Assembly: GCA_903906315.1 (NCBI GenBank)
Contig: CAIVJW010000365.1
Location: forward strand, 1 to 64,000
From: an uncultured delta proteobacterium
GTDB taxonomy: Bacteria > Myxococcota_A > Polyangia > Polyangiales > Polyangiaceae
Direction of reading: 5' to 3'
DNA: 64,000 nucleotides
Shown here in pieces: positions 1 to 64,000 of this stretch. Under the pieces are notes generated by a model. That model searched no databases. It had not been told where the DNA came from and saw only the letters and a program-made list of their open reading frames with translations. The stretch's first letter is position 1. The number at the start of each line of letters is the position of its first letter. A program made the translations under genes and the position numbers.

Positions 1-140
1 CGGCGTCGGTCGTCTGCGTCGAGGACGGGCAGCTCCTGCGCATCCCGCGCGCCGAGTTCGAGGCCCTGCTCGACGAGTCGCCGGAGCTCGCGCGCGGCGT
101 GATCCGCACGCTGCTCGGGCACCTGCGGGCGCGGGGCTAG
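1..140 (+). CDS. cyclic-nucleotide-binding regulator, C-terminal fragment
   Basis: Only the last 45 residues lie in the window; the gene starts upstream and is read from base 3 to a TAG at 138-140. The visible part has the end of a cNMP-binding fold: a short strand (GQLLRIPRAEF) followed by helices of the form FEALLDESPELARGVIRTLL, as in CRP-like and CAP_ED domains. No helix-turn-helix follows, so this is probably a domain that ends the protein rather than a CRP-type transcription factor. The stop lies nine bases before the next start, so it may be cotranscribed with the envelope cluster. Ligand and partner domain are unknown. Confidence 0.6.
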   Translation, partial: ASVVCVEDGQLLRIPRAEFEALLDESPELARGVIRTLLGHLRARG

Positions 141-149
141 GGGACCTGA

Positions 150-848
150 ATGCCTGTCAGGGACTCGGCGGGGCGCGATGGCCTGCTGCGGCGCCTCGCC
201 GAGGCGTGGGGCAACGCGTCCGATCGTCTGCGCGGTCCGGCCGAGGGCGCGCGCGACGTGGGCCGAACGATCTTCGATCTCTCGGTGAGCGTGCTCGGGA
301 TCACCGTGCTCTCGCCCGCCCTCGCGGCGGCGGCCGCCATCATCCTGCTCGACGACGGATCCCCCGTCCTCTTCCGGCAGGCGCGCCTCGGGACGAACCG
401 GGTGCCGTTCCGGCTCCTGAAATTGCGCACCATGCGCGCCGGGCGCGTGACGCGGGCGGGAGCCTGGCTGCGGGCCACGGGGCTCGACGAAGCACCTCAG
501 TTCTGGAACGTGGTCCGGGGCGAGATGAGCGTCGTGGGCCCTCGCCCGCTCACCCCCGACGACATCGTCCGCCTCGGGTGGAACGGCCCGGCGCATGACG
601 TCCGCTTCCTCGCCAAGCCGGGGATCACCGGGCCCGTGCAGGTGCTCGGCGCGATCTCCGCCGCGGATTCCGCGCGGCTCGAGCGCGAGTACCTCACGCG
701 GCGCTCCGCGGGCCTCGACCTCGCCATCGTGGTCGCGACCTCGGCCGTGCTCGTGCTCGGCAAGGACCGCGTGGGGCGGCGGTTGCGGGACGCGCTGGAC
801 TCGTTCGGACGCCCGGGCGAGAGCGCCAGCCGCGGCGAGCGACCCTGA
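150..848 (+). CDS. undecaprenyl-phosphate sugar phosphotransferase (WcaJ/PglC-like), reduced form
   Basis: Monotopic phosphoglycosyl transferase of the bacterial sugar transferase family (PF02397), 232 aa. These enzymes move a sugar phosphate from a UDP-sugar to undecaprenyl phosphate at the inner membrane. A hydrophobic re-entrant helix lies at about 44-67, followed by a KLRTM motif (91-95), the Asp-Glu catalytic dyad in LDEAPQ (113-114) and the SVVGPRP motif (127-133). The stretch that usually separates KLRTM from RVTRAG is missing, so the protein is a minimal version. There is no N-terminal multi-pass domain, unlike full-length WcaJ. It opens a cluster with a MurJ-type flippase and Mur ligases, which suggests that it builds a lipid-linked precursor. 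The sugar is unknown. Confidence 0.8.
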   Translation: MPVRDSAGRDGLLRRLAEAWGNASDRLRGPAEGARDVGRTIFDLSVSVLGITVLSPALAAAAAIILLDDGSPVLFRQARLGTNRVPFRLLKLRTMRAGRVTRAGAWLRATGLDEAPQFWNVVRGEMSVVGPRPLTPDDIVRLGWNGPAHDVRFLAKPGITGPVQVLGAISAADSARLEREYLTRRSAGLDLAIVVATSAVLVLGKDRVGRRLRDALDSFGRPGESASRGERP

Positions 849-970
849 TCGACAGCCCCTTCGGCCCCCGTGCGCTGCGCCGTCCCGAGGCCGGGCCGCG
901 ATCCCCCCGGCCCCGCGCGCCCGCGGGGAGCTGCGACGCCCCGCGGGAGTTGGAGTAGACGTCGGCCGTC

Positions 971-2584
971 ATGGGTCGCCAGGAGCACGCGACCGAGGCG
1001 CCGGCGCCCGCCTCGAACCCCGCCGCCGTCGGCGCCGCGATCGGCTCCGGACGGGACGCCCTGCTGGTCACCGCGGGCATCCTGCTCTCGCGGGTCTTCG
1101 GGCTCGTGCGCCAGCGCGTCGTGGGCCATTACTTCGGGATCTCGGCGTTCGCCGACGTCATCGTCGCCTCGTTTCGCATTGGCAATCTGTTCCAGAACCT
1201 GCTCGGCGAGGGCACGCTCTCGGCGTCCTTCATCCCGGTCTACGCCCGGACCCGCGCGGCAGGTCGGAGCGACGAGGCCACCCGCTTCGCGTTGACGGCG
1301 CTCGGCTTTCTCCTGCTGGCGGCCGGCGCCGCGTCGGCGGTCGGCGTCGCGCTCGCCCCGGCCCTGACCCGGATCCTCGCGCCGGGGTTCGAGGGCGATC
1401 GGCTCGCGCTGACGACGGGCGCCGTGCGGGTGCTGTTCCCGATGACCGCGCTCCTCGTCCTCTCGGCGTGGGCCCTCGGCGTCCTCAACGCCCACCGACG
1501 CTTCTTCCTCGCCTACGCGGCGCCGACGGCGTGGAGCGCGGCCCAGATCGCGGCCCTCGTCGGGTTCGGCGAAGGCCTCGGCCGGCGCGGCGAGCCGCTC
1601 CTCGCGGCGCTCGTGTGGAGTGCGCTCGCGGGCGCCGTCCTGCAGGTGATCGTGCTCGTGCCCGCCGCGCGATCGCTGATCGGCACGATCCGTCCTCGCC
1701 TCGACGCCTCCGATCCGCGCCTGCGCGAGGCCGTCGCGCGCCTGCCGAGCGTGCTCCTGGGCCGCGGGGTGGTCCAGCTCTCGGGCCTGGTCGACCTCGC
1801 CCTCGTGAGCTTCTTCGGGACGGGCGCGCAGGCCGCGATGAGCACCGCGCAGATGATCTACTTCCTGCCCATGGCGATCCTCGGCACGGGCGAGGCCGCC
1901 GCCGCGCTGCCCGACCTGGCGGCCGAGACGGCCGAAGCCGACCTCGATCGGCGCAACGCGCGCCTCCGCGCTCGCCTCGGCGGGGCCCTCGCGCGCGTGA
2001 CGACCCTGACGGTGCCGGCCACGCTCGTCCTCGCGCTGCTCGGCGGCGAGATCCTCCGCGTGTGCCTGCAGAGCGGCGAGTTCGACGAGGCCGCCACCGA
2101 GCGCGTCCGCGAGATCGTGGTCGCCTACGCCTTCGCCCTGCTCGGCAACGCCTCGGCGCGCGTGTTGACGACGACGGCCTGGGCCCTCGGCGACACCCGC
2201 ACGCCGGCGCGCTACGCGATCGGGCGCGTCGTCGCGAGCACCGCGTGCTCCCTCGTGCTGATGCAGCGGTTCGAGGTGGTGGGCGTGGTCCTCGGCGCCG
2301 TCCTCGCCGCGTGGGTGGAGACGATCGCGCTCGGGTGGAAGCTGCACAAGCAGCTCGGCGGGCTCGGCCTCGAGCACGTCCCCGGCGCGCGGATCGCGCT
2401 GCTCGGAGCGGCCTCCATCGCGCCGGCGCTGATCGTCAGGTGGGCGCTGCCGACCCCGATCGCGCGCACCTTCGCGGGATCGTTGCTCGTGCTCGCGGTC
2501 TTCGGCGGCGCGTTCGCCCTCGCCGCGCCCGCGCTCGGGCTCCTCGACCTCCGGTCGCTGTGGCGCCGCCGCGCGCGCCGGTGA
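971..2584 (+). CDS. murJ: MurJ/MviN-family lipid-linked precursor flippase
   Basis: Member of the MOP superfamily MurJ/MviN group, 537 aa against about 510 for E. coli MurJ. MurJ flips lipid II across the inner membrane. The N-terminus carries the family signature around residues 36-75 (ILLSRVFGLVRQRVVGHYFG, then a run ending FQNLLGEGTLSASFIPVY), and about 14 hydrophobic segments follow. The first 30 residues are polar and low in complexity, so the true start could be a little further in. It follows the sugar phosphotransferase by 122 bases and precedes the Mur ligases. It could therefore flip the product of this cluster rather than ordinary lipid II. The family call is firm; the substrate is inferred. 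Confidence 0.88.
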   Translation: MGRQEHATEAPAPASNPAAVGAAIGSGRDALLVTAGILLSRVFGLVRQRVVGHYFGISAFADVIVASFRIGNLFQNLLGEGTLSASFIPVYARTRAAGRSDEATRFALTALGFLLLAAGAASAVGVALAPALTRILAPGFEGDRLALTTGAVRVLFPMTALLVLSAWALGVLNAHRRFFLAYAAPTAWSAAQIAALVGFGEGLGRRGEPLLAALVWSALAGAVLQVIVLVPAARSLIGTIRPRLDASDPRLREAVARLPSVLLGRGVVQLSGLVDLALVSFFGTGAQAAMSTAQMIYFLPMAILGTGEAAAALPDLAAETAEADLDRRNARLRARLGGALARVTTLTVPATLVLALLGGEILRVCLQSGEFDEAATERVREIVVAYAFALLGNASARVLTTTAWALGDTRTPARYAIGRVVASTACSLVLMQRFEVVGVVLGAVLAAWVETIALGWKLHKQLGGLGLEHVPGARIALLGAASIAPALIVRWALPTPIARTFAGSLLVLAVFGGAFALAAPALGLLDLRSLWRRRARR

Positions 2585-2652
2585 TCGACCGGAGGGACGC
2601 GAGGCGCGTCGCGGCGAACACGCCCGCAGCTTGTCCGGCCGCCGTGCCCCAT

Positions 2653-2667
2653 GTTACGTGGGGTAAC
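2653..2667. promoter_or_regulatory. inverted repeat upstream of the ComB-like gene
   Basis: GTTAC and GTAAC flank a five-base centre (GTGGG), 30 bases before the chosen ATG at 2698. A perfect five-base dyad here could be an operator or a small hairpin. It lies between murJ and the ComB-like gene, so it may mark separate control of the downstream genes. It is short enough to arise by chance in this base composition. Confidence 0.25.
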
Positions 2668-2697
2668 CTTCATGACCTCTCGCGCAGGCCAGGTGTG

Positions 2698-3387
2698 ATG
2701 CACGTCCAGCGACGCCGGCCAGCGGAGCTGTCCTCGCAGCGCCTCGGCACGGTCGTCGTGATGGACGTGCTCCGCATGACGTCGACGGCGGCCGTGTTGA
2801 TGAGCCGTCCCTCGTGCCTGCGTGTGGCCGTCGCCGCCACGCTTCGGGACCTCGACCGGCTCTCGCAGCCCGCCTCCGAGTACGTCGTCGTCAGCGAGCT
2901 GGCCGAGGCCCCTTGGGTGGGGACGCGCGTCGACAACTCCCCCGCGCGGGTCTCGCGCATGGCATTCGGGGAGCGGACACCCGTGCTCGTGACCACCAAC
3001 GGCACGAGGACCCTCCTCTCGGCCGCCGCGTGCGCGGACGACGTCCTGTTGGCGAGCTTTCGGGACCTGCGCGCGGTCGCGCGGCACCTCGCCGCCCTGG
3101 CGACGCCGTCGGTGGTGCTCCTGCCGGCGGGAGACTTCGCCAGCGGCAAGGGGTGCCTCGAGGATGATCTCTGTGCCGACGCGCTGGAGGCGATCCTCGC
3201 CGGAAGAGAGCCGGATCTCGCCGATAGCGCCGCCCTCATCCGCGCCCATCCCCGCGTGCGTCGACGGGTCGAGGTCGAGGCCGGCTTCCGCGCGGACCTC
3301 GACGTCGCCCTCGAGGACGACCCGCGGGCGATGGCCCTACGGTTTCAGCCGCTCGACGCCGGCGTCGGTCAGATCGTCCGCGCATGA
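2698..3387 (+). CDS. ComB-like 2-phosphosulfolactate phosphatase family protein
   Basis: Family match to 2-phosphosulfolactate phosphatase (ComB), 229 aa, close to the usual 230-240. Known ComB enzymes hydrolyse 2-phospho-3-sulfolactate to sulfolactate in a Mg-dependent reaction. The family's opening motif is present as VVVMDVLRMTST (about 19-30), followed by the paired strand VLVTTNGTRTL and a late GDFASGKGCLEDDLCA segment where members carry acidic metal ligands. The ATG at 2698 puts the first motif at the usual distance from the N-terminus; an in-frame GTG at 2644 would add an unmatched leader. It lies between murJ and the U32-like gene. A sulfolactate, phospholactate or other small phosphoester substrate is possible; none is shown by the sequence. 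Confidence 0.72.
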   Translation: MHVQRRRPAELSSQRLGTVVVMDVLRMTSTAAVLMSRPSCLRVAVAATLRDLDRLSQPASEYVVVSELAEAPWVGTRVDNSPARVSRMAFGERTPVLVTTNGTRTLLSAAACADDVLLASFRDLRAVARHLAALATPSVVLLPAGDFASGKGCLEDDLCADALEAILAGREPDLADSAALIRAHPRVRRRVEVEAGFRADLDVALEDDPRAMALRFQPLDAGVGQIVRA

Positions 3388-3488
3388 TGGCGGCCGACCT
3401 CCCCTCTTGTATGGCGCGGATCCTCGAGACCGGGGGGATCTGCGAGCCTCGGATGGCGCTGTCGGGCCGGTCGCGGAGGACGTGACGG

Positions 3489-4418
3489 ATGGTCGCAACG
3501 GTCGTCGGAGCGCGGACGCGCGAGTTCCTCTCACGGCAAGGGCTGCCCACGGGGGACAGGCAGGCGACCGCGCCGCCGGACCGCTCGTTCTCGGGTGGGG
3601 GCAAGTTCGGAATCGAGCTCTCGAGCGTCAACAACGCGGCCATCTTGCGGACGACCCTCGAGCTCGCGAAGGAACACTCGATTCGCGTGAATCGGTGCGA
3701 CGAGTGTCGCGGGATCGGTCGCCTCCCGGACGCCGACATCGTGGAGATGGTGCGCATCTGCGCCGGCGAAGCCATCGGCCTGCTCCTCTCGATCGGCCCC
3801 CGCGCGATCTACGACACCGGCGGCTTCGTCCGGAGCAGCAACGGTCGCCGCATCGGCTATCGACTCCGCGGGATGGAGAGCGTCGTTCGCGCCGTCGAGG
3901 AGGTCCGGCGGGCGGCGGACCTCGGGGTGCGCGGCTTCGTGGTGTACGACGAGGGCCTGCTCACGCTGCTGAGCCAGCTCCGTCGAGCCGGCGAGTTGCC
4001 GGCGAGCACGGTCTTCAAGGTGTCCGTGCACCTGGGCTGCTCGAACCCCTTGTCCGCTCGGCTCTACGAGGACCTCGGCGCGGACACGGTCAATCCGGTG
4101 CCCGACCTCGATCTCGACATGATCGGCGCCATGCGCGCCGCGGTGACGTGCCCTCTCGACCTCTTCTCCGACACCGCCGAGGAAGCCGGCGGCATCCTCC
4201 GCACCCACGATGTCCCCGAGTTCGTGCGCCTGGCGTCGCCGGTGTACATCAAGTGCGGCGCCATCTCGCAGCCGCGGCAGAACCATCTCCCGACCCTCGC
4301 CGAGCTGCGCGAGCGGATCCGCCAGACGGCCTGCGTCGTGGAGATGTTGGCCCGCCACGACCTCGCGGGCGCCCAGGTCGGGCCCACCGAGCGGACGCTC
4401 GGGCTGCCGGAGCGCTAG
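3489..4418 (+). CDS. U32-like TIM-barrel protein, function unknown
   Basis: 309 aa, not firmly recognised. The middle and C-terminal parts alternate strands and helices as in a TIM barrel. The run KVSVHLGCSNPLSARLYEDL followed by GADTVNPVPDLDLDMI resembles U32-family proteins, which include peptidases and the iron-sulfur hydroxylation proteins UbiU, UbiV and RlhA. Seven cysteines are present (70, 73, 91, 184, 221, 256, 282), two as a CDEC pair, so metal or cluster binding is possible; the classical U32 signature is not seen. The stop is three bases before the GTG of the MurL-MurD fusion, so the two are surely cotranscribed. A role in making or modifying the peptide precursor is likely from context only. 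Confidence 0.5.
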   Translation: MVATVVGARTREFLSRQGLPTGDRQATAPPDRSFSGGGKFGIELSSVNNAAILRTTLELAKEHSIRVNRCDECRGIGRLPDADIVEMVRICAGEAIGLLLSIGPRAIYDTGGFVRSSNGRRIGYRLRGMESVVRAVEEVRRAADLGVRGFVVYDEGLLTLLSQLRRAGELPASTVFKVSVHLGCSNPLSARLYEDLGADTVNPVPDLDLDMIGAMRAAVTCPLDLFSDTAEEAGGILRTHDVPEFVRLASPVYIKCGAISQPRQNHLPTLAELRERIRQTACVVEMLARHDLAGAQVGPTERTLGLPER

Positions 4419-4421
4419 GCC

Positions 4422-7184
4422 GTGACGACACCGCGATCCTCGACGCCCCCTCGGGACGGCGCGGCGATCGGCCCGGATCCCCGGGACGATCCCGACCCCG
4501 GCGGCGGCCCGGAGGCGCGATCGGCGCGGGTCGATCGCCTCCGGGCCGAGTACCCCACGTTCGTCTACGAGGACTACGCATGGCGCGAGGACGAGACGGG
4601 CGCCCTCGACTGCTCCTGGCGGTTCCGCGCCGGAGACCTCGCCTTCGAGCCGACGTGCCGGATCGCCTTCGCGGGCCCGTCCGCGCGATCCCGGGTCGGC
4701 CGCGAGGTGGTGGACAACCTCGTATTTCACCTCGGCCTCGCGGAGCTGCCGAGCTACTGGAAGGCGACCTGCTCGCCACGGGTCGAGGTGCGCGCCGGCC
4801 CGATCGGCGCCGATCAGGCCGCCTTCTGGACGTGGGTGTTGACCGAAGGGATGGGCGAGTTCCACTTCGCGAACCGAACTCCCTTCACGGACCCGAGCTT
4901 CGTCACGATCGTCGGCGGCGACGCCCGCCCGCCCGCCGTATTCCAAGGGCCTCTCTTGGGTGGCCACGTCCTCCCCATCGGCGGAGGCAAGGACTCCCTC
5001 GTCACCCTCGACCTCCTCGCGCGCAGGGCCGAAGGCCTCACGGCGCTCGCCATCAACCCTCCTCCCTCGACCGAGTCCGCGATCCGGATCGCCGGCGTCG
5101 CCGACCGCGTCGTCGTCCGTCGGCGCCTCGACCCTCGGCTGATCGAGCTCAACCGGGCCGGCTTCCCGAACGGACACACTCCCTTCGGCGCCGTGATCGC
5201 CTTCGCGTCCGCGCTCGCCGCCGTCCTGCTCGGGCGCAAGTACATCACCCTGTCGAACGAGTCGTCGTCCGACTACGCCCCGCTCCTCTACCGCGGGCGG
5301 CGGATAAACCACCAGTACGGCAAGAGCCGCGCCTTCGAGGCGGCCTTGCACCGGTACCTCGCCGACCACGTCGCGACGGATCTGCACTACTTCAGCCTCC
5401 TGCGCCCGTTCAACGAGCTCCAGATCGCGCAGCGCTTCAGTGATCTCACGGCGTTTCACCCCGTCTTTCGGAGCTGCAACCGGGGGCGCAAGGCGGACGC
5501 ATGGTGTGGGCGGTGCCCCAAGTGCCTGTCGACCTTCCTCCTGCTCGCCCCGTTCCTGGACCGCCCCGCGCTGGTTACCCACTTCGGCAAGGATCTCCTG
5601 ATCGACCCCGAGTGCCAGGCGAGGTTGCCGTCGCTCCTCAGCGAGGAGGGGGCCGAACGGCCCTTCGAGTGCGTGGCGACGCCCGCCGAGATCCGCGCCG
5701 CGATCGACCTCTGTCGCGGTGGCCGGCTCGCCGACGCGACCCTGGAGGCGCTCACGCACCGGTCCCCGAGCGACCTCGTCCCCGAGGCCCTCTACGCGGT
5801 GGCCGACGCCGCACTTCGCCCTCGCGTCGGGCCGCTCCTCGGGCGCACCGCCGTGGGCGTCGTAGGCCTCGGCCTCGAGGGCACCAGCACCTGCCGCCGG
5901 CTGCTGGCGAGCCCGGGGCCGATCGATCTCACCGTCGTCGACGACGACGGCGCGGCGGCTCACCGGATCCCCCCCGCAACCAGCCCGTCGCAGCGCGTGC
6001 GGTTCCTGTCGGGCGCCGAGGCGTCCGAGTCGGCGCCCGCGATCGATATCGTGTTCAAGTCGCCGGGCGTGCGGCCCGACCACCCGGCGATGGCCGCGAT
6101 CCGCCGTCGGCCCGCGGTCGTCACGTCCAACACGGCGCTCTTCTTCGAGGAGTGCACGGGCCAGGTCCTCGGCGTCACCGGCACCAAGGGCAAGTCGACC
6201 ACCACCTCGCTCCTCGCCCACGTGCTCTCGGCCGCAGGCAAGGACGTCCGCCTGGTCGGCAACATCGGGCGGCCGTGCCTGGAGGGGCTGACGGGTGGGG
6301 ATTCGCAGACCCTCTACTGCGTCGAGCTGTCGAGCTTCCAGCTCGAGGACCTCCAGGTGAGCCCCCACCTCGCGGTCGTGCTCGGCATCTTCGCCGACCA
6401 CCTGGATCGCTATGGCGAGCTTTCGTCGTACGTGGCCGCAAAGGCCTCGATCACGCGCTACCAGACCCGCGACGACGTGGTGATGTACAACGCCGACTGC
6501 CCGCGTGCGACCGCGATCGCGGCGTCGAGCGTTGCGCGCCGCGTGGCCTTCGATCGGGCGCGCCCCGAGCTCGTCGGCCCCGCTCCGGGCCCGCTCCTGG
6601 GAGAGTTCAACAACTACAACCTCTGGCCTGCGATCCTCGTCGGTCGGCACTTCGGGATTGCCGATGACGCGATCGGGGCCTCGATCCGGTCGTTCCGCGC
6701 GCTCGCCGGCCGCCTGGAGACGGTGGCCGACAAGGAGGGTGTCCGCTTCGTCTGTGACATTCGCTCCACGGCCCCGGAGGTCACCGTGGCTGCCCTGGAG
6801 GCGCTCGCCGGAAACGGGGACGACGTGCGCTTTCTCCTCCTCGGCGGCGTCGACCGGCAGCAGGACTACGAGGCGCTCCTCCCCGCGCTCGAGCGATCCG
6901 CCGTCCGCCACGTCCTCCTCTTCCCGCCCACGGGGGCCCGCATCCGCGCGATCCTCGAGCGCACGCCGCTCCGGAGTCGACTTGCCCTCTTCGAGCCGAA
7001 GAGCATGGAGGAGGCCATTCGCTACGTCTACCGAGAGGCGCCCGCGTCGCCCAGCGTCTGCTTGATGTCGACGGCCGCGCCGAGCAATGGCGGCCTCTTC
7101 TCGGGTCCGGAGGACAAGGCGCGGCAATTCGCGGACTTTGCGAGGCGCCTCGGGCGCGGCGATCGGTCCGGGGTGGGTGGATGA
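4422..7184 (+). CDS. murL-murD: fused UDP-MurNAc-L-Ala-L-Glu epimerase (MurL) and MurD-type ligase
   Basis: A 920-aa fusion. Residues about 40-465 match MurL, which in Xanthomonas converts UDP-MurNAc-L-Ala-L-Glu to the D-Glu form. They include an N-type ATP-pyrophosphatase loop GGGKDS (187-192), NGHTPF (250-255), a WCGRCPKC metal-like motif (361-368) and PFECVAT (414-420). Residues about 474-918 are a Mur ligase: GTKGKST (587-593), SSFQLE (637-642), DHLDRYG and a lysine at 674 at the site that is carbamylated in MurD. MurD2 enzymes add L-Glu, the substrate of MurL, so the fusion joins two consecutive steps. The usual HNxxN motif reads FNNYN (729-733), with the histidine lost. Start is GTG; the end overlaps murE by four bases (ATGA). 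Confidence 0.85.
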   Translation: MTTPRSSTPPRDGAAIGPDPRDDPDPGGGPEARSARVDRLRAEYPTFVYEDYAWREDETGALDCSWRFRAGDLAFEPTCRIAFAGPSARSRVGREVVDNLVFHLGLAELPSYWKATCSPRVEVRAGPIGADQAAFWTWVLTEGMGEFHFANRTPFTDPSFVTIVGGDARPPAVFQGPLLGGHVLPIGGGKDSLVTLDLLARRAEGLTALAINPPPSTESAIRIAGVADRVVVRRRLDPRLIELNRAGFPNGHTPFGAVIAFASALAAVLLGRKYITLSNESSSDYAPLLYRGRRINHQYGKSRAFEAALHRYLADHVATDLHYFSLLRPFNELQIAQRFSDLTAFHPVFRSCNRGRKADAWCGRCPKCLSTFLLLAPFLDRPALVTHFGKDLLIDPECQARLPSLLSEEGAERPFECVATPAEIRAAIDLCRGGRLADATLEALTHRSPSDLVPEALYAVADAALRPRVGPLLGRTAVGVVGLGLEGTSTCRRLLASPGPIDLTVVDDDGAAAHRIPPATSPSQRVRFLSGAEASESAPAIDIVFKSPGVRPDHPAMAAIRRRPAVVTSNTALFFEECTGQVLGVTGTKGKSTTTSLLAHVLSAAGKDVRLVGNIGRPCLEGLTGGDSQTLYCVELSSFQLEDLQVSPHLAVVLGIFADHLDRYGELSSYVAAKASITRYQTRDDVVMYNADCPRATAIAASSVARRVAFDRARPELVGPAPGPLLGEFNNYNLWPAILVGRHFGIADDAIGASIRSFRALAGRLETVADKEGVRFVCDIRSTAPEVTVAALEALAGNGDDVRFLLLGGVDRQQDYEALLPALERSAVRHVLLFPPTGARIRAILERTPLRSRLALFEPKSMEEAIRYVYREAPASPSVCLMSTAAPSNGGLFSGPEDKARQFADFARRLGRGDRSGVGG

Positions 7185-8695
7185 TCCTGCGGGAGCTGCT
7201 CTTGGGCACGGGCCTGTTCGCCCGCGGACCCGACACCGTCGACGTGGCGCGGATCGTCAACGACTCGAAGCGGGTGACCCCGGGGAGCCTCTTTCTCGCC
7301 ATCCGTGGCATCGCGCTCGACGGGCATGACTACCTCCCCCAGGCCGTCGCGAGCGGCGCCACGTCGCTGGTCGTCGAGGACGAGGCGCGCGTTCCTCTCG
7401 GGTTCACGGGCCCAGTCGTCGTCGTCCCGAACGCGCGCTACGCGCAGAATCAGCTCTCGGGCAGGTACTTCGGCGACCCGGGACGAAAGCTGTTCTGTGT
7501 GGGCGTCACGGGCACCGACGGCAAGACGTCGGTGACTTGCATGGTCGAAGCCGTGCTCGCGGCCTGTGGCATCCCGACGGGCGTCCTCGGCACGGTGGAC
7601 CACCACTTTGCCGGGCACGTATGGCCGGGCGACACGACCCCTCCGCCGATCGTCCTGCAAGAGCGCCTCGCCCGGTTCCTCGCCCTCGGCGCGCGGGCCG
7701 TCGCGCTGGAGGCCACGAGCCAGGGGCTCTCTCAGTCGCGGGTGAGCGGCGTGCCCTTCGACGTCGCCGTCTTCACGAACCTGACCCGCGATCACCTCGA
7801 CTACCATCGCACGCTGGACGCCTATTTCGAGGCCAAGGAGCGGCTCTTCACCGAGGCCCTGGCCGCCACGCCGAAGGCGCGATGCCACGCCATCATCAAC
7901 GTCGACACCCCCTATGGCGCTCGCCTTCGGGTGCCACCGGCTGCGACGAAGTGGACGTACGGTAGGATCGGCAGCGGGGCGGACCTCCAGTACGAGGTCC
8001 TCGAGACGGGGCTCTCCTCGAGCGCGTTCCGGCTCCGCGCGTGGGGGATGACGGCCGATCTCCGCCTGCCCATGCTGGGGGGCGTCTGGGGGGCGAACGC
8101 GCTGGCCGCCGTGGCCGTGGGGGTCGCGGCCGGGGGCGACTTTCACGCCTGCGTGGAGGCCTTGCGCCACTTCGCGGGGGTCCCGGGGCGGGCGCAGCGC
8201 GTCGTCCACGCGGGCGACCAGGCGGTGTTCATCGACTATGCCCACGACCCCGACGCGTTCGACCACGTCCTCGGCGCGGCGAGGGCCGCGATGCGCCGCG
8301 AGCGCGCGCGCGCCCGGCTCGTGACGGTGTTCGGCTGTGGGGGGGACCGCGACCGGGGCAAGCGCCCGCTGATGCTGGAGGCGGCGCTCCGGCTCTCGGA
8401 TCGGGTCGTCGTCACCTCGGACAATCCCCGATCGGAGGACCCCCGGGCCATCGTCGAGGACATGTTCGCGGGCCTGGCCTCGCCGGCCGACAGGGAGCGA
8501 GTCGTCGTCGAGCTCGACCGAAGAAGGGCAATCCATTTCGCGATCGAGTCCGCGGCCGAGAGCGACGTCGTCATGATCCTCGGCAAGGGCCACGAGGACT
8601 GCCAGATCGTCGGCGACCAGCGCGTGCCCCATAGCGACCACGCCGTCGCCGCGGCGAAGCTCCGGGCGTCGAAGCTCGCGTCGCGGGGCGATTGA
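7181..8695 (+). CDS. murE: MurE-type UDP-N-acetylmuramyl-tripeptide synthetase, DAP-type motif
   Basis: Mur ligase of 504 aa, usual for MurE, which adds the third residue to UDP-MurNAc-L-Ala-D-Glu. Visible motifs are NDSKRVTPGSLF near the N-terminus, the P-loop GTDGKTS (111-117), FTNLTRDHLDYH (198-209) with the carbamylated-lysine site in AKERLF (K219), and LGKGHE near 467-472. DNPR (414-417) is the motif of enzymes that take meso-diaminopimelate rather than lysine. Two family positions differ: the usual SSH reads TSQ (179-181) and the usual FNxxN reads WGAN, so this is a divergent copy. It overlaps the stop of the fusion gene by four bases, indicating translational coupling. A different diamino acid substrate cannot be excluded. 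Confidence 0.85.
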   Translation: MILRELLLGTGLFARGPDTVDVARIVNDSKRVTPGSLFLAIRGIALDGHDYLPQAVASGATSLVVEDEARVPLGFTGPVVVVPNARYAQNQLSGRYFGDPGRKLFCVGVTGTDGKTSVTCMVEAVLAACGIPTGVLGTVDHHFAGHVWPGDTTPPPIVLQERLARFLALGARAVALEATSQGLSQSRVSGVPFDVAVFTNLTRDHLDYHRTLDAYFEAKERLFTEALAATPKARCHAIINVDTPYGARLRVPPAATKWTYGRIGSGADLQYEVLETGLSSSAFRLRAWGMTADLRLPMLGGVWGANALAAVAVGVAAGGDFHACVEALRHFAGVPGRAQRVVHAGDQAVFIDYAHDPDAFDHVLGAARAAMRRERARARLVTVFGCGGDRDRGKRPLMLEAALRLSDRVVVTSDNPRSEDPRAIVEDMFAGLASPADRERVVVELDRRRAIHFAIESAAESDVVMILGKGHEDCQIVGDQRVPHSDHAVAAAKLRASKLASRGD

Positions 8696-8718
8696 GGAGA
8701 GGGACGGGACCACGATCG

Positions 8719-10188
8719 ATGGCCACGCAGATTCCCAGGAACGAAGCCGAGTTCACGATCGCCGAGGTGGTCGCGGCCACGGCGGGGGTGATCGTCGCCC
8801 GCGGCGCGGCCGATCGAAGCACGTCCGTCTCGGCGAACACGCGCGATCTCCGCCCCGGGGCGGCGTTCCTCGCGCTTCGCGGGCCGACGCACGACGGCCA
8901 TGCGCACGTCGGGGCCGCGGCGGTCGCGGGGGCAACCCTCGCCATCGTGGAGCGCGAGGTCGAGGCCCCCGGGTCGATGACCGTCGTCCGGGTCGACTCG
9001 ACCCTTCGCGCGCTCGGCGACCTCGCTCGCGCGCACGTCGGGCGGTGGCGGGACCTCGGCTCCCGCACGATGATCGGGATCACCGGGTCGGCGGGCAAGA
9101 CGACGACCCGAGTCGCCACCGCCGCGCTCGTGGAGAGCCTCTTTCCAGGCAAGGTGGTCGCGACGCGAGGCAACCTCAACAACCGCATCGGCGTTCCGAT
9201 GATGTTGCTCAGCCTGGGATCCGGACACCGGGCTTGCGTCGTCGAGCTCGGCACGAGCGAGCCGGGCGAGATCGGCGAGCTCTGCCGGATGGCCCAGCCC
9301 GACGTCGGGATCCTCACGCTGGTGGCGGCCGCGCACCTCGAGGGCCTCGGGTCGATCGACGGGGTGGAGATCGAGAAGACCGCTCTCTTCCGCGCGATCT
9401 CCCCGGACGGCGTCGCCGTCGCGAATGGCGACGACGCCCGGTGCCGGCGCGCCCTCGACGCGACCCCGGCGACGCGGCGCGTGACGTACGGCCGGGGCGC
9501 TGCGGCCGACGTGAGGTTGCTGGATCGCACGGCGATCGGCATGACGCGGTCGAGAGTGGTCCTCGCTCACGCGGACGGGCGTCGGAGCGTGTTCGAGACG
9601 CGCCTCGTCGGCGAGGCGGGGGCGCTCGCCTGCGCGGGGGCCGTCGCGGCGGTCGAGGCCGCGTTCGGCGCGCGGCTCGAGGGCGATCCGCTGGCGGAGG
9701 CGTTCCGGCACGTGGAGCTCGGCGAGGGGGCGCAGCGCCTCGTGCCGCTCGACCTCGCGAGCGGTCTCGCCGTCATCGACGACACCTACAACGCCAATCC
9801 GGCGTCGATGGCGTCGTCCATTCGCGCGGTCGCGGAGATGGCGGCGGCGATGAAGCGGCGGCTCGTCCTCGTGATCGGAGAGATGCGCGAGCTCGCGACG
9901 GAGGCCGCTCGCGGGCATGACGAGGTCGGCGGCGTCGTCGCCGAGAGCGGCGCCGGCCTCGTGGTCGTCGTGGCCGGCGGGGAGGCGCATCGCGTCGCCG
10001 ATCGGGCGCGCGCCGGGGTCGCCGACGTGCGCCTCGTGTCCTCGGTGGAGGAGGGATCCGGGGTGGTCCTCGAGGCCGTCGGCGCTTCCGACCTCGTCCT
10101 CGTCAAGGCGTCACGGTCCGTCGGAATGGACCGGATCGTGGCCGAGATCGTGCGGCGACATGGCGGTCGTCGAGGCGAGTCCCCCTGA
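8719..10188 (+). CDS. murF: MurF-type UDP-MurNAc-pentapeptide synthetase
   Basis: Mur ligase of 489 aa, close to the family's usual 450-480. MurF adds D-Ala-D-Ala to the UDP-MurNAc tripeptide. It has the P-loop GSAGKTTT, the NLNNRIGVPMMLL segment typical of MurF, the VAAAHLEGLGSIDGV stretch, and the diagnostic DDTYNANPASM near residue 354. Start: an ATG at 8719 gives the normal N-terminus. A TTG at 8692 overlapping the murE stop would add nine residues without family support. A purine-rich GAGGAGAGGGAC stretch lies upstream, somewhat far from the ATG. It is the last gene of the cluster and faces the FAD oxidoreductase gene. A dipeptide other than D-Ala-D-Ala is possible. Confidence 0.85.
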   Translation: MATQIPRNEAEFTIAEVVAATAGVIVARGAADRSTSVSANTRDLRPGAAFLALRGPTHDGHAHVGAAAVAGATLAIVEREVEAPGSMTVVRVDSTLRALGDLARAHVGRWRDLGSRTMIGITGSAGKTTTRVATAALVESLFPGKVVATRGNLNNRIGVPMMLLSLGSGHRACVVELGTSEPGEIGELCRMAQPDVGILTLVAAAHLEGLGSIDGVEIEKTALFRAISPDGVAVANGDDARCRRALDATPATRRVTYGRGAAADVRLLDRTAIGMTRSRVVLAHADGRRSVFETRLVGEAGALACAGAVAAVEAAFGARLEGDPLAEAFRHVELGEGAQRLVPLDLASGLAVIDDTYNANPASMASSIRAVAEMAAAMKRRLVLVIGEMRELATEAARGHDEVGGVVAESGAGLVVVVAGGEAHRVADRARAGVADVRLVSSVEEGSGVVLEAVGASDLVLVKASRSVGMDRIVAEIVRRHGGRRGESP

Positions 10189-10208
10189 TCGACGGCGAGA
10201 TCCGTCGA
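10189..10208. terminator. hairpin between convergent murF and oxidoreductase genes
   Basis: TCGACGG and CCGTCGA form a perfect seven-base stem with a six-base loop, starting directly after the murF stop and ending 12 bases before the stop of the opposing gene. The position suits a bidirectional terminator. There is no clear T-run, which is common in such GC-rich genomes. Confidence 0.45.
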
Positions 10209-10220
10209 CGCCGGGGGCCA

Positions 10221-11330
10221 TCAGCCGAGGCGCGCGGCGACGTCCTCGGCAATCGCGAGGCACGCCGTGAGGCCCGGGGACTCGATCCCGAAGAGGTTGA
10301 CGAGGCCGGGGACGCCGTGGACCTCCGGCCCTTGCACGGCGAAGTCCGCGGCGGGCGCACCTTCGGGGACGATCTTCGGCCGGATCCCGACGTACCCCGG
10401 AGCGAGGGCGCCGTCGGCGAGACCGGGGTAGTAGCGGCGAATGGCGCGGTAGAAGGCCTGATCTCTCGCCTCGTCGAAGGCGTAGCTCGGATCGGGACTC
10501 CAGGTGACGTCCGGGCCGAAGCGGGCGCGCCCCGAGAGGTCGAGGGTGACGTGGATGCCCACCGCGCCGGGAGTGGGCATCGGGTAGACGAGGTGCCGGA
10601 AGGGGGACGGCCCCGCGAGAGCGAAGTAGTGCCCTCGGGCGAAGTGCTCGCCGGGGACGAGGGCCGGATTCAGCCCGCGCAGCGTCCGCGCCACGCTCGG
10701 CGCGCGGAGCCCGGCGGAGTTCACCACCGTCGTGCAGCGCACGCGGACCGGGCCTTCGCCCCCCACGTCGAGCACGAGGCCCCCTTCGCCGACCCGACCA
10801 CCCGTCACGGGCGCCTTGAAAGCGACGACGCCCCCCGCCGCCTCGAGGTCGGTCTTCAAGGCGGCCAGCAATGCGCGGCTATCGAGGATCGCCGTCGACG
10901 GCGACAAGACCCCTCGAACGGCGACGACCGCGGGCTCCAGGGATCGCACGTCCTCGGCCGACAGGGCCACGAGGTCGTCGACGCCATTGTCCTCCGCGAT
11001 CCGGCGGATCCGATCGAGCGTCGCGATCTCGCCCTCGCGGACCGCAATCAAGATCTTGCCGAGACGGCGATGGGGGATGTCGCGGTCGACCAGGTAGGTG
11101 TGGAGAGCGCGCTTGCCGGCCGCGCAGAGGCGCGCCTTCAAGGTGCCTCCGGGGTGGTAGAGCCCGGCGTGGACCACCTCGGAGCTGCGCCCGCTCGTGT
11201 GCCGGCCGACGCCCTCCTCGGCCTCCAGCACCACGACCTCCCGGCCCTGGATTGCGAGGCAGCGCGCGACGGCGAGCCCCACGACGCCCGCACCGATGAC
11301 CGCGCAGTCGATGGACTCCATTCGCGCCAT
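10221..11330 (-). CDS. FAD-dependent oxidoreductase, L-2-hydroxyglutarate oxidase-like
   Basis: 369-aa member of the D-amino-acid oxidase fold (DAO) family. The N-terminus has the dinucleotide-binding motif AVIGAGVVGLAVARCLA (about 9-25) and an acidic end to the second strand (VVLEAEEGVGRHTSGR). The pattern SSEVVHAGLYHPGGTLKARLC and the C-terminal LVNLFGIESPGLTACLAIAE are those of the L-2-hydroxyglutarate dehydrogenase/oxidase group (LhgO, YgaF). Known members oxidise L-2-hydroxyglutarate to 2-oxoglutarate and pass electrons to quinone or oxygen. The substrate has not been tested here. It stands alone on the minus strand, converging on murF and downstream of the histidine kinase gene. A second in-frame ATG lies three codons after the chosen one. 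Confidence 0.8.
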   Translation of the reverse strand: MARMESIDCAVIGAGVVGLAVARCLAIQGREVVVLEAEEGVGRHTSGRSSEVVHAGLYHPGGTLKARLCAAGKRALHTYLVDRDIPHRRLGKILIAVREGEIATLDRIRRIAEDNGVDDLVALSAEDVRSLEPAVVAVRGVLSPSTAILDSRALLAALKTDLEAAGGVVAFKAPVTGGRVGEGGLVLDVGGEGPVRVRCTTVVNSAGLRAPSVARTLRGLNPALVPGEHFARGHYFALAGPSPFRHLVYPMPTPGAVGIHVTLDLSGRARFGPDVTWSPDPSYAFDEARDQAFYRAIRRYYPGLADGALAPGYVGIRPKIVPEGAPAADFAVQGPEVHGVPGLVNLFGIESPGLTACLAIAEDVAARLG

Positions 11331-11516
11331 TGTCCGCCCGCCGGACGCTCGCCGAGAAGCCCCGCCGCGTCGGGGACCGTCGAAGAGCCGTCGACGGGGG
11401 ATCGTCGCCGACGATCGGGGAGCGCGATCGGAGGGTCGAGATCGTCCTGCGCGACCTCGAGGCGTGGACCGACCGCGGACGCGGCGCGCCTGGAGCGCGA
11501 CGTTCCGAGGCAGCGA

Positions 11517-13118
11517 TCAGGGCGGGGAGGACCCCTGGCTCAGGGTCGTTCGGAGCTCGGTCGGGGGGGGGTGCAGGGAAGGGGGCGGCACCGCGGGCTC
11601 GGTCCAGAGGGTGAAGCGCACGGTGGTGCCCTCGTCGATGCGGCTCTCGAGCCACACGCGGCCGCCGTGGCGGTCGAGGACGCGCCGGACCGTGGCGAGC
11701 CCGATGCCGGTGCCAGGGAACTCCGAGGTCGCGTGCAGGCGCTGAAACGTGCCGAAGAGCTTGTCCGCGTACGCCATGTCGAAGCCCGCGCCGTTGTCGC
11801 TGACGAAGTAGATCGTCTGGCCGTCCGCGTCGCGCGTGCTGCCGATCTCGATGCCCGCGTCCTCCCGCTTCGAGGAGAATTTCCAGGCGTTCTCCAGCAG
11901 GTTCTGGAGCACCGCGCCGAGCAGGTGGGGGTCGCCGCGGGCCGGCAGCTCGGGGTCGAGGAGGACCTCGACGCGGCGGGAAGGGTCGGCGGCCCGGAGG
12001 TCGTCGAGGATCGGCCGGGCCAGGGCGGCGAGGTCGACGGGTTGGACGCACAGGGGGGCTCGGGTCACGCGCGACAGCCCGAGCAGGGCGTCGATGAGCT
12101 GCCCCATTCGCTTCGCGGCCGCGGCGATCCGGTCGAGCTGGCTTCTGCCGTCCTCGCCGAGGTCCGCCCCATGGTCCTCGCGGATCGCGTGGCTGAAGCC
12201 CGCGATCGCGCGGAGCGGGGTGCGGAGATCGTGCGAAGCGGAGTAGGCGAAGGTCTCGAGCTCGTTGTTCACCGCCGTCAGGTCGGCGGTCCGCTCCGCG
12301 ACGCGATGCTCGAGGCCCGCGTTCAACGTGCGGATTTCCTCGAACGCCCGGTCGAGGTTTCGCTGCAGCGTGAGCCAGAGGGCCGCCGTGTACGCGATGG
12401 TCACGCCATAGGCCGCGAGCCGCAGCGCGTGCCAGTACCACCAATCGACCTCCCACATCTCCGATACCGGGAAGAGGACGCCGGCCGTGCCGAGGAGCAA
12501 GCACACCGTCGCGAAGACGAGCGCCGGGACGCTCCGCCGCCGGGCGTAGGAGCGCAGCAGGCCTGCCGCCCCGACCCAGTACAGGACGCCGGACGTCGCG
12601 TGCAGCGCGCGCGCCGCCTTCGTGAAGCCGGTCGGACCCACCATCACCGGCGCGAGGTCCGGAGCGGCGAGCGAGACCGCGCCGAACGCCACGACCACGG
12701 CGCCGAGCGCGAGGCATTGCAGGGCGGCCGACCGGCGACGCGGCGCTCCGAGCCACACGAGCGCGAAGAGCGCGCTGCTCGATATCGAGGCCATCGCGTG
12801 CAGCCAGACGAAGGCGTTGCCGGGGGCCGCGCAGGCGTGGAAGAGATCGATCACGCCGAGGCACACGAACGCGGGCGCCACCCGGAGGAGCACGCCGCTG
12901 TCGTCCGCGCGCTGCGTCAGGAAGAGCAATGACGCGAGGAGGAGGGCAGCGCCGGCTCCGAGCGCTTCGCCCGCCGAGTGCAGCGAGACGGCCTGCCAGG
13001 GCTGGTCCGGCAGCAGCATGTGCGCGACGATGCCCGCCCCCGCCGGGAGGGCGGTGCCGATCGCGATCGAGGCCGCGGTCGCGACCGCCGGTCCAGGGTA
13101 GCGGGAGTCGGATCGCAT
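11517..13118 (-). CDS. membrane histidine kinase with MASE3-like sensor
   Basis: 533 aa. About seven membrane segments fill residues 10-250. The GVIDLFHACAAP stretch (88-99) and a WWYWHALRL segment (226-234) resemble MASE3, a membrane sensor domain of unknown ligand. A short coiled linker (252-290) leads to a HisKA domain with the phospho-acceptor histidine at 296 (SASHDLRTPLRA), the N box LENAWKFS, and the DNGAGFD and GTGIGLA nucleotide-binding motifs. The kinase half resembles phytochrome-type bacterial kinases. No response regulator is adjacent, as is common in myxobacteria. The tail after about 505 is proline-rich and probably disordered. Confidence 0.85.
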   Translation of the reverse strand: MRSDSRYPGPAVATAASIAIGTALPAGAGIVAHMLLPDQPWQAVSLHSAGEALGAGAALLLASLLFLTQRADDSGVLLRVAPAFVCLGVIDLFHACAAPGNAFVWLHAMASISSSALFALVWLGAPRRRSAALQCLALGAVVVAFGAVSLAAPDLAPVMVGPTGFTKAARALHATSGVLYWVGAAGLLRSYARRRSVPALVFATVCLLLGTAGVLFPVSEMWEVDWWYWHALRLAAYGVTIAYTAALWLTLQRNLDRAFEEIRTLNAGLEHRVAERTADLTAVNNELETFAYSASHDLRTPLRAIAGFSHAIREDHGADLGEDGRSQLDRIAAAAKRMGQLIDALLGLSRVTRAPLCVQPVDLAALARPILDDLRAADPSRRVEVLLDPELPARGDPHLLGAVLQNLLENAWKFSSKREDAGIEIGSTRDADGQTIYFVSDNGAGFDMAYADKLFGTFQRLHATSEFPGTGIGLATVRRVLDRHGGRVWLESRIDEGTTVRFTLWTEPAVPPPSLHPPPTELRTTLSQGSSPP

Positions 13119-13298
13119 CGACTGGCGCCCTCCCCCAGGCGCATCGAATTCGGCCGAGCCAGACCACCTGGAATGGTGCGCGCGATTACAATGTGCGTCA
13201 ACGCCTCGCGTCTTCGGACGCGGTGCACCGCACGACGGGGAGCTCGGCTGTGCGTGCCGGACGCAAGGGCGCGTCGCCCGGCGTCGGCGTGGGAGGCT

Positions 13299-15650
13299 TC
13301 AGGGGGCGAGCGTTCGGCGGGCCGGAACGCGACCGCGGCGGCCGCGCCGCAGCGCGGACGCGAGCGCGGCGAAGGCGAGGGCCGCGCCGAAGGCGACCAG
13401 CTGTTGGCCACGGGGTCGTAGATCTCGGCGCTCGACAGGGTGCCGGGGCCGCCACTTCCGCCGCTGACGAGCACCTTGCCGCTGGCGAGCGCGGTCGCCG
13501 TGTGGCGGCCGCTCCGGAACTCCTGCGGTGCGCCGGCGGGGGTTGCGGTGCCCGTCAGCGGGTCGTAGCGCTCCGGTTGGCCGCCGTCTGGTATTCCCAC
13601 GACCAGGATGGACCCGCCCGGGAGGGGGGTCGCGGTGTGCTCGTATGGAGCGTGGGCGATCGACCCGGCTGCGGCCCACGAGCCCGTCCCCGGATCGTAC
13701 TGCTCCGCGCTCGCCAGGACGTTTCCCCCGTCGTTCCCGCAGAGGACAGCGACGCGTCCGTTCGCGAGGGGCGTCGCCGTGTGCATGATGCGCTTGGTCG
13801 CCATCGCCCCCGTGCTGGTCCACGCCGGATCCACGAGCGCGGGGTACGCGACGCCGCGCCCGCTCCACGTGACCCGCACCGTGCAGATGCGGGCGCCGGG
13901 CGGCGTGACCGCGCGACCCCATGGCGGGGCGGGGGCGCGGTCGACCGCGCAGCCCTCGACGGCGACGTCCGCCGGCCGCTCCACGCCTGCGGCGTCGACG
14001 ACGAAGGGCGGCGCCATGCGCAGCCGCGGCGCGCCGACCTGGTCGAGCAGCTCGAGCGTCCGGCCCACGAGGCGCAAGCCGGTGACGCCGTCGAGGGCAA
14101 GCTCGTAGCGGAGCGCCTCGATGGCGGGGGCGCGATCGAAGTACGCGTGATCCTCGGTGCCAGTCGCCGTGAGGACGTGAACGACGTCGACGCCGCCCCC
14201 GATCGCGCGCGGGTAGACGACGAGGCCGCGAGCGATCTCGGCGGGCACCGGATCGGCGCCGAGCAGCCGGATGGAGGCGGAGACTCCCGTGGCCCGGTCG
14301 CGCAGGACGAAGGCCTCGCTCGCCCGCGCGGGCAGCGTGACGTTCACCTTGGGCGCGCCGTCGCGGGCGTCGGAGAGGGGAACCTGCAGGGTGATCGCGG
14401 CGCCGTCGCGGACGATCGACGCCTCGGGGGCCCACGGCAGCAGGGCGCGCCGGGCGCCGCCGAGGCGCGCCCGGATGGCCTCGACCACCTCGATCGCTCG
14501 GGCCGACTCTGCGGCCGCGGTCGGCGGTGCGACCGTGCGGTCGCCGTCGCCGTCCTTGGCCTTGCAGCCGCCGATCCCTCGTGCCCTGATGAAAGCGACA
14601 CGCGCCGACCCCGTCGCACAGGCCATCGCGCCCGCAGCTCTCCGGGCCCTCGTCCGCGCACTCGTCGTCGGGATCGGTGCCCGCGGCGACCGGCGCGCAC
14701 GCACCGTCCTCGCCGCCCGTCTTCTCCGATCTGCACGCGAGGCAAGGGCCGGCGCAGGCCGAGTCGCAGCAGATCCCGTCGACGCAGTGGCCCGAGATGC
14801 ACGCCGCGTCCGACGCGCAGGGCGAGGGCGCGTCGAGGTCCGGCTGGCACGTCCCATCCGCGACCCGGCAATGGCTCGAGGGGGTGCACTGCGCGTCGGA
14901 AGCGCACGCCGTCGCGCACGTCGCGCCGTCGCCGCACACGTACGGGGCACAGACCGTGGCGTGGGGGGCGCAGCTGCCCGCGCCGTCGCACGTCGGCGCC
15001 GTGACGACCCCCTTCGTGCAGCTCGGCGCGAGGCACTCGACGCCGGCGGCGTGCTTGCGGCACGCGCGCGCCCCGTCGCAGACCCCGTCGGTGCCGCACG
15101 TGAACGGCGGCAGCGTGGGGCACTCGGCGTCGGGGTCGGTGCCGGCGACGACCGGCGCGCACACGCCGTCTGCGGCGCCGGTCACGACCCCGGCGCACGC
15201 CTCGCAGGGGCCGGCGCACGCGCTCTCGCAGCAGACGCCGTCGACGCACGCGACGGCGCACTCGCTGCCGTACGCGCACGCCACGCCGGGCTTCGCCAGC
15301 GCGAAGATCTCCGGCACCTCGCGGAAGATGTCGTTGCCCAGCCCACCGGCGACCAGGACCGCGCCGCTCGCGAGGCGGCATGCCGTGTGGAACGTGCGCG
15401 TGGCGAGGAGCGGCGGCGTCGGCGAGAACGCGCCCGCCGCCGGGTCGTAGACCTCGACGGTCGCGAGCGCCGTCACGATGTCGTCTGCGGCCCCTCCCGC
15501 GACGAGCACGCGACCGTTCGCGAGCAGCGTGGCCGTGGGGTAGGCGCGCGCGTCCGCCATCGCGCCGGTCACGGTCCACGTCCCGGCGACCGGGTCGTAG
15601 ATCTCCGCCGTCGCCAGCGCCTCGGAGTCCCCCCCGAGACCGCCGACCAC
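13299..15650 (-). pseudogene. scrambled kelch-repeat / Cys-rich surface protein gene
   Basis: The longest reading frame (783 codons from a GTG at 15650) starts inside a kelch repeat (VVGGLGGDSEALATAEIYDP) with no signal peptide. It carries about two more kelch repeats and then a Cys-rich section of at least two modules (VDGVCCESACAGPCEAC, VDGICCDSACAGPCLAC). From about 14580 it turns into Arg-rich nonsense, and it becomes sensible again only near 13405. There it ends in a hydrophobic helix and basic tail (QLVAFGAALAFAALASALRR, then GRRGR), like the C-terminal anchors of myxobacterial surface proteins. The missing middle reads sensibly in another frame (next entry). The gene needs both a frame change and a domain reorder to be normal. 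It is a rearranged pseudogene or an assembly error. Confidence 0.6.
13405..14580 (-). pseudogene. N-terminal half of a kelch lipoprotein, out of frame inside the kelch locus
   Basis: In a second minus-strand frame this stretch encodes what is normally the front of such proteins. It runs from GGCKAKDGDGDRTV, which looks like sequence just after a lipobox cysteine, through a beta-rich domain (APEASIVRDGAAITLQVPLS). It reaches YPALVDPAWTSTGAMATKR and three to four kelch repeats ending SSAEIYDPVANSW. No start codon with a signal peptide precedes it, and at about 13405 it runs into nonsense while the other frame picks up the C-terminal anchor. The segment therefore sits between the Cys-rich part and the tail, although it belongs before the first kelch fragment. 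Confidence 0.55.
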
Positions 15651-15791
15651 CTGCCCGAGTTCACCGGGAGCCCGTAGGGGTGTCTGATCCAGGGCGCCTG
15701 CGTGACGGGCACTCCGGTGACCTACGAGGGCGAGACGACCGTCGCGGATGTCCTGCTCGCTGCCGGCAAGTCGCCCGGAGGCCGGCGACCC
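15651..15791. other. short region between purU and the kelch remnant
   Basis: 141 bases downstream of purU and upstream of the kelch fragment. The kelch frame stays open through it on the minus strand, but the residues are not kelch-like. The plus strand reads an uninterrupted run (GTPVTYEGETTVADVLLAAG) that I cannot tie to a start or to a family. It may be debris from the rearrangement of the neighbouring gene. Confidence 0.3.
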
Positions 15792-16688
15792 TCACAGCAC
15801 GATCGTCCGCAGCCCTTCCACGATCACCCGCCGCTCGAGGTGCGCCCGCACCGCGCGCGACAGCACCAGCCGCTCGACGTCGCGCCCGACGCGCGTCATC
15901 TCGTCGGGCCCCATCGCGTGCGTCACGCGCGCCACGTCCTGCTCGATGATCGGCCCCTCGTCGAGGTCCTTGGTCGCGTAGTGCGCGGTCGCGCCGATGA
16001 GCTTCACGCCCCGCGCGTACGCCTGGTGGTATGGCCGCGCGCCCTGGAACGCGGGCAGGAAGCCGTGGTGGATGTTGATGACCGGCGGCGCGCCCTCGAG
16101 GAAGCCGTTCGTGAGCACCTGCATGTAGCGCGCGAGCACGACGAGCTCGACGTGGTGCTTGGCGCAGAGCTCGAGGACCTGCTTCTCCTGCTCCGGCTTG
16201 GTCGCGGGCGTGACCGGCAGGCAGTAGAACGGGATGCGGAAGCTCTGCGCGACGGGCTCGAGCGTCGGGTGGTTGGAGAGGACGAGCGCGATCTCGCACG
16301 GCAGCTCGCCGCTGCGCTGCCGCAGGATGAGGTCGTAGAGGCAGGCCGGGTCCTTGGTCACGAGGATGGCGATCTTCGCGACGTCGTCGGTCGCGCGCAT
16401 GGCGTAGGTCGCGCCGAGCGAGGTCGCGAGCGCGCCGAACGCGGCCTCGAGCGACGCGCGCGTCGCGGACCCGCCGAGCGTGGCCGAGGCGGCGGGCGCC
16501 GAGAGCCCCGCGAGGTCGACGACGATACGCATGTAGAAGCGCGCCGCGCCCTCCGCGTGCGGGTCGGTGTGGTTGCTGGCGTCGACGATGTTGAGGCCGG
16601 CCTCGTAGAAGAAGCCGGCGAGCCGCGCGACCAGGCCCGGCTGATCCGGGGCGGCGACGAGGAAGACTGCGTGCGTGGGGGCGATCAT
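15792..16688 (-). CDS. purU: formyltetrahydrofolate deformylase
   Basis: PurU hydrolyses 10-formyltetrahydrofolate to formate and tetrahydrofolate, supplying formate for PurT and balancing one-carbon pools. The protein is 298 aa, typical of the family. An N-terminal ACT domain fills about 4-90 (FLVAAPDQPGLVARLAGFF). The formyl transferase domain follows, with NIHHGFLPAFQGARPYHQAY carrying the catalytic Asn and His, and the ATAHYATKDLDEGPIIEQ segment containing the catalytic Asp. The ATG at 16688 gives the usual N-terminus. It lies 50 bases upstream of nothing related: the neighbouring genes on the minus strand are a lipoprotein gene and tyrS. Confidence 0.93.
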   Translation of the reverse strand: MIAPTHAVFLVAAPDQPGLVARLAGFFYEAGLNIVDASNHTDPHAEGAARFYMRIVVDLAGLSAPAASATLGGSATRASLEAAFGALATSLGATYAMRATDDVAKIAILVTKDPACLYDLILRQRSGELPCEIALVLSNHPTLEPVAQSFRIPFYCLPVTPATKPEQEKQVLELCAKHHVELVVLARYMQVLTNGFLEGAPPVINIHHGFLPAFQGARPYHQAYARGVKLIGATAHYATKDLDEGPIIEQDVARVTHAMGPDEMTRVGRDVERLVLSRAVRAHLERRVIVEGLRTIVL

Positions 16689-16737
16689 GGGTGGAGGCGC
16701 GATAGCCCGCCCGACGCGGTCGAGGCAAGCTCTTCGT

Positions 16738-17844
16738 CTACCGCATCAGCTCCTCGACCCGATCGGCGGTCGCCGCCGCGAGCCCGCCCGCGAGCTTGTC
16801 GGGATCGAGCTCGACCGCGATCGCGACCGCGCCCGGGCCGTGGGTCGCGAGCGGACGATCGATGGGCCGATCGAGCCCGAGGAGGTGCCCGAAGGAGCCT
16901 TCGGCGAGCTCGTTCCACGCGCGGAGCAGCTCGTCGGACGCCTTCGGGCCGGTGGCGCCGAAGTCGCCCGCGACCGCGATCGCCAGCGCGATCTTCTCGC
17001 GTGCGCTCGGCCGCGCCGACGCGCCGATCGCCGTCGCGCCCGCGAGCAGGCCGCGTGCGCCCCGAGCGAGCTCCCCCTCGAAGGGGCCGACAGCGAACGC
17101 GCGCGCCGGCGCCGACCCGAACCGCGCGTCGAGGGCGCGGAGCGGATCGCGCGCGAGCGCCGTCGCCGATCGCTTGAGCTTGCCCTTCGCGTAGAGCGCC
17201 GCGATGCGCGCCGGGCCGCGGTCGAGGTTGCCGCCCTCCTGGAAGCCGACGACGTCGCGCCCGAGCACCACGATGGCGCGCTGCGCGGAGGCCGTCGCGC
17301 CCGAGACGCGCACGAGATCGGGCCGCTCGACGATGCGTTGCTCGCCGCTCGTGAGCCGCGCGCGGAAGGCGCGCTCGATCGTCAGCGGATCGGCGGCGTG
17401 GCGCACGAGGTAGAACGTCGCGGACCCGGCGGCCGTCGGCGCTGCGCCGGGGTCGGCCTCGCCGTCGGCCGCGCCCTCGCCGCGCGCGGCCGCCTCGTCG
17501 TAGCTCGCGATCGCCGCCTCCGGCGACTGCCGCAGATCGAGCGCCGTCGCCGCGGCGAAGAGGTCCAGGCGCCGCTCGGGCACGACGCGGCCGATCGCCG
17601 GAATGAGCCATGGCACCGCCGCGATCTCGCGCGGCCGGCTGATCACCAGCCACCGCAGCCCAGCCAGCGGCAAGAGGTCCGTCAGCGCCGCGACCGTGGT
17701 CGAAGCCGGCGCCTTGGGCTCGCGCGGGGGCTCCTTCGGCGCGGGCCGAGCGCCGCAGCCGATCGCCGACAGCGCCGACAGCACCGCGCCGCCGAGCGCG
17801 CCGCCGAGGAAGCTGCGCCGCGTGTCGCCTGCGCGCCCGGCCAT
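16738..17844 (-). CDS. hypothetical lipoprotein with Tat-type signal
   Basis: Not recognised beyond its export signal. The N-terminus from the ATG at 17844 has a twin-arginine motif (RRSFLGG) before a hydrophobic stretch and a lipobox ending AIGC, so it is probably exported folded by Tat and lipidated. A TTG at 17856 would overlap the tyrS stop and is less likely. The mature part of about 335 residues is rich in Ala and Arg and has a low-complexity stretch near 125-140 (GEGAADGEADPGAAPTAAG). It contains several regular alpha/beta segments but no catalytic motif I can name. It follows tyrS by four bases and is probably cotranscribed with it; the functional link is unclear. Confidence 0.65.
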   Translation of the reverse strand: MAGRAGDTRRSFLGGALGGAVLSALSAIGCGARPAPKEPPREPKAPASTTVAALTDLLPLAGLRWLVISRPREIAAVPWLIPAIGRVVPERRLDLFAAATALDLRQSPEAAIASYDEAAARGEGAADGEADPGAAPTAAGSATFYLVRHAADPLTIERAFRARLTSGEQRIVERPDLVRVSGATASAQRAIVVLGRDVVGFQEGGNLDRGPARIAALYAKGKLKRSATALARDPLRALDARFGSAPARAFAVGPFEGELARGARGLLAGATAIGASARPSAREKIALAIAVAGDFGATGPKASDELLRAWNELAEGSFGHLLGLDRPIDRPLATHGPGAVAIAVELDPDKLAGGLAAATADRVEELMR

Positions 17845-17848
17845 GGCG

Positions 17849-19081
17849 TCAGCCAACGGTGACGTACTTGAACTGGCGGTTCTTCGAGCCCACGCGCACG
17901 AGGTAGCGCTGGCCCTTCGCGAGCTCGTGCTTGTCGTTCTTGATGGGCTCGCCGTCGACGTGGACCGCCCCGCCTTTCACGAGCCGCGCCCCCTCCGACG
18001 CCGAGGCCGCGAGCCCGGCGAGGAAGATCGCCTTGCCGAGGAAGAGCCCCACGCCCGCGCCCGCGTCGACCGTGACCTCGTCGATCCGGTCGGGCAGCCC
18101 GCCGGCGGCGACGCTCTTCCTCCGCGCGATCGCCGCCTCGGCGTCGGCCTCGCAGTGGAAGCGGGCGACGATCTCCTTCGCGAACGCCTCCTTCACGTCG
18201 ACGACGCCGCGCGTGCCGGCGACGACCTCGGCCCGGAGCGCCGCGATCTCGTCGTTCGACCGGGCGGAGAGCAGATCCATGAAGCGCCAGACGACCTGGT
18301 CGTCGACGAGCATCAGCTTCTGCAGCATCTCGAACGGCGGCTCGTTGATGCCGACGTAGTTGTTCGAGCTCTTCGACATCTTGGCGCCGACGACCTTGCC
18401 GCCCTCGAGGCGCGCGTCGGTGCCCTCGAGGATCGGCGTCGTCATCACGATCTGCGCGAGCTTGCCGTAGCGCGGCATGAGATCGCGGCCGACCAGCAGG
18501 TTGAAGAGCTGATCGGTGCCGCCGATCTCGACGTCGTTCTCGAGCTCGACCGAGTCGTACGCCTGGAGCAGCGGGTAGAAGAACTCGTGCACGAAGATCG
18601 GGCGGTTTTCCTGGTAGCGCTTGGAGAAGTCGTCGCGCTCGAGCATGCGCGCCACCGTGTACTTGGCGCCGAGCTCGATCATCTCGTGCGGCGTGAGCTT
18701 GCCGAGCCACTCGGAGTTGTACCGGACGACGGTCTTGTCGCGGTCGAGCACCTTGAAGGCCTGATCCTGGTAGGTCTGCGCGGCGGCGAGCACCTCCTCG
18801 CGCGTGAGGCGCGGGCGCAGCTCGTTGCGGCCCGTCGGGTCGCCGACCATCGCGGTGAAGTCGCCGACGACGAACACGACCTCGTGGCCGAAGTCCTGAA
18901 ACTGCCGCATCTTCTGCATCAGCACGGTGTGGCCGAGGTGCAGGTCGGGGCGCGTCGGGTCGAAGCCGACCTTGACGCGCAGGCGCTTGCCGGACCGCAG
19001 GCGATCCTCGAGCTCGGCGCGGACGTGGAGATCGACGATGCCCCGACAGAGGGTCTCGAGCTGGCGGTCGACGGAGATCAT
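17849..19081 (-). CDS. tyrS: tyrosyl-tRNA synthetase
   Basis: Charges tRNA-Tyr in the cytoplasm. 410 aa, a class I synthetase of the TyrRS group with the GFDPTRPDLHLGH start. HLGH (48-51) is the HIGH motif and KMSKS lies at 234-238. The ENDVEIGGTDQLFNLL segment (181-196) binds tyrosine. A C-terminal S4 domain (about 345-410) supplies tRNA anticodon-arm binding (GAVHVDGEPIKND). The start ATG at 19081 gives a normal N-terminus (MISVDRQLETLCRG). The stop is four bases from the next gene on the same strand. Confidence 0.95.
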   Translation of the reverse strand: MISVDRQLETLCRGIVDLHVRAELEDRLRSGKRLRVKVGFDPTRPDLHLGHTVLMQKMRQFQDFGHEVVFVVGDFTAMVGDPTGRNELRPRLTREEVLAAAQTYQDQAFKVLDRDKTVVRYNSEWLGKLTPHEMIELGAKYTVARMLERDDFSKRYQENRPIFVHEFFYPLLQAYDSVELENDVEIGGTDQLFNLLVGRDLMPRYGKLAQIVMTTPILEGTDARLEGGKVVGAKMSKSSNNYVGINEPPFEMLQKLMLVDDQVVWRFMDLLSARSNDEIAALRAEVVAGTRGVVDVKEAFAKEIVARFHCEADAEAAIARRKSVAAGGLPDRIDEVTVDAGAGVGLFLGKAIFLAGLAASASEGARLVKGGAVHVDGEPIKNDKHELAKGQRYLVRVGSKNRQFKYVTVG

Positions 19082-19198
19082 GCGCTCCTCGGGCGGCAGG
19101 GCGCCGCGGGCGCGGAGCTTAGCCGCGATCGCCGGACCGCGCAGCGTCGTCGCCCGTGGGGCGCGCGCGCGTTCCGGGCCGCTCGCGGCCCACCCGGA

Positions 19199-19522
<324 letters not shown>

Positions 19523-19639
19523 GTGCGCCTCTCGACCCTCTCCGAACGGCGCGGCCGTCGTGCCCAGTGCACGGACCCGAGACGCGCACCCCCACCCGAA
19601 TGAAACCCTCGCGAAGTTCGCATGTTACGGGCGAGGTGG

Positions 19640-21736
19640 TCAATGGGTTTCGCCCGGGCGGGCCCGCCCGGCGGCGGCGCCGAAGTCGATCCGGTCGAGG
19701 GCGAGCCCGGCGGCGTCGGCGGGGCGGAGCTCGAGCTCCAGGCGCGTGGCGTCGGCGGGGACGGTCGCCGCGCCGGCGTCGCCCGGAAAGGACGCGACCT
19801 CTCGGCCGTCGACCACCAGCACGGCCTGCCCGGCGCCCTCCATCCGGGGCACCACCGCGAGACCGCGCAGAAACGGCGCGGGCAAGCGCAGCACCACCCG
19901 CGCGTCGTCTCGCGCCGGGCCGGCCGTGCGGGCGACGAGGCGGCGCCCCCCGGACGCGCCCGGGCCGCCCTCCTCGGGGACGGCGTAGGCGCCGCGCTGC
20001 GAGGCGGCGGGCCAGAGCGACTCGCCCTCGATGAGGTCGACCCCGATCGCGCCCGGATCGAAGGGCGCCACGGTGGCCTCGGCTCGCCCGCCGCCGGGCG
20101 GGACGCGGAAGGCGTAGCGGAACGCCGGCGGCCGGCCGCGCGCCTCCCAGGCCATGCGGTCGAGGGCGTCGCCGCGGAGCCGTACGACCTGCAGCGCGCC
20201 TTCGGGCGCGCCCGGGTCGAAGCCGATCGCGTGGCCGTGGTCCGTGTCGACGTAGAGGAGGCCGCGCGTCGCGCCCGCCGCCGCGAGGACCGCGGGCTCG
20301 AGCATGGGTCGGCCGCCGTCGCGGTCGCGCAGCTGGGCGTGATCGAACCCGGCGCGCACACCGAAGCCGACGAGGGCGAGGCCGACCACGACCCACGCGA
20401 TCGCGCGCCGCGCGTCGTCGCCCGCGCCGCGCCGGAGCGCGACGCGCCGGGCGAGCTCCGCGGCGGCGACGGCGACGATCACGTGCTCGACCGGCAGCAC
20501 GTCGGCGAACATGCGCGCGCCGCCGCCGGGGTAGTTGCCGTCGAAGTAGAAGGGGGCGTACGCGAGGATCTGCGCGCCGACCGCGATCGCGAGCGATCGG
20601 GCCGCGCCCGCTCGGAGCACGATCGCCGCGCCGATCGGGACGAGCAGCGCGAGCGGCTCGGCGTTGGTCGCGTCGACGAGGTGCGCCTTGAGGCGGCGCA
20701 GCGTGGTCATCACCGCCGCCCCGACCCCGAAGCCGTCGGGCAGGTGCTTTCGGACGAACTCGCCGTGCTCGCCGAGGCAGCCGATGCCCTCGCCGAAGCC
20801 GTAGCGGAAGCAGCCCGGCGGGCCGTCGCTCTGCGCGTAGTACGCGAGCTGCGAGGATCCGAGCAGCGATCCGGTGGCCGCGGTCTGGTGCGCGAGGAGC
20901 AGCGCGAGGCCGGGCAGCGCGCCGAGGGCGGCGAGCGCGCCGAGCCGGAGGCGCGCGGCGACGGGCGGGGCGCCGGCGACCGAGGCGATCGAGGCGACCG
21001 CGGCGCAAAGCGCGATCGCGCTCACCGGGCGGGTCGCCGCGAGCCACCCTCCGGCGAGGCCCGCGCCGACCGCCGCGAGGCGCGCTCGCCGCGGTGACGA
21101 CGCCGGGTCGAAGGCGTCGATCGCGCCCACGAGCGCCAGCGTCACGCAGAGCGCCGCGAGGCCGTGCGACATGGTGTCGGCCGTGTGGTAGCGGAGCGCG
21201 CCGCAGACCACCGACAGCGCGATCGCGATCGCGGGGACGGCGCTCCACGGCGCCGCCTCCGAGCCCAGGGCGAGGCGCGCGGCGACGCGCTGGCCGAGCG
21301 CGAACGTGGCGGCCGCGATCGCCGCGGCGATCGCCGGTCCGACCGCGAGCGGCGCCCCGAGCCGCACCCCGATCGCGAGCAGGGCCGGCCACCCGGGCGG
21401 GAAGATGCCCGCCGCGCGCGTCGCGCCGCCGTCGTCGTGCTGCACGAGGAACCGCCCGATCGTCGACGCCGCGGGCTCGGCGACCGGGAACGAGAGCAGG
21501 CCGTGCGAGATCGCGCGCGCCTCGAGGAGGTAGGTGGTCGCGTCGACGATCCGCGGGCCGCCGTGCAGGTAATAGAGGACGTAGGCCGCGGAGAGCGCCG
21601 CCGCGGTGGCCGCGCCCGCCGGCACGAGGCCGCGCGACCGGGCCGCGCGAGCGATCCTCGGCGCGGCCACGAGCGCCGCGATCCCGAGCCCGAGCGCGAT
21701 CCAGCCCCCCGCGTCGTCGGGCAGCCCGAACCTCAT
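19640..21736 (-). CDS. multi-pass membrane protein, GT-C glycosyltransferase-like
   Basis: 698 aa, not assigned to a named family with certainty. About 10-12 hydrophobic segments fill residues 8-480, followed by a soluble domain of about 220 residues rich in Gly, Arg and Asp. The first extracytoplasmic loop contains PRIVDATTYLLEARAISHG (61-79), placed like the acidic catalytic loop of dolichyl-phosphate-mannose and ArnT-type GT-C enzymes, and FPPGWPALL follows. A polyprenyl-phosphate-sugar donor and an envelope glycan or protein acceptor would be expected if this is right. The C-terminal domain looks beta-rich and could bind carbohydrate. It is the last gene of the minus-strand run; the divergent J-protein operon starts 200 bases away. 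Confidence 0.55.
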   Translation of the reverse strand: MRFGLPDDAGGWIALGLGIAALVAAPRIARAARSRGLVPAGAATAAALSAAYVLYYLHGGPRIVDATTYLLEARAISHGLLSFPVAEPAASTIGRFLVQHDDGGATRAAGIFPPGWPALLAIGVRLGAPLAVGPAIAAAIAAATFALGQRVAARLALGSEAAPWSAVPAIAIALSVVCGALRYHTADTMSHGLAALCVTLALVGAIDAFDPASSPRRARLAAVGAGLAGGWLAATRPVSAIALCAAVASIASVAGAPPVAARLRLGALAALGALPGLALLLAHQTAATGSLLGSSQLAYYAQSDGPPGCFRYGFGEGIGCLGEHGEFVRKHLPDGFGVGAAVMTTLRRLKAHLVDATNAEPLALLVPIGAAIVLRAGAARSLAIAVGAQILAYAPFYFDGNYPGGGARMFADVLPVEHVIVAVAAAELARRVALRRGAGDDARRAIAWVVVGLALVGFGVRAGFDHAQLRDRDGGRPMLEPAVLAAAGATRGLLYVDTDHGHAIGFDPGAPEGALQVVRLRGDALDRMAWEARGRPPAFRYAFRVPPGGGRAEATVAPFDPGAIGVDLIEGESLWPAASQRGAYAVPEEGGPGASGGRRLVARTAGPARDDARVVLRLPAPFLRGLAVVPRMEGAGQAVLVVDGREVASFPGDAGAATVPADATRLELELRPADAAGLALDRIDFGAAAGRARPGETH

Positions 21737-21938
21737 CGCCGCGCGAGCTTAGCCGCGGCGGGGCGGGCAGCGCGGGTCCGCGTGGAAATCCGCGCCCGCG
21801 CCCGACCCCGATCGGTTGGCCATTTCCAGGGTGACGCGCCTGTGCAAGTTCTGGCCTCGCCGCCGCCTTCCGCACGGGCGCCCTCCGGACCGTTGCGCCC
21901 AACCGCCGATGTTCCGCTAGCATCGCCCCTGCCGCGCA

Positions 21939-23492
21939 GTGGACAGCCTTCCCAAGATCCTCGTGATCGATCCCGACGCGCGAGCGTGTCGGGCGCTACG
22001 CGACACGCTCGAGGGCGCGGGGTTCGCCACGACCGGAGCGCACAGCGAGGCGCGCGGGCGGACTCTGCTCGACGAGCCACCGCGGCCGCTGGCGCTCGTC
22101 GTCGGCGCGAGCGACCCGTTCTGGCGCGACGGCATGGTGAACGATTTTCGATCGTTCGATCGCGATCTGGTGATCGTGGCCGTGCTCTTGCCCGGGGACG
22201 AATACGAGGCGCTCCTCGAGCTGGGGGCGTCCGCCTGCGCGTCCGCGATCGGGATCGACGCGCTTCTTCCCCCGCTCCTTCTGCGCCTGCTCCACGGGAA
22301 GCGGACGCGATCGGCGCCGTCGGTCGCCCCGCCGCCGATCGCGCCCGGCTCCGCGGGCCGCGTCCCCTCCGTGCCCACGTTCGGGAGGCCGCCGGCCCGC
22401 GAGGCCCTGGCGAACCGTCTCGACGAGCTCTTCCGCGAGGCGAGCGCGTCGGGGCGACCCGAGGCCGGCCCCGTCGAGGTCCGCTTCCCGACCTGGGAGG
22501 ACTACGGCAAGGTCGCCGCGCAGCTCAAGCGCGGCTCGCTCTTCGTCGAGACGACGACGCCGCGGCAGGTCGCCGACGAGGTCCGCGTCCGGATCGTGGT
22601 GCCGGGCGGGCGCAGCGTCGAGATCGCCGCCGAGGTCGGCAACGTGGTCTCGCGCGAGCGGGCCGCGACGACCGGCCGGCCCGCGGGGATGGGCGTCCGC
22701 TTCGTCGACCTCGGCGACGAGCAGCAGCACGCGCTCGCCGCGTTCGAGCAGGCGTACCGCACCGGCGGCGAGCCCGCTGCGGCTGCGGCCGCGTCGGGCG
22801 GCGAGCGGCCGCGATCGCCGGCCCCGGGGCCCCCTTCGGTCGACCGCTTCCGCGTCCCGTCATCGATCGGCGCTCCGACCGATCGGTCCCAGCCGGCCGG
22901 GTCGGCGCCGCTCGGGCGACAGCGAACCGCGACCGCCCCCGGCGGCGCGGCGCCCGCCCCGCCGATCCCCACGTCCGAGGTCGAGCGGCGTCGCGTCCCG
23001 ACGCAGCCGTTCGGTTTCGATGTGCGTCCGATCCCCCCGGCCCAACCGGCCCCGCCGGGCCGCGCGTCCGTGCCGCCCCCGCGGGCCAGCGCGCCGCGCG
23101 TCGACCCCGCGGTCGGCGGGGGCCGCACGAAGGCCGAGGTCCTGCGCGACCACCTCGCCGCGCTCGTGCGCGCCGACTGCTTCTCGGTGCTCGGGGTTTC
23201 CGTCGACGTGACCCCGGAGGACCTTCGCCTCGCCTTCGTCGGCCTCGCCAAGAAGTGGCACCCGAACAAGTACGCGACGGACGGCCCCGAGGTGCGCGGG
23301 CTCGCCACGGAAATATTCATCACTCTCAAGAAGGCCCGAGATACGCTCTCGGATCCGAAGAAGCTCGCCACTCATCGCGCGCGGTACGAAGCTGCCACGC
23401 CGAGCGCTGGCGATCCGCGCCGAGGGGACGAGGCCCGGTTGGCCTCCCCGTCCGTGGACGACGCGCGCCACAGGGTGCCCGGCGGGCGATGA
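21939..23492 (+). CDS. receiver-like / PilZ-like / J-like fusion protein
   Basis: 517 aa. Residues about 5-125 resemble a response-regulator receiver (ILVIDPDARACRALRDTL) but without a clear set of acidic phosphorylation residues. Residues about 160-270 look like the divergent PilZ-type domain common in myxobacteria (VEVRFPTWEDYGKV to MGVRFVDLGDEQQHAL). A long Pro/Ala/Arg linker follows. The last part (about 412-486) is a J-like domain (DCFSVLGVSVDVTPEDLRLA) in which the obligatory HPD reads HPN (441-443). Since HPD is needed to stimulate Hsp70 ATPase, this may be a J-like adaptor. Start is GTG. The Hsp70 gene begins 18 bases after the stop. Confidence 0.65.
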   Translation: MDSLPKILVIDPDARACRALRDTLEGAGFATTGAHSEARGRTLLDEPPRPLALVVGASDPFWRDGMVNDFRSFDRDLVIVAVLLPGDEYEALLELGASACASAIGIDALLPPLLLRLLHGKRTRSAPSVAPPPIAPGSAGRVPSVPTFGRPPAREALANRLDELFREASASGRPEAGPVEVRFPTWEDYGKVAAQLKRGSLFVETTTPRQVADEVRVRIVVPGGRSVEIAAEVGNVVSRERAATTGRPAGMGVRFVDLGDEQQHALAAFEQAYRTGGEPAAAAAASGGERPRSPAPGPPSVDRFRVPSSIGAPTDRSQPAGSAPLGRQRTATAPGGAAPAPPIPTSEVERRRVPTQPFGFDVRPIPPAQPAPPGRASVPPPRASAPRVDPAVGGGRTKAEVLRDHLAALVRADCFSVLGVSVDVTPEDLRLAFVGLAKKWHPNKYATDGPEVRGLATEIFITLKKARDTLSDPKKLATHRARYEAATPSAGDPRRGDEARLASPSVDDARHRVPGGR

Positions 23493-23510
23493 TCGGGCGG
23501 AGGACGGATC

Positions 23511-25093
<1,583 letters not shown>

Positions 25094-25097
<4 letters not shown>

Positions 25098-26518
25098 GGC
25101 CTGCGGTCTACGAACCGCGGGGGACCTGGGAGAACGGCGGGGTCCGCTACCCCGACGCGGCGGCCGTGAACGACGACCTCGAGCCGTTCCTCCGGCACCA
25201 CATCGTGCCCGTCGTGGGCGCCGGCTTCCCCGCGCCGATGGAGGAGTTCGACTTCGAGCTGCGCCTGCCCGGGGGCGATCGCATCGCCGCTCACGGTCGG
25301 ATCATCTCGCTGCGCGACGCGAGCGCGCTCATCCGCGTCGACGCCTGGTCCGCGGCCGACTTCGCCACGCTGCAGGCCGCGAGCCGCTCGGCGCCGAAGC
25401 CGGCCGCGCCCGCCGCGCCCCAGCCTGTCGCGCCCGCGCGCGTGACGCCAGTCGCGCCCGCGCCCCCCTCGAGGACGGGCGCCGGCCGGGCCCCGCTGGG
25501 CGCCCCGACGCCCGATCCCGGCCCGGGGGCGCAGGCTTCGCTCCTCGACCCCCCGAAGCGCCGCGAGCGCGAGAGCGTGCGACTGACGACGCCCAAGATC
25601 GACGAGTCCCTCGCGACGTCGCTGCGCGCGGCGTCGCGCGGCTCGCATGCGGCCTCCCGCGCGGTCCCCCCGAGCGGAGCCGGCCTGCACCGCGGCGGTC
25701 TGCGCGCGCTGCAGCAGGCCACGCCGCCCGTGGGCGAGGCGGTCTCGGGGGCGCTCCGCGCGTCGATGCGCGAGTCGCAGCAGGTGACGCCGTCGATGGG
25801 TGACGGCGCGCCGGGCGCGCAGCGACACGGGTCGTCGCCGCCCGATTCGGCTGCTTCCCCGAGCTCGCCGCCCCCGCGCTTCGGGGCCGCGCCGGACACC
25901 TCGCACGTCCGGGCCGTCGCGATGCCGCTGTCGGCGCGCGTGTCCACCGACGACCTGAGCGCCGTGGGCTCGCCGCTGGGGTCGCCCACGCCGAGCCGCA
26001 AGCCCACCGACGCGGGCTTCGCGGCGGTGGCGGTCGACGACCCGGCGAGGGTCCTCTACGAGGCCCGCGCGAAGGGCAACCTGTTCGACGCGCTCGGCCT
26101 GCACTTCACCGACGCACCCTCGCGCCTCCGGGCCGCCCACCAGGCCCTCGTCGCCGAGTACCGGCCCGGCGCGCCCGCTCACCGCGCGTCGCCGACGTAC
26201 GCCGATCGGCTGGTGAAGCTGGCGAATGAGGCGTGGAGCGTGCTCTCCGACAAGGGATCGCGGCGGCGCTACCGGCGGGAGATCCTGTCGGTCGACGTGG
26301 ACAGCGCCGCGCAGATCCTCGCGTCGAAGTCGAAATTCGCGATGAGCCGGGGCGATCTGGCCGCCGCGCGCGAGCTCCTCGAGGCCGCGGCCGATCTGCA
26401 CCCCGACCCGGAATACCTCCAGGATCTGCGCGACCTTCTCACGGGCAAGCCGCCACCGCCCGAGACCGAGGACACCGTCGAGCTCGTGCGGCCGCCGTTC
26501 AAGCGTCCGCCGCGCTAG
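25094..26518 (+). CDS. PilZ-like / J-like protein with C-terminal helical repeat
   Basis: 474 aa from an ATG that overlaps the Hsp70 stop. Residues about 25-95 resemble a degenerate PilZ-type domain (FDFELRLPGGDRIAAHGRII). A low-complexity linker rich in Ala, Pro and Ser extends to about 310. Residues 329-395 (NLFDALGLHFTDAPSRLRAA) have J-domain spacing, but the HPD position reads RPG (357-359). A helical hairpin (about 400-450, SRGDLAAARELLEAAADLHP) resembles a TPR unit. Its layout matches that of the protein on the other side of the Hsp70, suggesting a duplicated partner. It may tether or target the Hsp70 rather than stimulate it. Confidence 0.6.
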
Positions 26519-26571
26519 CGCGCCGCGGGGTCACGAGCGTCGCTCGCGCGAGCGGGTCTTGAGGTACACCG

Positions 26572-29526
26572 GTGGCCGTGACGAGTCCGCTCCAGAGCCT
26601 CCTCGAGGCCGTCCGCAAAGCCTGCCTCCCCGGTCCCTGGTCGCAGGGCGTCAAGCTCGCGCGCGACGACCGCGTGTTCGACCGCAAGGACGGCGCCGAC
26701 ACGGTCACCGTCCGCGTGCGCGCGCCCGGCGCCGCCGTCGCGCCGTCGGTCACGCTCTATCCGGCCGACGGCGAGTGGGGCTGCGACTGCGACGGGCAGG
26801 CCGATCCGTGCGCGCACGTCGCGGCGGCCGTGATCGCCCTGACCCAGTCCGACGACGCGGGCGCGGCGCTGCCCGCGGCCGAGCCGGGCGCGCACCTGCG
26901 CTATCGGCTCAAGCGCAACAACGGGGCGCTGTCGCTCGAGCGGTTCGTCGTCAAGGTCGACGGCACGCAGGAGGTGCTGCGCGTCTCGATCACCGGGCCC
27001 GGGGGGCGCGCGGCGTCGGCCGGGGTCGATCCGTCGCACGCGGACCTCGCCATCGACCGCATCGTCGGCGGGCGACAGGTCGGCTACTTCCCGCCCGATC
27101 GGCTGCTCGAGCTGTTCGAGGCGCTGTCGGCGGCGCCGGACGTCCTGCTCGAGGACGACCCCGTGAAGATCGCGCGCGAGCCCGTGCGGCCGCTCGCGAA
27201 GGTCGTCGATCAGGCCGACGGCGTGGTCCTCGTGCTCGAGCGCGATCCGCGGGTGACCGAGATCGTCGTCGCCGAGATCGCGCGCTGCGCCGACGGCGCG
27301 CTGCACCCGCTGGCCGACACCGACCTCACGGGCGCGCGCCTCGAGCGCCTGCCGCTCCGCCGCCCGTTCGCGCGGGCCGACCTCGGGCGGTTCGTGACGC
27401 AGGTGCTGCCCGAGATGCAGAAGCGCTTCGACGTCGACGTGCAGACGCGCCGCCTGCCGCGCACGCACGGCGGGCTCCGGCCGCGCATTCACTTCGAGCT
27501 GTCGCAGAAGGCCAACCACGCGCTGACCGTCGCGGCGAGCCTCGTCTACGGCAACCCGCCCGAGGCCCGCATCGAGCACGGCAAGCTCGTGCAGCTCGCG
27601 CGCAAGGTGCCCGTGCGCGACGAGGCCGCCGAGCGCGAGCTGCTCGCCCGCCTGCGCGACGAGCTGCACCTCGTGCCCGGCCGCGCGGTCGATTTCAGCG
27701 GGTCGGATGCGGCCCGCTTCGCCGCGCGCCTCTCCGCGTGGGGCGCGACCTACGGCGACGAGGCCGGCGACCGCGGGATCCTCGGCAAGGGCAAGCTCGT
27801 CGCGCACATCGGCATCGACGGCGACGCGTTCGACGTGACGTTCGACCTCGTCGCCGACGGCGCGCCCGAGGACGGCACCGCGAAGCCCATCGGGCGCGCC
27901 GACGCCGCGGCCGTGCTCAAGGCCTGGCGCGATGGGCTGCCGCTCGTGCCGCTGCTCGAGGGCGGCTTCGCGCCCTTGCCGGCGGACTGGCTCTCGCGCT
28001 TCGGCGCGCGCGTCTCGGAGCTGCTCGCCGCGCGGCGCGAGGACGGCAAGATCGAGAAGGCCGCGATCGTCGCGCTCGCCGAGCTCTGCGACGATCTCGA
28101 CGCGCCGCGGCCCGCGAGCTTCGCCACGCTCGAGCCGCTGCTCTCCGGCTTTGCCTCCATCCCGGAGGCGGCGCTGCCGGCCGACCTCGACGCGACGCTC
28201 CGCCCCTACCAGGCGCGCGGCTACGACTGGCTCGCGTTCCTGCGCGACGCCGGCCTCGGCGCCGTGCTCGCCGACGACATGGGCCTCGGCAAGACGGTGC
28301 AGATGCTCTGCGCGATGAAGGGCCGCACGCTCGTCGTCTGCCCGCGCAGCGTCGTGCACAACTGGGCGGCCGAGATCCGCCGCTTCCGCCCCGGCCTCCG
28401 CCACTCGACCTACCACGGCCCCCGGCGCGTCCTCGACCGCGAGGCCGACGTCGTGCTGACGACGTACGCGATCCTGCGCCTGGACGCCGCCGAGCTCGCG
28501 CGCGAGGCGTGGGACGTGGTCGTCCTCGACGAGGCGCAGGCCATCAAGAACCCCGACAGCCAGGTCGCGCGCGCCGCCTACGGCATCAGCTCCGGCTTCA
28601 AGGTCGCCCTCTCCGGCACGCCCGTCGAGAACCGGCTCGAGGAGCTGTGGAGCCTGCTGCACTTCACCAACCGCGGCCTGCTCGGCGGTCGCGCCGACTT
28701 CGACGTGCGGTACGGCAGGCCGATCGGCAACGGCGAGCCGGGCGCGGCCGAGCGGCTGCGCAAGAAGATCCGGCCCTTCGTCCTGCGGCGGAAGAAGCGC
28801 GAGGTCGCGCCCGAGCTGCCGCCGCGCGTCGAGCAGGTGCTCTACTGCGAGCTCGAGGATCGCGAGCGCGACGTCTACGAGGCCGTGCGCGCCGCGACCC
28901 GCAAGGAGATCGTCGCGCGGCTCTCCGAGGGCGGCAGCGTGCTCGCCGCGCTCGAGGCGCTGCTGCGCCTCCGTCAGGCCTCGTGTCACTCGAACCTCGT
29001 GCCGGGCCAGCACGCGGACACCTCGGCCAAGGTCGAGCGCCTGCTCGAGTCGCTCGAGGACGCCGCGGCCGACGGCCACAAGGCGCTCGTCTTCTCGCAG
29101 TGGACGTCGTTCCTCGACCTCGTCGAGCCGCACCTCGTGCGGGCGGGCATCCCGTTCACGCGCCTCGACGGGTCGACGCGCGATCGCGCGGGCGTGGTCG
29201 CGCAGTTCCAGGACGACAAGGGGCCGCCCGTGATGCTGATCTCGCTCAAGGCCGGCGGCACGGGCCTGAACCTCACCGCCGCCGATCACGTCTTCCTGCT
29301 CGACCCGTGGTGGAACCCGGCCGTCGAGGATCAGGCGGCCGACCGCGCCCACCGCATCGGCCAGGACAAGCCGGTGATGGTCTATCGCCTCGTCGCGAAG
29401 GACACCGTCGAGGAGCGCATCCTCGCCCTGCAGGACCGCAAGCGCGGCATCGCCGAGGCCGCGCTCGGCGGGGCGGACCGCGCCGCGAGCCTGACGCGCG
29501 ACGACCTCATGGAGCTCCTGGCGTAG
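26572..29526 (+). CDS. SWIM zinc-finger SNF2-family helicase
   Basis: 984-aa SWI2/SNF2 ATPase of the bacterial RapA/HepA-like group. A SWIM zinc finger lies near the N-terminus with C71, C73, C80 and H82 ([14 protein letters not shown]). The C-terminal half holds the motor: the Walker A segment DDMGLGKT (about 568-575), DEAQ (about 652-655, the DEAH-box position), [17 protein letters not shown], and the second RecA-like lobe with SQWTSFLDL and DRAHRIGQ. Such proteins remodel protein-DNA complexes and often affect transcription or repair; the target is unknown. Start GTG at 26572; a second GTG two codons later is possible. It is the largest gene of the plus-strand run and stands 54 bases after the J-like gene. 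Confidence 0.9.
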
Positions 29527-29580
29527 CGGGGTCGGCGCGGGCACCGGTCGGCGATCCGGGCTACAAGGGGGCGCCTGTCC

Positions 29581-30765
29581 ATGAAGAGCCCGCTCCTGCC
29601 CCTCTTTCTGACCGTCTTCGTCGACGTCCTCGGCCTGACGATCATCCTGCCGCTCCTGCCGTTTTACGCGCAGCACTTCGGGGCGCCGCCGTGGCTCATC
29701 GGCATCCTCGGCGCGAGCTACGCGGCCTGCCAGCTCGTCTCCGGGCCGATCCTCGGCCGCATCTCGGACGTGGTCGGCCGCAAGCCGACGCTGCTCGTGA
29801 GCCAGGCCGGCACGTTCGTCGGCTTCCTGATGATCGGGTCCGCCGGGTCGCTCTGGATGCTCTTCGCGGGCCGCATCATCGACGGCCTCACGGCGGGCAA
29901 CCTCAGCATCGCGCAGGCGTACATCTCGGACGTCACCAAGCCCGAGCACCGCACGCGCGCCTTCGGCCTCATCGGCATCTCGTTCGGCCTGGGCTTCCTC
30001 ATCGGCCCGGCCATCTCGGGCGTGCTCGCCTCCCGCTTCGGCTACGGCGCGCCGGCCTACGCGGCCGCCGGCCTGTCGGCGCTGTCGATCCTCTTCACGG
30101 CGACTCTCCTGCCCGCCAAGCCCCCGCTCGCCGAGCCGCACGCCTCGCCCGCCGAGGCGACGGCGCGCCGCGGCTTCGACCTCGGGCGCTTCTTCGGTCG
30201 CCCCGAGCCGCGCACGCGCCTGCTGCAGTTTTTCGCCTACACGCTCGCATTCGCGACGCTCTTCGGCACCGGCCTCGCGCTCTTCCTCTCGCGCCAGCCC
30301 GGCCTCGAGTACGACGTGCGCAAGACCGGCTGGGTCTTCGCCTACGTCGGCCTGCTCGGCGCCCTGATCCAGGGGGGCCTCCTCGGCCGGCTGGTCAAGC
30401 GCCACGGCGACGAGAAGCTCGCCGCGACGGCGTTCGCCCTGATGGCCGCCGGCTATGGCCTGATCGGCTTCGCCCACTCGACGCCCGTGCTGCTCGTGCT
30501 CATGGCGATCGGCGGCATGGGGGTCGGGCTCGGCCGGCCCACGATCACGACGCTGCTCACCAAGAGCGTGGGCCGCAACGAGCAGGGCGCCGCGCTCGGC
30601 CTGAGCCAGTCGCTCGGCAGCGTCGCGCAGATCGTCGGCCAGACGCTCGCGGGCCTGCTCATCTCGCACGGCCTGCTGTTCACCTACGGCCTCGCCGGCG
30701 CGGTGTTCGCGCTGTGCGGCCTCGCCGCGTCGCTCGCCTACCGCCGGCCCGCCGCCGCGGCCTGA
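29581..30765 (+). CDS. major facilitator superfamily exporter, TetA-like
   Basis: 394 aa with 12 hydrophobic segments, typical for the DHA1 group of drug:proton antiporters. The N-terminus (LFLTVFVDVLGLTIILPLLP) and the loop GRISDVVGRKPTLLVS between helices 2 and 3 are the MFS signature A in the form seen in TetA-like transporters. The motif at the end of helix 4 to 5 (GISFGLGFLIGPAISG) fits the antiporter motif C. A central cytoplasmic loop carries a charged stretch before the seventh helix. The substrate is not predictable. Its stop is only three bases from the stop of the convergent membrane-protein gene, so transcripts probably overlap. Confidence 0.87.
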   Translation: MKSPLLPLFLTVFVDVLGLTIILPLLPFYAQHFGAPPWLIGILGASYAACQLVSGPILGRISDVVGRKPTLLVSQAGTFVGFLMIGSAGSLWMLFAGRIIDGLTAGNLSIAQAYISDVTKPEHRTRAFGLIGISFGLGFLIGPAISGVLASRFGYGAPAYAAAGLSALSILFTATLLPAKPPLAEPHASPAEATARRGFDLGRFFGRPEPRTRLLQFFAYTLAFATLFGTGLALFLSRQPGLEYDVRKTGWVFAYVGLLGALIQGGLLGRLVKRHGDEKLAATAFALMAAGYGLIGFAHSTPVLLVLMAIGGMGVGLGRPTITTLLTKSVGRNEQGAALGLSQSLGSVAQIVGQTLAGLLISHGLLFTYGLAGAVFALCGLAASLAYRRPAAAA

Positions 30766-30768
30766 CCG

Positions 30769-32958
30769 TCAGCGAGGCGGGGCCGCCTCGATCACCCACA
30801 CGTGGTAGTTCGTCCACTCGCCCTCGACCGGGGTGAGCTCGAGATCGACGCGGTCGCCCTGGCCGGCCGGCAGCGCGATCGACGGCTCGCTCCACCCGCG
30901 GCGATCGGGCTCGACCGCGATCGTGCCGAGGAGCTTGCCCGCGGATCGCACCTCGACCCTGGCCGGGTGCGCGGCGGCGGTCCGCACGGCGAGGCGGCCC
31001 GGCCCCGCCGGCGTGGCGAGGCGCAGCGACTCGGTGCGCCCCTCGGGGATGACGCGCCCGGCGTCGAAGAGGTCGCGCGCGCGGTCGGCCGGATCGGAGA
31101 GCACGCGGAGCTCGACGAAGCCGGCCTGCGGGCGCGGGAAGGCGTAGCCGTGATCGCGCTCGCTCACGAGGTCGGCGACGTCGACCTCGTCGACCACGCC
31201 CTCGCCGCGCGCGAGCGATCGGGGCGCGCCCACGGGGTCGAGCGCGCTCCAGTCGGCGCGGTAGAGGACCTTCTCCGCGCCGCCGCAGATCACGTTGCCG
31301 AGCACCGGGAAGGCCTCGAGGCGCTGCCCGAAGAGCGTCGGTAGATCGCCCCACCACGACGGGTAGATGGCCATCGCGTCGGGGCGGTCTCCCGCGGGCA
31401 TCCGCTCGATGAGCTCGAGCGAGGCGCCGAGGCCGTGCACCCCGGCGCGCGCGAACGGCAGGTCGTGGTAGCCGCCGAGGCCGATGAAATCGAGCCCCGC
31501 GCGGTCCGAGACGTAGAGCAGCGCCCCGGCGTCGCCGACGAGCACGCGCCGCGGGCCGAGCGCGGCGAGGCGCTTGCCGGCGACCATGTGCTGGTCGCGG
31601 ATGTTCCGGCACGCTCGGGCGAAGAACCACACCTGGTCGCGGAAGTTCGCCGCCTGCCACGTCACGAACGTCGAGCAGATCCACGCGGCGAGCCCGGCGC
31701 GCGCGAGCCAGAACGCGCGGCCCGCGATCGAGGCGCCGAAGCGCGAGAGGATCACCGCGAGGCCGGCGGCGGCGAGCAGGAAGAGCCACGCCACCGCGGG
31801 CATCGTGTAGCGCTCGTTCTGCCAGCGGACCTGGCCGTTCAGCGCGACGAGGTAGAGCCACAGGGCGATCTGCGCCCAGATCAGGAGCGCGAGGCCGCGC
31901 GTGCGCTTGTCGAGGAGCGGCACGAGCGCGACCCACACGACGAGCCACGGGTACTGATCCTTGTCCGAGGTGAAGTGGTGCTCGGTCAGGCGCTCGCGCA
32001 CGTACTTCACGAGGAACCAGTACTCGTCCCACTTCTCCTGGGCCGTCATGTACGGGTTGCTGATCACGAGCTTGGTGATGGCGCCCGCCTGCGACCACTC
32101 GCCGGTGAAGATGCGGTTCGCGCCGATCTGCAGCGCGGCCGCGATCGCCCCCGGGATCGCGAGGCGCGCCGCCAGCGCGAGCCCGCGGCGGAGGCCGCGC
32201 CGCCTGCGCGCGGCGATCACGACGTACGCCGCGAAGGCCGCGACGCACACGAACGACTCCGGTCGCGTCAGGAAGAGCAGCGCGTTCGCGGCGCCCGCGC
32301 GCCAGGCGAGGCGCTCGAGCGACGGCGGGGCGCGGCCGAAGTCGCGCTCGGTGCGCCCGCGGCACGCGCCCGCGAGGTCGAGCGTCGTCACGAGCGCGGC
32401 GCCCCACGTCGCCAGGTGGAATGCGTTCTCCATGCCGCTGAAGAGCGACCAGTCGAGCGCGCCGAGCGAGAGCAGCACCGGCGGCGCGAGGTACTTCGCC
32501 CCGCGGCCCAGGCCCCCGACGAGGCGCGACGACGCGACGAAGAACCCGACGAGCGAGAGGCACGCGACGATCGCCGCGAACCGCATGAGGTCGAGGCCCT
32601 TCCACCCCGCGAGCCAGCCGATCGAGAGCACGAACGGGTACGCGAGGCTCGTGTTGCCGCTCGAGAACCCGTTGCCCTCGGACCATTGAAACGGAAAGCC
32701 GCGGGCGGTCGCGCGGGCGTAGTCGAAGTGGATGAACACGTCGTCGAGCGGCGCCGACCACTGCCCGCGCGTCTGCGCGAGCATGGCGCCGTAGAACACG
32801 GCGGCGACGTACAGCACGCACGCGCTGGCGAAGCCGACGAAGAGCGGCCCGTCGATCACGTCCCATCGCGCCGCGATCGCGTCGAGGAGCGCAGCCGCGC
32901 CGCCGCGGGGCGTCGCTCGGGAACGGAACGTGCGCGCGGACACGAGGCCTCTTACCAC
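30769..32958 (-). CDS. multi-pass membrane protein, GT-C glycosyltransferase-like
   Basis: 729 aa with about 12 membrane segments over residues 35-440 and a soluble tail of about 290 residues. The first large loop after a transmembrane helix has SAPLDDVFIHFDYARATARG followed by FPFQWSEGNGFSSGNTSLAYP. The paired acidic residues are placed like the catalytic aspartates of GT-C glycosyltransferases. The tail has a beta-rich end (GDRVDLELTPVEGEWTNYHV) that may bind sugar. Function in glycosylating envelope lipid or protein is inferred from topology only. Start is GTG at 32958. It lies alone between convergent and divergent neighbours. Confidence 0.55.
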   Translation of the reverse strand: MVRGLVSARTFRSRATPRGGAAALLDAIAARWDVIDGPLFVGFASACVLYVAAVFYGAMLAQTRGQWSAPLDDVFIHFDYARATARGFPFQWSEGNGFSSGNTSLAYPFVLSIGWLAGWKGLDLMRFAAIVACLSLVGFFVASSRLVGGLGRGAKYLAPPVLLSLGALDWSLFSGMENAFHLATWGAALVTTLDLAGACRGRTERDFGRAPPSLERLAWRAGAANALLFLTRPESFVCVAAFAAYVVIAARRRRGLRRGLALAARLAIPGAIAAALQIGANRIFTGEWSQAGAITKLVISNPYMTAQEKWDEYWFLVKYVRERLTEHHFTSDKDQYPWLVVWVALVPLLDKRTRGLALLIWAQIALWLYLVALNGQVRWQNERYTMPAVAWLFLLAAAGLAVILSRFGASIAGRAFWLARAGLAAWICSTFVTWQAANFRDQVWFFARACRNIRDQHMVAGKRLAALGPRRVLVGDAGALLYVSDRAGLDFIGLGGYHDLPFARAGVHGLGASLELIERMPAGDRPDAMAIYPSWWGDLPTLFGQRLEAFPVLGNVICGGAEKVLYRADWSALDPVGAPRSLARGEGVVDEVDVADLVSERDHGYAFPRPQAGFVELRVLSDPADRARDLFDAGRVIPEGRTESLRLATPAGPGRLAVRTAAAHPARVEVRSAGKLLGTIAVEPDRRGWSEPSIALPAGQGDRVDLELTPVEGEWTNYHVWVIEAAPPR

Positions 32959-33095
32959 GAGATTGCTCCCCTTCGACGCGGAGCGGGCGCGCCCTGGCCG
33001 GGTCGGGGCCCTCGTCGTTGACCCTCACCCCCGCGGTCTGTACAAATGACGCCCGCAAAGCGTCGTCAGGGCCGCTCGCACGCGGCAGGTGGTCC

Positions 33096-34805
33096 ATGCG
33101 CTGGTTCGTCGAGTTCTCCACCCTGGGCAAGGGCGCCGCTCCCCCCGTGGTCCTGTGCGTCGAGGCCGCGCAGTGGCAGCCGGCGTTGCAGAAGGCCCGA
33201 TCGTTCCACGGCGACGACGGCTCCCTGTCGAACTTCTCGATCGAGCTCCTCGACGAGGGATATCGCGCGATCGACCCCGCGACGCGGCACAAATACCTCG
33301 TGCGGCGCGCGCCCGACGACGCGCCGCTGACCGACCTGGCGGCCTCCGCGGCGGCCCCTGCGCCGGCCTCTGCGGCGGCCCCCGCCCCGGCGCCTGCTCC
33401 GGCTCCCGAGGTCGCTCCGGCAGCGAGCTCCTCGGGGGCAGCCAGCCTGTCGCGCACGGCGGCCTTCGGCTCGCGCGGTTCCGCCGAGGTGCGCTCCGCG
33501 GCCGATGAGGCCGCCAAGCGCGCGTCGGCCCGCCCGGGCCCCATCGCCGACGAGGCGACGACGGTCGCGCCCTCGGCCGAGAAGGTCGCCCGCGCCATCT
33601 TCCAGCCCGAGCCCACGGTCGTCGGCGCGCCCGCCGAGCTGCTCTTCAAGCGCGAGGACGACCCGTCCGACCGATCGCCCCTGAGCTACCGAGAGTACGC
33701 CTACCTGGTCGACCCCGGCACACCCGAGGACGCCTGTGTGGCCCTGCTGCGCGAGCGCTTCGAGGCCGTGCACGTCGCCCTTCGAGGCGTGAAGGCGGGG
33801 CGCCTCGTCAACCTGGCGCTCTTCGACCACCGCTTCTCCGGCAAGCCGCAGCGTCGCCCGATCGCGACCCTGATGTGGAAGGACTGGCGCGGCGACGACC
33901 CGGAGATCCGGTTCCCGGCCCGCGAGGCCGCGGGCGAGACGCCGACCCCGCTCGCGGCGATGCCGATCCTCGAGGTCGAGGCCGGCCCCCGCTCCGCTCC
34001 GCCCCCGTCGGCCGCGAAGCCCGAGCCCGCCCCGGTCGCGACCGAGCGCCGGTCGACGCCGCCGCCCGAGAAGCGCCGATCGACTCCGCCGCCGGCCGGC
34101 GCGCCCCGATCGACCCCGCCGCCGGCCGGCAAGCCGCGATCGAACCCGCCGTCGGCGAGCACGCGCGTCTCCGGCGACGACCTGCTCGCGGAGCTGTTCG
34201 AGGCGTTCTGCGACCTGCACTTCCTCCGCGACTCGCTCGAGGGCGCGGACTTCATCCTCTCGCTCGTCGCCGAGAAGCTGCCGTGCGAGGTCTGCCTCGT
34301 CTCGCTCTTCGACATCGATCGCCGCGAGTTCGTCGTCGTTCGGCAGAACGGCGGCCGCGCCAACATCCTGCTGCAGCGCCAGCCCGACCGCGCGCCCATC
34401 CCCCTCGCGGCCATGCGCGGGCGCCGCGCGGTCGTCGTCCGCGACGCCGCCAGCGACCCGCGCGTCCTCGACGCCCGGTGGAAGATCCTCGGCGTCGAGG
34501 TCAAGAGCTACGTCTGTGCGCCCGTCGAGCTCGCCGGCCGCTACCTCGGGCTCATCGAGCTCGCCAACCCGCTCGACGGCGGCCGCTTCACCGAGAGCGA
34601 CGGCAACGCGCTCACCTACATCGGCCAGCAGTTCGGTGAGTTCGTGGGCCAGCATGGCGTCCTCGTCGACGAGGAGAGCGTCGCGCCGCCCGCGGCCGCT
34701 GCCGCGCCGACGTCGCGAGCGCAGCCGCGCCCCTCGACGCCGCCCGCGCGCAGCTCCGTCCCGCCGAAGTCCACGTCCAAGATCCAGAGCGGGCGCAGGC
34801 GCTAG
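33096..34805 (+). CDS. GAF-domain signalling protein with long Pro/Ala linkers
   Basis: 569 aa. The N-terminal 75 residues (MRWFVEFSTLGKG onwards) are a small alpha/beta module seen at the front of several myxobacterial signalling proteins. Two Ala/Pro-rich linkers (about 85-145 and 305-355) separate it from a second small domain and then from a GAF domain at about 365-515 (FEAFCDLHFLRDSLEGADF, then VCLVSLFDIDRREFVVVRQN). GAF domains bind small ligands or cofactors, or mediate dimerisation. No output domain follows. The ATG at 33096 is preferred because it begins the conserved module. It precedes the histidine kinase gene by 32 bases, so the two probably act together. Confidence 0.7.
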   Translation: MRWFVEFSTLGKGAAPPVVLCVEAAQWQPALQKARSFHGDDGSLSNFSIELLDEGYRAIDPATRHKYLVRRAPDDAPLTDLAASAAAPAPASAAAPAPAPAPAPEVAPAASSSGAASLSRTAAFGSRGSAEVRSAADEAAKRASARPGPIADEATTVAPSAEKVARAIFQPEPTVVGAPAELLFKREDDPSDRSPLSYREYAYLVDPGTPEDACVALLRERFEAVHVALRGVKAGRLVNLALFDHRFSGKPQRRPIATLMWKDWRGDDPEIRFPAREAAGETPTPLAAMPILEVEAGPRSAPPPSAAKPEPAPVATERRSTPPPEKRRSTPPPAGAPRSTPPPAGKPRSNPPSASTRVSGDDLLAELFEAFCDLHFLRDSLEGADFILSLVAEKLPCEVCLVSLFDIDRREFVVVRQNGGRANILLQRQPDRAPIPLAAMRGRRAVVVRDAASDPRVLDARWKILGVEVKSYVCAPVELAGRYLGLIELANPLDGGRFTESDGNALTYIGQQFGEFVGQHGVLVDEESVAPPAAAAAPTSRAQPRPSTPPARSSVPPKSTSKIQSGRRR

Positions 34806-34837
34806 CCGCGCGCGGGCCGCCGGAGCCGGAGACCATC

Positions 34838-36454
34838 GTGGCGCGCCGGACCCTCGGCGAGCGGCTGCTGCACTTCGTGCTGGTCCCGGCCATCGTGGTG
34901 GCCGTGCTTCTGCTCGGCGCGTTCGCGCTGCGCACCACGCTCCAGATCGAGAAGGCCCGCCAGCAGACGGTCTTCGACGCGACGCTCACGCTCGCCGACG
35001 AGCGCGTGGACCGGCTCGACAAGGTGATCATCGCCCAGGACAACGTGGCGATGGCGCACGTCGACCTCTCGAACCTCGGGTCGATCGCGCGGCGCTGGCT
35101 GCCGACCGCGGCCCGCGAGACGCCGACCCTGCGCGCGATCCTGGTGCTCGACCTTGACGGCCCCGATCACGACGTGCTCGCGTTCGCGTCGCGCCGCGCC
35201 GAGGGCGCGCCCGGGCGCGAGGACGACGCGTTCCGCCGCCTGCTCGTCACGCGCCTCCTGCCGAAGCTCAACCGCGAGGGCGACACCGAGGAGCTGCGCC
35301 ACCTGCACACGACGGTGGACCGGCAGAGCTTCCTCATCAGCTACTGGCAGCGCGTGCTCGACGGCCGGCGGCGCTTGATCGTCGCGTGGCACGACGTCCC
35401 GCGCGTCGTGCACGACGCGATGCCGCGGCTCTATCGCGAGGTCGATCGCGGCGCGAGCCGCATGAACGTCATCGACGAGGACGGGCGCATCGTGTTCGGC
35501 CCGCCCATCAAGGAAGGGGAGTTCACCGTCGGCCGCCCCTTCCCGACGACGCTCTACAACTGGAGGGTGCAGGTCGCGCTCGTGACGGCCGACGAGCTCG
35601 GTCACAAGGTCGAGCGCCAGCGCACGATCGAGATCGGCATCGTCGCCTTCGCGTCCCTCGTCGCGATCCTGGGCGTCTTCATCGTGGTCACGGCCGCGGT
35701 CAAGGAGCGCCGCCTCGCCGCGCTCAAGAGCGACTTCGTCGCGAACGTCTCGCACGAGCTGAAGACGCCGCTGTCGCTCGTGCGCATGTTCGGCGAGCTC
35801 CTGCTCGAGGGCCGCGTCGCCGACGACGCGAAGCGCAAGCAGTACCTGTCCATCATCGTCGGCGAGAGCGAGCGGCTCACCGCGCTCATCGAGAACGTGC
35901 TCGACTTCGCCAAGGTCGAGCGCGGCAAGGCCGCGTACGCGTTCGATCGCGGCGACGTCGGCGACGTGGTCGTGCGCGCCGTCGAGGTGCTGCGTCACCG
36001 GGCCGATCGCGAGCACGTCGAGGTCCACCTCGCCGTCGCCGACGGGCTGCCCTCGGCGCGCATCGACGCGCGCGCGCTCGAGCTCGCGGTCATCAACCTG
36101 GTGGACAACGCCATCAAGTACGCGAAGGAGGGCGGCCGCGTCGACGTGACGGTCGAGGCGAGCGGGCGTCACGTGCGGGTGCGCGTCAGCGACCGCGGGC
36201 CCGGCATCGACGAGGACGAGCAGGAGCGCATCTTCGAGCGATTCGTCCGCGGCAAGCGCGCGGGCGCGGCGCAGGTGCGCGGCAGCGGCATCGGCCTCGC
36301 GCTGGTCAAGCACATCGCCGACAGCCACGGAGGCCGCGTGTCGGTGGAGAGCCCGGTGACGGAGGACGGCAAGGGCACGGCCTTCGTGCTCACGCTCCCG
36401 GCGCTCGGCCCCGCCGCGCCCGAGGCCGCGCCCCCCGCCTCGCCCGTCGCCTGA
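34838..36454 (+). CDS. sensor histidine kinase, periplasmic-sensing type
   Basis: 538 aa. One membrane helix at about 11-31 and another at about 264-287 bound a periplasmic sensor domain of about 230 residues with no family I recognise. The cytoplasmic half has HisKA with the phospho-acceptor histidine at 306 (NVSHELKTPLSLVRMF), N box VDNAIKYA, and ATP-binding motifs DRGPGIDEDE and GSGIGLALVKHI. There is no HAMP domain between the second helix and HisKA. The start is GTG. It follows the GAF protein gene closely, but no response regulator is next to it, so it is an orphan kinase. Confidence 0.9.
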   Translation: MARRTLGERLLHFVLVPAIVVAVLLLGAFALRTTLQIEKARQQTVFDATLTLADERVDRLDKVIIAQDNVAMAHVDLSNLGSIARRWLPTAARETPTLRAILVLDLDGPDHDVLAFASRRAEGAPGREDDAFRRLLVTRLLPKLNREGDTEELRHLHTTVDRQSFLISYWQRVLDGRRRLIVAWHDVPRVVHDAMPRLYREVDRGASRMNVIDEDGRIVFGPPIKEGEFTVGRPFPTTLYNWRVQVALVTADELGHKVERQRTIEIGIVAFASLVAILGVFIVVTAAVKERRLAALKSDFVANVSHELKTPLSLVRMFGELLLEGRVADDAKRKQYLSIIVGESERLTALIENVLDFAKVERGKAAYAFDRGDVGDVVVRAVEVLRHRADREHVEVHLAVADGLPSARIDARALELAVINLVDNAIKYAKEGGRVDVTVEASGRHVRVRVSDRGPGIDEDEQERIFERFVRGKRAGAAQVRGSGIGLALVKHIADSHGGRVSVESPVTEDGKGTAFVLTLPALGPAAPEAAPPASPVA

Positions 36455-36530
36455 TCCGTCGGGCGGGGGCTCGGCGGGGTGGTGGTCGTTGCTCCGCGCC
36501 GGCGAGCGGTGCCAGAGTCACGCGGCCCCG

Positions 36531-37916
36531 ATGCTCCACGTCGAGCCGATCCCGTACGTCGATCCGCCCGCGGCCTTCGCGCCGCTCGCGGGCGATCCGT
36601 TCGCGGCGCTCCTCGACAGCGCGACGCCGGCCGGCGGGCGCGGGCGCACGAGCTACGTGGCGGTGGACCCGTACCGCACCCTCGTCGCGGGCGATCGCAC
36701 GTTCGTCGACGGCGAGCCCGTCGCGCTCGATCCGTTCACCGCGCTCGAGCGCGAGCTCGCCCGCCACCGCCTCGCGTCGGGCCTCGCGCCGGTGCCGTTC
36801 GCGACCGGCGCGATCGGCTTCTTCGGCTACGAGCTCGGCCGCCACCTCCTGCCGACGCCCGCGCCGCGGCCCGACGATCACGGCGTCCCCGACCTCGCGG
36901 TCGGCCTGTACGACGTGGTCGCCGCCTTCGACGTCGCCGCGCGGCGCGCGTGGATCCTGTCGAGCGGCCTCCCCGAGGTCGACCCTCGCGCCCGCGCCGA
37001 CCGCGCCCGCGCCCGCGCCGCCGGGCTCCGCGCGCGCCTCGGCCGCGCACCGATCGCCACCCCGTCGTGGCGCGCCGACGGGCGCTGGCACGCCGAGCTC
37101 TCCCCCGCCGACCACGCCGCCCGCGTCGTGCGCGCCCTCGACCACATCCGCGCCGGCGACGTCTATCAGGTCAACCTCACGCAGCGCTTCCGCGCCCGCG
37201 CCCCGGACGGCCTCGACGCGTTCGCGATCTATCTGCGCCTGCGCGCCGAGACCCCCGCGCCCTTCGCCGCGTTCCTGCGCGCGCCCGGCGGCGTCGCCGT
37301 GGCGAGCGCGTCGCCCGAGCGCTTCGTGTCGATCGACGCGCAAGGCCGCGTCGAGGCGCGCCCGATCAAGGGCACCCGCCCGCGCGCCGCGACCCCGGAG
37401 GCCGACCGCGCCGAGGCCGAAGCGCTCGCGGCGAGCGCGAAGGACCGCGCCGAGAACGTGATGATCGTCGACCTGCTCCGCAACGACCTCGGCCGCGCGT
37501 GCCGCCCCGGCAGCGTGCGCGTGCCCGTGATCTGCGGCCTCGAGACCTTCCCTCGCGTGCACCACCTCGTCTCGGTCGTCCGGGGCCAGCTCCGCGCGGG
37601 CCTCGGCCCCGTCGACCTGCTGCGCGCCGCGTTCCCCGGCGGATCGATCACGGGCGCGCCCAAGGAGCGGGCCGTCGCCCTGCTCCGCGACCTCGAGGCC
37701 TCGCGCCGCGGCCCCTACTGCGGGTCGATCGCGTGGATCGGCCTCGACGGCGCGATGGACGCGAGCATCGTCATCCGCACGCTGGTCCTCGCGGGGCGCG
37801 AGGTCGTCGCCCAGGCGGGCGGCGGCATCGTCGCGGACTCCGACCCGGGCGCGGAGTACGAGGAGGCGCTGGTCAAGGTGCGCCCGCTGCTCGCCACGCT
37901 GGGGACGCTGTCGTGA
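36531..37916 (+). CDS. pabB: aminodeoxychorismate synthase component I
   Basis: Chorismate-using enzyme of the TrpE/PabB family, 461 aa. With a glutamine amidotransferase it makes 4-amino-4-deoxychorismate for folate. Family motifs are present: PIKGTRPR, ENVMIVDLLRNDLGR and PGGSITGAPKERAV, where the lysine of PIKGT and the GAPK loop mark PabB rather than anthranilate synthase. FFGYELGRHLLP is also typical. The ATG at 36531 matches the usual start; a TTG at 36489 would only add an odd leader. The gene overlaps pabC by four bases (GTGA), so the pathway's two consecutive steps are coupled. The amidotransferase partner PabA is not nearby. Confidence 0.9.
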   Translation: MLHVEPIPYVDPPAAFAPLAGDPFAALLDSATPAGGRGRTSYVAVDPYRTLVAGDRTFVDGEPVALDPFTALERELARHRLASGLAPVPFATGAIGFFGYELGRHLLPTPAPRPDDHGVPDLAVGLYDVVAAFDVAARRAWILSSGLPEVDPRARADRARARAAGLRARLGRAPIATPSWRADGRWHAELSPADHAARVVRALDHIRAGDVYQVNLTQRFRARAPDGLDAFAIYLRLRAETPAPFAAFLRAPGGVAVASASPERFVSIDAQGRVEARPIKGTRPRAATPEADRAEAEALAASAKDRAENVMIVDLLRNDLGRACRPGSVRVPVICGLETFPRVHHLVSVVRGQLRAGLGPVDLLRAAFPGGSITGAPKERAVALLRDLEASRRGPYCGSIAWIGLDGAMDASIVIRTLVLAGREVVAQAGGGIVADSDPGAEYEEALVKVRPLLATLGTLS

Positions 37917-38731
37917 CGGCGCCGGTCGTCTGGCTGGGGGGCGGCCTCGTCGCGGCGGACGAGGCGCGCCTCGACCCGACCGATCGCGGCCTCACCCTCG
38001 GCGACGGGCTCTACGAGACGCTGCGCGCCCGCGCCGGCCGGCCCGAGCGCGCGGCGGCTCACTTCGCGCGCCTCGCCCGGGGCGCGGCGGTGCTCGGGAT
38101 CCCGCTCCCGGTCGACGAGGGCGCGCTCGTCGCCGCCCTCGTGGCGACGCTCGCCGCGAACGGCCTCGTCGACGGGGCGCTGCGCGTGACGCTGACGCGC
38201 GGCCCCGGCCCGCGCGGGATCGAGCCCCCCGGCTCGCCGCGGCCCACGCTCCTCGTCACGGCGTCGCCGATCGCGCCGCAGGCCGCGCCCGCGCGCGTCG
38301 TCGTGGCCGCTTGCACCCGGCGCAACGAGCGCTCGCCGGTCAGCCGCGTGAAGGCGATCGGCGCCCTCGACGCCGTCCTCGCCCGCCGCGAGGCGCTCGA
38401 CCGCGGGGCCGACGACGCGATCCTGCTCGGCGTCGGCGGGCAGGTCGCCGAGGCGACCGTCGCGAACGTGTTCGCCTGCCTCGACGGCGCCCTCGTCACG
38501 CCGCCGGTCGAGGACGGGGCGCTCCCGGGCGTCGCCCGCGCCGCGATTCTCGACCTCGGTGCCGCCACCGAGGCGCGCCTCTCGCCCGAGGACCTCGCCG
38601 GGGCGAGCGAGGTCTTCCTTTCGAACAGCCTCGGCCTGCGCGCCGTCGCGTCGATCGACGGCCGCCCCGTCGGGCGCGGCGTCGAAGGCCCGATCGTGCG
38701 GGCGATCCGCGCCCGCCTGTTCCCTCCGTGA
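37913..38731 (+). CDS. pabC: aminodeoxychorismate lyase
   Basis: PLP-dependent fold-type IV enzyme of 272 aa that releases pyruvate from 4-amino-4-deoxychorismate to give p-aminobenzoate. The GLTLGDGLYETLRAR segment is the usual start of the fold. The lysine in SRVKAIGALDAVLARR is the expected PLP attachment site, and the cofactor-binding loop VAEATVANVFACL follows. It could instead be a D-amino-acid or branched-chain aminotransferase of the same fold, but the immediate overlap with pabB makes lyase the best call. The start GTG overlaps the pabB stop. Confidence 0.87.
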   Translation: MTAPVVWLGGGLVAADEARLDPTDRGLTLGDGLYETLRARAGRPERAAAHFARLARGAAVLGIPLPVDEGALVAALVATLAANGLVDGALRVTLTRGPGPRGIEPPGSPRPTLLVTASPIAPQAAPARVVVAACTRRNERSPVSRVKAIGALDAVLARREALDRGADDAILLGVGGQVAEATVANVFACLDGALVTPPVEDGALPGVARAAILDLGAATEARLSPEDLAGASEVFLSNSLGLRAVASIDGRPVGRGVEGPIVRAIRARLFPP

Positions 38732-38732
38732 C

Positions 38733-38762
38733 CCGGCACCGCGACGTGCGTTCAGGTGCCGG
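38733..38762. terminator. hairpin after pabC
   Basis: CCGGCACC and GGTGCCGG form a perfect eight-base stem with a 14-base loop, one base after the pabC stop. It is a likely terminator for the pabB-pabC operon and separates it from the FHA-GGDEF gene. Confidence 0.45.
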
Positions 38763-38798
38763 AACCTCGCAGGAACAGGATCGCCCTCGCCCGGGCGG

Positions 38799-39740
38799 GT
38801 GATATCGTCGCTGTCGTTGAGCAAGTCGTTCCCGCCGCACGATTACTCCGAAGAGCGCACCGCCGTGCTCCAGGTCGCCGACCTGCTGGCGGGCGTGACC
38901 GAGGCGCAGCGGGACTGCCACGTCCTCGTCCAGGTGAAGGGCGGATCGCTCGGGCAGGTCCTCGGCCTGACGGGCGCCGACGTCGTGTTCGGCCGCGTCC
39001 GCGGCGTCGACGTCTTCGTGCCCGATCCCGGCGTGAGCCGCCGCCACGTGCGCGTCTACTTCGAGAGCGATCGCTACTGGGTCGAGGACCTCGGCTCGGC
39101 GAACGGCACGTTCGTCCAGGGCGAGCGCGTCACGCGCAAGCGCCTCGAGGACGGCGACGTCATGCAGATCGCGTCGGGCGTCGCCTACCGCTACTCGATG
39201 ACCGACGCCGACCAGGTCGCCGTCCTCACGCACCTCTACGACGCGAGCGTGCGCGACGCGCTGACGGGCGCGTACAACCGCGACTACTTCGACACGCGCC
39301 TCGCGTCCGAGCTCGCGTACGCCAAGCGCCACACCGCCGAGCTGAGCCTGATCATGCTCGACATCGACCACTTCAAGCGCGTCAACGACACCTGGGGCCA
39401 CCTCGCCGGCGACGCCGTCCTCGTGCGCATGGCCGGCGCCGTCCGCGGGGGGCTGCGGCTCGAGGACGTCTTCTGTCGCTATGGCGGCGAGGAGTTCGCG
39501 GTCATCCTGCGCACCACCGACCTGCCCGGCGCGGCGCTCGTCGCCGACCGAATCCGCACCTCGGTGGAGGCGCTCGTGACCGAGCACGACGGGGCGACCA
39601 TCCGCGTCACGCTCAGCGCGGGCTGCGCGTCGCTCTCGGAGTGCGTCGGCGACGCCCCCGACCAGCTCGTCGCGCTCGCCGATCGGCGCCTCTACGGGGC
39701 GAAGCACGGCGGCCGCAACCGGGTCGTCGGGTCGGGATAG
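38799..39740 (+). CDS. FHA-GGDEF diguanylate cyclase
   Basis: 313 aa. Residues 48-125 form an FHA domain (VFGRVRGVDVFVPDPGVSRR and GSANGTFVQGERV), which binds phosphothreonine peptides. Residues about 140-310 form a GGDEF domain with the active-site motif GGEEF at 229-233, so it should make cyclic di-GMP. An RLED motif at 220-223 is at the proper distance to be the inhibitory I-site. The protein thus couples Ser/Thr kinase signalling to cyclic di-GMP. The start is uncertain: a GTG at 38799 or a TTG at 38817 are both in frame and neither has a strong ribosome site. Confidence 0.88.
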   Translation: MISSLSLSKSFPPHDYSEERTAVLQVADLLAGVTEAQRDCHVLVQVKGGSLGQVLGLTGADVVFGRVRGVDVFVPDPGVSRRHVRVYFESDRYWVEDLGSANGTFVQGERVTRKRLEDGDVMQIASGVAYRYSMTDADQVAVLTHLYDASVRDALTGAYNRDYFDTRLASELAYAKRHTAELSLIMLDIDHFKRVNDTWGHLAGDAVLVRMAGAVRGGLRLEDVFCRYGGEEFAVILRTTDLPGAALVADRIRTSVEALVTEHDGATIRVTLSAGCASLSECVGDAPDQLVALADRRLYGAKHGGRNRVVGSG

Positions 39741-39999
39741 CCGCCGCGCGCCTCCCTACCGGCGCCACCGCCCCCCGGGGGCCCGCGTTCCGTCCGACGG
39801 GGATCGCGGCGCGATGGTCTTGACAGCGCCGACGCGCGACGAAACTTAGGGCCCCTGAGAGCCGACTCCCCTCGAGTCCGGCCCCGGAATGACCGACCGA
39901 CCGGTGAGGCCGAGCTGCCTCCCCGACTCGTCGCCCGACTGCCGCGCCCGGGCTCTTGGCGCGCGCGGCCTCTCGCCCGGTGTCCGTGGAGGAACTGCC

Positions 40000-40452
40000 A
40001 TGCTGACGCGATGGAACGAATTCGACCGCACGGTCTCCATGCTCGACGACCTGCACCGCCGGATGGACCGAGCTTTCTACGAGGAGGTGCCGCGCGTCGC
40101 CCGCGCGTCCGACGAGGTCTACGGCCGCGGCTATCCGCGCATGAACGTGCACGACACCGGCGCGACGCTCGTCGTGCGCGTCGAGGTGCCCGGGCTCTCG
40201 GACAAGGACGTTACGCTGTCGCTCAATCAGGACGTGCTCACGCTGGCCGGCAAGCGCGGCGCCGACGCCCCGAAGGGCTACTCCGTCCACCGCCAGGAAC
40301 GCGCCGCGCTCCAGTTCTCGCGCAGCGTGGCGCTGCCCTGCAAGGTCGACCCGGAGAAGGCCACGGCGGCCATGAAGAATGGCGTGCTCACGGTCACGCT
40401 GGGGAAGGTCGCCGAGGCGCAGCCTCGTCGCATCGCGGTGCGGGCGCAGTGA
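40000..40452 (+). CDS. small heat-shock protein, Hsp20 family
   Basis: 150-aa Hsp20 with an alpha-crystallin domain at about 44-140 (PRMNVHDTGATLVVRVEVPG, MKNGVLTVTLGK). These form large oligomers that hold unfolding proteins for refolding by Hsp70. The N-terminal arm (WNEFDRTVSMLDDLHRRMD) is typical. The ATG at 40000 is preceded by a good ribosome-binding site (GGAGGA, about 10 bases upstream), which decides against an earlier in-frame ATG at 39889. The 259-base region before it has a TTGACA hexamer at 39820, without a convincing partner. It is followed 14 bases later by a second Hsp20 gene. Confidence 0.92.
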   Translation: MLTRWNEFDRTVSMLDDLHRRMDRAFYEEVPRVARASDEVYGRGYPRMNVHDTGATLVVRVEVPGLSDKDVTLSLNQDVLTLAGKRGADAPKGYSVHRQERAALQFSRSVALPCKVDPEKATAAMKNGVLTVTLGKVAEAQPRRIAVRAQ

Positions 40453-40466
40453 TCAGGAGGACGGCC

Positions 40467-40853
40467 ATGAACGAAGAGACCACCATGCAGAAGCGCTTTC
40501 CCGAGACTCCCGAGGGCATCGAGCAGCGCCCCGCCGTCGCCCCCCCGGTCGACATCTACGAGAACGCCGACGAGCTCCTCGTGATCGCCGACCTGCCCGG
40601 GGTCGCCAAGGACGATCTCAAGGTCCAGCTCGAGAAGAACCAGCTGCGCATCGAGGGCCGGCGCACCGACGTCAGCGACGGAGAGGGCCTGTCGGTCGAG
40701 TACCGCGCGTTCGACTTCCGCCGGACGTTCGCGGTGTCCCATGGCATCGACGCCGACCGCATCCACGCGGAGCTGAACCAGGGCGTGCTGCACCTGCACC
40801 TGCCCAAGGCCGCGGCCGCCAAACCGCGCCAGATCGCCGTGAAATCGGGCTGA
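40467..40853 (+). CDS. small heat-shock protein, Hsp20 family
   Basis: Second Hsp20, 128 aa. The alpha-crystallin domain covers about 25-125 (PPVDIYENADELLVIADLPG, LNQGVLHLHLPK). The N-terminal arm is short and the C-terminal tail is basic. It is not a simple copy of the first gene: identity is low outside the crystallin core. An AGGAGG ribosome site ends seven bases before the ATG at 40467. The two products could co-assemble, as paired Hsp20s do in several bacteria. No CIRCE element is seen. Confidence 0.92.
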   Translation: MNEETTMQKRFPETPEGIEQRPAVAPPVDIYENADELLVIADLPGVAKDDLKVQLEKNQLRIEGRRTDVSDGEGLSVEYRAFDFRRTFAVSHGIDADRIHAELNQGVLHLHLPKAAAAKPRQIAVKSG

Positions 40854-40862
40854 TCCTGCGGT

Positions 40863-40885
40863 CCCGGCGCGCCCTCCGCGCCGGG
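40863..40885. terminator. hairpin after the Hsp20 pair
   Basis: CCCGGCGCG and CGCGCCGGG form a perfect nine-base stem with a five-base loop, ten bases after the second hsp20 stop and before the opposing lipoprotein gene. It suits a bidirectional terminator, although no T-run follows. Confidence 0.5.
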
Positions 40886-40927
40886 GCGACGGCCTCGCGC
40901 GCCGCGCGATCGCCCGCCGCGAGCAGG

Positions 40928-41647
40928 TCAGTTCGTGTGGCCCTGGACCTCGAGCTGCCAGGTCGATCCAGGGCCGCAGTCGGCGCCCGACACGTAGCGG
41001 ACCTCGAACACGAACCACTGGCTGTTGTCGGAGATCGCGGCGTCGTTCCACGTCTGCGAGTACGCCTCGGGCACGCCGCTCGCGTGGATGGCCGCGGCGC
41101 CGCACTCGATCCCGTCGCCGCTGCCCGGATAGACGTAGAGGTCGTACTTCACGCCCGGCGGCGACTTCAGCGTCGCGGTGAAGCTCAGGTCGGGGTAGCT
41201 GATGACCGAGCTCACCGCCTCCTTGACGTAGATCCGGTACCACTTCGACCCGACGCCGTGCTCGAGGCGCGTGTCGCTACCCTGATCGCCGTCGACCCCG
41301 GGAAGCTCCTCGGCCGACGCGCATGCGTTGGGAGGGGCGAAGTCGCACGGCGGGTCGCCGCCCCCGGATCCGCCCGCTCCGCCCGCGCCTCCGCTGCCGC
41401 CCGCGCCGGTGTCGGTCGTGGTCGTGGGGTCGGTCGTCGTGGGGTCGGTCGTGGTCGTCGTGTCGGTCGTCGTCGACGCGGAGGTGGACGAGGTGGTCGC
41501 GTCGCCTCCCGCGCCGTCGTATCCGCCCTCGCCCTCGACGGCCTGGAAGCCCGGGTCGACCGCGTCGCCCTGCGCGCACGCCGCCAGCGCCGTTGCCAAG
41601 ACGACCAGAAGTCGCAGAGCGAACCCGACACCCCTCATGCGGGCCAT
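40928..41647 (-). CDS. Thr/Gly-rich lipoprotein
   Basis: 239 aa. The signal peptide ends in a lipobox (LAAC, cysteine at about 24), so the protein is probably anchored in the outer membrane or on the surface. A linker at about 50-100 is made almost only of Thr, Asp, Pro, Ser and Gly (TTTDTTTTTDPTTTDP), followed by a Gly/Ala run. The globular part after about 105 has four cysteines that could form two disulfides and a beta-rich pattern (SVISYPDLSFTATLKSPPG, KYDLYVYPGSG). No enzymatic motif is visible. Linkers of this kind are frequent in Polyangia lipoproteins. It converges on the Hsp20 pair and lies next to the type VI spike island. Confidence 0.7.
   Translation of the reverse strand: MARMRGVGFALRLLVVLATALAACAQGDAVDPGFQAVEGEGGYDGAGGDATTSSTSASTTTDTTTTTDPTTTDPTTTTDTGAGGSGGAGGAGGSGGGDPPCDFAPPNACASAEELPGVDGDQGSDTRLEHGVGSKWYRIYVKEAVSSVISYPDLSFTATLKSPPGVKYDLYVYPGSGDGIECGAAAIHASGVPEAYSQTWNDAAISDNSQWFVFEVRYVSGADCGPGSTWQLEVQGHTN
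41410..41476. repeat. simple tandem repeat encoding the Thr/Asp/Pro linker
   Basis: Short units such as GTCGTGGGGTCGGTC recur in tandem within the lipoprotein gene, giving the TTTD/P residues. The repeat is coding, not CRISPR-like, and could vary in length between strains through slippage. Confidence 0.6.
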
Positions 41648-41689
41648 CCTATCGGCTGCCCCAAGGGCGCGCCAAGGGGCGCCCCGGCG

Positions 41690-42886
41690 TCAGCGGAAGC
41701 TCACCGCGAGCTCGCAGCTCGCGAGGAAGTCCTGGTCGACGCGCGCGAGCAGGGGCACCGCGGCGCACCACGTCAGCACGACGCGCCCCGCCGCAGGGTC
41801 GATCCGCACCGTCTGCAGCACGGCCGGCGGCGTGAACGCCTTCACGTTCGGCGGGCGAATCGTGATGCGAGGCACCTCGCCCGGCAGCGCGAAGCGGAGG
41901 TCGGCGACGCGGGGGTGCAGGTTCGACAGGATGCAGAGCTCGTCGCCCCGCAGCCGCTCGCGCGACAGGCCTGCCGCCGCGCCCTGGAGCCCCCGCGGGT
42001 GCAGCTGGCCGCGACCGAGCTCGGCGACGTCCGGGAGGTCGTCGCCGTCGCCGAGCGCGACCTCGCGCACCGGCCGGGTCGGGGCGTCGTGCGCGAGGAG
42101 GGGCCCGACCGTCCGGACGAAGCGCGGGAACCAGGCGTGGTGCTGCCAGCCCAGGCCTGCGGCGATCGGCGCGTCGAGCCACGCCGCGGGGCGCGGCACG
42201 AAGAAGCGATCCGGCGTCAGCGGGTCGCTCGGGTCCTCCACGATCGGCAGCCGAGCGCCGTCGGCGCGCCTCCGATCGACGTCGAGGAAGTACGCGCGTC
42301 CGGCCGAGTTGCGCGGGTAGGCGAACAGCCCGAGCGGCCGGCCGAGGAACCGGATCTCGTCGGCGGTCGGCGGCGCGACCGTGAAATGGGCGTGCTCGTC
42401 GTAGCCGCCGTACGCGACGTCCCAGCCGATCGGCGTCTCGGTGAACGCCTCCGCCGACGAGAAGCGCACCGTGCCGTCGCCGCGCACCTCGGCCACGCGC
42501 TCGCCCGAGACGCGCAGCCGGCGGACGTTCGCGCCCAGCGCGACCGCCACATGCAGCTCGCGCGTCCGATCGCGCGAGAACGCGGTCGCCGCGAGGACGA
42601 CGTCGGTGGCCACCTTCGGCGCGACGAGGTCCGTGTCGTCGATCAGCAGCGCGTAGGCGTCGTGATCGTCGATGCCGAGGTCGGGGTCGTCGACGATCGC
42701 GGCCTGATCGTCGGCGAGCGAGACCCGCCCGTCGTCGTCGATCGCGTAGGTGCGCTTGACGATCCCGGCGAGCAGCCTCCGGCCCGTCGCCGGGTCGCGC
42801 ACGGCCGCGACCGTCTCGGCGCCGATCGGGGAGGCCTCGCCGTCGTCGTCCTCGCCCGCGTCGTCTGCGTCCTGGTCGTCGATCAC
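41690..42886 (-). CDS. DUF2169-family protein, type VI secretion associated
   Basis: 398 aa. The family match is from the pattern TPIGWDVAYGGYDEHAHFTV and GLFAYPRNSAGRAYF, characteristic of DUF2169 proteins found beside vgrG genes. Members are thought to help load VgrG spikes with cargo; the mechanism is not settled. The first 20 residues are very acidic. The protein shares little visible identity with the second DUF2169 protein in the locus, so it is probably a separate adaptor. Start GTG at 42886. It follows the cargo candidate gene by seven bases. Confidence 0.72.
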   Translation of the reverse strand: MIDDQDADDAGEDDDGEASPIGAETVAAVRDPATGRRLLAGIVKRTYAIDDDGRVSLADDQAAIVDDPDLGIDDHDAYALLIDDTDLVAPKVATDVVLAATAFSRDRTRELHVAVALGANVRRLRVSGERVAEVRGDGTVRFSSAEAFTETPIGWDVAYGGYDEHAHFTVAPPTADEIRFLGRPLGLFAYPRNSAGRAYFLDVDRRRADGARLPIVEDPSDPLTPDRFFVPRPAAWLDAPIAAGLGWQHHAWFPRFVRTVGPLLAHDAPTRPVREVALGDGDDLPDVAELGRGQLHPRGLQGAAAGLSRERLRGDELCILSNLHPRVADLRFALPGEVPRITIRPPNVKAFTPPAVLQTVRIDPAAGRVVLTWCAAVPLLARVDQDFLASCELAVSFR

Positions 42887-42893
42887 CGCGCCC

Positions 42894-43820
42894 TCACCCG
42901 CCGATCGCCTGGATGATGCCGTGAACCCCGCCGTAGAGCGGCACGTTCTTGTCGGCGATCGCGCCGACCCCGGGCCACCCCTTGAACGGCTGCGACGCGC
43001 CCGCCTCCGGGTTGCCGACGCTCTGGGGCAGCATGCTCGTAGGGTCGAAGCCCGCGGCCGACAGGCCCGTCTTGACCAGGCTCTTCGCCTCGAGCCCGGC
43101 GCGCTTGAGGAGCTCGCCCGTGATGCGGCGACCCACCGACTTGGAGAGGCCCGCCGCGCCGCGCTGGGTCAGCGTGGACGAGTACTTGTCGGTGAACCTC
43201 GATCCGAGCTTCTTGGCGAGCTGGTAGCCCTTGCCCTTGCGGGTCAACCTCACCGCGAGCTTGTTGCTCGGGGTCCATGCTTTGCCGATCTTCTTGAACG
43301 CCTTGTCGAACAGCTGGTCGACGGCGGCGTCGACCACCGCGCGCAGCGCCCCGAAGAGGAAGTCCGAGGGGGAGGGCGTCGTCTTCACGGTGCCGAACTG
43401 GAGCGTGAGGTTGCTCGGCACCTTGCAGGGGTCCCAGCAGTCGAGCGTCACGGTGACGGCCTCGTAGACCGTGCACGTCGAGACCTCGTCGCAGATGAGG
43501 ACGGTGCCGCGCGGCAGCCAGCAGGCGTGCGACCCGAAGAGCAGATCGAGCGGCCAGAAGGCGTTGAGCGGCACCCAGGAAAGGTGCGGCCAGAGCAGCA
43601 GCGGCTCGTGGCCGTCGACGACCGAGCTCACGCCGTTGATCTTCACCGACGGCTTCTGGTTCGGCCCCATGAAGAAGGGGTGCGCGCACACGACCTCCCA
43701 GAACGGGAACTCGGCGATGGGCACCCCGGCGACGCAGGGCGGGACCGCCACCTGCAGGCCCTTGTGGAAGTCGAGGCCGACGGCCAGAAACCCGAGGATG
43801 TTGTGGAAGTTGCTCGCCAT
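42894..43820 (-). CDS. putative type VI spike cargo or PAAR-like protein
   Basis: 308 aa, no family recognised with confidence. The N-terminal 150 residues are beta-rich and hydrophobic with several cysteines. The segment KPSVKINGVSSVVDGHEPLL (57-76) has the cadence of a PAAR-like spike tip (SVxINGxP). Residues about 165-240 are strongly basic (RLTRKGKGYQLAKKLGSRF), as in some nucleic-acid-targeting or membrane-targeting toxins. No catalytic motif is visible and no immunity gene is apparent downstream. It lies between the two DUF2169 genes and within four bases of one of them. Its function is inferred from its neighbours. Confidence 0.45.
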   Translation of the reverse strand: MASNFHNILGFLAVGLDFHKGLQVAVPPCVAGVPIAEFPFWEVVCAHPFFMGPNQKPSVKINGVSSVVDGHEPLLLWPHLSWVPLNAFWPLDLLFGSHACWLPRGTVLICDEVSTCTVYEAVTVTLDCWDPCKVPSNLTLQFGTVKTTPSPSDFLFGALRAVVDAAVDQLFDKAFKKIGKAWTPSNKLAVRLTRKGKGYQLAKKLGSRFTDKYSSTLTQRGAAGLSKSVGRRITGELLKRAGLEAKSLVKTGLSAAGFDPTSMLPQSVGNPEAGASQPFKGWPGVGAIADKNVPLYGGVHGIIQAIGG

Positions 43821-43823
43821 GCG

Positions 43824-44870
43824 TCAGCCCTCCGCGGCCGCCGTGCTGGGGCTCGTCCGGGCGGCCCGCGCCACCATCGCGTCGAAGACCTCGGTCGCCC
43901 GCACCCGCGCGACGCGCCCCTCGAAGCGCACGAGCGGGTACGCGAAGAACGCGCGCCACACGATGCGCACGCGAGCCGTCTCCGCGTCGAGGTCGATCGC
44001 GTCGGTGTCGAGGCGGATGCGCGTCGCGCGCCCTCCCAGCGCGACCTCCACGTCGACCGGCGGCGCCGGCACGTCGAACGCGAACGTCTCGCCCCGGCGC
44101 CGCATCCCCTCGACGGCGACGCGCGTCCCGGCCGGGATCGCCGCGAACGTCGTCGCCGGCGCCGATCGCGTCATCGCGCGGCCGTGCTCCTGCCACGCCA
44201 CCTCGCCGTCGCGCACGATCGCGGCCGCGCGCAGGCCGCCATAGATGGGGTAGGGCGCGAAGCACACGGGCGCGGGCCGGTCGTCGAAGCGCGCCTGGAG
44301 GTGCGCCGGGTCCTCGAGCGAGGGCAGGGGTTGCTCCAGGGCGTCGTCGCGATCGGGGTAGAAGCCGACGCCGTCGGGGTTCTCGTTGCAGGCCTCGTCG
44401 TGCTCGGGCGCGATCGCCTCGCCGCCGCCCGCGAGCGGGACCACGCGGGTCGGTCGCCGCACGCCGCCGCCGAAGGCGTGCCTCCAGGCCATCTCGACGC
44501 GGTCGAAGGGCAGCGGCGCCGTCGGTCCGAGGGTGCCGCCTGCGCCCTCGCGCCACACGCGCGGGCCGAACGCCGCCACCGCGCGCTCCTCCGACCCCAC
44601 GCGCAGGCGCGCCGTGGCCTGCGAAGCCGCGCCCCCCGGCGCGTAGACGAACCCGGTGACGCACACGGACACTCCCATCTTGCTCGGGTTCGCGTCGCCG
44701 AGCAGCGGCATCGGGGGCATCCTCAGGAGCGGCTGCTGATCCTCGGCCACCTCGAGCCCGGCCTCGCCCACGTGGTACGTCGCCGCGACGAGCAGCAGAG
44801 TGACCATGCGGTCCTCCTCCGCGTTCGGCACGAGCGCGACCGGCAATGGCGTCGGGTTCACGAGCAGCAT
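43824..44870 (-). CDS. DUF2169-family protein, type VI secretion associated
   Basis: 348 aa. It begins LVNPTPLPVALVPNAEEDRM, and the MAWRHAFGGG and NENPDGVGFYPD segments are those of DUF2169 proteins. These sit with VgrG and PAAR-like genes in many Proteobacteria and Myxococcota and may act as spike adaptors. It is nearest to vgrG (16 bases), followed by the cargo candidate, which suggests the order spike, adaptor, cargo. The start is the ATG at 44870. Confidence 0.8.
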   Translation of the reverse strand: MLLVNPTPLPVALVPNAEEDRMVTLLLVAATYHVGEAGLEVAEDQQPLLRMPPMPLLGDANPSKMGVSVCVTGFVYAPGGAASQATARLRVGSEERAVAAFGPRVWREGAGGTLGPTAPLPFDRVEMAWRHAFGGGVRRPTRVVPLAGGGEAIAPEHDEACNENPDGVGFYPDRDDALEQPLPSLEDPAHLQARFDDRPAPVCFAPYPIYGGLRAAAIVRDGEVAWQEHGRAMTRSAPATTFAAIPAGTRVAVEGMRRRGETFAFDVPAPPVDVEVALGGRATRIRLDTDAIDLDAETARVRIVWRAFFAYPLVRFEGRVARVRATEVFDAMVARAARTSPSTAAAEG

Positions 44871-44886
44871 GGGAGTCGGCTGCGGG

Positions 44887-47259
44887 TCAGTTGAGCTTGA
44901 TGACGCCCGCGGTCATCTCGATGCTGCCGCCGCCGTCGACGGTCACCGGGCTGCCCTTGAGGTCGATCGTCCCGCCGTTCAGGGCGATCGCGCCATAGCT
45001 CACGCTGAGCGCCGATCCGGACAGGATCGTAGTCGACCCCGTCAGCACGAGCACGGCGTCCCCGCTGATGACCGTGATGGGCGCCTCCGTCGACGCCAGC
45101 GTGCCGGCCGATCGCGACGCGATCGCGCTCGCCAGCACGGCGTGCAGCGTGGACGCGAGCGTCTGTGCGCCGTCGGCCGCGAACGTCTGCGTCGGCGCCG
45201 TCATGGACTGCGACGCATCCGAGTGGAGCGACTGCGCCCCGGCGGCCGTGTGCGAGTCGGTGCCTCCGACCGCCGTGCTCTGCGCGCCGCCGACGACCGT
45301 CGTCGACGTGGCGCCGACCGCCAGCGTGAGGTTGCCGCTCACCGACACGCCGAGGTTGCCTCCGTAGGTCGCCGAGCCGTCCGCGGCGACGGACGTCGAC
45401 TGGTTCGCGCCGACCAGCAGCGTGTGGTTCACGCCCACCGCGACGCTCTGGTTCGCCCCGACCGCGAGCGAGTCGTTCGCGCCGACGACGGCGCTCTGGT
45501 TCGCCCCGACGGAGGCCGATCGGTTCGCGCCCGTCGACTCGGTGCGGTTCACGCCGACCGAGCTCGCGCTGTCGTTGGCGACGCTCTCGGCGCGGTCGTG
45601 GCCGACCTCCGCCGTCCAGTTGCGCGCGGCGTGCTGCTTCAGCTCCTCGGCGCCGGGCTTGTCCTCGAACGACAGCTCGTTGAACTTGCCGTCGTGCGGG
45701 CTCGTGAAGCTCTTGATGGAGCTCTTCGTTGCCGACTCCGGCCCCCACGCGGGGCGGTTCTGGCCGTTGTAGACGCGGCCCGTGACGATCGGCCGGTCGG
45801 GGTCGCCGTCGACGAAATCGACGATCACCTCGACGCCGACGCGCGGGTGCCACACGCCGCCCTGGCCGGCGCCCGCGAACATCTGGCTGACGCGCACCCA
45901 GCACGACGTCGCCTCCTTCGCGTGGCGCGCGGCGTCGCGGTCCCAGTGGAACTTCACGCGCACGCAGCCGATCTCGCCGCCCGGCGGGCCGCCGACGTTG
46001 ATCTCCGCTTCGGCCGCGTTCGGCTCCGCCGTCACGAACGCGGTCTGCGATCCCACGATGCGCGGCCGATCGGTGCGCTTCGCGGGCCGGTAGCGCGACT
46101 CGGCGAGCGCGGCCTGCTTGCCGCGCCGCGCGAGCTCGAGCGTGCACGTGAACGGCACCTCGGGATCGACCGCGGCCTTCGAGACCACGCCCTCCTGGTA
46201 GCCGTGCGCGTCGAGCTTGGTGACGAGGTACTCGCCCTCGTAGCGCGCCTTCTGGTGCTGGAGGCGGAAGATGCTGCCCGCGCCGAGCACGCGCACCTTC
46301 CCCTCGGCCACCGCGTACTCCGCCTCGATCTCGTAGCGATCGACGCGCGCCTTCGCGAGCGGCGCGCCCTGCGACGGCGCGTCCGGGTAGCCGCCGGGCC
46401 AGGAGTACTCGAAGAAGCCCTCGGCCGCCGGGTCCTGCTGATCGGCCGCGGTGTGCATGTCGAGCGCGGGCTTGCGCCAGTTGTAGTCGTCGAGCGCCAC
46501 CGACTTCGGGCGCATCCGCGCGCCGAGCTTCACCGACGAGACCTCGCGCCCGTCGAGGTCGATCGCCAGCGGTGCGAACGGCTCGAGCCGGCTGCGCCCG
46601 GCGTCGGCGTCCGACAGCACGAGCAGGCAGACCGCGTGGCCGTTCTCGTAGTGGTACGCGATCCCTTCCTCCTCGAGCAGGCGGGCGAGGAACGCCAGAT
46701 CGCTCTCGTTATACTGCACGACGTACGGGCGCACGGCCGGGCTGTCGAGCCGCGTCGAGTCCGCCGTCCGCCACGTGTAGCGCTCGATCGCGGGCGTGTA
46801 CTCCGTCGCGTCGCCGTCGTCGGGCGGGGCGGTCGCGCCGTCCGCGCGCTGGATGGCCGGATCGCCGTGGAGGACGGCGTCGAGGACCTGGCGCACCGTC
46901 TTGTCGAGAAAGATGCGGCAGCGCTGGCGGTGCCCCGCGCGCGCGAGCGGCGGCCGCAGGATCACGCGGTAGAGCATCCCGTCGGGCACGGGGCCGAGCT
47001 CCTCGGCCTCCGTGATCACGCCGTGGACGACCCGGTAGCCCGGATCCGTCAGCGTCTTCATCCGCAGGGTGGCGCGGCAGCGCACGAGATCGTGCGGATC
47101 GACCTCGGGCGCGGGCGACTTCGCGAACAGCGTGAGCTCGTAGCGAGAGAGCGTCGAGAGCTCCTCGTGGCCGCGGAACCGGACCACCTGCAGGTGGCTC
47201 CACGGTCCGACCGCCTTGTCGCTCGACTCGAACGCGAAATCGAAGTCGTGGGTGCTCAT
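44887..47259 (-). CDS. vgrG: VgrG type VI secretion spike protein
   Basis: 790 aa, usual for VgrG. The N-terminal 400 residues are the gp27-like part (HLQVVRFRGHEELSTLSRYE, ARLLEEEGIAYHYENG), followed by a gp5-like OB fold (about 405-500, GCVRVKFHWDRD and SQMFAGAGQGGVWHPRVG) and then a long C-terminal needle of short repeats. The tail ends in a hydrophobic beta segment (GGSIEMTAGVIKLN). Three VgrG chains form the spike tip pushed through the target membrane. No structural T6SS genes (tssB, tssC, tssM) are in the window, so this is an orphan spike. The ATG at 47259 starts the conserved domain. Confidence 0.93.
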   Translation of the reverse strand: MSTHDFDFAFESSDKAVGPWSHLQVVRFRGHEELSTLSRYELTLFAKSPAPEVDPHDLVRCRATLRMKTLTDPGYRVVHGVITEAEELGPVPDGMLYRVILRPPLARAGHRQRCRIFLDKTVRQVLDAVLHGDPAIQRADGATAPPDDGDATEYTPAIERYTWRTADSTRLDSPAVRPYVVQYNESDLAFLARLLEEEGIAYHYENGHAVCLLVLSDADAGRSRLEPFAPLAIDLDGREVSSVKLGARMRPKSVALDDYNWRKPALDMHTAADQQDPAAEGFFEYSWPGGYPDAPSQGAPLAKARVDRYEIEAEYAVAEGKVRVLGAGSIFRLQHQKARYEGEYLVTKLDAHGYQEGVVSKAAVDPEVPFTCTLELARRGKQAALAESRYRPAKRTDRPRIVGSQTAFVTAEPNAAEAEINVGGPPGGEIGCVRVKFHWDRDAARHAKEATSCWVRVSQMFAGAGQGGVWHPRVGVEVIVDFVDGDPDRPIVTGRVYNGQNRPAWGPESATKSSIKSFTSPHDGKFNELSFEDKPGAEELKQHAARNWTAEVGHDRAESVANDSASSVGVNRTESTGANRSASVGANQSAVVGANDSLAVGANQSVAVGVNHTLLVGANQSTSVAADGSATYGGNLGVSVSGNLTLAVGATSTTVVGGAQSTAVGGTDSHTAAGAQSLHSDASQSMTAPTQTFAADGAQTLASTLHAVLASAIASRSAGTLASTEAPITVISGDAVLVLTGSTTILSGSALSVSYGAIALNGGTIDLKGSPVTVDGGGSIEMTAGVIKLN
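45383..45574 (-). repeat. 24-base repeat encoding VgrG needle octads
   Basis: About eight in-frame copies of an eight-residue unit of the form VGANxSxx (for example SVGANQSA, AVGANQSV, LVGANQST). This is the beta-helix needle of VgrG. The DNA copies are similar enough to recombine, so repeat number may vary. Confidence 0.75.
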
Positions 47260-47409
47260 GGGGCTCCGCTCGGCGAAGGGGACGACGGGGAAGCGTCGCA
47301 GGGGTCGGGGCAGCGGCGCAAGGCGGCCCCGCGCGGCGCCCCGCGGTGGTCTGCCGCCCGGCCTCGCGGCCGCTTCTTCCCGCGCGCGCGCTCCTCTACG
47401 ATCGCGATC

Positions 47410-47862
47410 ATGCCCGAAGCCCCGCTGGCGATCGAAGACGTGTCGCTCGAGACGTACGCGGCCCTCACCGCGCGCCTCGACGTCCTCGCCGCGCGCGAGC
47501 CCGCGCCCGACGCCTCTCGGCCGCCTGCCGGCCCGGCCGCCCGGCGCGCCGAGCTCGTCCGCGCCGCCGGGTGGGACGCCGACCACTGGACGCGCGTCGA
47601 TCGGGGCTTTCGCGCGCTCCTGACGGCCGAGGCGTCGCAAGGCGCCTTGCGCGCCGCGGTGCCGATCGCGGACCGCTTCCCCTTGCTCCTGCGCTACGGC
47701 GCCCTCTACGCCGCCGCCAAGAAGGGCGCGATCGCCGAGGTCGCGGCCCCCGAGCCCGCCGCGCCGCCCGCCGCTGCCCCCCCCGAGGCCGCCGCGGGGC
47801 CGACCTCCGGCGCGCCGACCAGCGCGGTCGACGCCTCGAATCAGGCCGCGCAGCAGGGCTGA
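47410..47862 (+). CDS. hypothetical protein of the T6SS-linked operon
   Basis: 150 aa, not recognised. The first 110 residues are helical (AIEDVSLETYAALTARLDVL) with a tryptophan-centred segment (AAGWDADHWTRVDRGFRALL), and the last 35 are Ala/Pro-rich and probably disordered. It is the first gene of a plus-strand group divergent from vgrG, starting 150 bases from the vgrG ATG, so the two directions may share a control region. No signal peptide. It may be a cytoplasmic accessory of the spike island. Confidence 0.55.
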   Translation: MPEAPLAIEDVSLETYAALTARLDVLAAREPAPDASRPPAGPAARRAELVRAAGWDADHWTRVDRGFRALLTAEASQGALRAAVPIADRFPLLLRYGALYAAAKKGAIAEVAAPEPAAPPAAAPPEAAAGPTSGAPTSAVDASNQAAQQG

Positions 47863-47922
47863 CGCGCCGATCGCGGACGGTCGCCCTGGCGCGCCTCGCC
47901 CCGCCGCGGTAGGTCGATCCGG

Positions 47923-48513
47923 ATGGCGGGCCCAGACGATCCGGGCGGGGCACGGGGCGCGATCGACGCCCCGGCGGACGCGCTCGCGGTCACGGGGCGG
48001 ATCGCGCTCGGATCCGGCCGCGTGGTCGAGGCGACGCCGGGCCCCGGGGGCGCCGACGTGCTGCGGGTGATCGCGCGTGACGGCCAGTGCGTGCTCACCG
48101 TGAGCGTCACCGACCAGGGCCCCGTGCTCCGCTTCGCCGCCGCTTCGATCGAGATCGCCTCGATCGGAGCGCTCGATCTCGCGTGCCGCGAGCTGCGCGT
48201 GCGCGTCGACGGCGACGCCTCGCTCGCCGTGGGCGGTGACCTCCGCGAGCACGTCGAGGGCGAGGTCGCGCGTCGGGCCGGCGGCGCCTCGTCGATCGCC
48301 GCGCGATCGATCGCCTTCGAGGCCGATCCGGGCGGCGTCGTCGTGCGCGCCAACGACGACGTCGACCTCAAGGGCGAGCGCGTCCTGCTCAACTCGGACG
48401 ACCCGCCGATGCCGCTCACCGTCGAGGAGTACCGCGCGCGCCTCGCGCAGCGGAGCGCGGCGGCGCTCGCCCCCCCGGGCGACGATCCGCCGAGAGGAGT
48501 CTCGCAGCCATGA
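47923..48513 (+). CDS. beta-helix protein resembling a VgrG needle segment
   Basis: 196 aa, no named family. Residues about 85-160 (SIEIASIGALDLACRELRVR, then VEGEVARRAGGASSIAARSI) have the short repeating strand pattern of the VgrG C-terminal needle, but no gp27 or OB domain is present. The end, DDPPMPLTVEEYRARLAQR, is helical. It may be a free spike extension or an adaptor that binds the needle. The stop overlaps the start of the next gene by four bases, so the two are translationally coupled. Confidence 0.5.
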   Translation: MAGPDDPGGARGAIDAPADALAVTGRIALGSGRVVEATPGPGGADVLRVIARDGQCVLTVSVTDQGPVLRFAAASIEIASIGALDLACRELRVRVDGDASLAVGGDLREHVEGEVARRAGGASSIAARSIAFEADPGGVVVRANDDVDLKGERVLLNSDDPPMPLTVEEYRARLAQRSAAALAPPGDDPPRGVSQP

Positions 48514-49106
48514 ATCCGACCACCCGGTACGCCGCGTCCTCGCAGGGGACGTCGCCCTCGTTCCGATTCGCCTCCTCCTCCGTGCCGGTCGCCCGCGCGT
48601 CACGGCGACCCGCGCTCTGCGCCGGCCTCCTTGCTGCGTCGATCTTCGCCGCGGCCTGCTCCAAGCCGGAGCCCCCCGTCCTCACGCCCGAGCAGGGTCG
48701 CATCACGAGCGTCTCGACGGACGGGATCGGCATGACGGCGCGCTTCGACGCCTACAACCCGAACTCGATCGACCTGTCCGCGCGGACCGTCGGGGCCCAC
48801 GTCGTCCTCGACGGCAACGTCGACCTCGGCACCGTCCACGTGCCGAGCGGCGTGAAGCTCCCCGCCAAGAAGCACTCGACCCTCGACGTCCCGCTCTCGC
48901 TGAAGTGGGCCGATCTCGGCTCCATCGCGCGCCTCGCCATGCAGTCCCGAGCGATCCCGTACTCGATCGAGGGTGACGTCGAGCTCGGCGGCGAGTCCTT
49001 CAGCGTGCACGTCCCCTACACGATCAAGGGCACGATCACCCACGAGCAGCTCGCGGCCGCGGCCAGGAGCTCGCTGCCGAAGATCCCGGGCCTGCCGTTC
49101 CCCTGA
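48510..49106 (+). CDS. LEA-type-2-domain lipoprotein
   Basis: 198 aa. A hydrophobic signal ends in a lipobox (AAACSKPEPP, cysteine near 50) after an unusually long N-terminal extension of about 30 residues. The mature part has one LEA2-type domain (MTARFDAYNPNSIDLSARTV, VPLSLKWADLGSIARL, HVPYTIKGTI), a fold of small lipoproteins related to plant desiccation proteins. Such lipoproteins occur in Gram-negative envelopes without a settled role. It is coupled to the needle-like gene before it. Confidence 0.7.
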   Translation: MNPTTRYAASSQGTSPSFRFASSSVPVARASRRPALCAGLLAASIFAAACSKPEPPVLTPEQGRITSVSTDGIGMTARFDAYNPNSIDLSARTVGAHVVLDGNVDLGTVHVPSGVKLPAKKHSTLDVPLSLKWADLGSIARLAMQSRAIPYSIEGDVELGGESFSVHVPYTIKGTITHEQLAAAARSSLPKIPGLPFP

Positions 49107-49125
49107 GAGGTCCGCGCCGAGGCGG

Positions 49126-49758
49126 TCAGTCGTCCTTGCCGGCGCCGCTGAAGGCTTCCTCGCGGCGCGCGAAGAGGACGTTGAACGTGGTGAGCGAGCC
49201 GTAGCAGGCCGTCACGTACTGCTGCAGCTGCACCTTGTCCTCGTCGGTGAGCATGTCGTGGTTGTTGAGCTTCTGCTCGAGGACGCGCAGCTTCTCGCGG
49301 ACCATCACGATCTTGTGGAAGAACGCCTCGATGGGCACGCGCTTCTCGGCCGTGCCCTCTCGCCCGGGCTTCAGGATCAGCTCGCCGCCCTGCCAGCGGC
49401 CTCCGAGCTCCGCCTGACCCGCGCCGAGCTCCTCGGCCAGCACCTCGCGCAGCACGCGCCGGAACTCGTCGATGTCCATGTCGATGTCGATCTCCTTGGG
49501 AAGCGAGGGTCGGGTCGGGGCGAAGGGGCTCGGGGTCGCGCCGCGGCCGTGGCGCGGCTGTCCGGCGGCGCGCGGCGGAGGCGCGGGCGCCTGGGCACCC
49601 CGCGCCCGCCAGCGTGAGCAGGTCGATCGCGCGCCGACGGGAGGAGGGAACACCTCGAGCGCGCACTCGCCGAACCGCCCGCCCGCCGCGTCGGTCCGGA
49701 CCCGCGTGAACGCCCCGCAGCTCCCGCACCGCCGCTCCGCGTCTCCCTCGCCCACCAC
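49126..49758 (-). CDS. zinc-ribbon-like hypothetical protein
   Basis: 210 aa from a GTG at 49758, chosen because conserved-looking sequence begins there; the frame is open further up but only as Arg-rich nonsense. Four cysteines (11, 14, 32, 47) follow a CxxC-x17-C-x14-C pattern that could bind zinc. After a Pro-rich linker the C-terminal 110 residues are helical (DIDEFRRVLREVLAEELGAG, HKIVMVREKLRVLEQKLNNH), possibly coiled coil. No family is recognised. It converges on the LEA2 lipoprotein gene, 20 bases apart. Confidence 0.6.
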   Translation of the reverse strand: MVGEGDAERRCGSCGAFTRVRTDAAGGRFGECALEVFPPPVGARSTCSRWRARGAQAPAPPPRAAGQPRHGRGATPSPFAPTRPSLPKEIDIDMDIDEFRRVLREVLAEELGAGQAELGGRWQGGELILKPGREGTAEKRVPIEAFFHKIVMVREKLRVLEQKLNNHDMLTDEDKVQLQQYVTACYGSLTTFNVLFARREEAFSGAGKDD

Positions 49759-50159
49759 GGCGGAACCGTACTCAGTTCTGCGCGCAGGGGCACGCGCCCG
49801 TCGGCCTCGGCCGCGCGAATTCCTCGCGAGCGTCCGCGCGCGACCGCCCGCCCGTCCCCGGCCCGCGCGCGGCTCGCCGGGGCTGCACCGAGGCGTTCGA
49901 CCCCGCGGAGGTGGCCGTCGAGCCCTCCCGCGACGCCGAAGGCGGGGCTCGGCGCAACGGGTGCGCCGCTGCCGCAACGGTGTCGCATCGGACTCCAGCC
50001 CTCGGCGAGGCGCGTTCCCCCCCGCCGCGACCGCGCGCGCCCGGTCGTGCCCCCGCGCGGTCGACATCCGGGCGCGCTCGGTCGCCCGCGCGACCGAAAA
50101 CGGTAGGTCCAGCGGCCCGGTGGTCGGCCGGGCAGGGAACTTGCTCGGGACGGAGCGGC
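49759..50159. other. intergenic region without a recognised gene
   Basis: 401 bases between the divergent zinc-ribbon-like and hemerythrin-like genes. It should hold both promoters. I see no reading frame with family-like content, no long hairpin and no repeat. The region just before 50160 (TTGCTCGGGACGGAGCGGC) may include a ribosome site for the hemerythrin gene. Confidence 0.4.
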
Positions 50160-50738
50160 ATGTGGTCCTCGGACGACGTCCTGCGCCAGGCCCTCCGCGA
50201 GGAGGAGGACGCCCTGCGGATGGCCCGCCGGGTCGCCGCCCTGGCCGAAAGTACCGATCCGGCGACGATCGAGGCCGAGCTGTCCGCGTTTCGCGTCTAC
50301 CTCGGGGGCGACCTCGAGGTGCACATGGAGCGCGAGGAAGCCGAGCTCTTCCCGCCGCTCGCCGAGGCGGGCAAGGCCGAAGAGGTCGCCGAGTCCAACC
50401 GGCACCACGCCGAGCTCCGGCTCCTCCGCTACGAGCTCGCCCAGGTCTCGCCGGCCGACACGGCGCGCCTCTCGCCCCTGCTCCGGGCGCTGGGAGCCGC
50501 CATCATCCGCCACCTGCGCTTCGAGGTCGACCTCCTCTATCCCGACGCCACCCAGCGCGAGGTCGCCGTGTTCCGCGTGCGCCTCGAGGCGGCGTGTGCG
50601 GCCTTGCCGCCGGCCGGCCCGATGCGCATCGACCGTCTGGGCGAGGGCGCCGATCGCACGCGCGACCCCGGCGCGGGCACCAAGCGCCGGGCGAAGCGCC
50701 GCCCCGCCGGGCACAGCGGCCCCGGTGGTCGTCCGTGA
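50160..50738 (+). CDS. hemerythrin-like / HHE-domain protein
   Basis: 192 aa. The first 140 residues are predicted helices of a hemerythrin-like four-helix bundle. Candidate iron ligands are HMEREEAELFP (about 59-69), the HH in SNRHHAELR and the RHLRFEVDLLYPDA segment near 120. The fit is to the HHE group, which binds non-heme iron and may sense oxygen or nitric oxide or help repair iron-sulfur proteins. The last 40 residues are basic and disordered. An ATG at 50160 begins the helical part. It converges on the lamin-tail lipoprotein gene. Confidence 0.65.
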   Translation: MWSSDDVLRQALREEEDALRMARRVAALAESTDPATIEAELSAFRVYLGGDLEVHMEREEAELFPPLAEAGKAEEVAESNRHHAELRLLRYELAQVSPADTARLSPLLRALGAAIIRHLRFEVDLLYPDATQREVAVFRVRLEAACAALPPAGPMRIDRLGEGADRTRDPGAGTKRRAKRRPAGHSGPGGRP

Positions 50739-50745
50739 AGGGCCG

Positions 50746-50771
50746 CGCCCGCCGCAGGCTCGCGGCGGGCG
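50746..50771. terminator. strong hairpin between convergent genes
   Basis: CGCCCGCCGC and GCGGCGGGCG form a perfect ten-base stem with a six-base loop, seven bases after the hemerythrin-like gene and 33 bases before the end of the opposing gene. It is well placed for a bidirectional terminator. Confidence 0.5.
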
Positions 50772-50804
50772 GGAAGCTGCCGGCCTGATCGCTCCGCGCC
50801 CTGG

Positions 50805-51674
50805 TCAGGGCGCGGGCGGGCTCTGGCTGTTTCTCGGCGTCGACGGCGCTTGCTGGATGAAATCCGCTGCGTTGTCGCCGGTGTCGGTGCAGTTGCCCGC
50901 CCCGCCGCCCGGCGTGCGCTCGAGGCTCGCGTCGGAGTCGCTCGGCGCGCCGGCGCCGTCGTTGTGCGGCAGGTTCGAGGCGGGCGTCCCCTCGCAGTCG
51001 TAGGTGCCGTCGAACGTCGCGAGCGTCTTCGCGTCGAAGCCGAAGCACACCGCGTCGACGATCTGCCCGCCGTGCGTGAGCTTGACGCTGCTCGCGTCCT
51101 TGATGCCCGACGCGAGGCCGTCGTCCTTCGCGGGGCTCTGGGCGTAGCTCGATCCCACGATGAGAAAGTGCCCGTGCGACGGGATCGAGTCGCCCTTGCC
51201 CGCCCAGCGCTTCGTGTAGGTCCCGCTGTCGGTGCTGCGCCCCTCGAGGACCCAGGTCGCGTCGAGGGTCACGCTCGCGCCGGTCGCGTTGTACAGCTCG
51301 ATGAACTCGTCGCTCGCGCCGGCCGCGCCGCGCGTGCGCACCTCGCTGACCACCAGGTGCCCGACGCTGCACGGATCGGGCGGTGCGCCACCCTGGCCGC
51401 CGCCTCCCGGCCCCGCGCCCGCCGTCCCGGTGCCCCCCGTCCCGGCCGCGCCGCCGGTCCCCGCGCCCCCGCTGCCCGTCGACGTCGACCCCGTCGACGT
51501 GCCGCCCGCGTCGGGCTGGCCGCCGGTCGTCGTGCCGCTCGTCGTGGTCGTGTCGGCGCCGCCCGCGCCGTCGCCGCTCCCCGCGAGCGGCGTCAGCCCC
51601 TTCGCGCACGCGCTGCCCGCGAGGGCCGCGCCCAGGATCGCGAGGCCGGCGAGGGACGGGCTTCGGGCGGTCAC
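50805..51674 (-). CDS. lamin-tail-domain lipoprotein
   Basis: 289 aa. The signal ends in a lipobox (AGSAC, about 19-23). A linker of Gly, Thr, Ser and Ala runs to about 100. A lamin tail domain follows (HLVVSEVRTRGAAGASDEFI, ELYNATGASVTLDATWVLEG), continuing to FLIVGSSY and a SDASLERTPGG end typical of bacterial LTD proteins. In bacteria this domain is found on extracellular nucleases and surface proteins; here no second domain is present. The start is a GTG at 51674. It shares a divergent promoter region of 64 bases with the DUF2252 gene. Confidence 0.75.
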   Translation of the reverse strand: MTARSPSLAGLAILGAALAGSACAKGLTPLAGSGDGAGGADTTTTSGTTTGGQPDAGGTSTGSTSTGSGGAGTGGAAGTGGTGTAGAGPGGGGQGGAPPDPCSVGHLVVSEVRTRGAAGASDEFIELYNATGASVTLDATWVLEGRSTDSGTYTKRWAGKGDSIPSHGHFLIVGSSYAQSPAKDDGLASGIKDASSVKLTHGGQIVDAVCFGFDAKTLATFDGTYDCEGTPASNLPHNDGAGAPSDSDASLERTPGGGAGNCTDTGDNAADFIQQAPSTPRNSQSPPAP

Positions 51675-51738
51675 GGCCGGCCGGCGGGTGCACGATCCGC
51701 GCCTCCTTCCGCGTCGGTCGATGTGATACGCCGCACCG

Positions 51739-52917
51739 ATGGCGAAGGAGCTGCGCCCGTTCGACCTGGCGCGGCGTCAGATCGACCTCGACCGCGCGGC
51801 GACGGCCCGCTTCCCGCCCCTCTTCGCCCGCAAGCGCGCGCGCATGCTCCCGTCGCCGCACGCTTTTCTGCGCGGCTCCGCGCCGCTCTTTCACGAGATC
51901 CTCGCGGCGCGCCCCGATCTCGCGGCGGGGCCGCCCGGGGAGGGCTTCCTCGTCGGCGACATGCACCTCGAGAACGTGGGCGCCTATCGGAGCGACGAGG
52001 ACGTCGTCGTCTTCGACCTGAACGACTTCGACGACGCCGCCGTCGCTCCGTGGCGCCTCGACGTGCTCCGCCTATGCACGAGCGTGTTGCTCGCGGGGCG
52101 GACGTTCCAGGCCACGGGCGCCGAGGCGATCGCGCTCGTCGGCACCGTGCTCGACGCCTACGTGGGCGCGGCCTGCGACGGTCGCCCTCGGCCGCCTTCG
52201 CCCGCGGTCGTCACGCAGCTCGTCCTGCGCGCGTCGGCCCGGACGCAGCGCGAGCTGCTCGACCAGCGGGCTCCGATCGTCAAGAAGGGCACGCGATCCT
52301 TCGTCCGCGGCGAACGCTACCTCGACCTCTCGCCCGAGCTGGCCGCCGAGGCGCCCGTGCTGCTCGGGGCCTACCTGACGGCGCTCGGCGCACGCGCGCC
52401 CGCCAAGGCCGCGACCTGGCGGCTCGACGACGTCGCGCAGCGGGTCGCCGGCACCGGGAGCCTCGGCCGCCTCCGCCTCGCGATGCTCGTCCACGTCGAT
52501 GCCGACCACGACCGCGTCGTCGAGCTCAAGGAGGCCGGCCCGAGCTCGGTCGAACGGCTCGTGCCGCAGCCTCCCTCGGCGAGCCACGCGGAGCGCGTCG
52601 TGACGGCCGCGCGCGCCCTCGTCCGGTCACCGACCCGCCAGCTTGCCCCCGTGCGCGGGGCGGGCACCTCGTTTCTCGGGCGCAAGCTGCGGCCCGAGGA
52701 GGACAAGCTCGCGCTCGACGCCTTCCGGGTGGGCCACCGGCTCGACGAGATCGGGGCCACCGTCGGCCACCTCCTCGGGGAGGCGCACGCGCGCGCGGCA
52801 ACCGTTCGCCCCGCGACGCGGTGGTCGCGCGCCGACACGAACGCCCTCACCGACCAGGCGCTCGAGCTCGCCGGCCTGCACGAGGCCGTGTACCTGGCGT
52901 ACGCGCGGCTGGGCTAG
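51739..52917 (+). CDS. DUF2252-family protein
   Basis: 392 aa. Typical motifs are GFLVGDMHLENVGAYRSD (about 72-89) and VVFDLNDFDDAAVAPWRLD, the GDxHxxN and NDFD pairs of this family, which resemble the active site of protein-kinase-like enzymes. Activity is not known for the family; a small-molecule kinase role is often suggested. The C-terminal 100 residues are helical. The stop overlaps the stop of the opposing gene in a shared CTAG (52914-52917). Confidence 0.8.
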   Translation: MAKELRPFDLARRQIDLDRAATARFPPLFARKRARMLPSPHAFLRGSAPLFHEILAARPDLAAGPPGEGFLVGDMHLENVGAYRSDEDVVVFDLNDFDDAAVAPWRLDVLRLCTSVLLAGRTFQATGAEAIALVGTVLDAYVGAACDGRPRPPSPAVVTQLVLRASARTQRELLDQRAPIVKKGTRSFVRGERYLDLSPELAAEAPVLLGAYLTALGARAPAKAATWRLDDVAQRVAGTGSLGRLRLAMLVHVDADHDRVVELKEAGPSSVERLVPQPPSASHAERVVTAARALVRSPTRQLAPVRGAGTSFLGRKLRPEEDKLALDAFRVGHRLDEIGATVGHLLGEAHARAATVRPATRWSRADTNALTDQALELAGLHEAVYLAYARLG

Positions 52918-53654
52918 AACCGGCCGCCGAGCAGCGGCAGCGAGATCGCCACGCCGGTCGCCGCCGGGCTCGCGGGCAGCGCGCCGTGCGTCGCCGGGGC
53001 CTCGGGCGCCTCGGCTGCGTGCGGGGGCGCGACCGACGAGGCCCAGTTCTGGGCGATGAACGTCCCGCCGCCGATCGCCGTCGCCACGCCCGTGAGCAGC
53101 AGGATCGTGCCCGCCGTCAGGACGTCGTGGTTGCCGTCGCGGGTGACGCCGTCGACCGTCGTCGTGGCGCTCGCGCCGAGGCCGGTGACGATGCCGCCCA
53201 CGACCCCGAGGACGACCCCGCCGCCGAGCAGCCCGAAGCCGAGGTTGCGCTTGACCTGCGACCCCGCGTGCACGCGCAGCGCGACGCGGCCGTCGCGCGC
53301 GGGTGGCAGCGTGAACTCGCCCGAGGGCAGCAGGTCCTCGCCGACCACCCGGTAGGTCGCGTCGGCCCACGTGCGCGTGTCGCAGGGCGCCCAGCAGACC
53401 TCGACCCAGGGCGCGGTCTCGCTCGTCCGTCGGTCGAGCCGCACGCGCTTGTGCGTCGCGAGGTGGACGACCACGATCCGGGCCTCGGTCGCTGCCGCCT
53501 GGGCCTGATCCGGCGTGAGCGTCGGGGGCGCGACGGGCGTCGCGGCAGGAGGCTGCGTCGGGGCCGCGGGCGACTCGGCCGCCGCGGGTCCGGCCCCCGC
53601 TGCCGTCGTGATCACGCTCGCAACCACGGCCAGGAAACGCGCACCGAATCGCAT
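52914..53654 (-). CDS. exported membrane protein of PEGA-like type
   Basis: 246 aa. A signal peptide (about 1-27) is followed by a Pro/Ala-rich linker, then a region (about 58-135) with the strand pattern of PEGA-like domains (VVVHLATHKRVRLDRRTSET, PSGEFTLPPARDGRVALRVH). Two cysteines in EVCWAPCDTRTW could form a disulfide. Two hydrophobic helices follow (GFGLLGGGVVLGVVGGIVTG, TAGTILLLTGVATAIGGGTF). Myxobacteria have many such proteins of unknown function. It lies downstream of kup on the same strand. Confidence 0.6.
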   Translation of the reverse strand: MRFGARFLAVVASVITTAAGAGPAAAESPAAPTQPPAATPVAPPTLTPDQAQAAATEARIVVVHLATHKRVRLDRRTSETAPWVEVCWAPCDTRTWADATYRVVGEDLLPSGEFTLPPARDGRVALRVHAGSQVKRNLGFGLLGGGVVLGVVGGIVTGLGASATTTVDGVTRDGNHDVLTAGTILLLTGVATAIGGGTFIAQNWASSVAPPHAAEAPEAPATHGALPASPAATGVAISLPLLGGRF

Positions 53655-53734
53655 GAAAGTGGCCTCCTCAGCCCTCGCGCCCGGCGAGAAGCGCCCTGTT
53701 CGTATCTTCTCTCGTGGACGGCCGCAAGGCGGAC

Positions 53735-53752
53735 CCCGCCCCGCGGGGCGGG
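53735..53752. terminator. palindrome abutting the kup stop
   Basis: CCCGCCCC and GGGGCGGG face each other with only GC between, forming a near-perfect palindrome that ends at the base before the kup stop codon on the minus strand. It is a likely terminator of kup. Confidence 0.45.
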
Positions 53753-55687
53753 TCAGAGATCGATCTGCATCCCGACCTCGACGACCTTTTCCGGCGGGAT
53801 GGCGAAGTAGCTCGTCGCGCTCTTCGCGTTGCGCGAGAGCAAGCCGAACAGGCTCTCGCGCAGCGGCCCCATGCGGCCCTTCGGCGTCGCGAGGAAGGTC
53901 TCGCGCCCGAGGTAGTACGTGGTCTCGTCGTCGTCGATCGGCACGCCGCGCGCCTTCACGATCGCCAGCACCTCCGGCACGTCCGGCGTCTGCATGAAGC
54001 CGACCCGCGTCACCACCCGGTGAAAGCCGTGGCCCAGCTCCTCGATCGTCGTCGCGGCCGCGACGTCCACCCGCGGAACGTGGTCGTTTGCCACCGTCAG
54101 CAGCACGACCGTCTCGTGGAGCACCTTGCTGTGGCGGACGTGGTGGACGAGCACCGGCGGCGTGCCGCGCGCGTCCGAGGTCAGGAAGACCGCCGTCCCG
54201 GGCACCCGGGCGCGGCAACGGTCGTCGAGCGTCGCGAGGAACGCCTCGAGGGGCGGAGCGGCGCTCGCCAGCGTGTCGGCCAGGATCGCGCGGCCCGACT
54301 TCCACGTGACCATCACGACGAAGATGACGGCCGCGACCAGCACCGGCACGTAGCCGCCGTCGAAGAACTTGAGCAAATTGGCCCCGAAGAAGGCCAGGTC
54401 GAGCGCCAGGAACACGACCACGAGCGGGAGCGCCTTCGCGACCGACCACCCCCACGTGCGCCGCACGACCACGTAGTAGACGACCGAGGTGATCCCCATC
54501 GTCCCGGTGACGGCGATGCCGTACGCCGCGGCGAGCCGGCTCGATTCCCTGAACATCAGCACGAGCGCGATGCACGCGGTCGCGAGCGCCCAGTTGACCT
54601 CGGGCACGTAGATCTGCCCCTCCGTCTCGTGGGACGTGTGCTGGACGGTCACCCGGGGCAGAAAGCCGAGCTGCACGGCCTGGTGGCTCAGCGAGAACGC
54701 GCCCGAGATCAGCGCCTGCGAGGCGATGACCGTGGCCGCGGCGGACAGCGCGACGAGCGCGTACGTCGCCGGCCCGGCCGGCACGAGGGCGTAGAACGGG
54801 TTCGACGCGGCCGCCGGGTTGGCGAGCAAGAGGGCGCCCTGGCCCAGATAATTGAGCATCAGCGCGGGCATCACGAGCGCGTACCAGGCCAGTCGGATGG
54901 GCTTCGGACCGAAATGGCCCATGTCCGCGTACAGCGCCTCTCCGCCCGTGATCGCGAGCACGACCGAGCCGAGCACGGCGAAGCCGCGGAAGCCGTGATC
55001 GACGAAGAAGCGCGCCGCGTACCGCGGGTCGAAGGCCGCGAAGACCGCGAGGTTGCCCGCCGCGTGCCACGCGCCGAGCGCTCCGATCGTGACGAACCAG
55101 ACGATCATCACCGGCCCGAACACCTTGCCGATGCCCGCCGTGCCCCGGTGCTGGATCGCGAACAAGAGGAGCAGCACGACGCAGGTCGTCGGCACGACCA
55201 CCGCCTTGAGGCTGCTCGTGGCGACCTCGAGCCCCTCGATCGCCGAAAGGACCGAGATCGCGGGCGTGATGATGCCGTCGCCGTAGAGCAGCGCCGCGCC
55301 GAACACGACGATCCCCGAGACCCAGCCGATCCGCGCGCCGCCCGGCGATCGCACCTTCTCCGGGACCAGGGCGAGCAGCGCGAGGATGCCGCCCTCGCCC
55401 TGGTTGTCCGCGCGCATCACGAACGTCAGGTACTTGAACGTCACGACCGACGTGAGCGCCCAGAACACGAGCGAGAGCACGCCGAGGACGTTGGCCTGCG
55501 TGGGCGCCACCGCGTGCTCGCCGTGGACGCACTCCTTCAGCGCGTAGAGCGGGCTCGTCCCGATGTCGCCGAACACGACGCCGAGCGCCGCGAGCGCCAG
55601 CCCGCCGAGCTTGCCCCGCGCCCCGTGCCCGGGCGTGCCCTCTGTCCGCCCGCCGGGGGCCACCGCCACCTCACCGCTGCTCGTCAT
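53753..55687 (-). CDS. kup: Kup-type potassium uptake transporter
   Basis: 644 aa, normal for KUP/HAK/KT transporters, which import potassium with protons at the inner membrane. The family start is clear: LAALGVVFGDIGTSPLYALK (about 33-52), then SVVTFKYLTFVMRADNQGEG and GGEALYADMGHFG. About 12 membrane segments are followed by a cytoplasmic tail with the usual LHETVVLLTV and ATSYFAIPP ending. The ATG at 55687 gives the normal N-terminus; the frame stays open upstream but reads as nonsense. The 556 bases before it hold several hairpins that may regulate it. Confidence 0.94.
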   Translation of the reverse strand: MTSSGEVAVAPGGRTEGTPGHGARGKLGGLALAALGVVFGDIGTSPLYALKECVHGEHAVAPTQANVLGVLSLVFWALTSVVTFKYLTFVMRADNQGEGGILALLALVPEKVRSPGGARIGWVSGIVVFGAALLYGDGIITPAISVLSAIEGLEVATSSLKAVVVPTTCVVLLLLFAIQHRGTAGIGKVFGPVMIVWFVTIGALGAWHAAGNLAVFAAFDPRYAARFFVDHGFRGFAVLGSVVLAITGGEALYADMGHFGPKPIRLAWYALVMPALMLNYLGQGALLLANPAAASNPFYALVPAGPATYALVALSAAATVIASQALISGAFSLSHQAVQLGFLPRVTVQHTSHETEGQIYVPEVNWALATACIALVLMFRESSRLAAAYGIAVTGTMGITSVVYYVVVRRTWGWSVAKALPLVVVFLALDLAFFGANLLKFFDGGYVPVLVAAVIFVVMVTWKSGRAILADTLASAAPPLEAFLATLDDRCRARVPGTAVFLTSDARGTPPVLVHHVRHSKVLHETVVLLTVANDHVPRVDVAAATTIEELGHGFHRVVTRVGFMQTPDVPEVLAIVKARGVPIDDDETTYYLGRETFLATPKGRMGPLRESLFGLLSRNAKSATSYFAIPPEKVVEVGMQIDL

Positions 55688-55902
55688 CGATCGCGTCCTC
55701 TCGCCGCCGCGGCCGCGCGCCCTGCGCCGGGACCCGACGTCACCGCGTGGGCCGCGAACGCGGCAACTATCGCAGGGGGCCTCCCGACCGACAAGCGGGC
55801 CTCGGGCGGTCGCGATCGCCGCGCGCGAGGCGTCGCGATCGCGTCGTGCAGAGTCCGCCGAGCCCTTGACGTCGTTATGGCCATCACCATATTGACTCTT
55901 GC

Positions 55903-55924
55903 CCTCGCAAACGTTCCTGCGAGG
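55903..55924. other. hairpin in the kup upstream region
   Basis: CCTCGCA pairs with TGCGAGG around an eight-base loop in the AT-richer patch before kup. It could be an operator or part of a leader RNA; function unknown. Confidence 0.35.
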
Positions 55925-56052
55925 CGGTCGAAAATCCAAACGGCCAATTACGCGCGGAGCGCACGGACCGTTCGGGGCATTCGCCCCCGGCCCTGTTCGC
56001 CGCGCGAATCAGAATCGTCCCCGCGGCATCCTCTCGCGGAAGAGGAAGGGGC

Positions 56053-56107
56053 GCCCCGATTGGGGCAACTGCCAAGGCCCCGGGGCGCCAGAAGGCGTTC
56101 CCGGGGC
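56053..56107 (-). terminator. tandem hairpins after the receiver gene
   Basis: Two stems in a row: GCCCC/GGGGC with a four-base loop at 56053-56066, and GCCCCGGG/CCCGGGGC at 56077-56107 whose interior also pairs CGCC with GGCG. They lie 137-190 bases past the receiver stop on its strand. They may be its terminator or part of a leader for kup. Confidence 0.4.
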
Positions 56108-56243
56108 TTTCCCATTTGGGGCTCCGCGCCGAGGTCGCGACCTCTCGACGGGTGCGTCGAGAGGCCGGCGACGGCGCCGGTCGGCCGCGCGTCGGCGGCG
56201 ACCGACACTCCGCGGGCGGGGTGTGCCGACGAGGCGTGCCTGC

Positions 56244-56690
56244 CTACGAGGCTCGCGGCGGCAGGGACGCCAGCACCTCACGCACGACCGCCCGGAGCCG
56301 CTGCGCGTCGAACGGCTTCTGCAGGCGGGGATTGGGCACCGCCGCGAGGAACTCGCGCGCCTGCGCGGTGTAGGCGCCGCCCGTGAGGAACACCATTCGA
56401 TCGGCCAATGGCGGCGCGATTCGCGCGATCTCGCCGTGGAGCTCCATGCCCGTCATGTCGGGCATCATGAGGTCGCAGAGGATGACCTCGTAATGTTCGC
56501 CTGCCTGCAGCCGCCCGAGCGCCTCTCGCGCGCCGATCTCGACGGTCACGTCGTGCTCGCGCGAGAGCACCCGCCGGAGCGACGTGCCGACGAGCGGGTC
56601 GTCGTCGACGATGAGCAACCGTGACCGCAGCGTGCCCGCGCCCCCGGTCGGCTCCTCGTCGGCGCGCAGCCTGTTGCTCGTTGCCGCCAC
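56244..56690 (-). CDS. single-domain response regulator
   Basis: 148 aa consisting of one receiver domain. The acidic pocket is in LLIVDDDPLVG, the phospho-acceptor aspartate in VILCDLMMPDMTG, the switch threonine in MVFLTGGAY and the conserved lysine in RLQKPFDAQRL. There is no output domain, so it acts by protein contact or in a phosphorelay. The GTG at 56690 adds about 25 residues of disordered leader; the true start may be slightly later. No kinase gene is adjacent. It diverges from the TPR protein gene. Confidence 0.85.
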   Translation of the reverse strand: MAATSNRLRADEEPTGGAGTLRSRLLIVDDDPLVGTSLRRVLSREHDVTVEIGAREALGRLQAGEHYEVILCDLMMPDMTGMELHGEIARIAPPLADRMVFLTGGAYTAQAREFLAAVPNPRLQKPFDAQRLRAVVREVLASLPPRAS

Positions 56691-56841
56691 CCGAACCAAC
56701 CCTACGACATCGCCGACCGTGCAGGCGGGGGAAATCTGCGCCGCGTCGCGCCCACCCCGCCCGGCGGCCCTCGGCGCCTCCGTCGCCCCGCAGCCCGGCG
56801 GCGGGTGCGGCCCGGCCCGAAGGTGACACCGTGGCGCTCCC

Positions 56842-57984
56842 GTGCGAATCTTCCTCGAACGCATGGCCAAGGAACGATCGTTTTCGCTGGAGGCCGTCCG
56901 CACGGATGGCTGGTTCGAGCGAATCGGCGAAGGGATCGGCAGCTTCCAGGCGCTGTGCGACATCGTCGGCGAGGCGTTCTTCGCCTTCTCGATGATCACG
57001 GGCGTCCGGATCACGGCGCTCACCGTCGACCGCCGCAACCCGGACAACACCCTCGTCGACTTCGTGATCTCGCCTCCCGGCGACGAGGAGGCCGACCCGG
57101 AGAACCAGCGGCTCACGCTGGCCGACTTCCGCCACCGGCTGGTCGGCGCGCTCCTCACCGAGGACGCGCTGCCCGGCGCGCCCGACCGCGAGGGCGACCT
57201 CGAGGGCCTCCAGCTCCACATCGGCGTCCGGTACCTGCTGCTCGCCCCGCTCTATGGCTACACGCTCAAGCGGCTGGTCGTCGAGGGCAGGACCTCCCGG
57301 CTCGCGCTCGCGCACGACGGCGTCGACGAGACGCACGACCTCGGCGAGTTCCGCGCTCGCATCCGATCGCACGTCCGGGACGAGCTCGAGCGCGCGGCCC
57401 AGGGCGCCCGATCGGCCATCGACCTCACCAAGGTCGCCGAGGCCGAGGTCGCGGCGCAGAAGGGCGACCACGCTCGCGTCATCGCCCTGCTCGGCAGCTG
57501 GCCCGCCCCGCTCGCCATCTTCCTGCGCACGCCCGAGGGGCAAATGCTCACCCCCGACGCCCGCGGGCTCATCGCCAAGGGCCTCGGCATCCTCGGTACC
57601 GCCTGCGTGAAGCTCGGCGAGCACCACCAGGGCGAGGAGGTCCTGCGCCTCGGCGTGCAGTACGCGCAGGACGGGGCCGCCGCCGCCGACATCTTCCGCC
57701 GCCTCGGCGAGTCGCACCTGGCCGCGGGGCGCGCGGGCGAGGCGATCGGCCCTCTCCGCCGCGCCGCGAACCTGGGCGCGCCGCCCAAGGTCGTCTGGCC
57801 CTTGCTCGCCCGCGCCTTCGTCGCCCGCAACCGCTTCGTCGCCGGCCTCGCGTGCATCCGCGAGGCGCGCGCCGCCGGCGTCGTCGACGCGGACATGGCC
57901 GAGGTCATCCGCGACGTCGAGGGCTCGCTCGGCCCGGCGCTGACCGCCTGGCAGGCGACCGTCGTCACGGGCCGCTCGGCCTAG
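56842..57984 (+). CDS. hypothetical protein with C-terminal TPR-like repeats
   Basis: 380 aa, not assigned. The N-terminal half is mixed alpha/beta without a known motif (RIFLERMAKERSFSLEAVRT). From about 195 the sequence is helical with TPR-like pairs (AEAEVAAQKGDHARVIALLG, LGESHLAAGRAGEAIGPLRR), suggesting a protein-binding surface. No signal peptide, so it is probably cytoplasmic. It shares a 151-base divergent region with the receiver gene and may be its partner. It ends 181 bases before the nuo operon. Confidence 0.55.
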   Translation: MRIFLERMAKERSFSLEAVRTDGWFERIGEGIGSFQALCDIVGEAFFAFSMITGVRITALTVDRRNPDNTLVDFVISPPGDEEADPENQRLTLADFRHRLVGALLTEDALPGAPDREGDLEGLQLHIGVRYLLLAPLYGYTLKRLVVEGRTSRLALAHDGVDETHDLGEFRARIRSHVRDELERAAQGARSAIDLTKVAEAEVAAQKGDHARVIALLGSWPAPLAIFLRTPEGQMLTPDARGLIAKGLGILGTACVKLGEHHQGEEVLRLGVQYAQDGAAAADIFRRLGESHLAAGRAGEAIGPLRRAANLGAPPKVVWPLLARAFVARNRFVAGLACIREARAAGVVDADMAEVIRDVEGSLGPALTAWQATVVTGRSA

Positions 57985-58041
57985 CCTCGCCACGGGGGGC
58001 AGGCGCGCTCATTTCCGCCGAACCCTCGTCGGGTGTGCAGG

Positions 58042-58070
58042 TTGACACCCCTCCCTCCCCCGGCTAAACG
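58042..58070 (+). promoter_or_regulatory. candidate promoter of the nuo operon
   Basis: A perfect TTGACA (58042-58047), a 17-base spacer and TAAACG (58065-58070) lie about 95 bases before the nuoA start. The -10 element is a weak match. It is the best sigma-70-like promoter seen in the gap. Confidence 0.4.
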
Positions 58071-58081
58071 TCGCCTAATCC

Positions 58082-58106
58082 GCAGGGATTGCAGGCATTT
58101 CCCTGC
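58082..58106 (+). other. hairpin in the nuo leader
   Basis: GCAGGGA and TCCCTGC form a perfect seven-base stem with an 11-base loop, starting 11 bases after the candidate -10 element. It would fall at the 5' end of the nuo transcript and might stabilise it. Confidence 0.35.
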
Positions 58107-58165
58107 CATCTCACGCGAACCGAGCTCGCCCCGCGGCGCCCCGGCGCCACGGCGGAGACCCCACC

Positions 58166-58522
58166 ATGACGGCCTACGTACCCATCCTGCTCCTCTTCAC
58201 GGTCGCGTTCGCGCTGGCCGGGGTCTTCTTCGTGCTCGGCGGCGCCATCGGCCCGAAGAACCCGACCCCCGAGAAGATGATCCCGTACGAGTGCGGCAGC
58301 GAGTCGACCGGCGCGCGCTTCGTCAAGCCGAGCGTCAAGTTCTACCTGACCGCGATCCTCTTCGTCGTCTTCGACATCGAGGCGGTGTTCATCTACCCGT
58401 GGGCCATCCAGTTCCGGGCGCTCGGCTGGACGGGCTTCGTGACGATGGGCTCGTTCATCGCCTTGCTCGTCGTCGGCCTCGTCTACGTGTGGAAGAAGGG
58501 AGCCCTCGAATGGGAGAAGTGA
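58166..58522 (+). CDS. nuoA: NADH-quinone oxidoreductase subunit A
   Basis: 118-aa membrane subunit of respiratory complex I with three transmembrane helices. The loop sequence KMIPYECGSEST (about 36-47) and the FVVFDIEAVFIYPWAI helix (about 69-84) are family signatures; the conserved acidic residues are in place. It begins the operon A-B-C-D-G-H and overlaps nuoB by 13 bases. It is at the interface where quinone reduction drives proton pumping. Confidence 0.94.
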   Translation: MTAYVPILLLFTVAFALAGVFFVLGGAIGPKNPTPEKMIPYECGSESTGARFVKPSVKFYLTAILFVVFDIEAVFIYPWAIQFRALGWTGFVTMGSFIALLVVGLVYVWKKGALEWEK

Positions 58523-59097
58523 GAGGCGGCGAGCGGTCGATCCAGGTCCTCGAGGGCTCGGAGACCGGCTTCGCGACGACGCGGCTCGAGGACCTCCTGC
58601 ACTGGGCGCAGAAGTACTCGCTCTTCCAGTACCCGTTCATCACGGCCTGCTGCGCCATGGAGTTCATGGCGATGGCGAGCCCGCGCTTCGACATGGCGCG
58701 GTTCGGCGCCGAGGCGCCGCGCTTCACGCCGCGGCAGGCGGACCTGCTCTGGGTCGTCGGCACGATCAGCCAGCGCCAGGCCCCCGCGCTCAAGCGCATC
58801 TACGAGCAGATGACCGAGCCCAAGTACGTGCTCGCCTTCGGCACGTGCGCCTCGTCGGGCGGCTTCTACGACAACTACACGACGCTCGCCGGCATCGACA
58901 AGATCATCCCCGTCGACGTCTACGTGCCCGGCTGTCCGCCCCGCCCGGAGGCGGTCCTCGACGGCCTCATGCTGCTGCAGGACAAGATCACCCGCGGCGA
59001 CCGCACGCCCGAGATCGTCAAGCCTCGCGCCGACCCGCTCTCGCGCCCCGAGCAGCTCGTCGAGCTCCGCACCAAGCCCCGGCGCGTGGCCGGCTGA
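58510..59097 (+). CDS. nuoB: NADH-quinone oxidoreductase subunit B
   Basis: 195-aa peripheral subunit that carries cluster N2, the last iron-sulfur centre before quinone. The four ligand cysteines are visible: a CC pair at 47-48 (ITACCAMEFM), C113 (FGTCASSGG) and C142 (VPGCPPRPE). The body matches the family, with DLLWVVGTISQRQAPALKRI before the third ligand. The ATG at 58510 overlaps the end of nuoA by 13 bases, suggesting translational coupling. The stop is six bases before nuoC. Confidence 0.95.
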   Translation: MGEVRGGERSIQVLEGSETGFATTRLEDLLHWAQKYSLFQYPFITACCAMEFMAMASPRFDMARFGAEAPRFTPRQADLLWVVGTISQRQAPALKRIYEQMTEPKYVLAFGTCASSGGFYDNYTTLAGIDKIIPVDVYVPGCPPRPEAVLDGLMLLQDKITRGDRTPEIVKPRADPLSRPEQLVELRTKPRRVAG

Positions 59098-59103
59098 GAC
59101 CCC

Positions 59104-59703
59104 ATGAGCAAGCTCGTCCTCGAGGCTCTCCAGAAGAAGTTCGGCGCCGCCATCCTCGCGACGCACTCCGAGTTCGGCGACGACACCGCCGTCGTCGAGC
59201 CCTCGCGCTGGCGCGAGGTCGCGCTCTACCTGCGCGACGACCCGAAGCTCGACTTCGACATGTTCGTCGACCTCACGGCGGTCGACTACCTCGGCCAGCG
59301 CGACCAGCGCTTCGAGGTCGTCTGTCACCTGCACTCGTTCGGGCGCGGCCACCGCATCCGCATCAAGGCGCGCGTCGGCGACGAGGAGGGCGACGGCGCC
59401 ACCGTCCCCTCGCTCGTGCCGGTGTGGAAGGGCGCGAACTGGTTCGAGCGCGAGTGCTTCGACATGTTCGGCGTCGCCTTCGAGGGCCACCCCGACCTCC
59501 GCCGCATCCTGCTCTACCCGGAGTTCGTCGGGCACCCGCTCCGCAAGGACTACCCGGCCGACAAGTGCCAGCCGCTCGTGCCGTTCCGCGAGGGCTACGA
59601 GAAGGTCGCCCCCTTCGGCGCCGACGAGGGCATGTCCTTCGGCCGCCAGACGCACGACTTCGCGCGCACCGGCGACGACCTCGAGCCGGGCGCAGACTCT
59701 TAG
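59104..59703 (+). CDS. nuoC: NADH-quinone oxidoreductase subunit C
   Basis: 199-aa 30-kDa subunit of complex I. The signature WFERECFDMFGVAFEGHPDL (about 115-134) and the strand RRILLYPEFVGHPLRKDYP are clear. It is a separate gene here, not fused to nuoD as in E. coli. It holds NuoB and NuoD together in the peripheral arm and binds no cofactor. The gap to nuoD is 33 bases, with a good GGAGA ribosome site before nuoD. Confidence 0.94.
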   Translation: MSKLVLEALQKKFGAAILATHSEFGDDTAVVEPSRWREVALYLRDDPKLDFDMFVDLTAVDYLGQRDQRFEVVCHLHSFGRGHRIRIKARVGDEEGDGATVPSLVPVWKGANWFERECFDMFGVAFEGHPDLRRILLYPEFVGHPLRKDYPADKCQPLVPFREGYEKVAPFGADEGMSFGRQTHDFARTGDDLEPGADS

Positions 59704-59736
59704 TTTCCCGCGGACCGCGACAGGAGATCCCGCAGC

Positions 59737-60951
59737 ATGGAACCCTTGGACCTCGAGCTCGAGGAGGGCGCTCTCGAGCTGCCCAGCGAGCCGATGCAGC
59801 TCAACATGGGCCCGTCGCATCCCGCGATGCACGGCACCGTCCGCATCGTGCTCGAGCTGTCGGGCGAGACGATCGAGAAGGCCGACGTGCAGATCGGCTA
59901 TCTGCACCGCGGCTTCGAGAAGATGTGCGAGCGCGGCACGTGGTCGCAGGTCTTCCCCTACGTCGACCGCTGCAACTACGTCTCGCCGATGCTGAACAAC
60001 GTGGGCTACGCGCTCGCGTGCGAAAAGATGCTCGGCATCACGGTGCCGGAGCGGTGCCAGTACTACCGGGTCATCCTCGGCGAGATCGCCCGCATCGTCG
60101 ACCACATGGTCTGCAACGCCGCCGTGAGCATGGAGCTCGGCGCGTTCACGCCGTTCCTCTACCTCACGCGCGCCCGTGAGCTGCTCTTCGACATCCTCGA
60201 GGAGGAGACCGGCGCCCGCGTCACGCACAGCTTCGGGCGCGTCGGCGGCATGGCGAACGCGCCGACGGCCGACTTCAAGGTCGCGCTCCGCGCCGTGATG
60301 CCGCGCGTCGTCGCCGCGGTCGAGGAGTGCGGCAAGCTCCTCATCAAGAACCGCATCTTCATCGACCGCGTCTCCGGCGTGGGCGCGATGTCGAAGGAGG
60401 ACGCGCTCGCCCTCGGCTGGACGGGCCCGACGCTCCGCGCCTGCGGCGTCGCCTACGACGTCCGCAAGTCGAACCCGTACCTCGTCTACGACCGCTTCGA
60501 CTTCGACGTCCCCGTCGGCACGACGGGCGACACGTTCGACCGCTTCATGGTGAGGATGGAGGAGATCCGCCAGAGCGTGCGCATCATCGACCAAGCGATC
60601 GATCAGATGCCCGACGACGGCCCGATCAACGTCGACGACCCGCGGATCATCCTGCCCCCGAAGCAGGAGGTCTACACGACGATCGAGGGCACCATCCAGC
60701 ACTTCAAGATCGTGATGGAAGGCATCAAGATCCCCGCGGGCGAGGTCTACTCCTACACCGAGGCCGGCAACGGCGAGCTCGGCTTCTACCTCGTGTCGGA
60801 TGGCAGCGGCACGCCGTGGCGCGTGCGCATCCGGCCGCCGTGCTTCGCGGTCGTCCAGGGTCTCTCGCAGCTCGTCACGGGCCGGATGATCCCCGACGTC
60901 ATCCCGACGTTCGGCTCGATGAACATGATCGGCGGGGAGTGCGATCACTGA
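59737..60951 (+). CDS. nuoD: NADH-quinone oxidoreductase subunit D
   Basis: 404-aa 49-kDa subunit that forms the quinone site with NuoB. MGPSHPAMHGTVRIVLELSG (about 27-46) is the conserved N-terminal quinone-site loop, and HRGFEKMCERGTW and GMANAPTADF follow. The C-terminal FGSMNMIGGECDH is typical for the homologues related to the large subunit of NiFe hydrogenases, with the hydrogenase cysteines absent as expected. One base separates its stop from the nuoG ATG. Confidence 0.95.
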   Translation: MEPLDLELEEGALELPSEPMQLNMGPSHPAMHGTVRIVLELSGETIEKADVQIGYLHRGFEKMCERGTWSQVFPYVDRCNYVSPMLNNVGYALACEKMLGITVPERCQYYRVILGEIARIVDHMVCNAAVSMELGAFTPFLYLTRARELLFDILEEETGARVTHSFGRVGGMANAPTADFKVALRAVMPRVVAAVEECGKLLIKNRIFIDRVSGVGAMSKEDALALGWTGPTLRACGVAYDVRKSNPYLVYDRFDFDVPVGTTGDTFDRFMVRMEEIRQSVRIIDQAIDQMPDDGPINVDDPRIILPPKQEVYTTIEGTIQHFKIVMEGIKIPAGEVYSYTEAGNGELGFYLVSDGSGTPWRVRIRPPCFAVVQGLSQLVTGRMIPDVIPTFGSMNMIGGECDH

Positions 60952-60952
60952 G

Positions 60953-62578
60953 ATGGCTATGAGCACGATCAAGATCGACGGGCGCGAGATCCCCTTCGAG
61001 GCGGGCGACACCATCCTCCGCGCCGCCCACAAGAGCGGCATCGACATCCCGCACTATTGCTGGCACCCCGGCCTCTCGGTCGCGGCCAACTGCCGCATGT
61101 GCCTCGTCGAGCTGCCGCCGCCTCCAGGGCGACCGGCCATGTCGCTCGACATCCTCCGCTGGGACGCGGCCAAGAACGACTACGTCCCCGCCAACAAGCC
61201 GAAGCTCCAGCCCGCGTGCCAGCAGGCCTGCACGCCGGGGATGGAAGTGCTCTCGGAGACGAGCGACCACGTCGCGGAGGCGCGCAAGGCGGTGCAGGAG
61301 CTCCTGCTCCTGAACCACCCCGTCGACTGCCCGATCTGCGATCAGGCCGGCGAGTGTCGCCTGCAGGACTACTGGCTCGAGCACCAGCGCACGAAGAAGC
61401 GCATGCGCCAGGAGATCGTGCACAAGTCGAAGCACGTCCCCTTCGGCCCGCACATCGTCTACGACGCCGAGCGCTGCATCCTCTGCACGCGCTGCGTCCG
61501 GGTCTCGGCCGAGCTCGCCAAGGACCCGGTCCTCAGCGTGCGCGAGCGCGGCAACCTGAGCGAGATCACGGTCGCGCCGGGTCGCCAGCTCGATCACGAC
61601 TACTCCCTCATGACCGAGCACGTCTGTCCGGTCGGCGCGCTGACCTCGACGGATTTTCGCTTCAAGGCGCGCGTCTGGTTTCTGCGCAGCGCGCGCACGG
61701 TCTGCCAGGGCTGCGCGACCGGCTGCAGCGCGTTCCTCGACTACGATCCGCGCGACAACACGCCCCACCGTCACCGTCCGCGCGAGAACCCGGCGGTCAA
61801 CACGTACTGGATGTGCGACGAGGGCATGCTCTCGTACAAGCGCGCCGTCGACGGGCGGCTCGAGACGGCCCTGGTCGGCGGTGAGGACGCGAGCCTCGAC
61901 GAGGCGCTCGAGGCCGCGAAGGACCAGCTCGCCGGTCACGAGGACGCGGCCGGCAAGGTCGCCATCGTGCTCAGCGCGCAGCACTCGATCGAGGACAATT
62001 TCGCGCTCTACACGCTGGCGCGGACCTTCGTCGGGGCGAGCGACTTCTTCCTGTCGGGTCGCGCGCTCGGGCGCGGCGACGACATCCTCATGAGCGAGGA
62101 CAAGAACCCGAACACCCGTGGCGTCGTCGAGCTCGCGGCCGGCACGCCGCCGCGTCCCGTGGCCGAGCTCCTCGAGCGCATCGCGGCCGGCAAGTACGCC
62201 TACGTGATCGCGCTCGGGTCGGAGCTCGAGGTCGACGAGGCGCGCGCGCAGGCGGCCCTCGGCAAGCTGAAGGGCCTGGTCACCGTCGCGGCGCACGACG
62301 GGCCGCTCGCGCGCGCGGCGCACATCGCGCTGCCCGCCTGCTCGTGGGCCGAGGCCGAGGGCACGTACGTCAATCGCAGCGGTCTCGCTCAACGGAGCGA
62401 GCGCGCGCTGCGGCCTCTCGGCGACTCGCGCCCGGGCTGGGAGCTCGTCGCCCGCCTCGGGCGCGCCCTCGGGTACGCGATCGAGTGGAAGAAGCTCGCG
62501 GACGTGCGCCGGGCGATGACGCCCGCGCCCACGGCCGTCGAGGCCCCCGTCGAGACGAATTCGGAGGTGAGCGCGTGA
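60953..62578 (+). CDS. nuoG: NADH-quinone oxidoreductase subunit G, short form
   Basis: 541 aa; NuoG of E. coli is about 900. The N-terminal 2Fe-2S domain is intact (HYCWHPGLSVAANCRMCLVE, 35-54). Ligands for 4Fe-4S clusters follow in HPVDCPICDQAGECRLQDY and in CILCTRCVRV with CPVGAL. A further Cys set is in VCQGCATGCSAF. The molybdopterin-like C-terminal part is reduced to about 300 residues and lacks much of the usual length. NuoG conducts electrons from NuoF to NuoB. NuoE and NuoF genes, which normally precede nuoG, are missing from this operon. Two ATGs (60953, 60959) are possible starts; the stop overlaps nuoH. Confidence 0.92.
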   Translation: MAMSTIKIDGREIPFEAGDTILRAAHKSGIDIPHYCWHPGLSVAANCRMCLVELPPPPGRPAMSLDILRWDAAKNDYVPANKPKLQPACQQACTPGMEVLSETSDHVAEARKAVQELLLLNHPVDCPICDQAGECRLQDYWLEHQRTKKRMRQEIVHKSKHVPFGPHIVYDAERCILCTRCVRVSAELAKDPVLSVRERGNLSEITVAPGRQLDHDYSLMTEHVCPVGALTSTDFRFKARVWFLRSARTVCQGCATGCSAFLDYDPRDNTPHRHRPRENPAVNTYWMCDEGMLSYKRAVDGRLETALVGGEDASLDEALEAAKDQLAGHEDAAGKVAIVLSAQHSIEDNFALYTLARTFVGASDFFLSGRALGRGDDILMSEDKNPNTRGVVELAAGTPPRPVAELLERIAAGKYAYVIALGSELEVDEARAQAALGKLKGLVTVAAHDGPLARAAHIALPACSWAEAEGTYVNRSGLAQRSERALRPLGDSRPGWELVARLGRALGYAIEWKKLADVRRAMTPAPTAVEAPVETNSEVSA

Positions 62579-64000
62579 GCTTCGTCGAGGTCGCCCTCAT
62601 CATCGTCAAGATCCTGATCATGGTCATGTTCTTCCTGAACATGGCCGCGATCACGACGTGGTTCGATCGTCGGCAGGGCGCGATGATCCAGGACCGCGTC
62701 GGCCCGAACCGCGCGGTGATCAAGCTCCCGAGCCTGGTCGGGCGCGCCATCGTGATGCTGCCTCCGTCGCTCGTCGGCCTCCTAGCCGTCTTCGCGATGG
62801 TCGTCGGCGACGTCCGCGGTCGCATCGCCTTCGAGCGCATGACGCTGGCGATTCAGGGCGCGGTCTTCGTCGCCTGGTTCGGCCTGGTGCTGCTCACCGC
62901 GCTCGTGCAGCGCGAGGGCGCCTCGAACGCGGCCGAGGACCGGCTCACCGACGCGAGCCCGCGACAGATCTTCTACGGGGGGCTGGTCGCGCACGTCCTC
63001 GGCTTCATCGTCGCGCGCCTCGTGCCCGTCGCCGGCCTCCCGATGGCCGTCCGCGTGGTCGGCGCGGTGTTCGCCGTCCTCCTCTTCGCGACGGGCCTCT
63101 ATGCGTCGTCGAAGGTCGGCGAGGGCGGCGTCGAGATCCGCCTCGCCGGCCTGCTTCACGCCGGCGCCGACGCGATCAAGCTCCTCTGGAAGGAGGACTT
63201 CATCCCGAAGAACGCCGATCGCCTGCTGCACGGGCTCGCGCCGATCATGGCGATGTTTCCGGCGTTCGTGACGTTCGCCGTCATCCCCTTCGGCGACAAG
63301 CTCTGCTTCGCCGACAACGGCAACGGCGTGTTCGACGCGGGCGACCTCGGGCGGGCATCGCCCGTCATGGGCCGGGCGTTTCAGTGCGGCGGCCACGCGG
63401 TGTCGCTGCAGATCGCCGATCTCAACGTCGGCATCCTCTACATGTTCGCGGTCGCGGGCACGGGCGTCGTCGGCGCGGCCCTCGCCGGTTGGGCGAGCGA
63501 CAACAAGTTCTCGCTCCTCGGCGGCCTGCGCGCGGCGGCCCAGATGGTCAGCTACGAGGTCGCGATGGGCCTCTCGCTCGTCGGCCTCCTGATGATCTAC
63601 GGCAGCATCCGCATGCAGCCGATGGTCGACTGGCAGGGGGAGAATGCGTGGGGCATCTTCGTGCAGCCCTTCGCCTTCTTCATCTTCCTCGCGGCCCTCA
63701 TCGCCGAGACGAAGCGCGTGCCCTTCGACCAGCCCGAGGGCGAGAGCGAGATCGTCGCCGGGTACTTCGTCGAGTACTCGGGCGCGAAGTTCGTCATGTT
63801 CTACACGGGCGAGTACATCGAGTTCGTCGTCTCGAGCGCCATCTTGGTCACGCTGTTCTTCGGCGGCTACCACCTGCCGTTCCTTCACCGCGACGGCATT
63901 TCGGTCGCGTTCGGCGACAGCGTTCTCTTCGACTACAAGATGACGCACCTCGCGGTCACCGTGCTCGGCGCGCTCGTCTTCTTCGGCAAGACGATCTTCA
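62575..64000 (+). CDS. nuoH: NADH-quinone oxidoreductase subunit H, 3' end cut by window
   Basis: The membrane subunit next to the quinone site, from a GTG that overlaps the nuoG stop (GTGA) to the window end, about 475 residues read. Family motifs are present: RVGPNRA (41-47), LAGLLHAGADAIKLLWKEDF (190-209), IPKNADRLLHGLAP, and FFIFLAALIAETKRVPFDQP with EGESEIVAGYFVEYSG. In canonical NuoH the first two motifs are almost adjacent. Here about 140 residues with roughly three extra hydrophobic segments lie between them (about 48-188), and a further loop of about 35 residues interrupts the middle (CFADNGNGVFDAGDLGR). Reading frame and motifs are intact, so it looks functional. Confidence 0.93.
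   Translation, partial: MSFVEVALIIVKILIMVMFFLNMAAITTWFDRRQGAMIQDRVGPNRAVIKLPSLVGRAIVMLPPSLVGLLAVFAMVVGDVRGRIAFERMTLAIQGAVFVAWFGLVLLTALVQREGASNAAEDRLTDASPRQIFYGGLVAHVLGFIVARLVPVAGLPMAVRVVGAVFAVLLFATGLYASSKVGEGGVEIRLAGLLHAGADAIKLLWKEDFIPKNADRLLHGLAPIMAMFPAFVTFAVIPFGDKLCFADNGNGVFDAGDLGRASPVMGRAFQCGGHAVSLQIADLNVGILYMFAVAGTGVVGAALAGWASDNKFSLLGGLRAAAQMVSYEVAMGLSLVGLLMIYGSIRMQPMVDWQGENAWGIFVQPFAFFIFLAALIAETKRVPFDQPEGESEIVAGYFVEYSGAKFVMFYTGEYIEFVVSSAILVTLFFGGYHLPFLHRDGISVAFGDSVLFDYKMTHLAVTVLGALVFFGKTIF

Follow-up and report, generated by a model that had tools for sequence, protein, structure and literature searches.

A rare operon of Polyangia carries a second set of Mur ligases with a MurL-MurD fusion and may serve a second muramyl-peptide-type precursor

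What does a bacterium make with a second run of mur genes, when cells are thought to run a single muropeptide pathway? The question is raised by contig C365 (CAIVJW010000365.1) of an uncultured member of the Polyangiaceae (genome of 8.79 Mb in 455 contigs, 98.6% complete), of which we analyzed a stretch of 64,000 nucleotides, hereafter the window. At the start of the contig, positions 150-10188 form a single plus-strand run encoding a phosphoglycosyl transferase (PGT), a MurJ-type flippase, ComB-like and U32-like proteins, a MurL-MurD fusion, MurE and MurF. Significant family matches, weak for the U32-like protein, confirm these calls, which had been made in a sequence-only reading of the window, and we add the FAD-dependent 2-hydroxyacid oxidase at 10221-11330 as an eighth, conserved gene of the module:

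150-848, plus strand: monotopic PGT (PF02397) of the small single-domain type; Pfam 5e-42, with LDEAPQ (catalytic Asp-Glu) and VVGPRPL intact
971-2584, plus strand: MurJ2, a MurJ-type lipid flippase; TIGR01695, 270.9 bits against a cut-off of 235.55
2698-3387, plus strand: ComB-like 2-phospho-2-hydroxyacid phosphatase (PF04029); Pfam 5e-28, start placed by comparison with relatives
3489-4418, plus strand: U32-like protein of 309 aa; PF01136, 1.6e-4, just below the gathering score
4422-7184, plus strand: MurL-MurD2 fusion of 920 aa; NF041275 and TIGR01087 matches
about 4518-5816, plus strand: MurL domain of the fusion, with PP-loop GGGKDS and WCGRCPKC; NF041275, E 7e-72, 242 bits
about 5817-7184, plus strand: MurD domain of the fusion, with a remodeled glutamate loop; TIGR01087, 253 bits against a cut-off of 212
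7181-8695, plus strand: MurE2, with the diaminopimelate motifs DNPR and GKGHE; TIGR01085, 438 bits against a cut-off of 257
8719-10188, plus strand: MurF2, with DDxYNANP retained; TIGR01143, 307.6 bits (about 308) against a cut-off of 289
10221-11330, minus strand: FAD-dependent 2-hydroxyacid oxidase, LhgO-like (DAO family), convergent to the operon; PF01266, 1e-54

The 242 bits of the MurL domain lie far below the cut-off of 700 of NF041275, which is a Xanthomonad equivalog. The MurE2 reading frame overlaps the stop of MurL-MurD by 4 bases, and that of MurF2 is open from 8692, with 8719 as the probable start by alignment with orthologs. As the sequence-only reading had stated, mraY, murG, murC, ftsW and ftsZ are all absent from the run, which also holds no glycosyltransferase or other sugar-transfer gene, no second Ddl, no van genes and no dedicated exporter, NRPS or PKS. 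Beyond the oxidase lie a histidine kinase and a formyltetrahydrofolate deformylase-like gene and, as judged by eye further downstream, tRNA synthetase-, Hsp70- and Nuo-like genes, all unrelated to the module.

The same genome carries a full dcw cluster on contig C163 in the usual order (ftsI-murE-murF-mraY-murD-ftsW-murG-murC-ftsQ; genes named from matches, gene order and comparison with the E. coli cluster), a murI over cut-off on C263 and two further murJ copies, on C15 and C44. The window set is therefore additional, as had been suspected, and its ligases are not the sole copies in the genome. The three other genomes in which we found the cluster (below) have additional Mur ligases as well, and each has a murI-type gene (over cut-off in G050 and G266, just under the curated cut-off in G107), so the module is not a housekeeping one. 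Like the housekeeping pathway, it has members of the MurD, MurE, MurF and MurJ families whose catalytic motifs are intact, but it differs in having a PF02397 enzyme rather than MraY, in lacking FtsW, in its extra 2-hydroxyacid-type genes and in standing beside a full dcw cluster. The module does not amount to a complete second dcw cluster, being without MurC, MurG or a polymerase.

Among 108 genomes of the family, close full-length relatives of the MurL-MurD fusion occur only in G107 (68%) and G050 (67%), the latter copy appearing to be the same sequence as that of a Polyangia MAG locus, L040, from a GTDB scan. With the U32-like protein as marker, 318 genomes of the class yielded one more member, G266 (69%), from another family of the same order, which brings close kin to 4 of 318; 379 genomes sampled over the phylum held no other real member. 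More distant U32 kin in G082 and G083 occur without mur genes. The cluster is known from only four genomes, all fragmented assemblies, and we refer to the loci of G107, G050 and G266 as L113, L040 and L127. L113 reads PGT-MurJ-ComB-U32-MurLD-MurE-MurF up to the contig end; L040 reads PGT-(ComB remnant)-U32-MurLD-MurE-MurF-oxidase, followed by a MurJ of another type; and L127 reads ComB-U32-MurLD-MurE-oxidase, followed by an FMN-type 2-hydroxyacid dehydrogenase. L127 is thus without PGT, MurJ2 and MurF2, and L040 without MurJ2 and most of ComB. The constant core, present in all four clusters, is U32-MurL-MurD-MurE, around which ComB (three of four, plus the remnant), PGT (three of four), MurF (three of four), the window-type MurJ (two of four) and the oxidase (three of three testable cases) vary.

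The gene order recurs in three more Polyangia genomes, one from a different family, at 47-78% identity and with tight spacing in L113, L040 and L127, as the sequence-only reading had anticipated. Values of dN/dS between orthologs are 0.18-0.29 (against two of the three relatives), so the genes are kept by purifying selection; together with the synteny in three genomes, this rules out chance neighbors. Elsewhere, MurL-MurD pairs of Bacteroidales, Clostridia, Parcubacteria and other groups were, at the sensitivity used, without MurE2-MurF2-U32-ComB partners; plasmids carry U32 kin with no mur genes alongside, and plasmid MurL kin are not linked to this gene set. We found no description of such an operon in the openly accessible literature.

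The genes do not share one origin. In phylogenetic trees the four MurE2 proteins group together (100/100), apart from the housekeeping MurE of Polyangia, and the four MurD2 domains likewise group together (100/100) and fall toward the MurL-linked MurDs of other phyla, so that both appear as old separate clades. MurF2, in contrast, nests among the housekeeping MurF of Polyangia next to its own genome's copy (98/97), and MurJ2 is 76% identical to its counterpart in L113 and 61-62% identical to its own genome's MurJ on C15 and C44; judged on these relationships, both are recruits close to Polyangia housekeeping-type copies. The proposal that the ligases are diverged copies thus stands for MurD2 and MurE2 and fails for MurF2, and MurJ2 is likewise no old diverged copy. 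The pattern suggests an old core that gained MurF, MurJ and perhaps PGT from local copies; the alternative to later addition is gene loss in G266. Taken together, these observations establish a real and conserved operon that is rare, comes on top of the housekeeping set and has mixed origins.

In the MurL domain, GGxKDS is near-invariant and the SCN and WCGRCPKC positions are invariant across a 42-sequence alignment. An AF2 model of the domain (pLDDT 93.9) is closest to QatC (Foldseek E 7e-6; VIA Z 20.3, rmsd 3.7 over 314 residues), followed by QueC (Z 14.6), Cap9 (Z 13.6) and then other PP-loop ATPases. Xanthomonas MurL, for which no known domain was stated, is reported to carry out an ATP-to-AMP epimerase chemistry with proposed adenylation of the alpha-carboxylate (PMC8788868). 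The predicted QueC/QatC-like PP-loop ATPase fold fits and supports such an adenylation, with the proviso that a fold match alone shows no function. Unlike QueC, QatC and Cap9, MurL would by homology act on a peptide alpha-carboxylate with epimerization, and not in deazaguanine synthesis or defense. The likeness to QatC led us to consider a Qat-like defense system, which we reject: PADLOC models gave no relevant match to the cluster proteins; the oxidase alone was picked up, by a desaturase-type FAD model.

The MurD domain of the same 920-aa protein carries distinctive changes. We take loop 415-422 of MurD, from E. coli structures, to hold the glutamate side chain. In all four cluster copies the usual S-x..F/Y..RG is replaced here by S-N/R-G-G-L-F-x-G-P-x-D-K: position 416 is N/R and 422 is Pro, neither aromatic, 425-426 read K-A/V in place of R-G, and there is one extra residue. 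These changes are rare or absent in 59 other MurL-linked and 23 housekeeping MurDs; of the former, 58 have an aromatic residue at 422, 58 have R425 and 55 have G426. MurD2 also reads CDIRSTAPEV where most others have (N/D)D(S/P)(I/L/K). The remodeled loop in all four copies implies that the amino acid added by MurD2 may not be plain Glu, or may be held differently, and suggests a product that is not simply the normal muramyl pentapeptide.

This domain is reminiscent of MurD2 of Xanthomonas, where XOO_1320/XOO_1319 likewise place a MurL with conserved motifs beside an L-Glu-type MurD (PMC8788868, from which the E. coli numbering and the roles of residues 182, 319, 348, 414 and 416 are taken). 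The cluster MurD2 keeps T321, S415 and H183, and shares R348 and P414 (K348R and A414P relative to E. coli) with the Xanthomonas enzyme, in which mutation of residue 182 or 348 altered stereospecificity (PMC8788868). Unlike that enzyme, it has D182 as in canonical MurD (four of four copies, against E in 52 of 59 other MurL-linked MurDs) along with the rebuilt side-chain loop; here, moreover, the two activities are fused into one protein, linked to MurE2, MurF2, PGT, MurJ, ComB, U32 and the oxidase. Known MurL/MurD2 cases come from genomes reported to be without a D-Glu-forming enzyme, whereas this genome already has murI and a canonical murD, and the murI genes of G050 and G266, with the near-cut-off match of G107, set the other cluster genomes apart from those cases as well.

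MurE2 and MurF2 are conventional by comparison. Alignment with E. coli MurE, solved MurE structures and housekeeping copies shows an intact P-loop, carbamylated lysine, DNPR and GKGHE in MurE2; of 97 positions that never vary in housekeeping MurE, 67 are the same in all four clusters. MurF2 is nearly unaltered (P-loop TGSxGKT, DDxYNANP, housekeeping-type residues). Retention of P-loops and carbamylated-lysine sites across the cluster ligases agrees with what had been read from the window.

Could the PGT replace MraY, as the sequence-only reading proposed? The genome's own MraY has no match in the run, where the PF02397 enzyme is present instead, and orthologs of the latter stand first in the operon in L113 (71%) and L040 (56%). 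The PGT keeps its hydrophobic N-terminal segment, the catalytic DE dyad, LDE(A/V/L)PQ and VGPRPL (VxGPRPL). The usual substrates of PF02397 enzymes are other UDP-sugars, and none of these enzymes is known to act on UDP-MurNAc-peptides; since the run has no sugar-transfer gene, the Mur product would be the most obvious nucleotide-sugar substrate. We consider the replacement a plausible hypothesis. Because L127 has no PGT, MurJ2 or MurF2, and L040 no MurJ2, lipid loading and flipping count as accessory steps rather than constant parts of the core. As for a new cargo of MurJ2, its N-terminal cavity region is without the Arg pair of E. coli MurJ, but so are the genome's other MurJ and several relatives, and we rejected the idea.

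The three remaining genes belong to other families. The ComB-like protein keeps the family motifs DVLR(A/M)TST, TTNGT and GxxxED, has 2yyv as its nearest solved structure and falls below equivalog-level NCBIfam cut-offs; of 108 family genomes only 2 encode it, each of which carries the cluster, and its copy in L040 is a C-terminal remnant. Close homologs of the oxidase were found only in cluster-bearing genomes (18 searched), adjoining the cluster in all three testable cases. The U32-like protein is 68-78% identical across the four clusters, scores 21.5 bits against 22.4 for PF01136 in the window copy and just over in L113 and L127, and appears to be a subfamily of its own; a 10-member alignment shows conserved charged residues. 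A profile search of the PDB gave only insignificant matches for it and a viral scan none, and its AF2 model, made from two sequences, is too poor to use (pLDDT 47). U32 kin in Thermomicrobium, Streptomyces and G082/G083 sit, partly as judged by eye, with sugar-acid type genes. On an Enterobacter plasmid, the neighbors of a U32 relative are a kinase, a 2-hydroxyacid dehydrogenase and an aminotransferase. ComB, U32, the oxidase and these contexts share 2-hydroxy/2-oxo acids as a theme.

We propose, at a probability of about 0.5, that the module is an accessory, sporadic operon for a second, non-housekeeping precursor of the muramyl-peptide type, likely a compound distinct from the ordinary peptidoglycan precursor. 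The MurD2 domain would add an acidic amino acid, L-Glu or a Glu-like analog, to an acceptor that is most simply UDP-MurNAc-L-Ala from housekeeping MurA/B/C; the fused MurL domain would adenylate the alpha-carboxylate of this residue with ATP and invert it to D; and MurE2 would add meso-diaminopimelate. Where MurF2 is present, D-Ala-D-Ala or a similar dipeptide would follow, and where PGT and MurJ2 are present, PGT would take the place of MraY and load the sugar-1-phosphate peptide onto undecaprenyl phosphate, and MurJ2 would flip the lipid-linked product. By family analogy, the probable task of ComB, the U32-like protein and the FAD oxidase is to supply MurD2 with an unusual building block derived from 2-hydroxy/2-oxo acids, by making or trimming it. 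Substrates, step order, the lipid-linked product and its use are what we infer in this scheme, which is weakened because MurC, MurG and a polymerase are missing from the module and PGT, MurJ2 and MurF2 from L127.

The fuller version is a complete second lipid-linked glycopeptide pathway in which PGT stands in for MraY, the acidic second residue is not glutamate and comes from U32, ComB and the FAD oxidase, and a dedicated MurJ flips a muramyl or muramyl-like peptide destined for a second wall-like polymer or envelope decoration. We regard this version as unlikely. The main idea of the sequence-only reading holds up, with three corrections: MurF and MurJ are recruits, loading and flipping vary between the clusters, and the oxidase is part of the module. 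A ComA-B-C-like supply of the MurD2 substrate is very unlikely. ComA/ComB/ComC chemistry is established, and the module likewise has a phosphatase of the ComB family and a 2-hydroxyacid oxidoreductase, each linked to the cluster. In this scheme 2-phospho-3-X-lactate would be made from PEP by the U32-like protein, which may be a TIM barrel as ComA is, ComB would dephosphorylate it, the FAD oxidase would yield the 2-oxo acid and a general transaminase cysteate or a similar sulfonated acid, which MurD2 with its changed side-chain loop would attach instead of Glu. True ComA is absent from all four cluster genomes, so ComB needs another partner, but U32 has no sequence link to ComA and no usable structure model, ComB is only a remnant in L040, and cysteate would leave MurE2 without a gamma-carboxylate to extend. 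The oxidase, moreover, is FAD-dependent and not an NAD-dependent ComC (for ComC chemistry, PMC5695019), and the archaeal cofactor of that pathway is not expected here.

Two further readings differ from ours in what the operon is for. Its Mur ligases could build a small muropeptide-like metabolite, such as an antibiotic or a signal molecule, that contains an unusual acidic residue, is carried and exported in lipid-linked or free form and has nothing to do with wall building. The sporadic distribution (4 of 318), the remodeled MurD2 pocket, the tailoring-type genes ComB, U32 and FAD oxidase, the catabolic or biosynthetic clusters in which U32 kin occur elsewhere and a biosynthetic-looking MurD with radical SAM on C214 all favor such a natural product; MurE2 and MurF2, however, keep standard peptidoglycan substrate motifs, PGT and MurJ point to an undecaprenyl-linked, flipped intermediate, and the run is without dedicated exporter, NRPS or PKS, which leaves the reading possible at odds well below even. 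We consider unlikely a redundant or conditional copy of ordinary UDP-MurNAc-pentapeptide synthesis, such as an inhibitor-insensitive bypass of MurI, MurD, MurE and MraY. MurL-MurD2 is a known bypass of MurI (PMC8788868), MurE2 keeps its DAP motif, MurF2 and MurJ2 are closely related to housekeeping copies, and there is a precedent in murF2 beside vanHAX in the teicoplanin cluster, a second Mur ligase tied to altered precursors (PMC4790382). Here, unlike in those glycopeptide-antibiotic producers, a whole ligase series with lipid-loading and flipping genes stands without van genes. The changed glutamate loop, which departs from residues shared by almost every MurD and MurD2, speaks against redundancy, as do ComB, U32 and oxidase genes with no known role in normal peptidoglycan and the lack of a second MurC, MurG or Ddl.

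A few soil myxobacteria with a full cell-wall gene set thus carry a second, separately evolved operon. Its enzymes are predicted to build a sugar-peptide resembling peptidoglycan but with an altered building block, and in some species to attach it to lipid and flip it; the outcome may be a second wall-like material or a product akin to muropeptides. If our preferred reading of a second muramyl-peptide-type precursor is true, and the line has its own lipid-loading enzyme and flippase, peptidoglycan chemistry can be copied and rebuilt for another product, with MraY replaceable by the other phosphoglycosyl transferase superfamily, an alternative route of relevance to antibiotics. Even if less is claimed, how an amino acid is chosen and inverted could be tested directly on the MurD2 pocket and the predicted QueC/QatC-like fold of MurL.

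This genome encodes Mur ligase middle domains at twelve sites. Two further secondary ligases are a MurF-MurE fusion on C45 and the MurD on C214, which adjoins the radical-SAM protein.

The MurL domain of the MurL-MurD2 fusion (window 4518-5816), for which a review on Xanthomonas MurD2/MurL lists no known domains (PMC8788868), is predicted by structural modeling to adopt a QueC/QatC-like PP-loop fold, with a Z score of 20 against QatC. Unfused MurL-MurD pairs are widespread, occurring in Bacteroidales, Clostridia (Enterocloster), Parcubacteria, Acidimicrobiia and others (loci L041-L107), a taxonomic range far exceeding the genera named in that review, and most are located outside dcw. MurL-like proteins of about 30-35% identity are also encoded on three Pseudonocardia plasmids, pLS1-1 and two more, whose hosts are ant-associated strains (two) and a soil strain (one); in the one plasmid record examined, no annotated MurD lies near the MurL-like gene.

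L159:11983-13392, MurL-like protein, Pseudonocardia plasmid pLS1-1

The source genome encodes further Mur ligases on two other contigs:

C45:12660-15480, minus strand, MurF-MurE fusion of 916-939 aa (L197)
C214:742-5297, minus strand, run of radical SAM/SPASM, DUF7790, alpha/beta hydrolase-like and MurD-like ligase genes (L196)

The fusion constitutes a third MurE/MurF in this genome, and no other mur gene lies near it. The run on C214 sits at a contig end and has the appearance of a further biosynthetic operon containing a Mur ligase; its MurD-like ligase retains the loop typical of MurD.

Between the phosphoglycosyl transferase (PGT) and U32-like genes, the G050 operon (L040) has neither MurJ2 nor the catalytic portion of ComB, apparently owing to one deletion that left the ComB C-terminus.

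L040:1970-2787, PGT-U32 interval with ComB C-terminal remnant

Kin of the U32-like protein occur in other settings:

L126:10898-23135, cluster including U32-like kin, Enterobacter chuandaensis plasmid pE20191216
L128/L129, around 10111-14500, U32-like kin, G083 and G082

The former is an uncharacterized plasmid-borne biosynthetic cluster, with a kinase, a 2-hydroxyacid dehydrogenase, an aminotransferase, iron-containing redox enzymes and an MFS protein around the U32-like gene. At L128/L129, the adjoining GntR, Zn-dehydrogenase-like, aldehyde-dehydrogenase-like and SMP-30-like genes and ABC transporter (names assigned partly by eye) suggest a role in sugar-acid catabolism.

The window also carries a Kelch-repeat gene whose apparent split between frames may reflect a frameshift or an assembly error.

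12917-15650, minus strand, Kelch-repeat protein gene in two frames (13299-15650 and 12917-14950)
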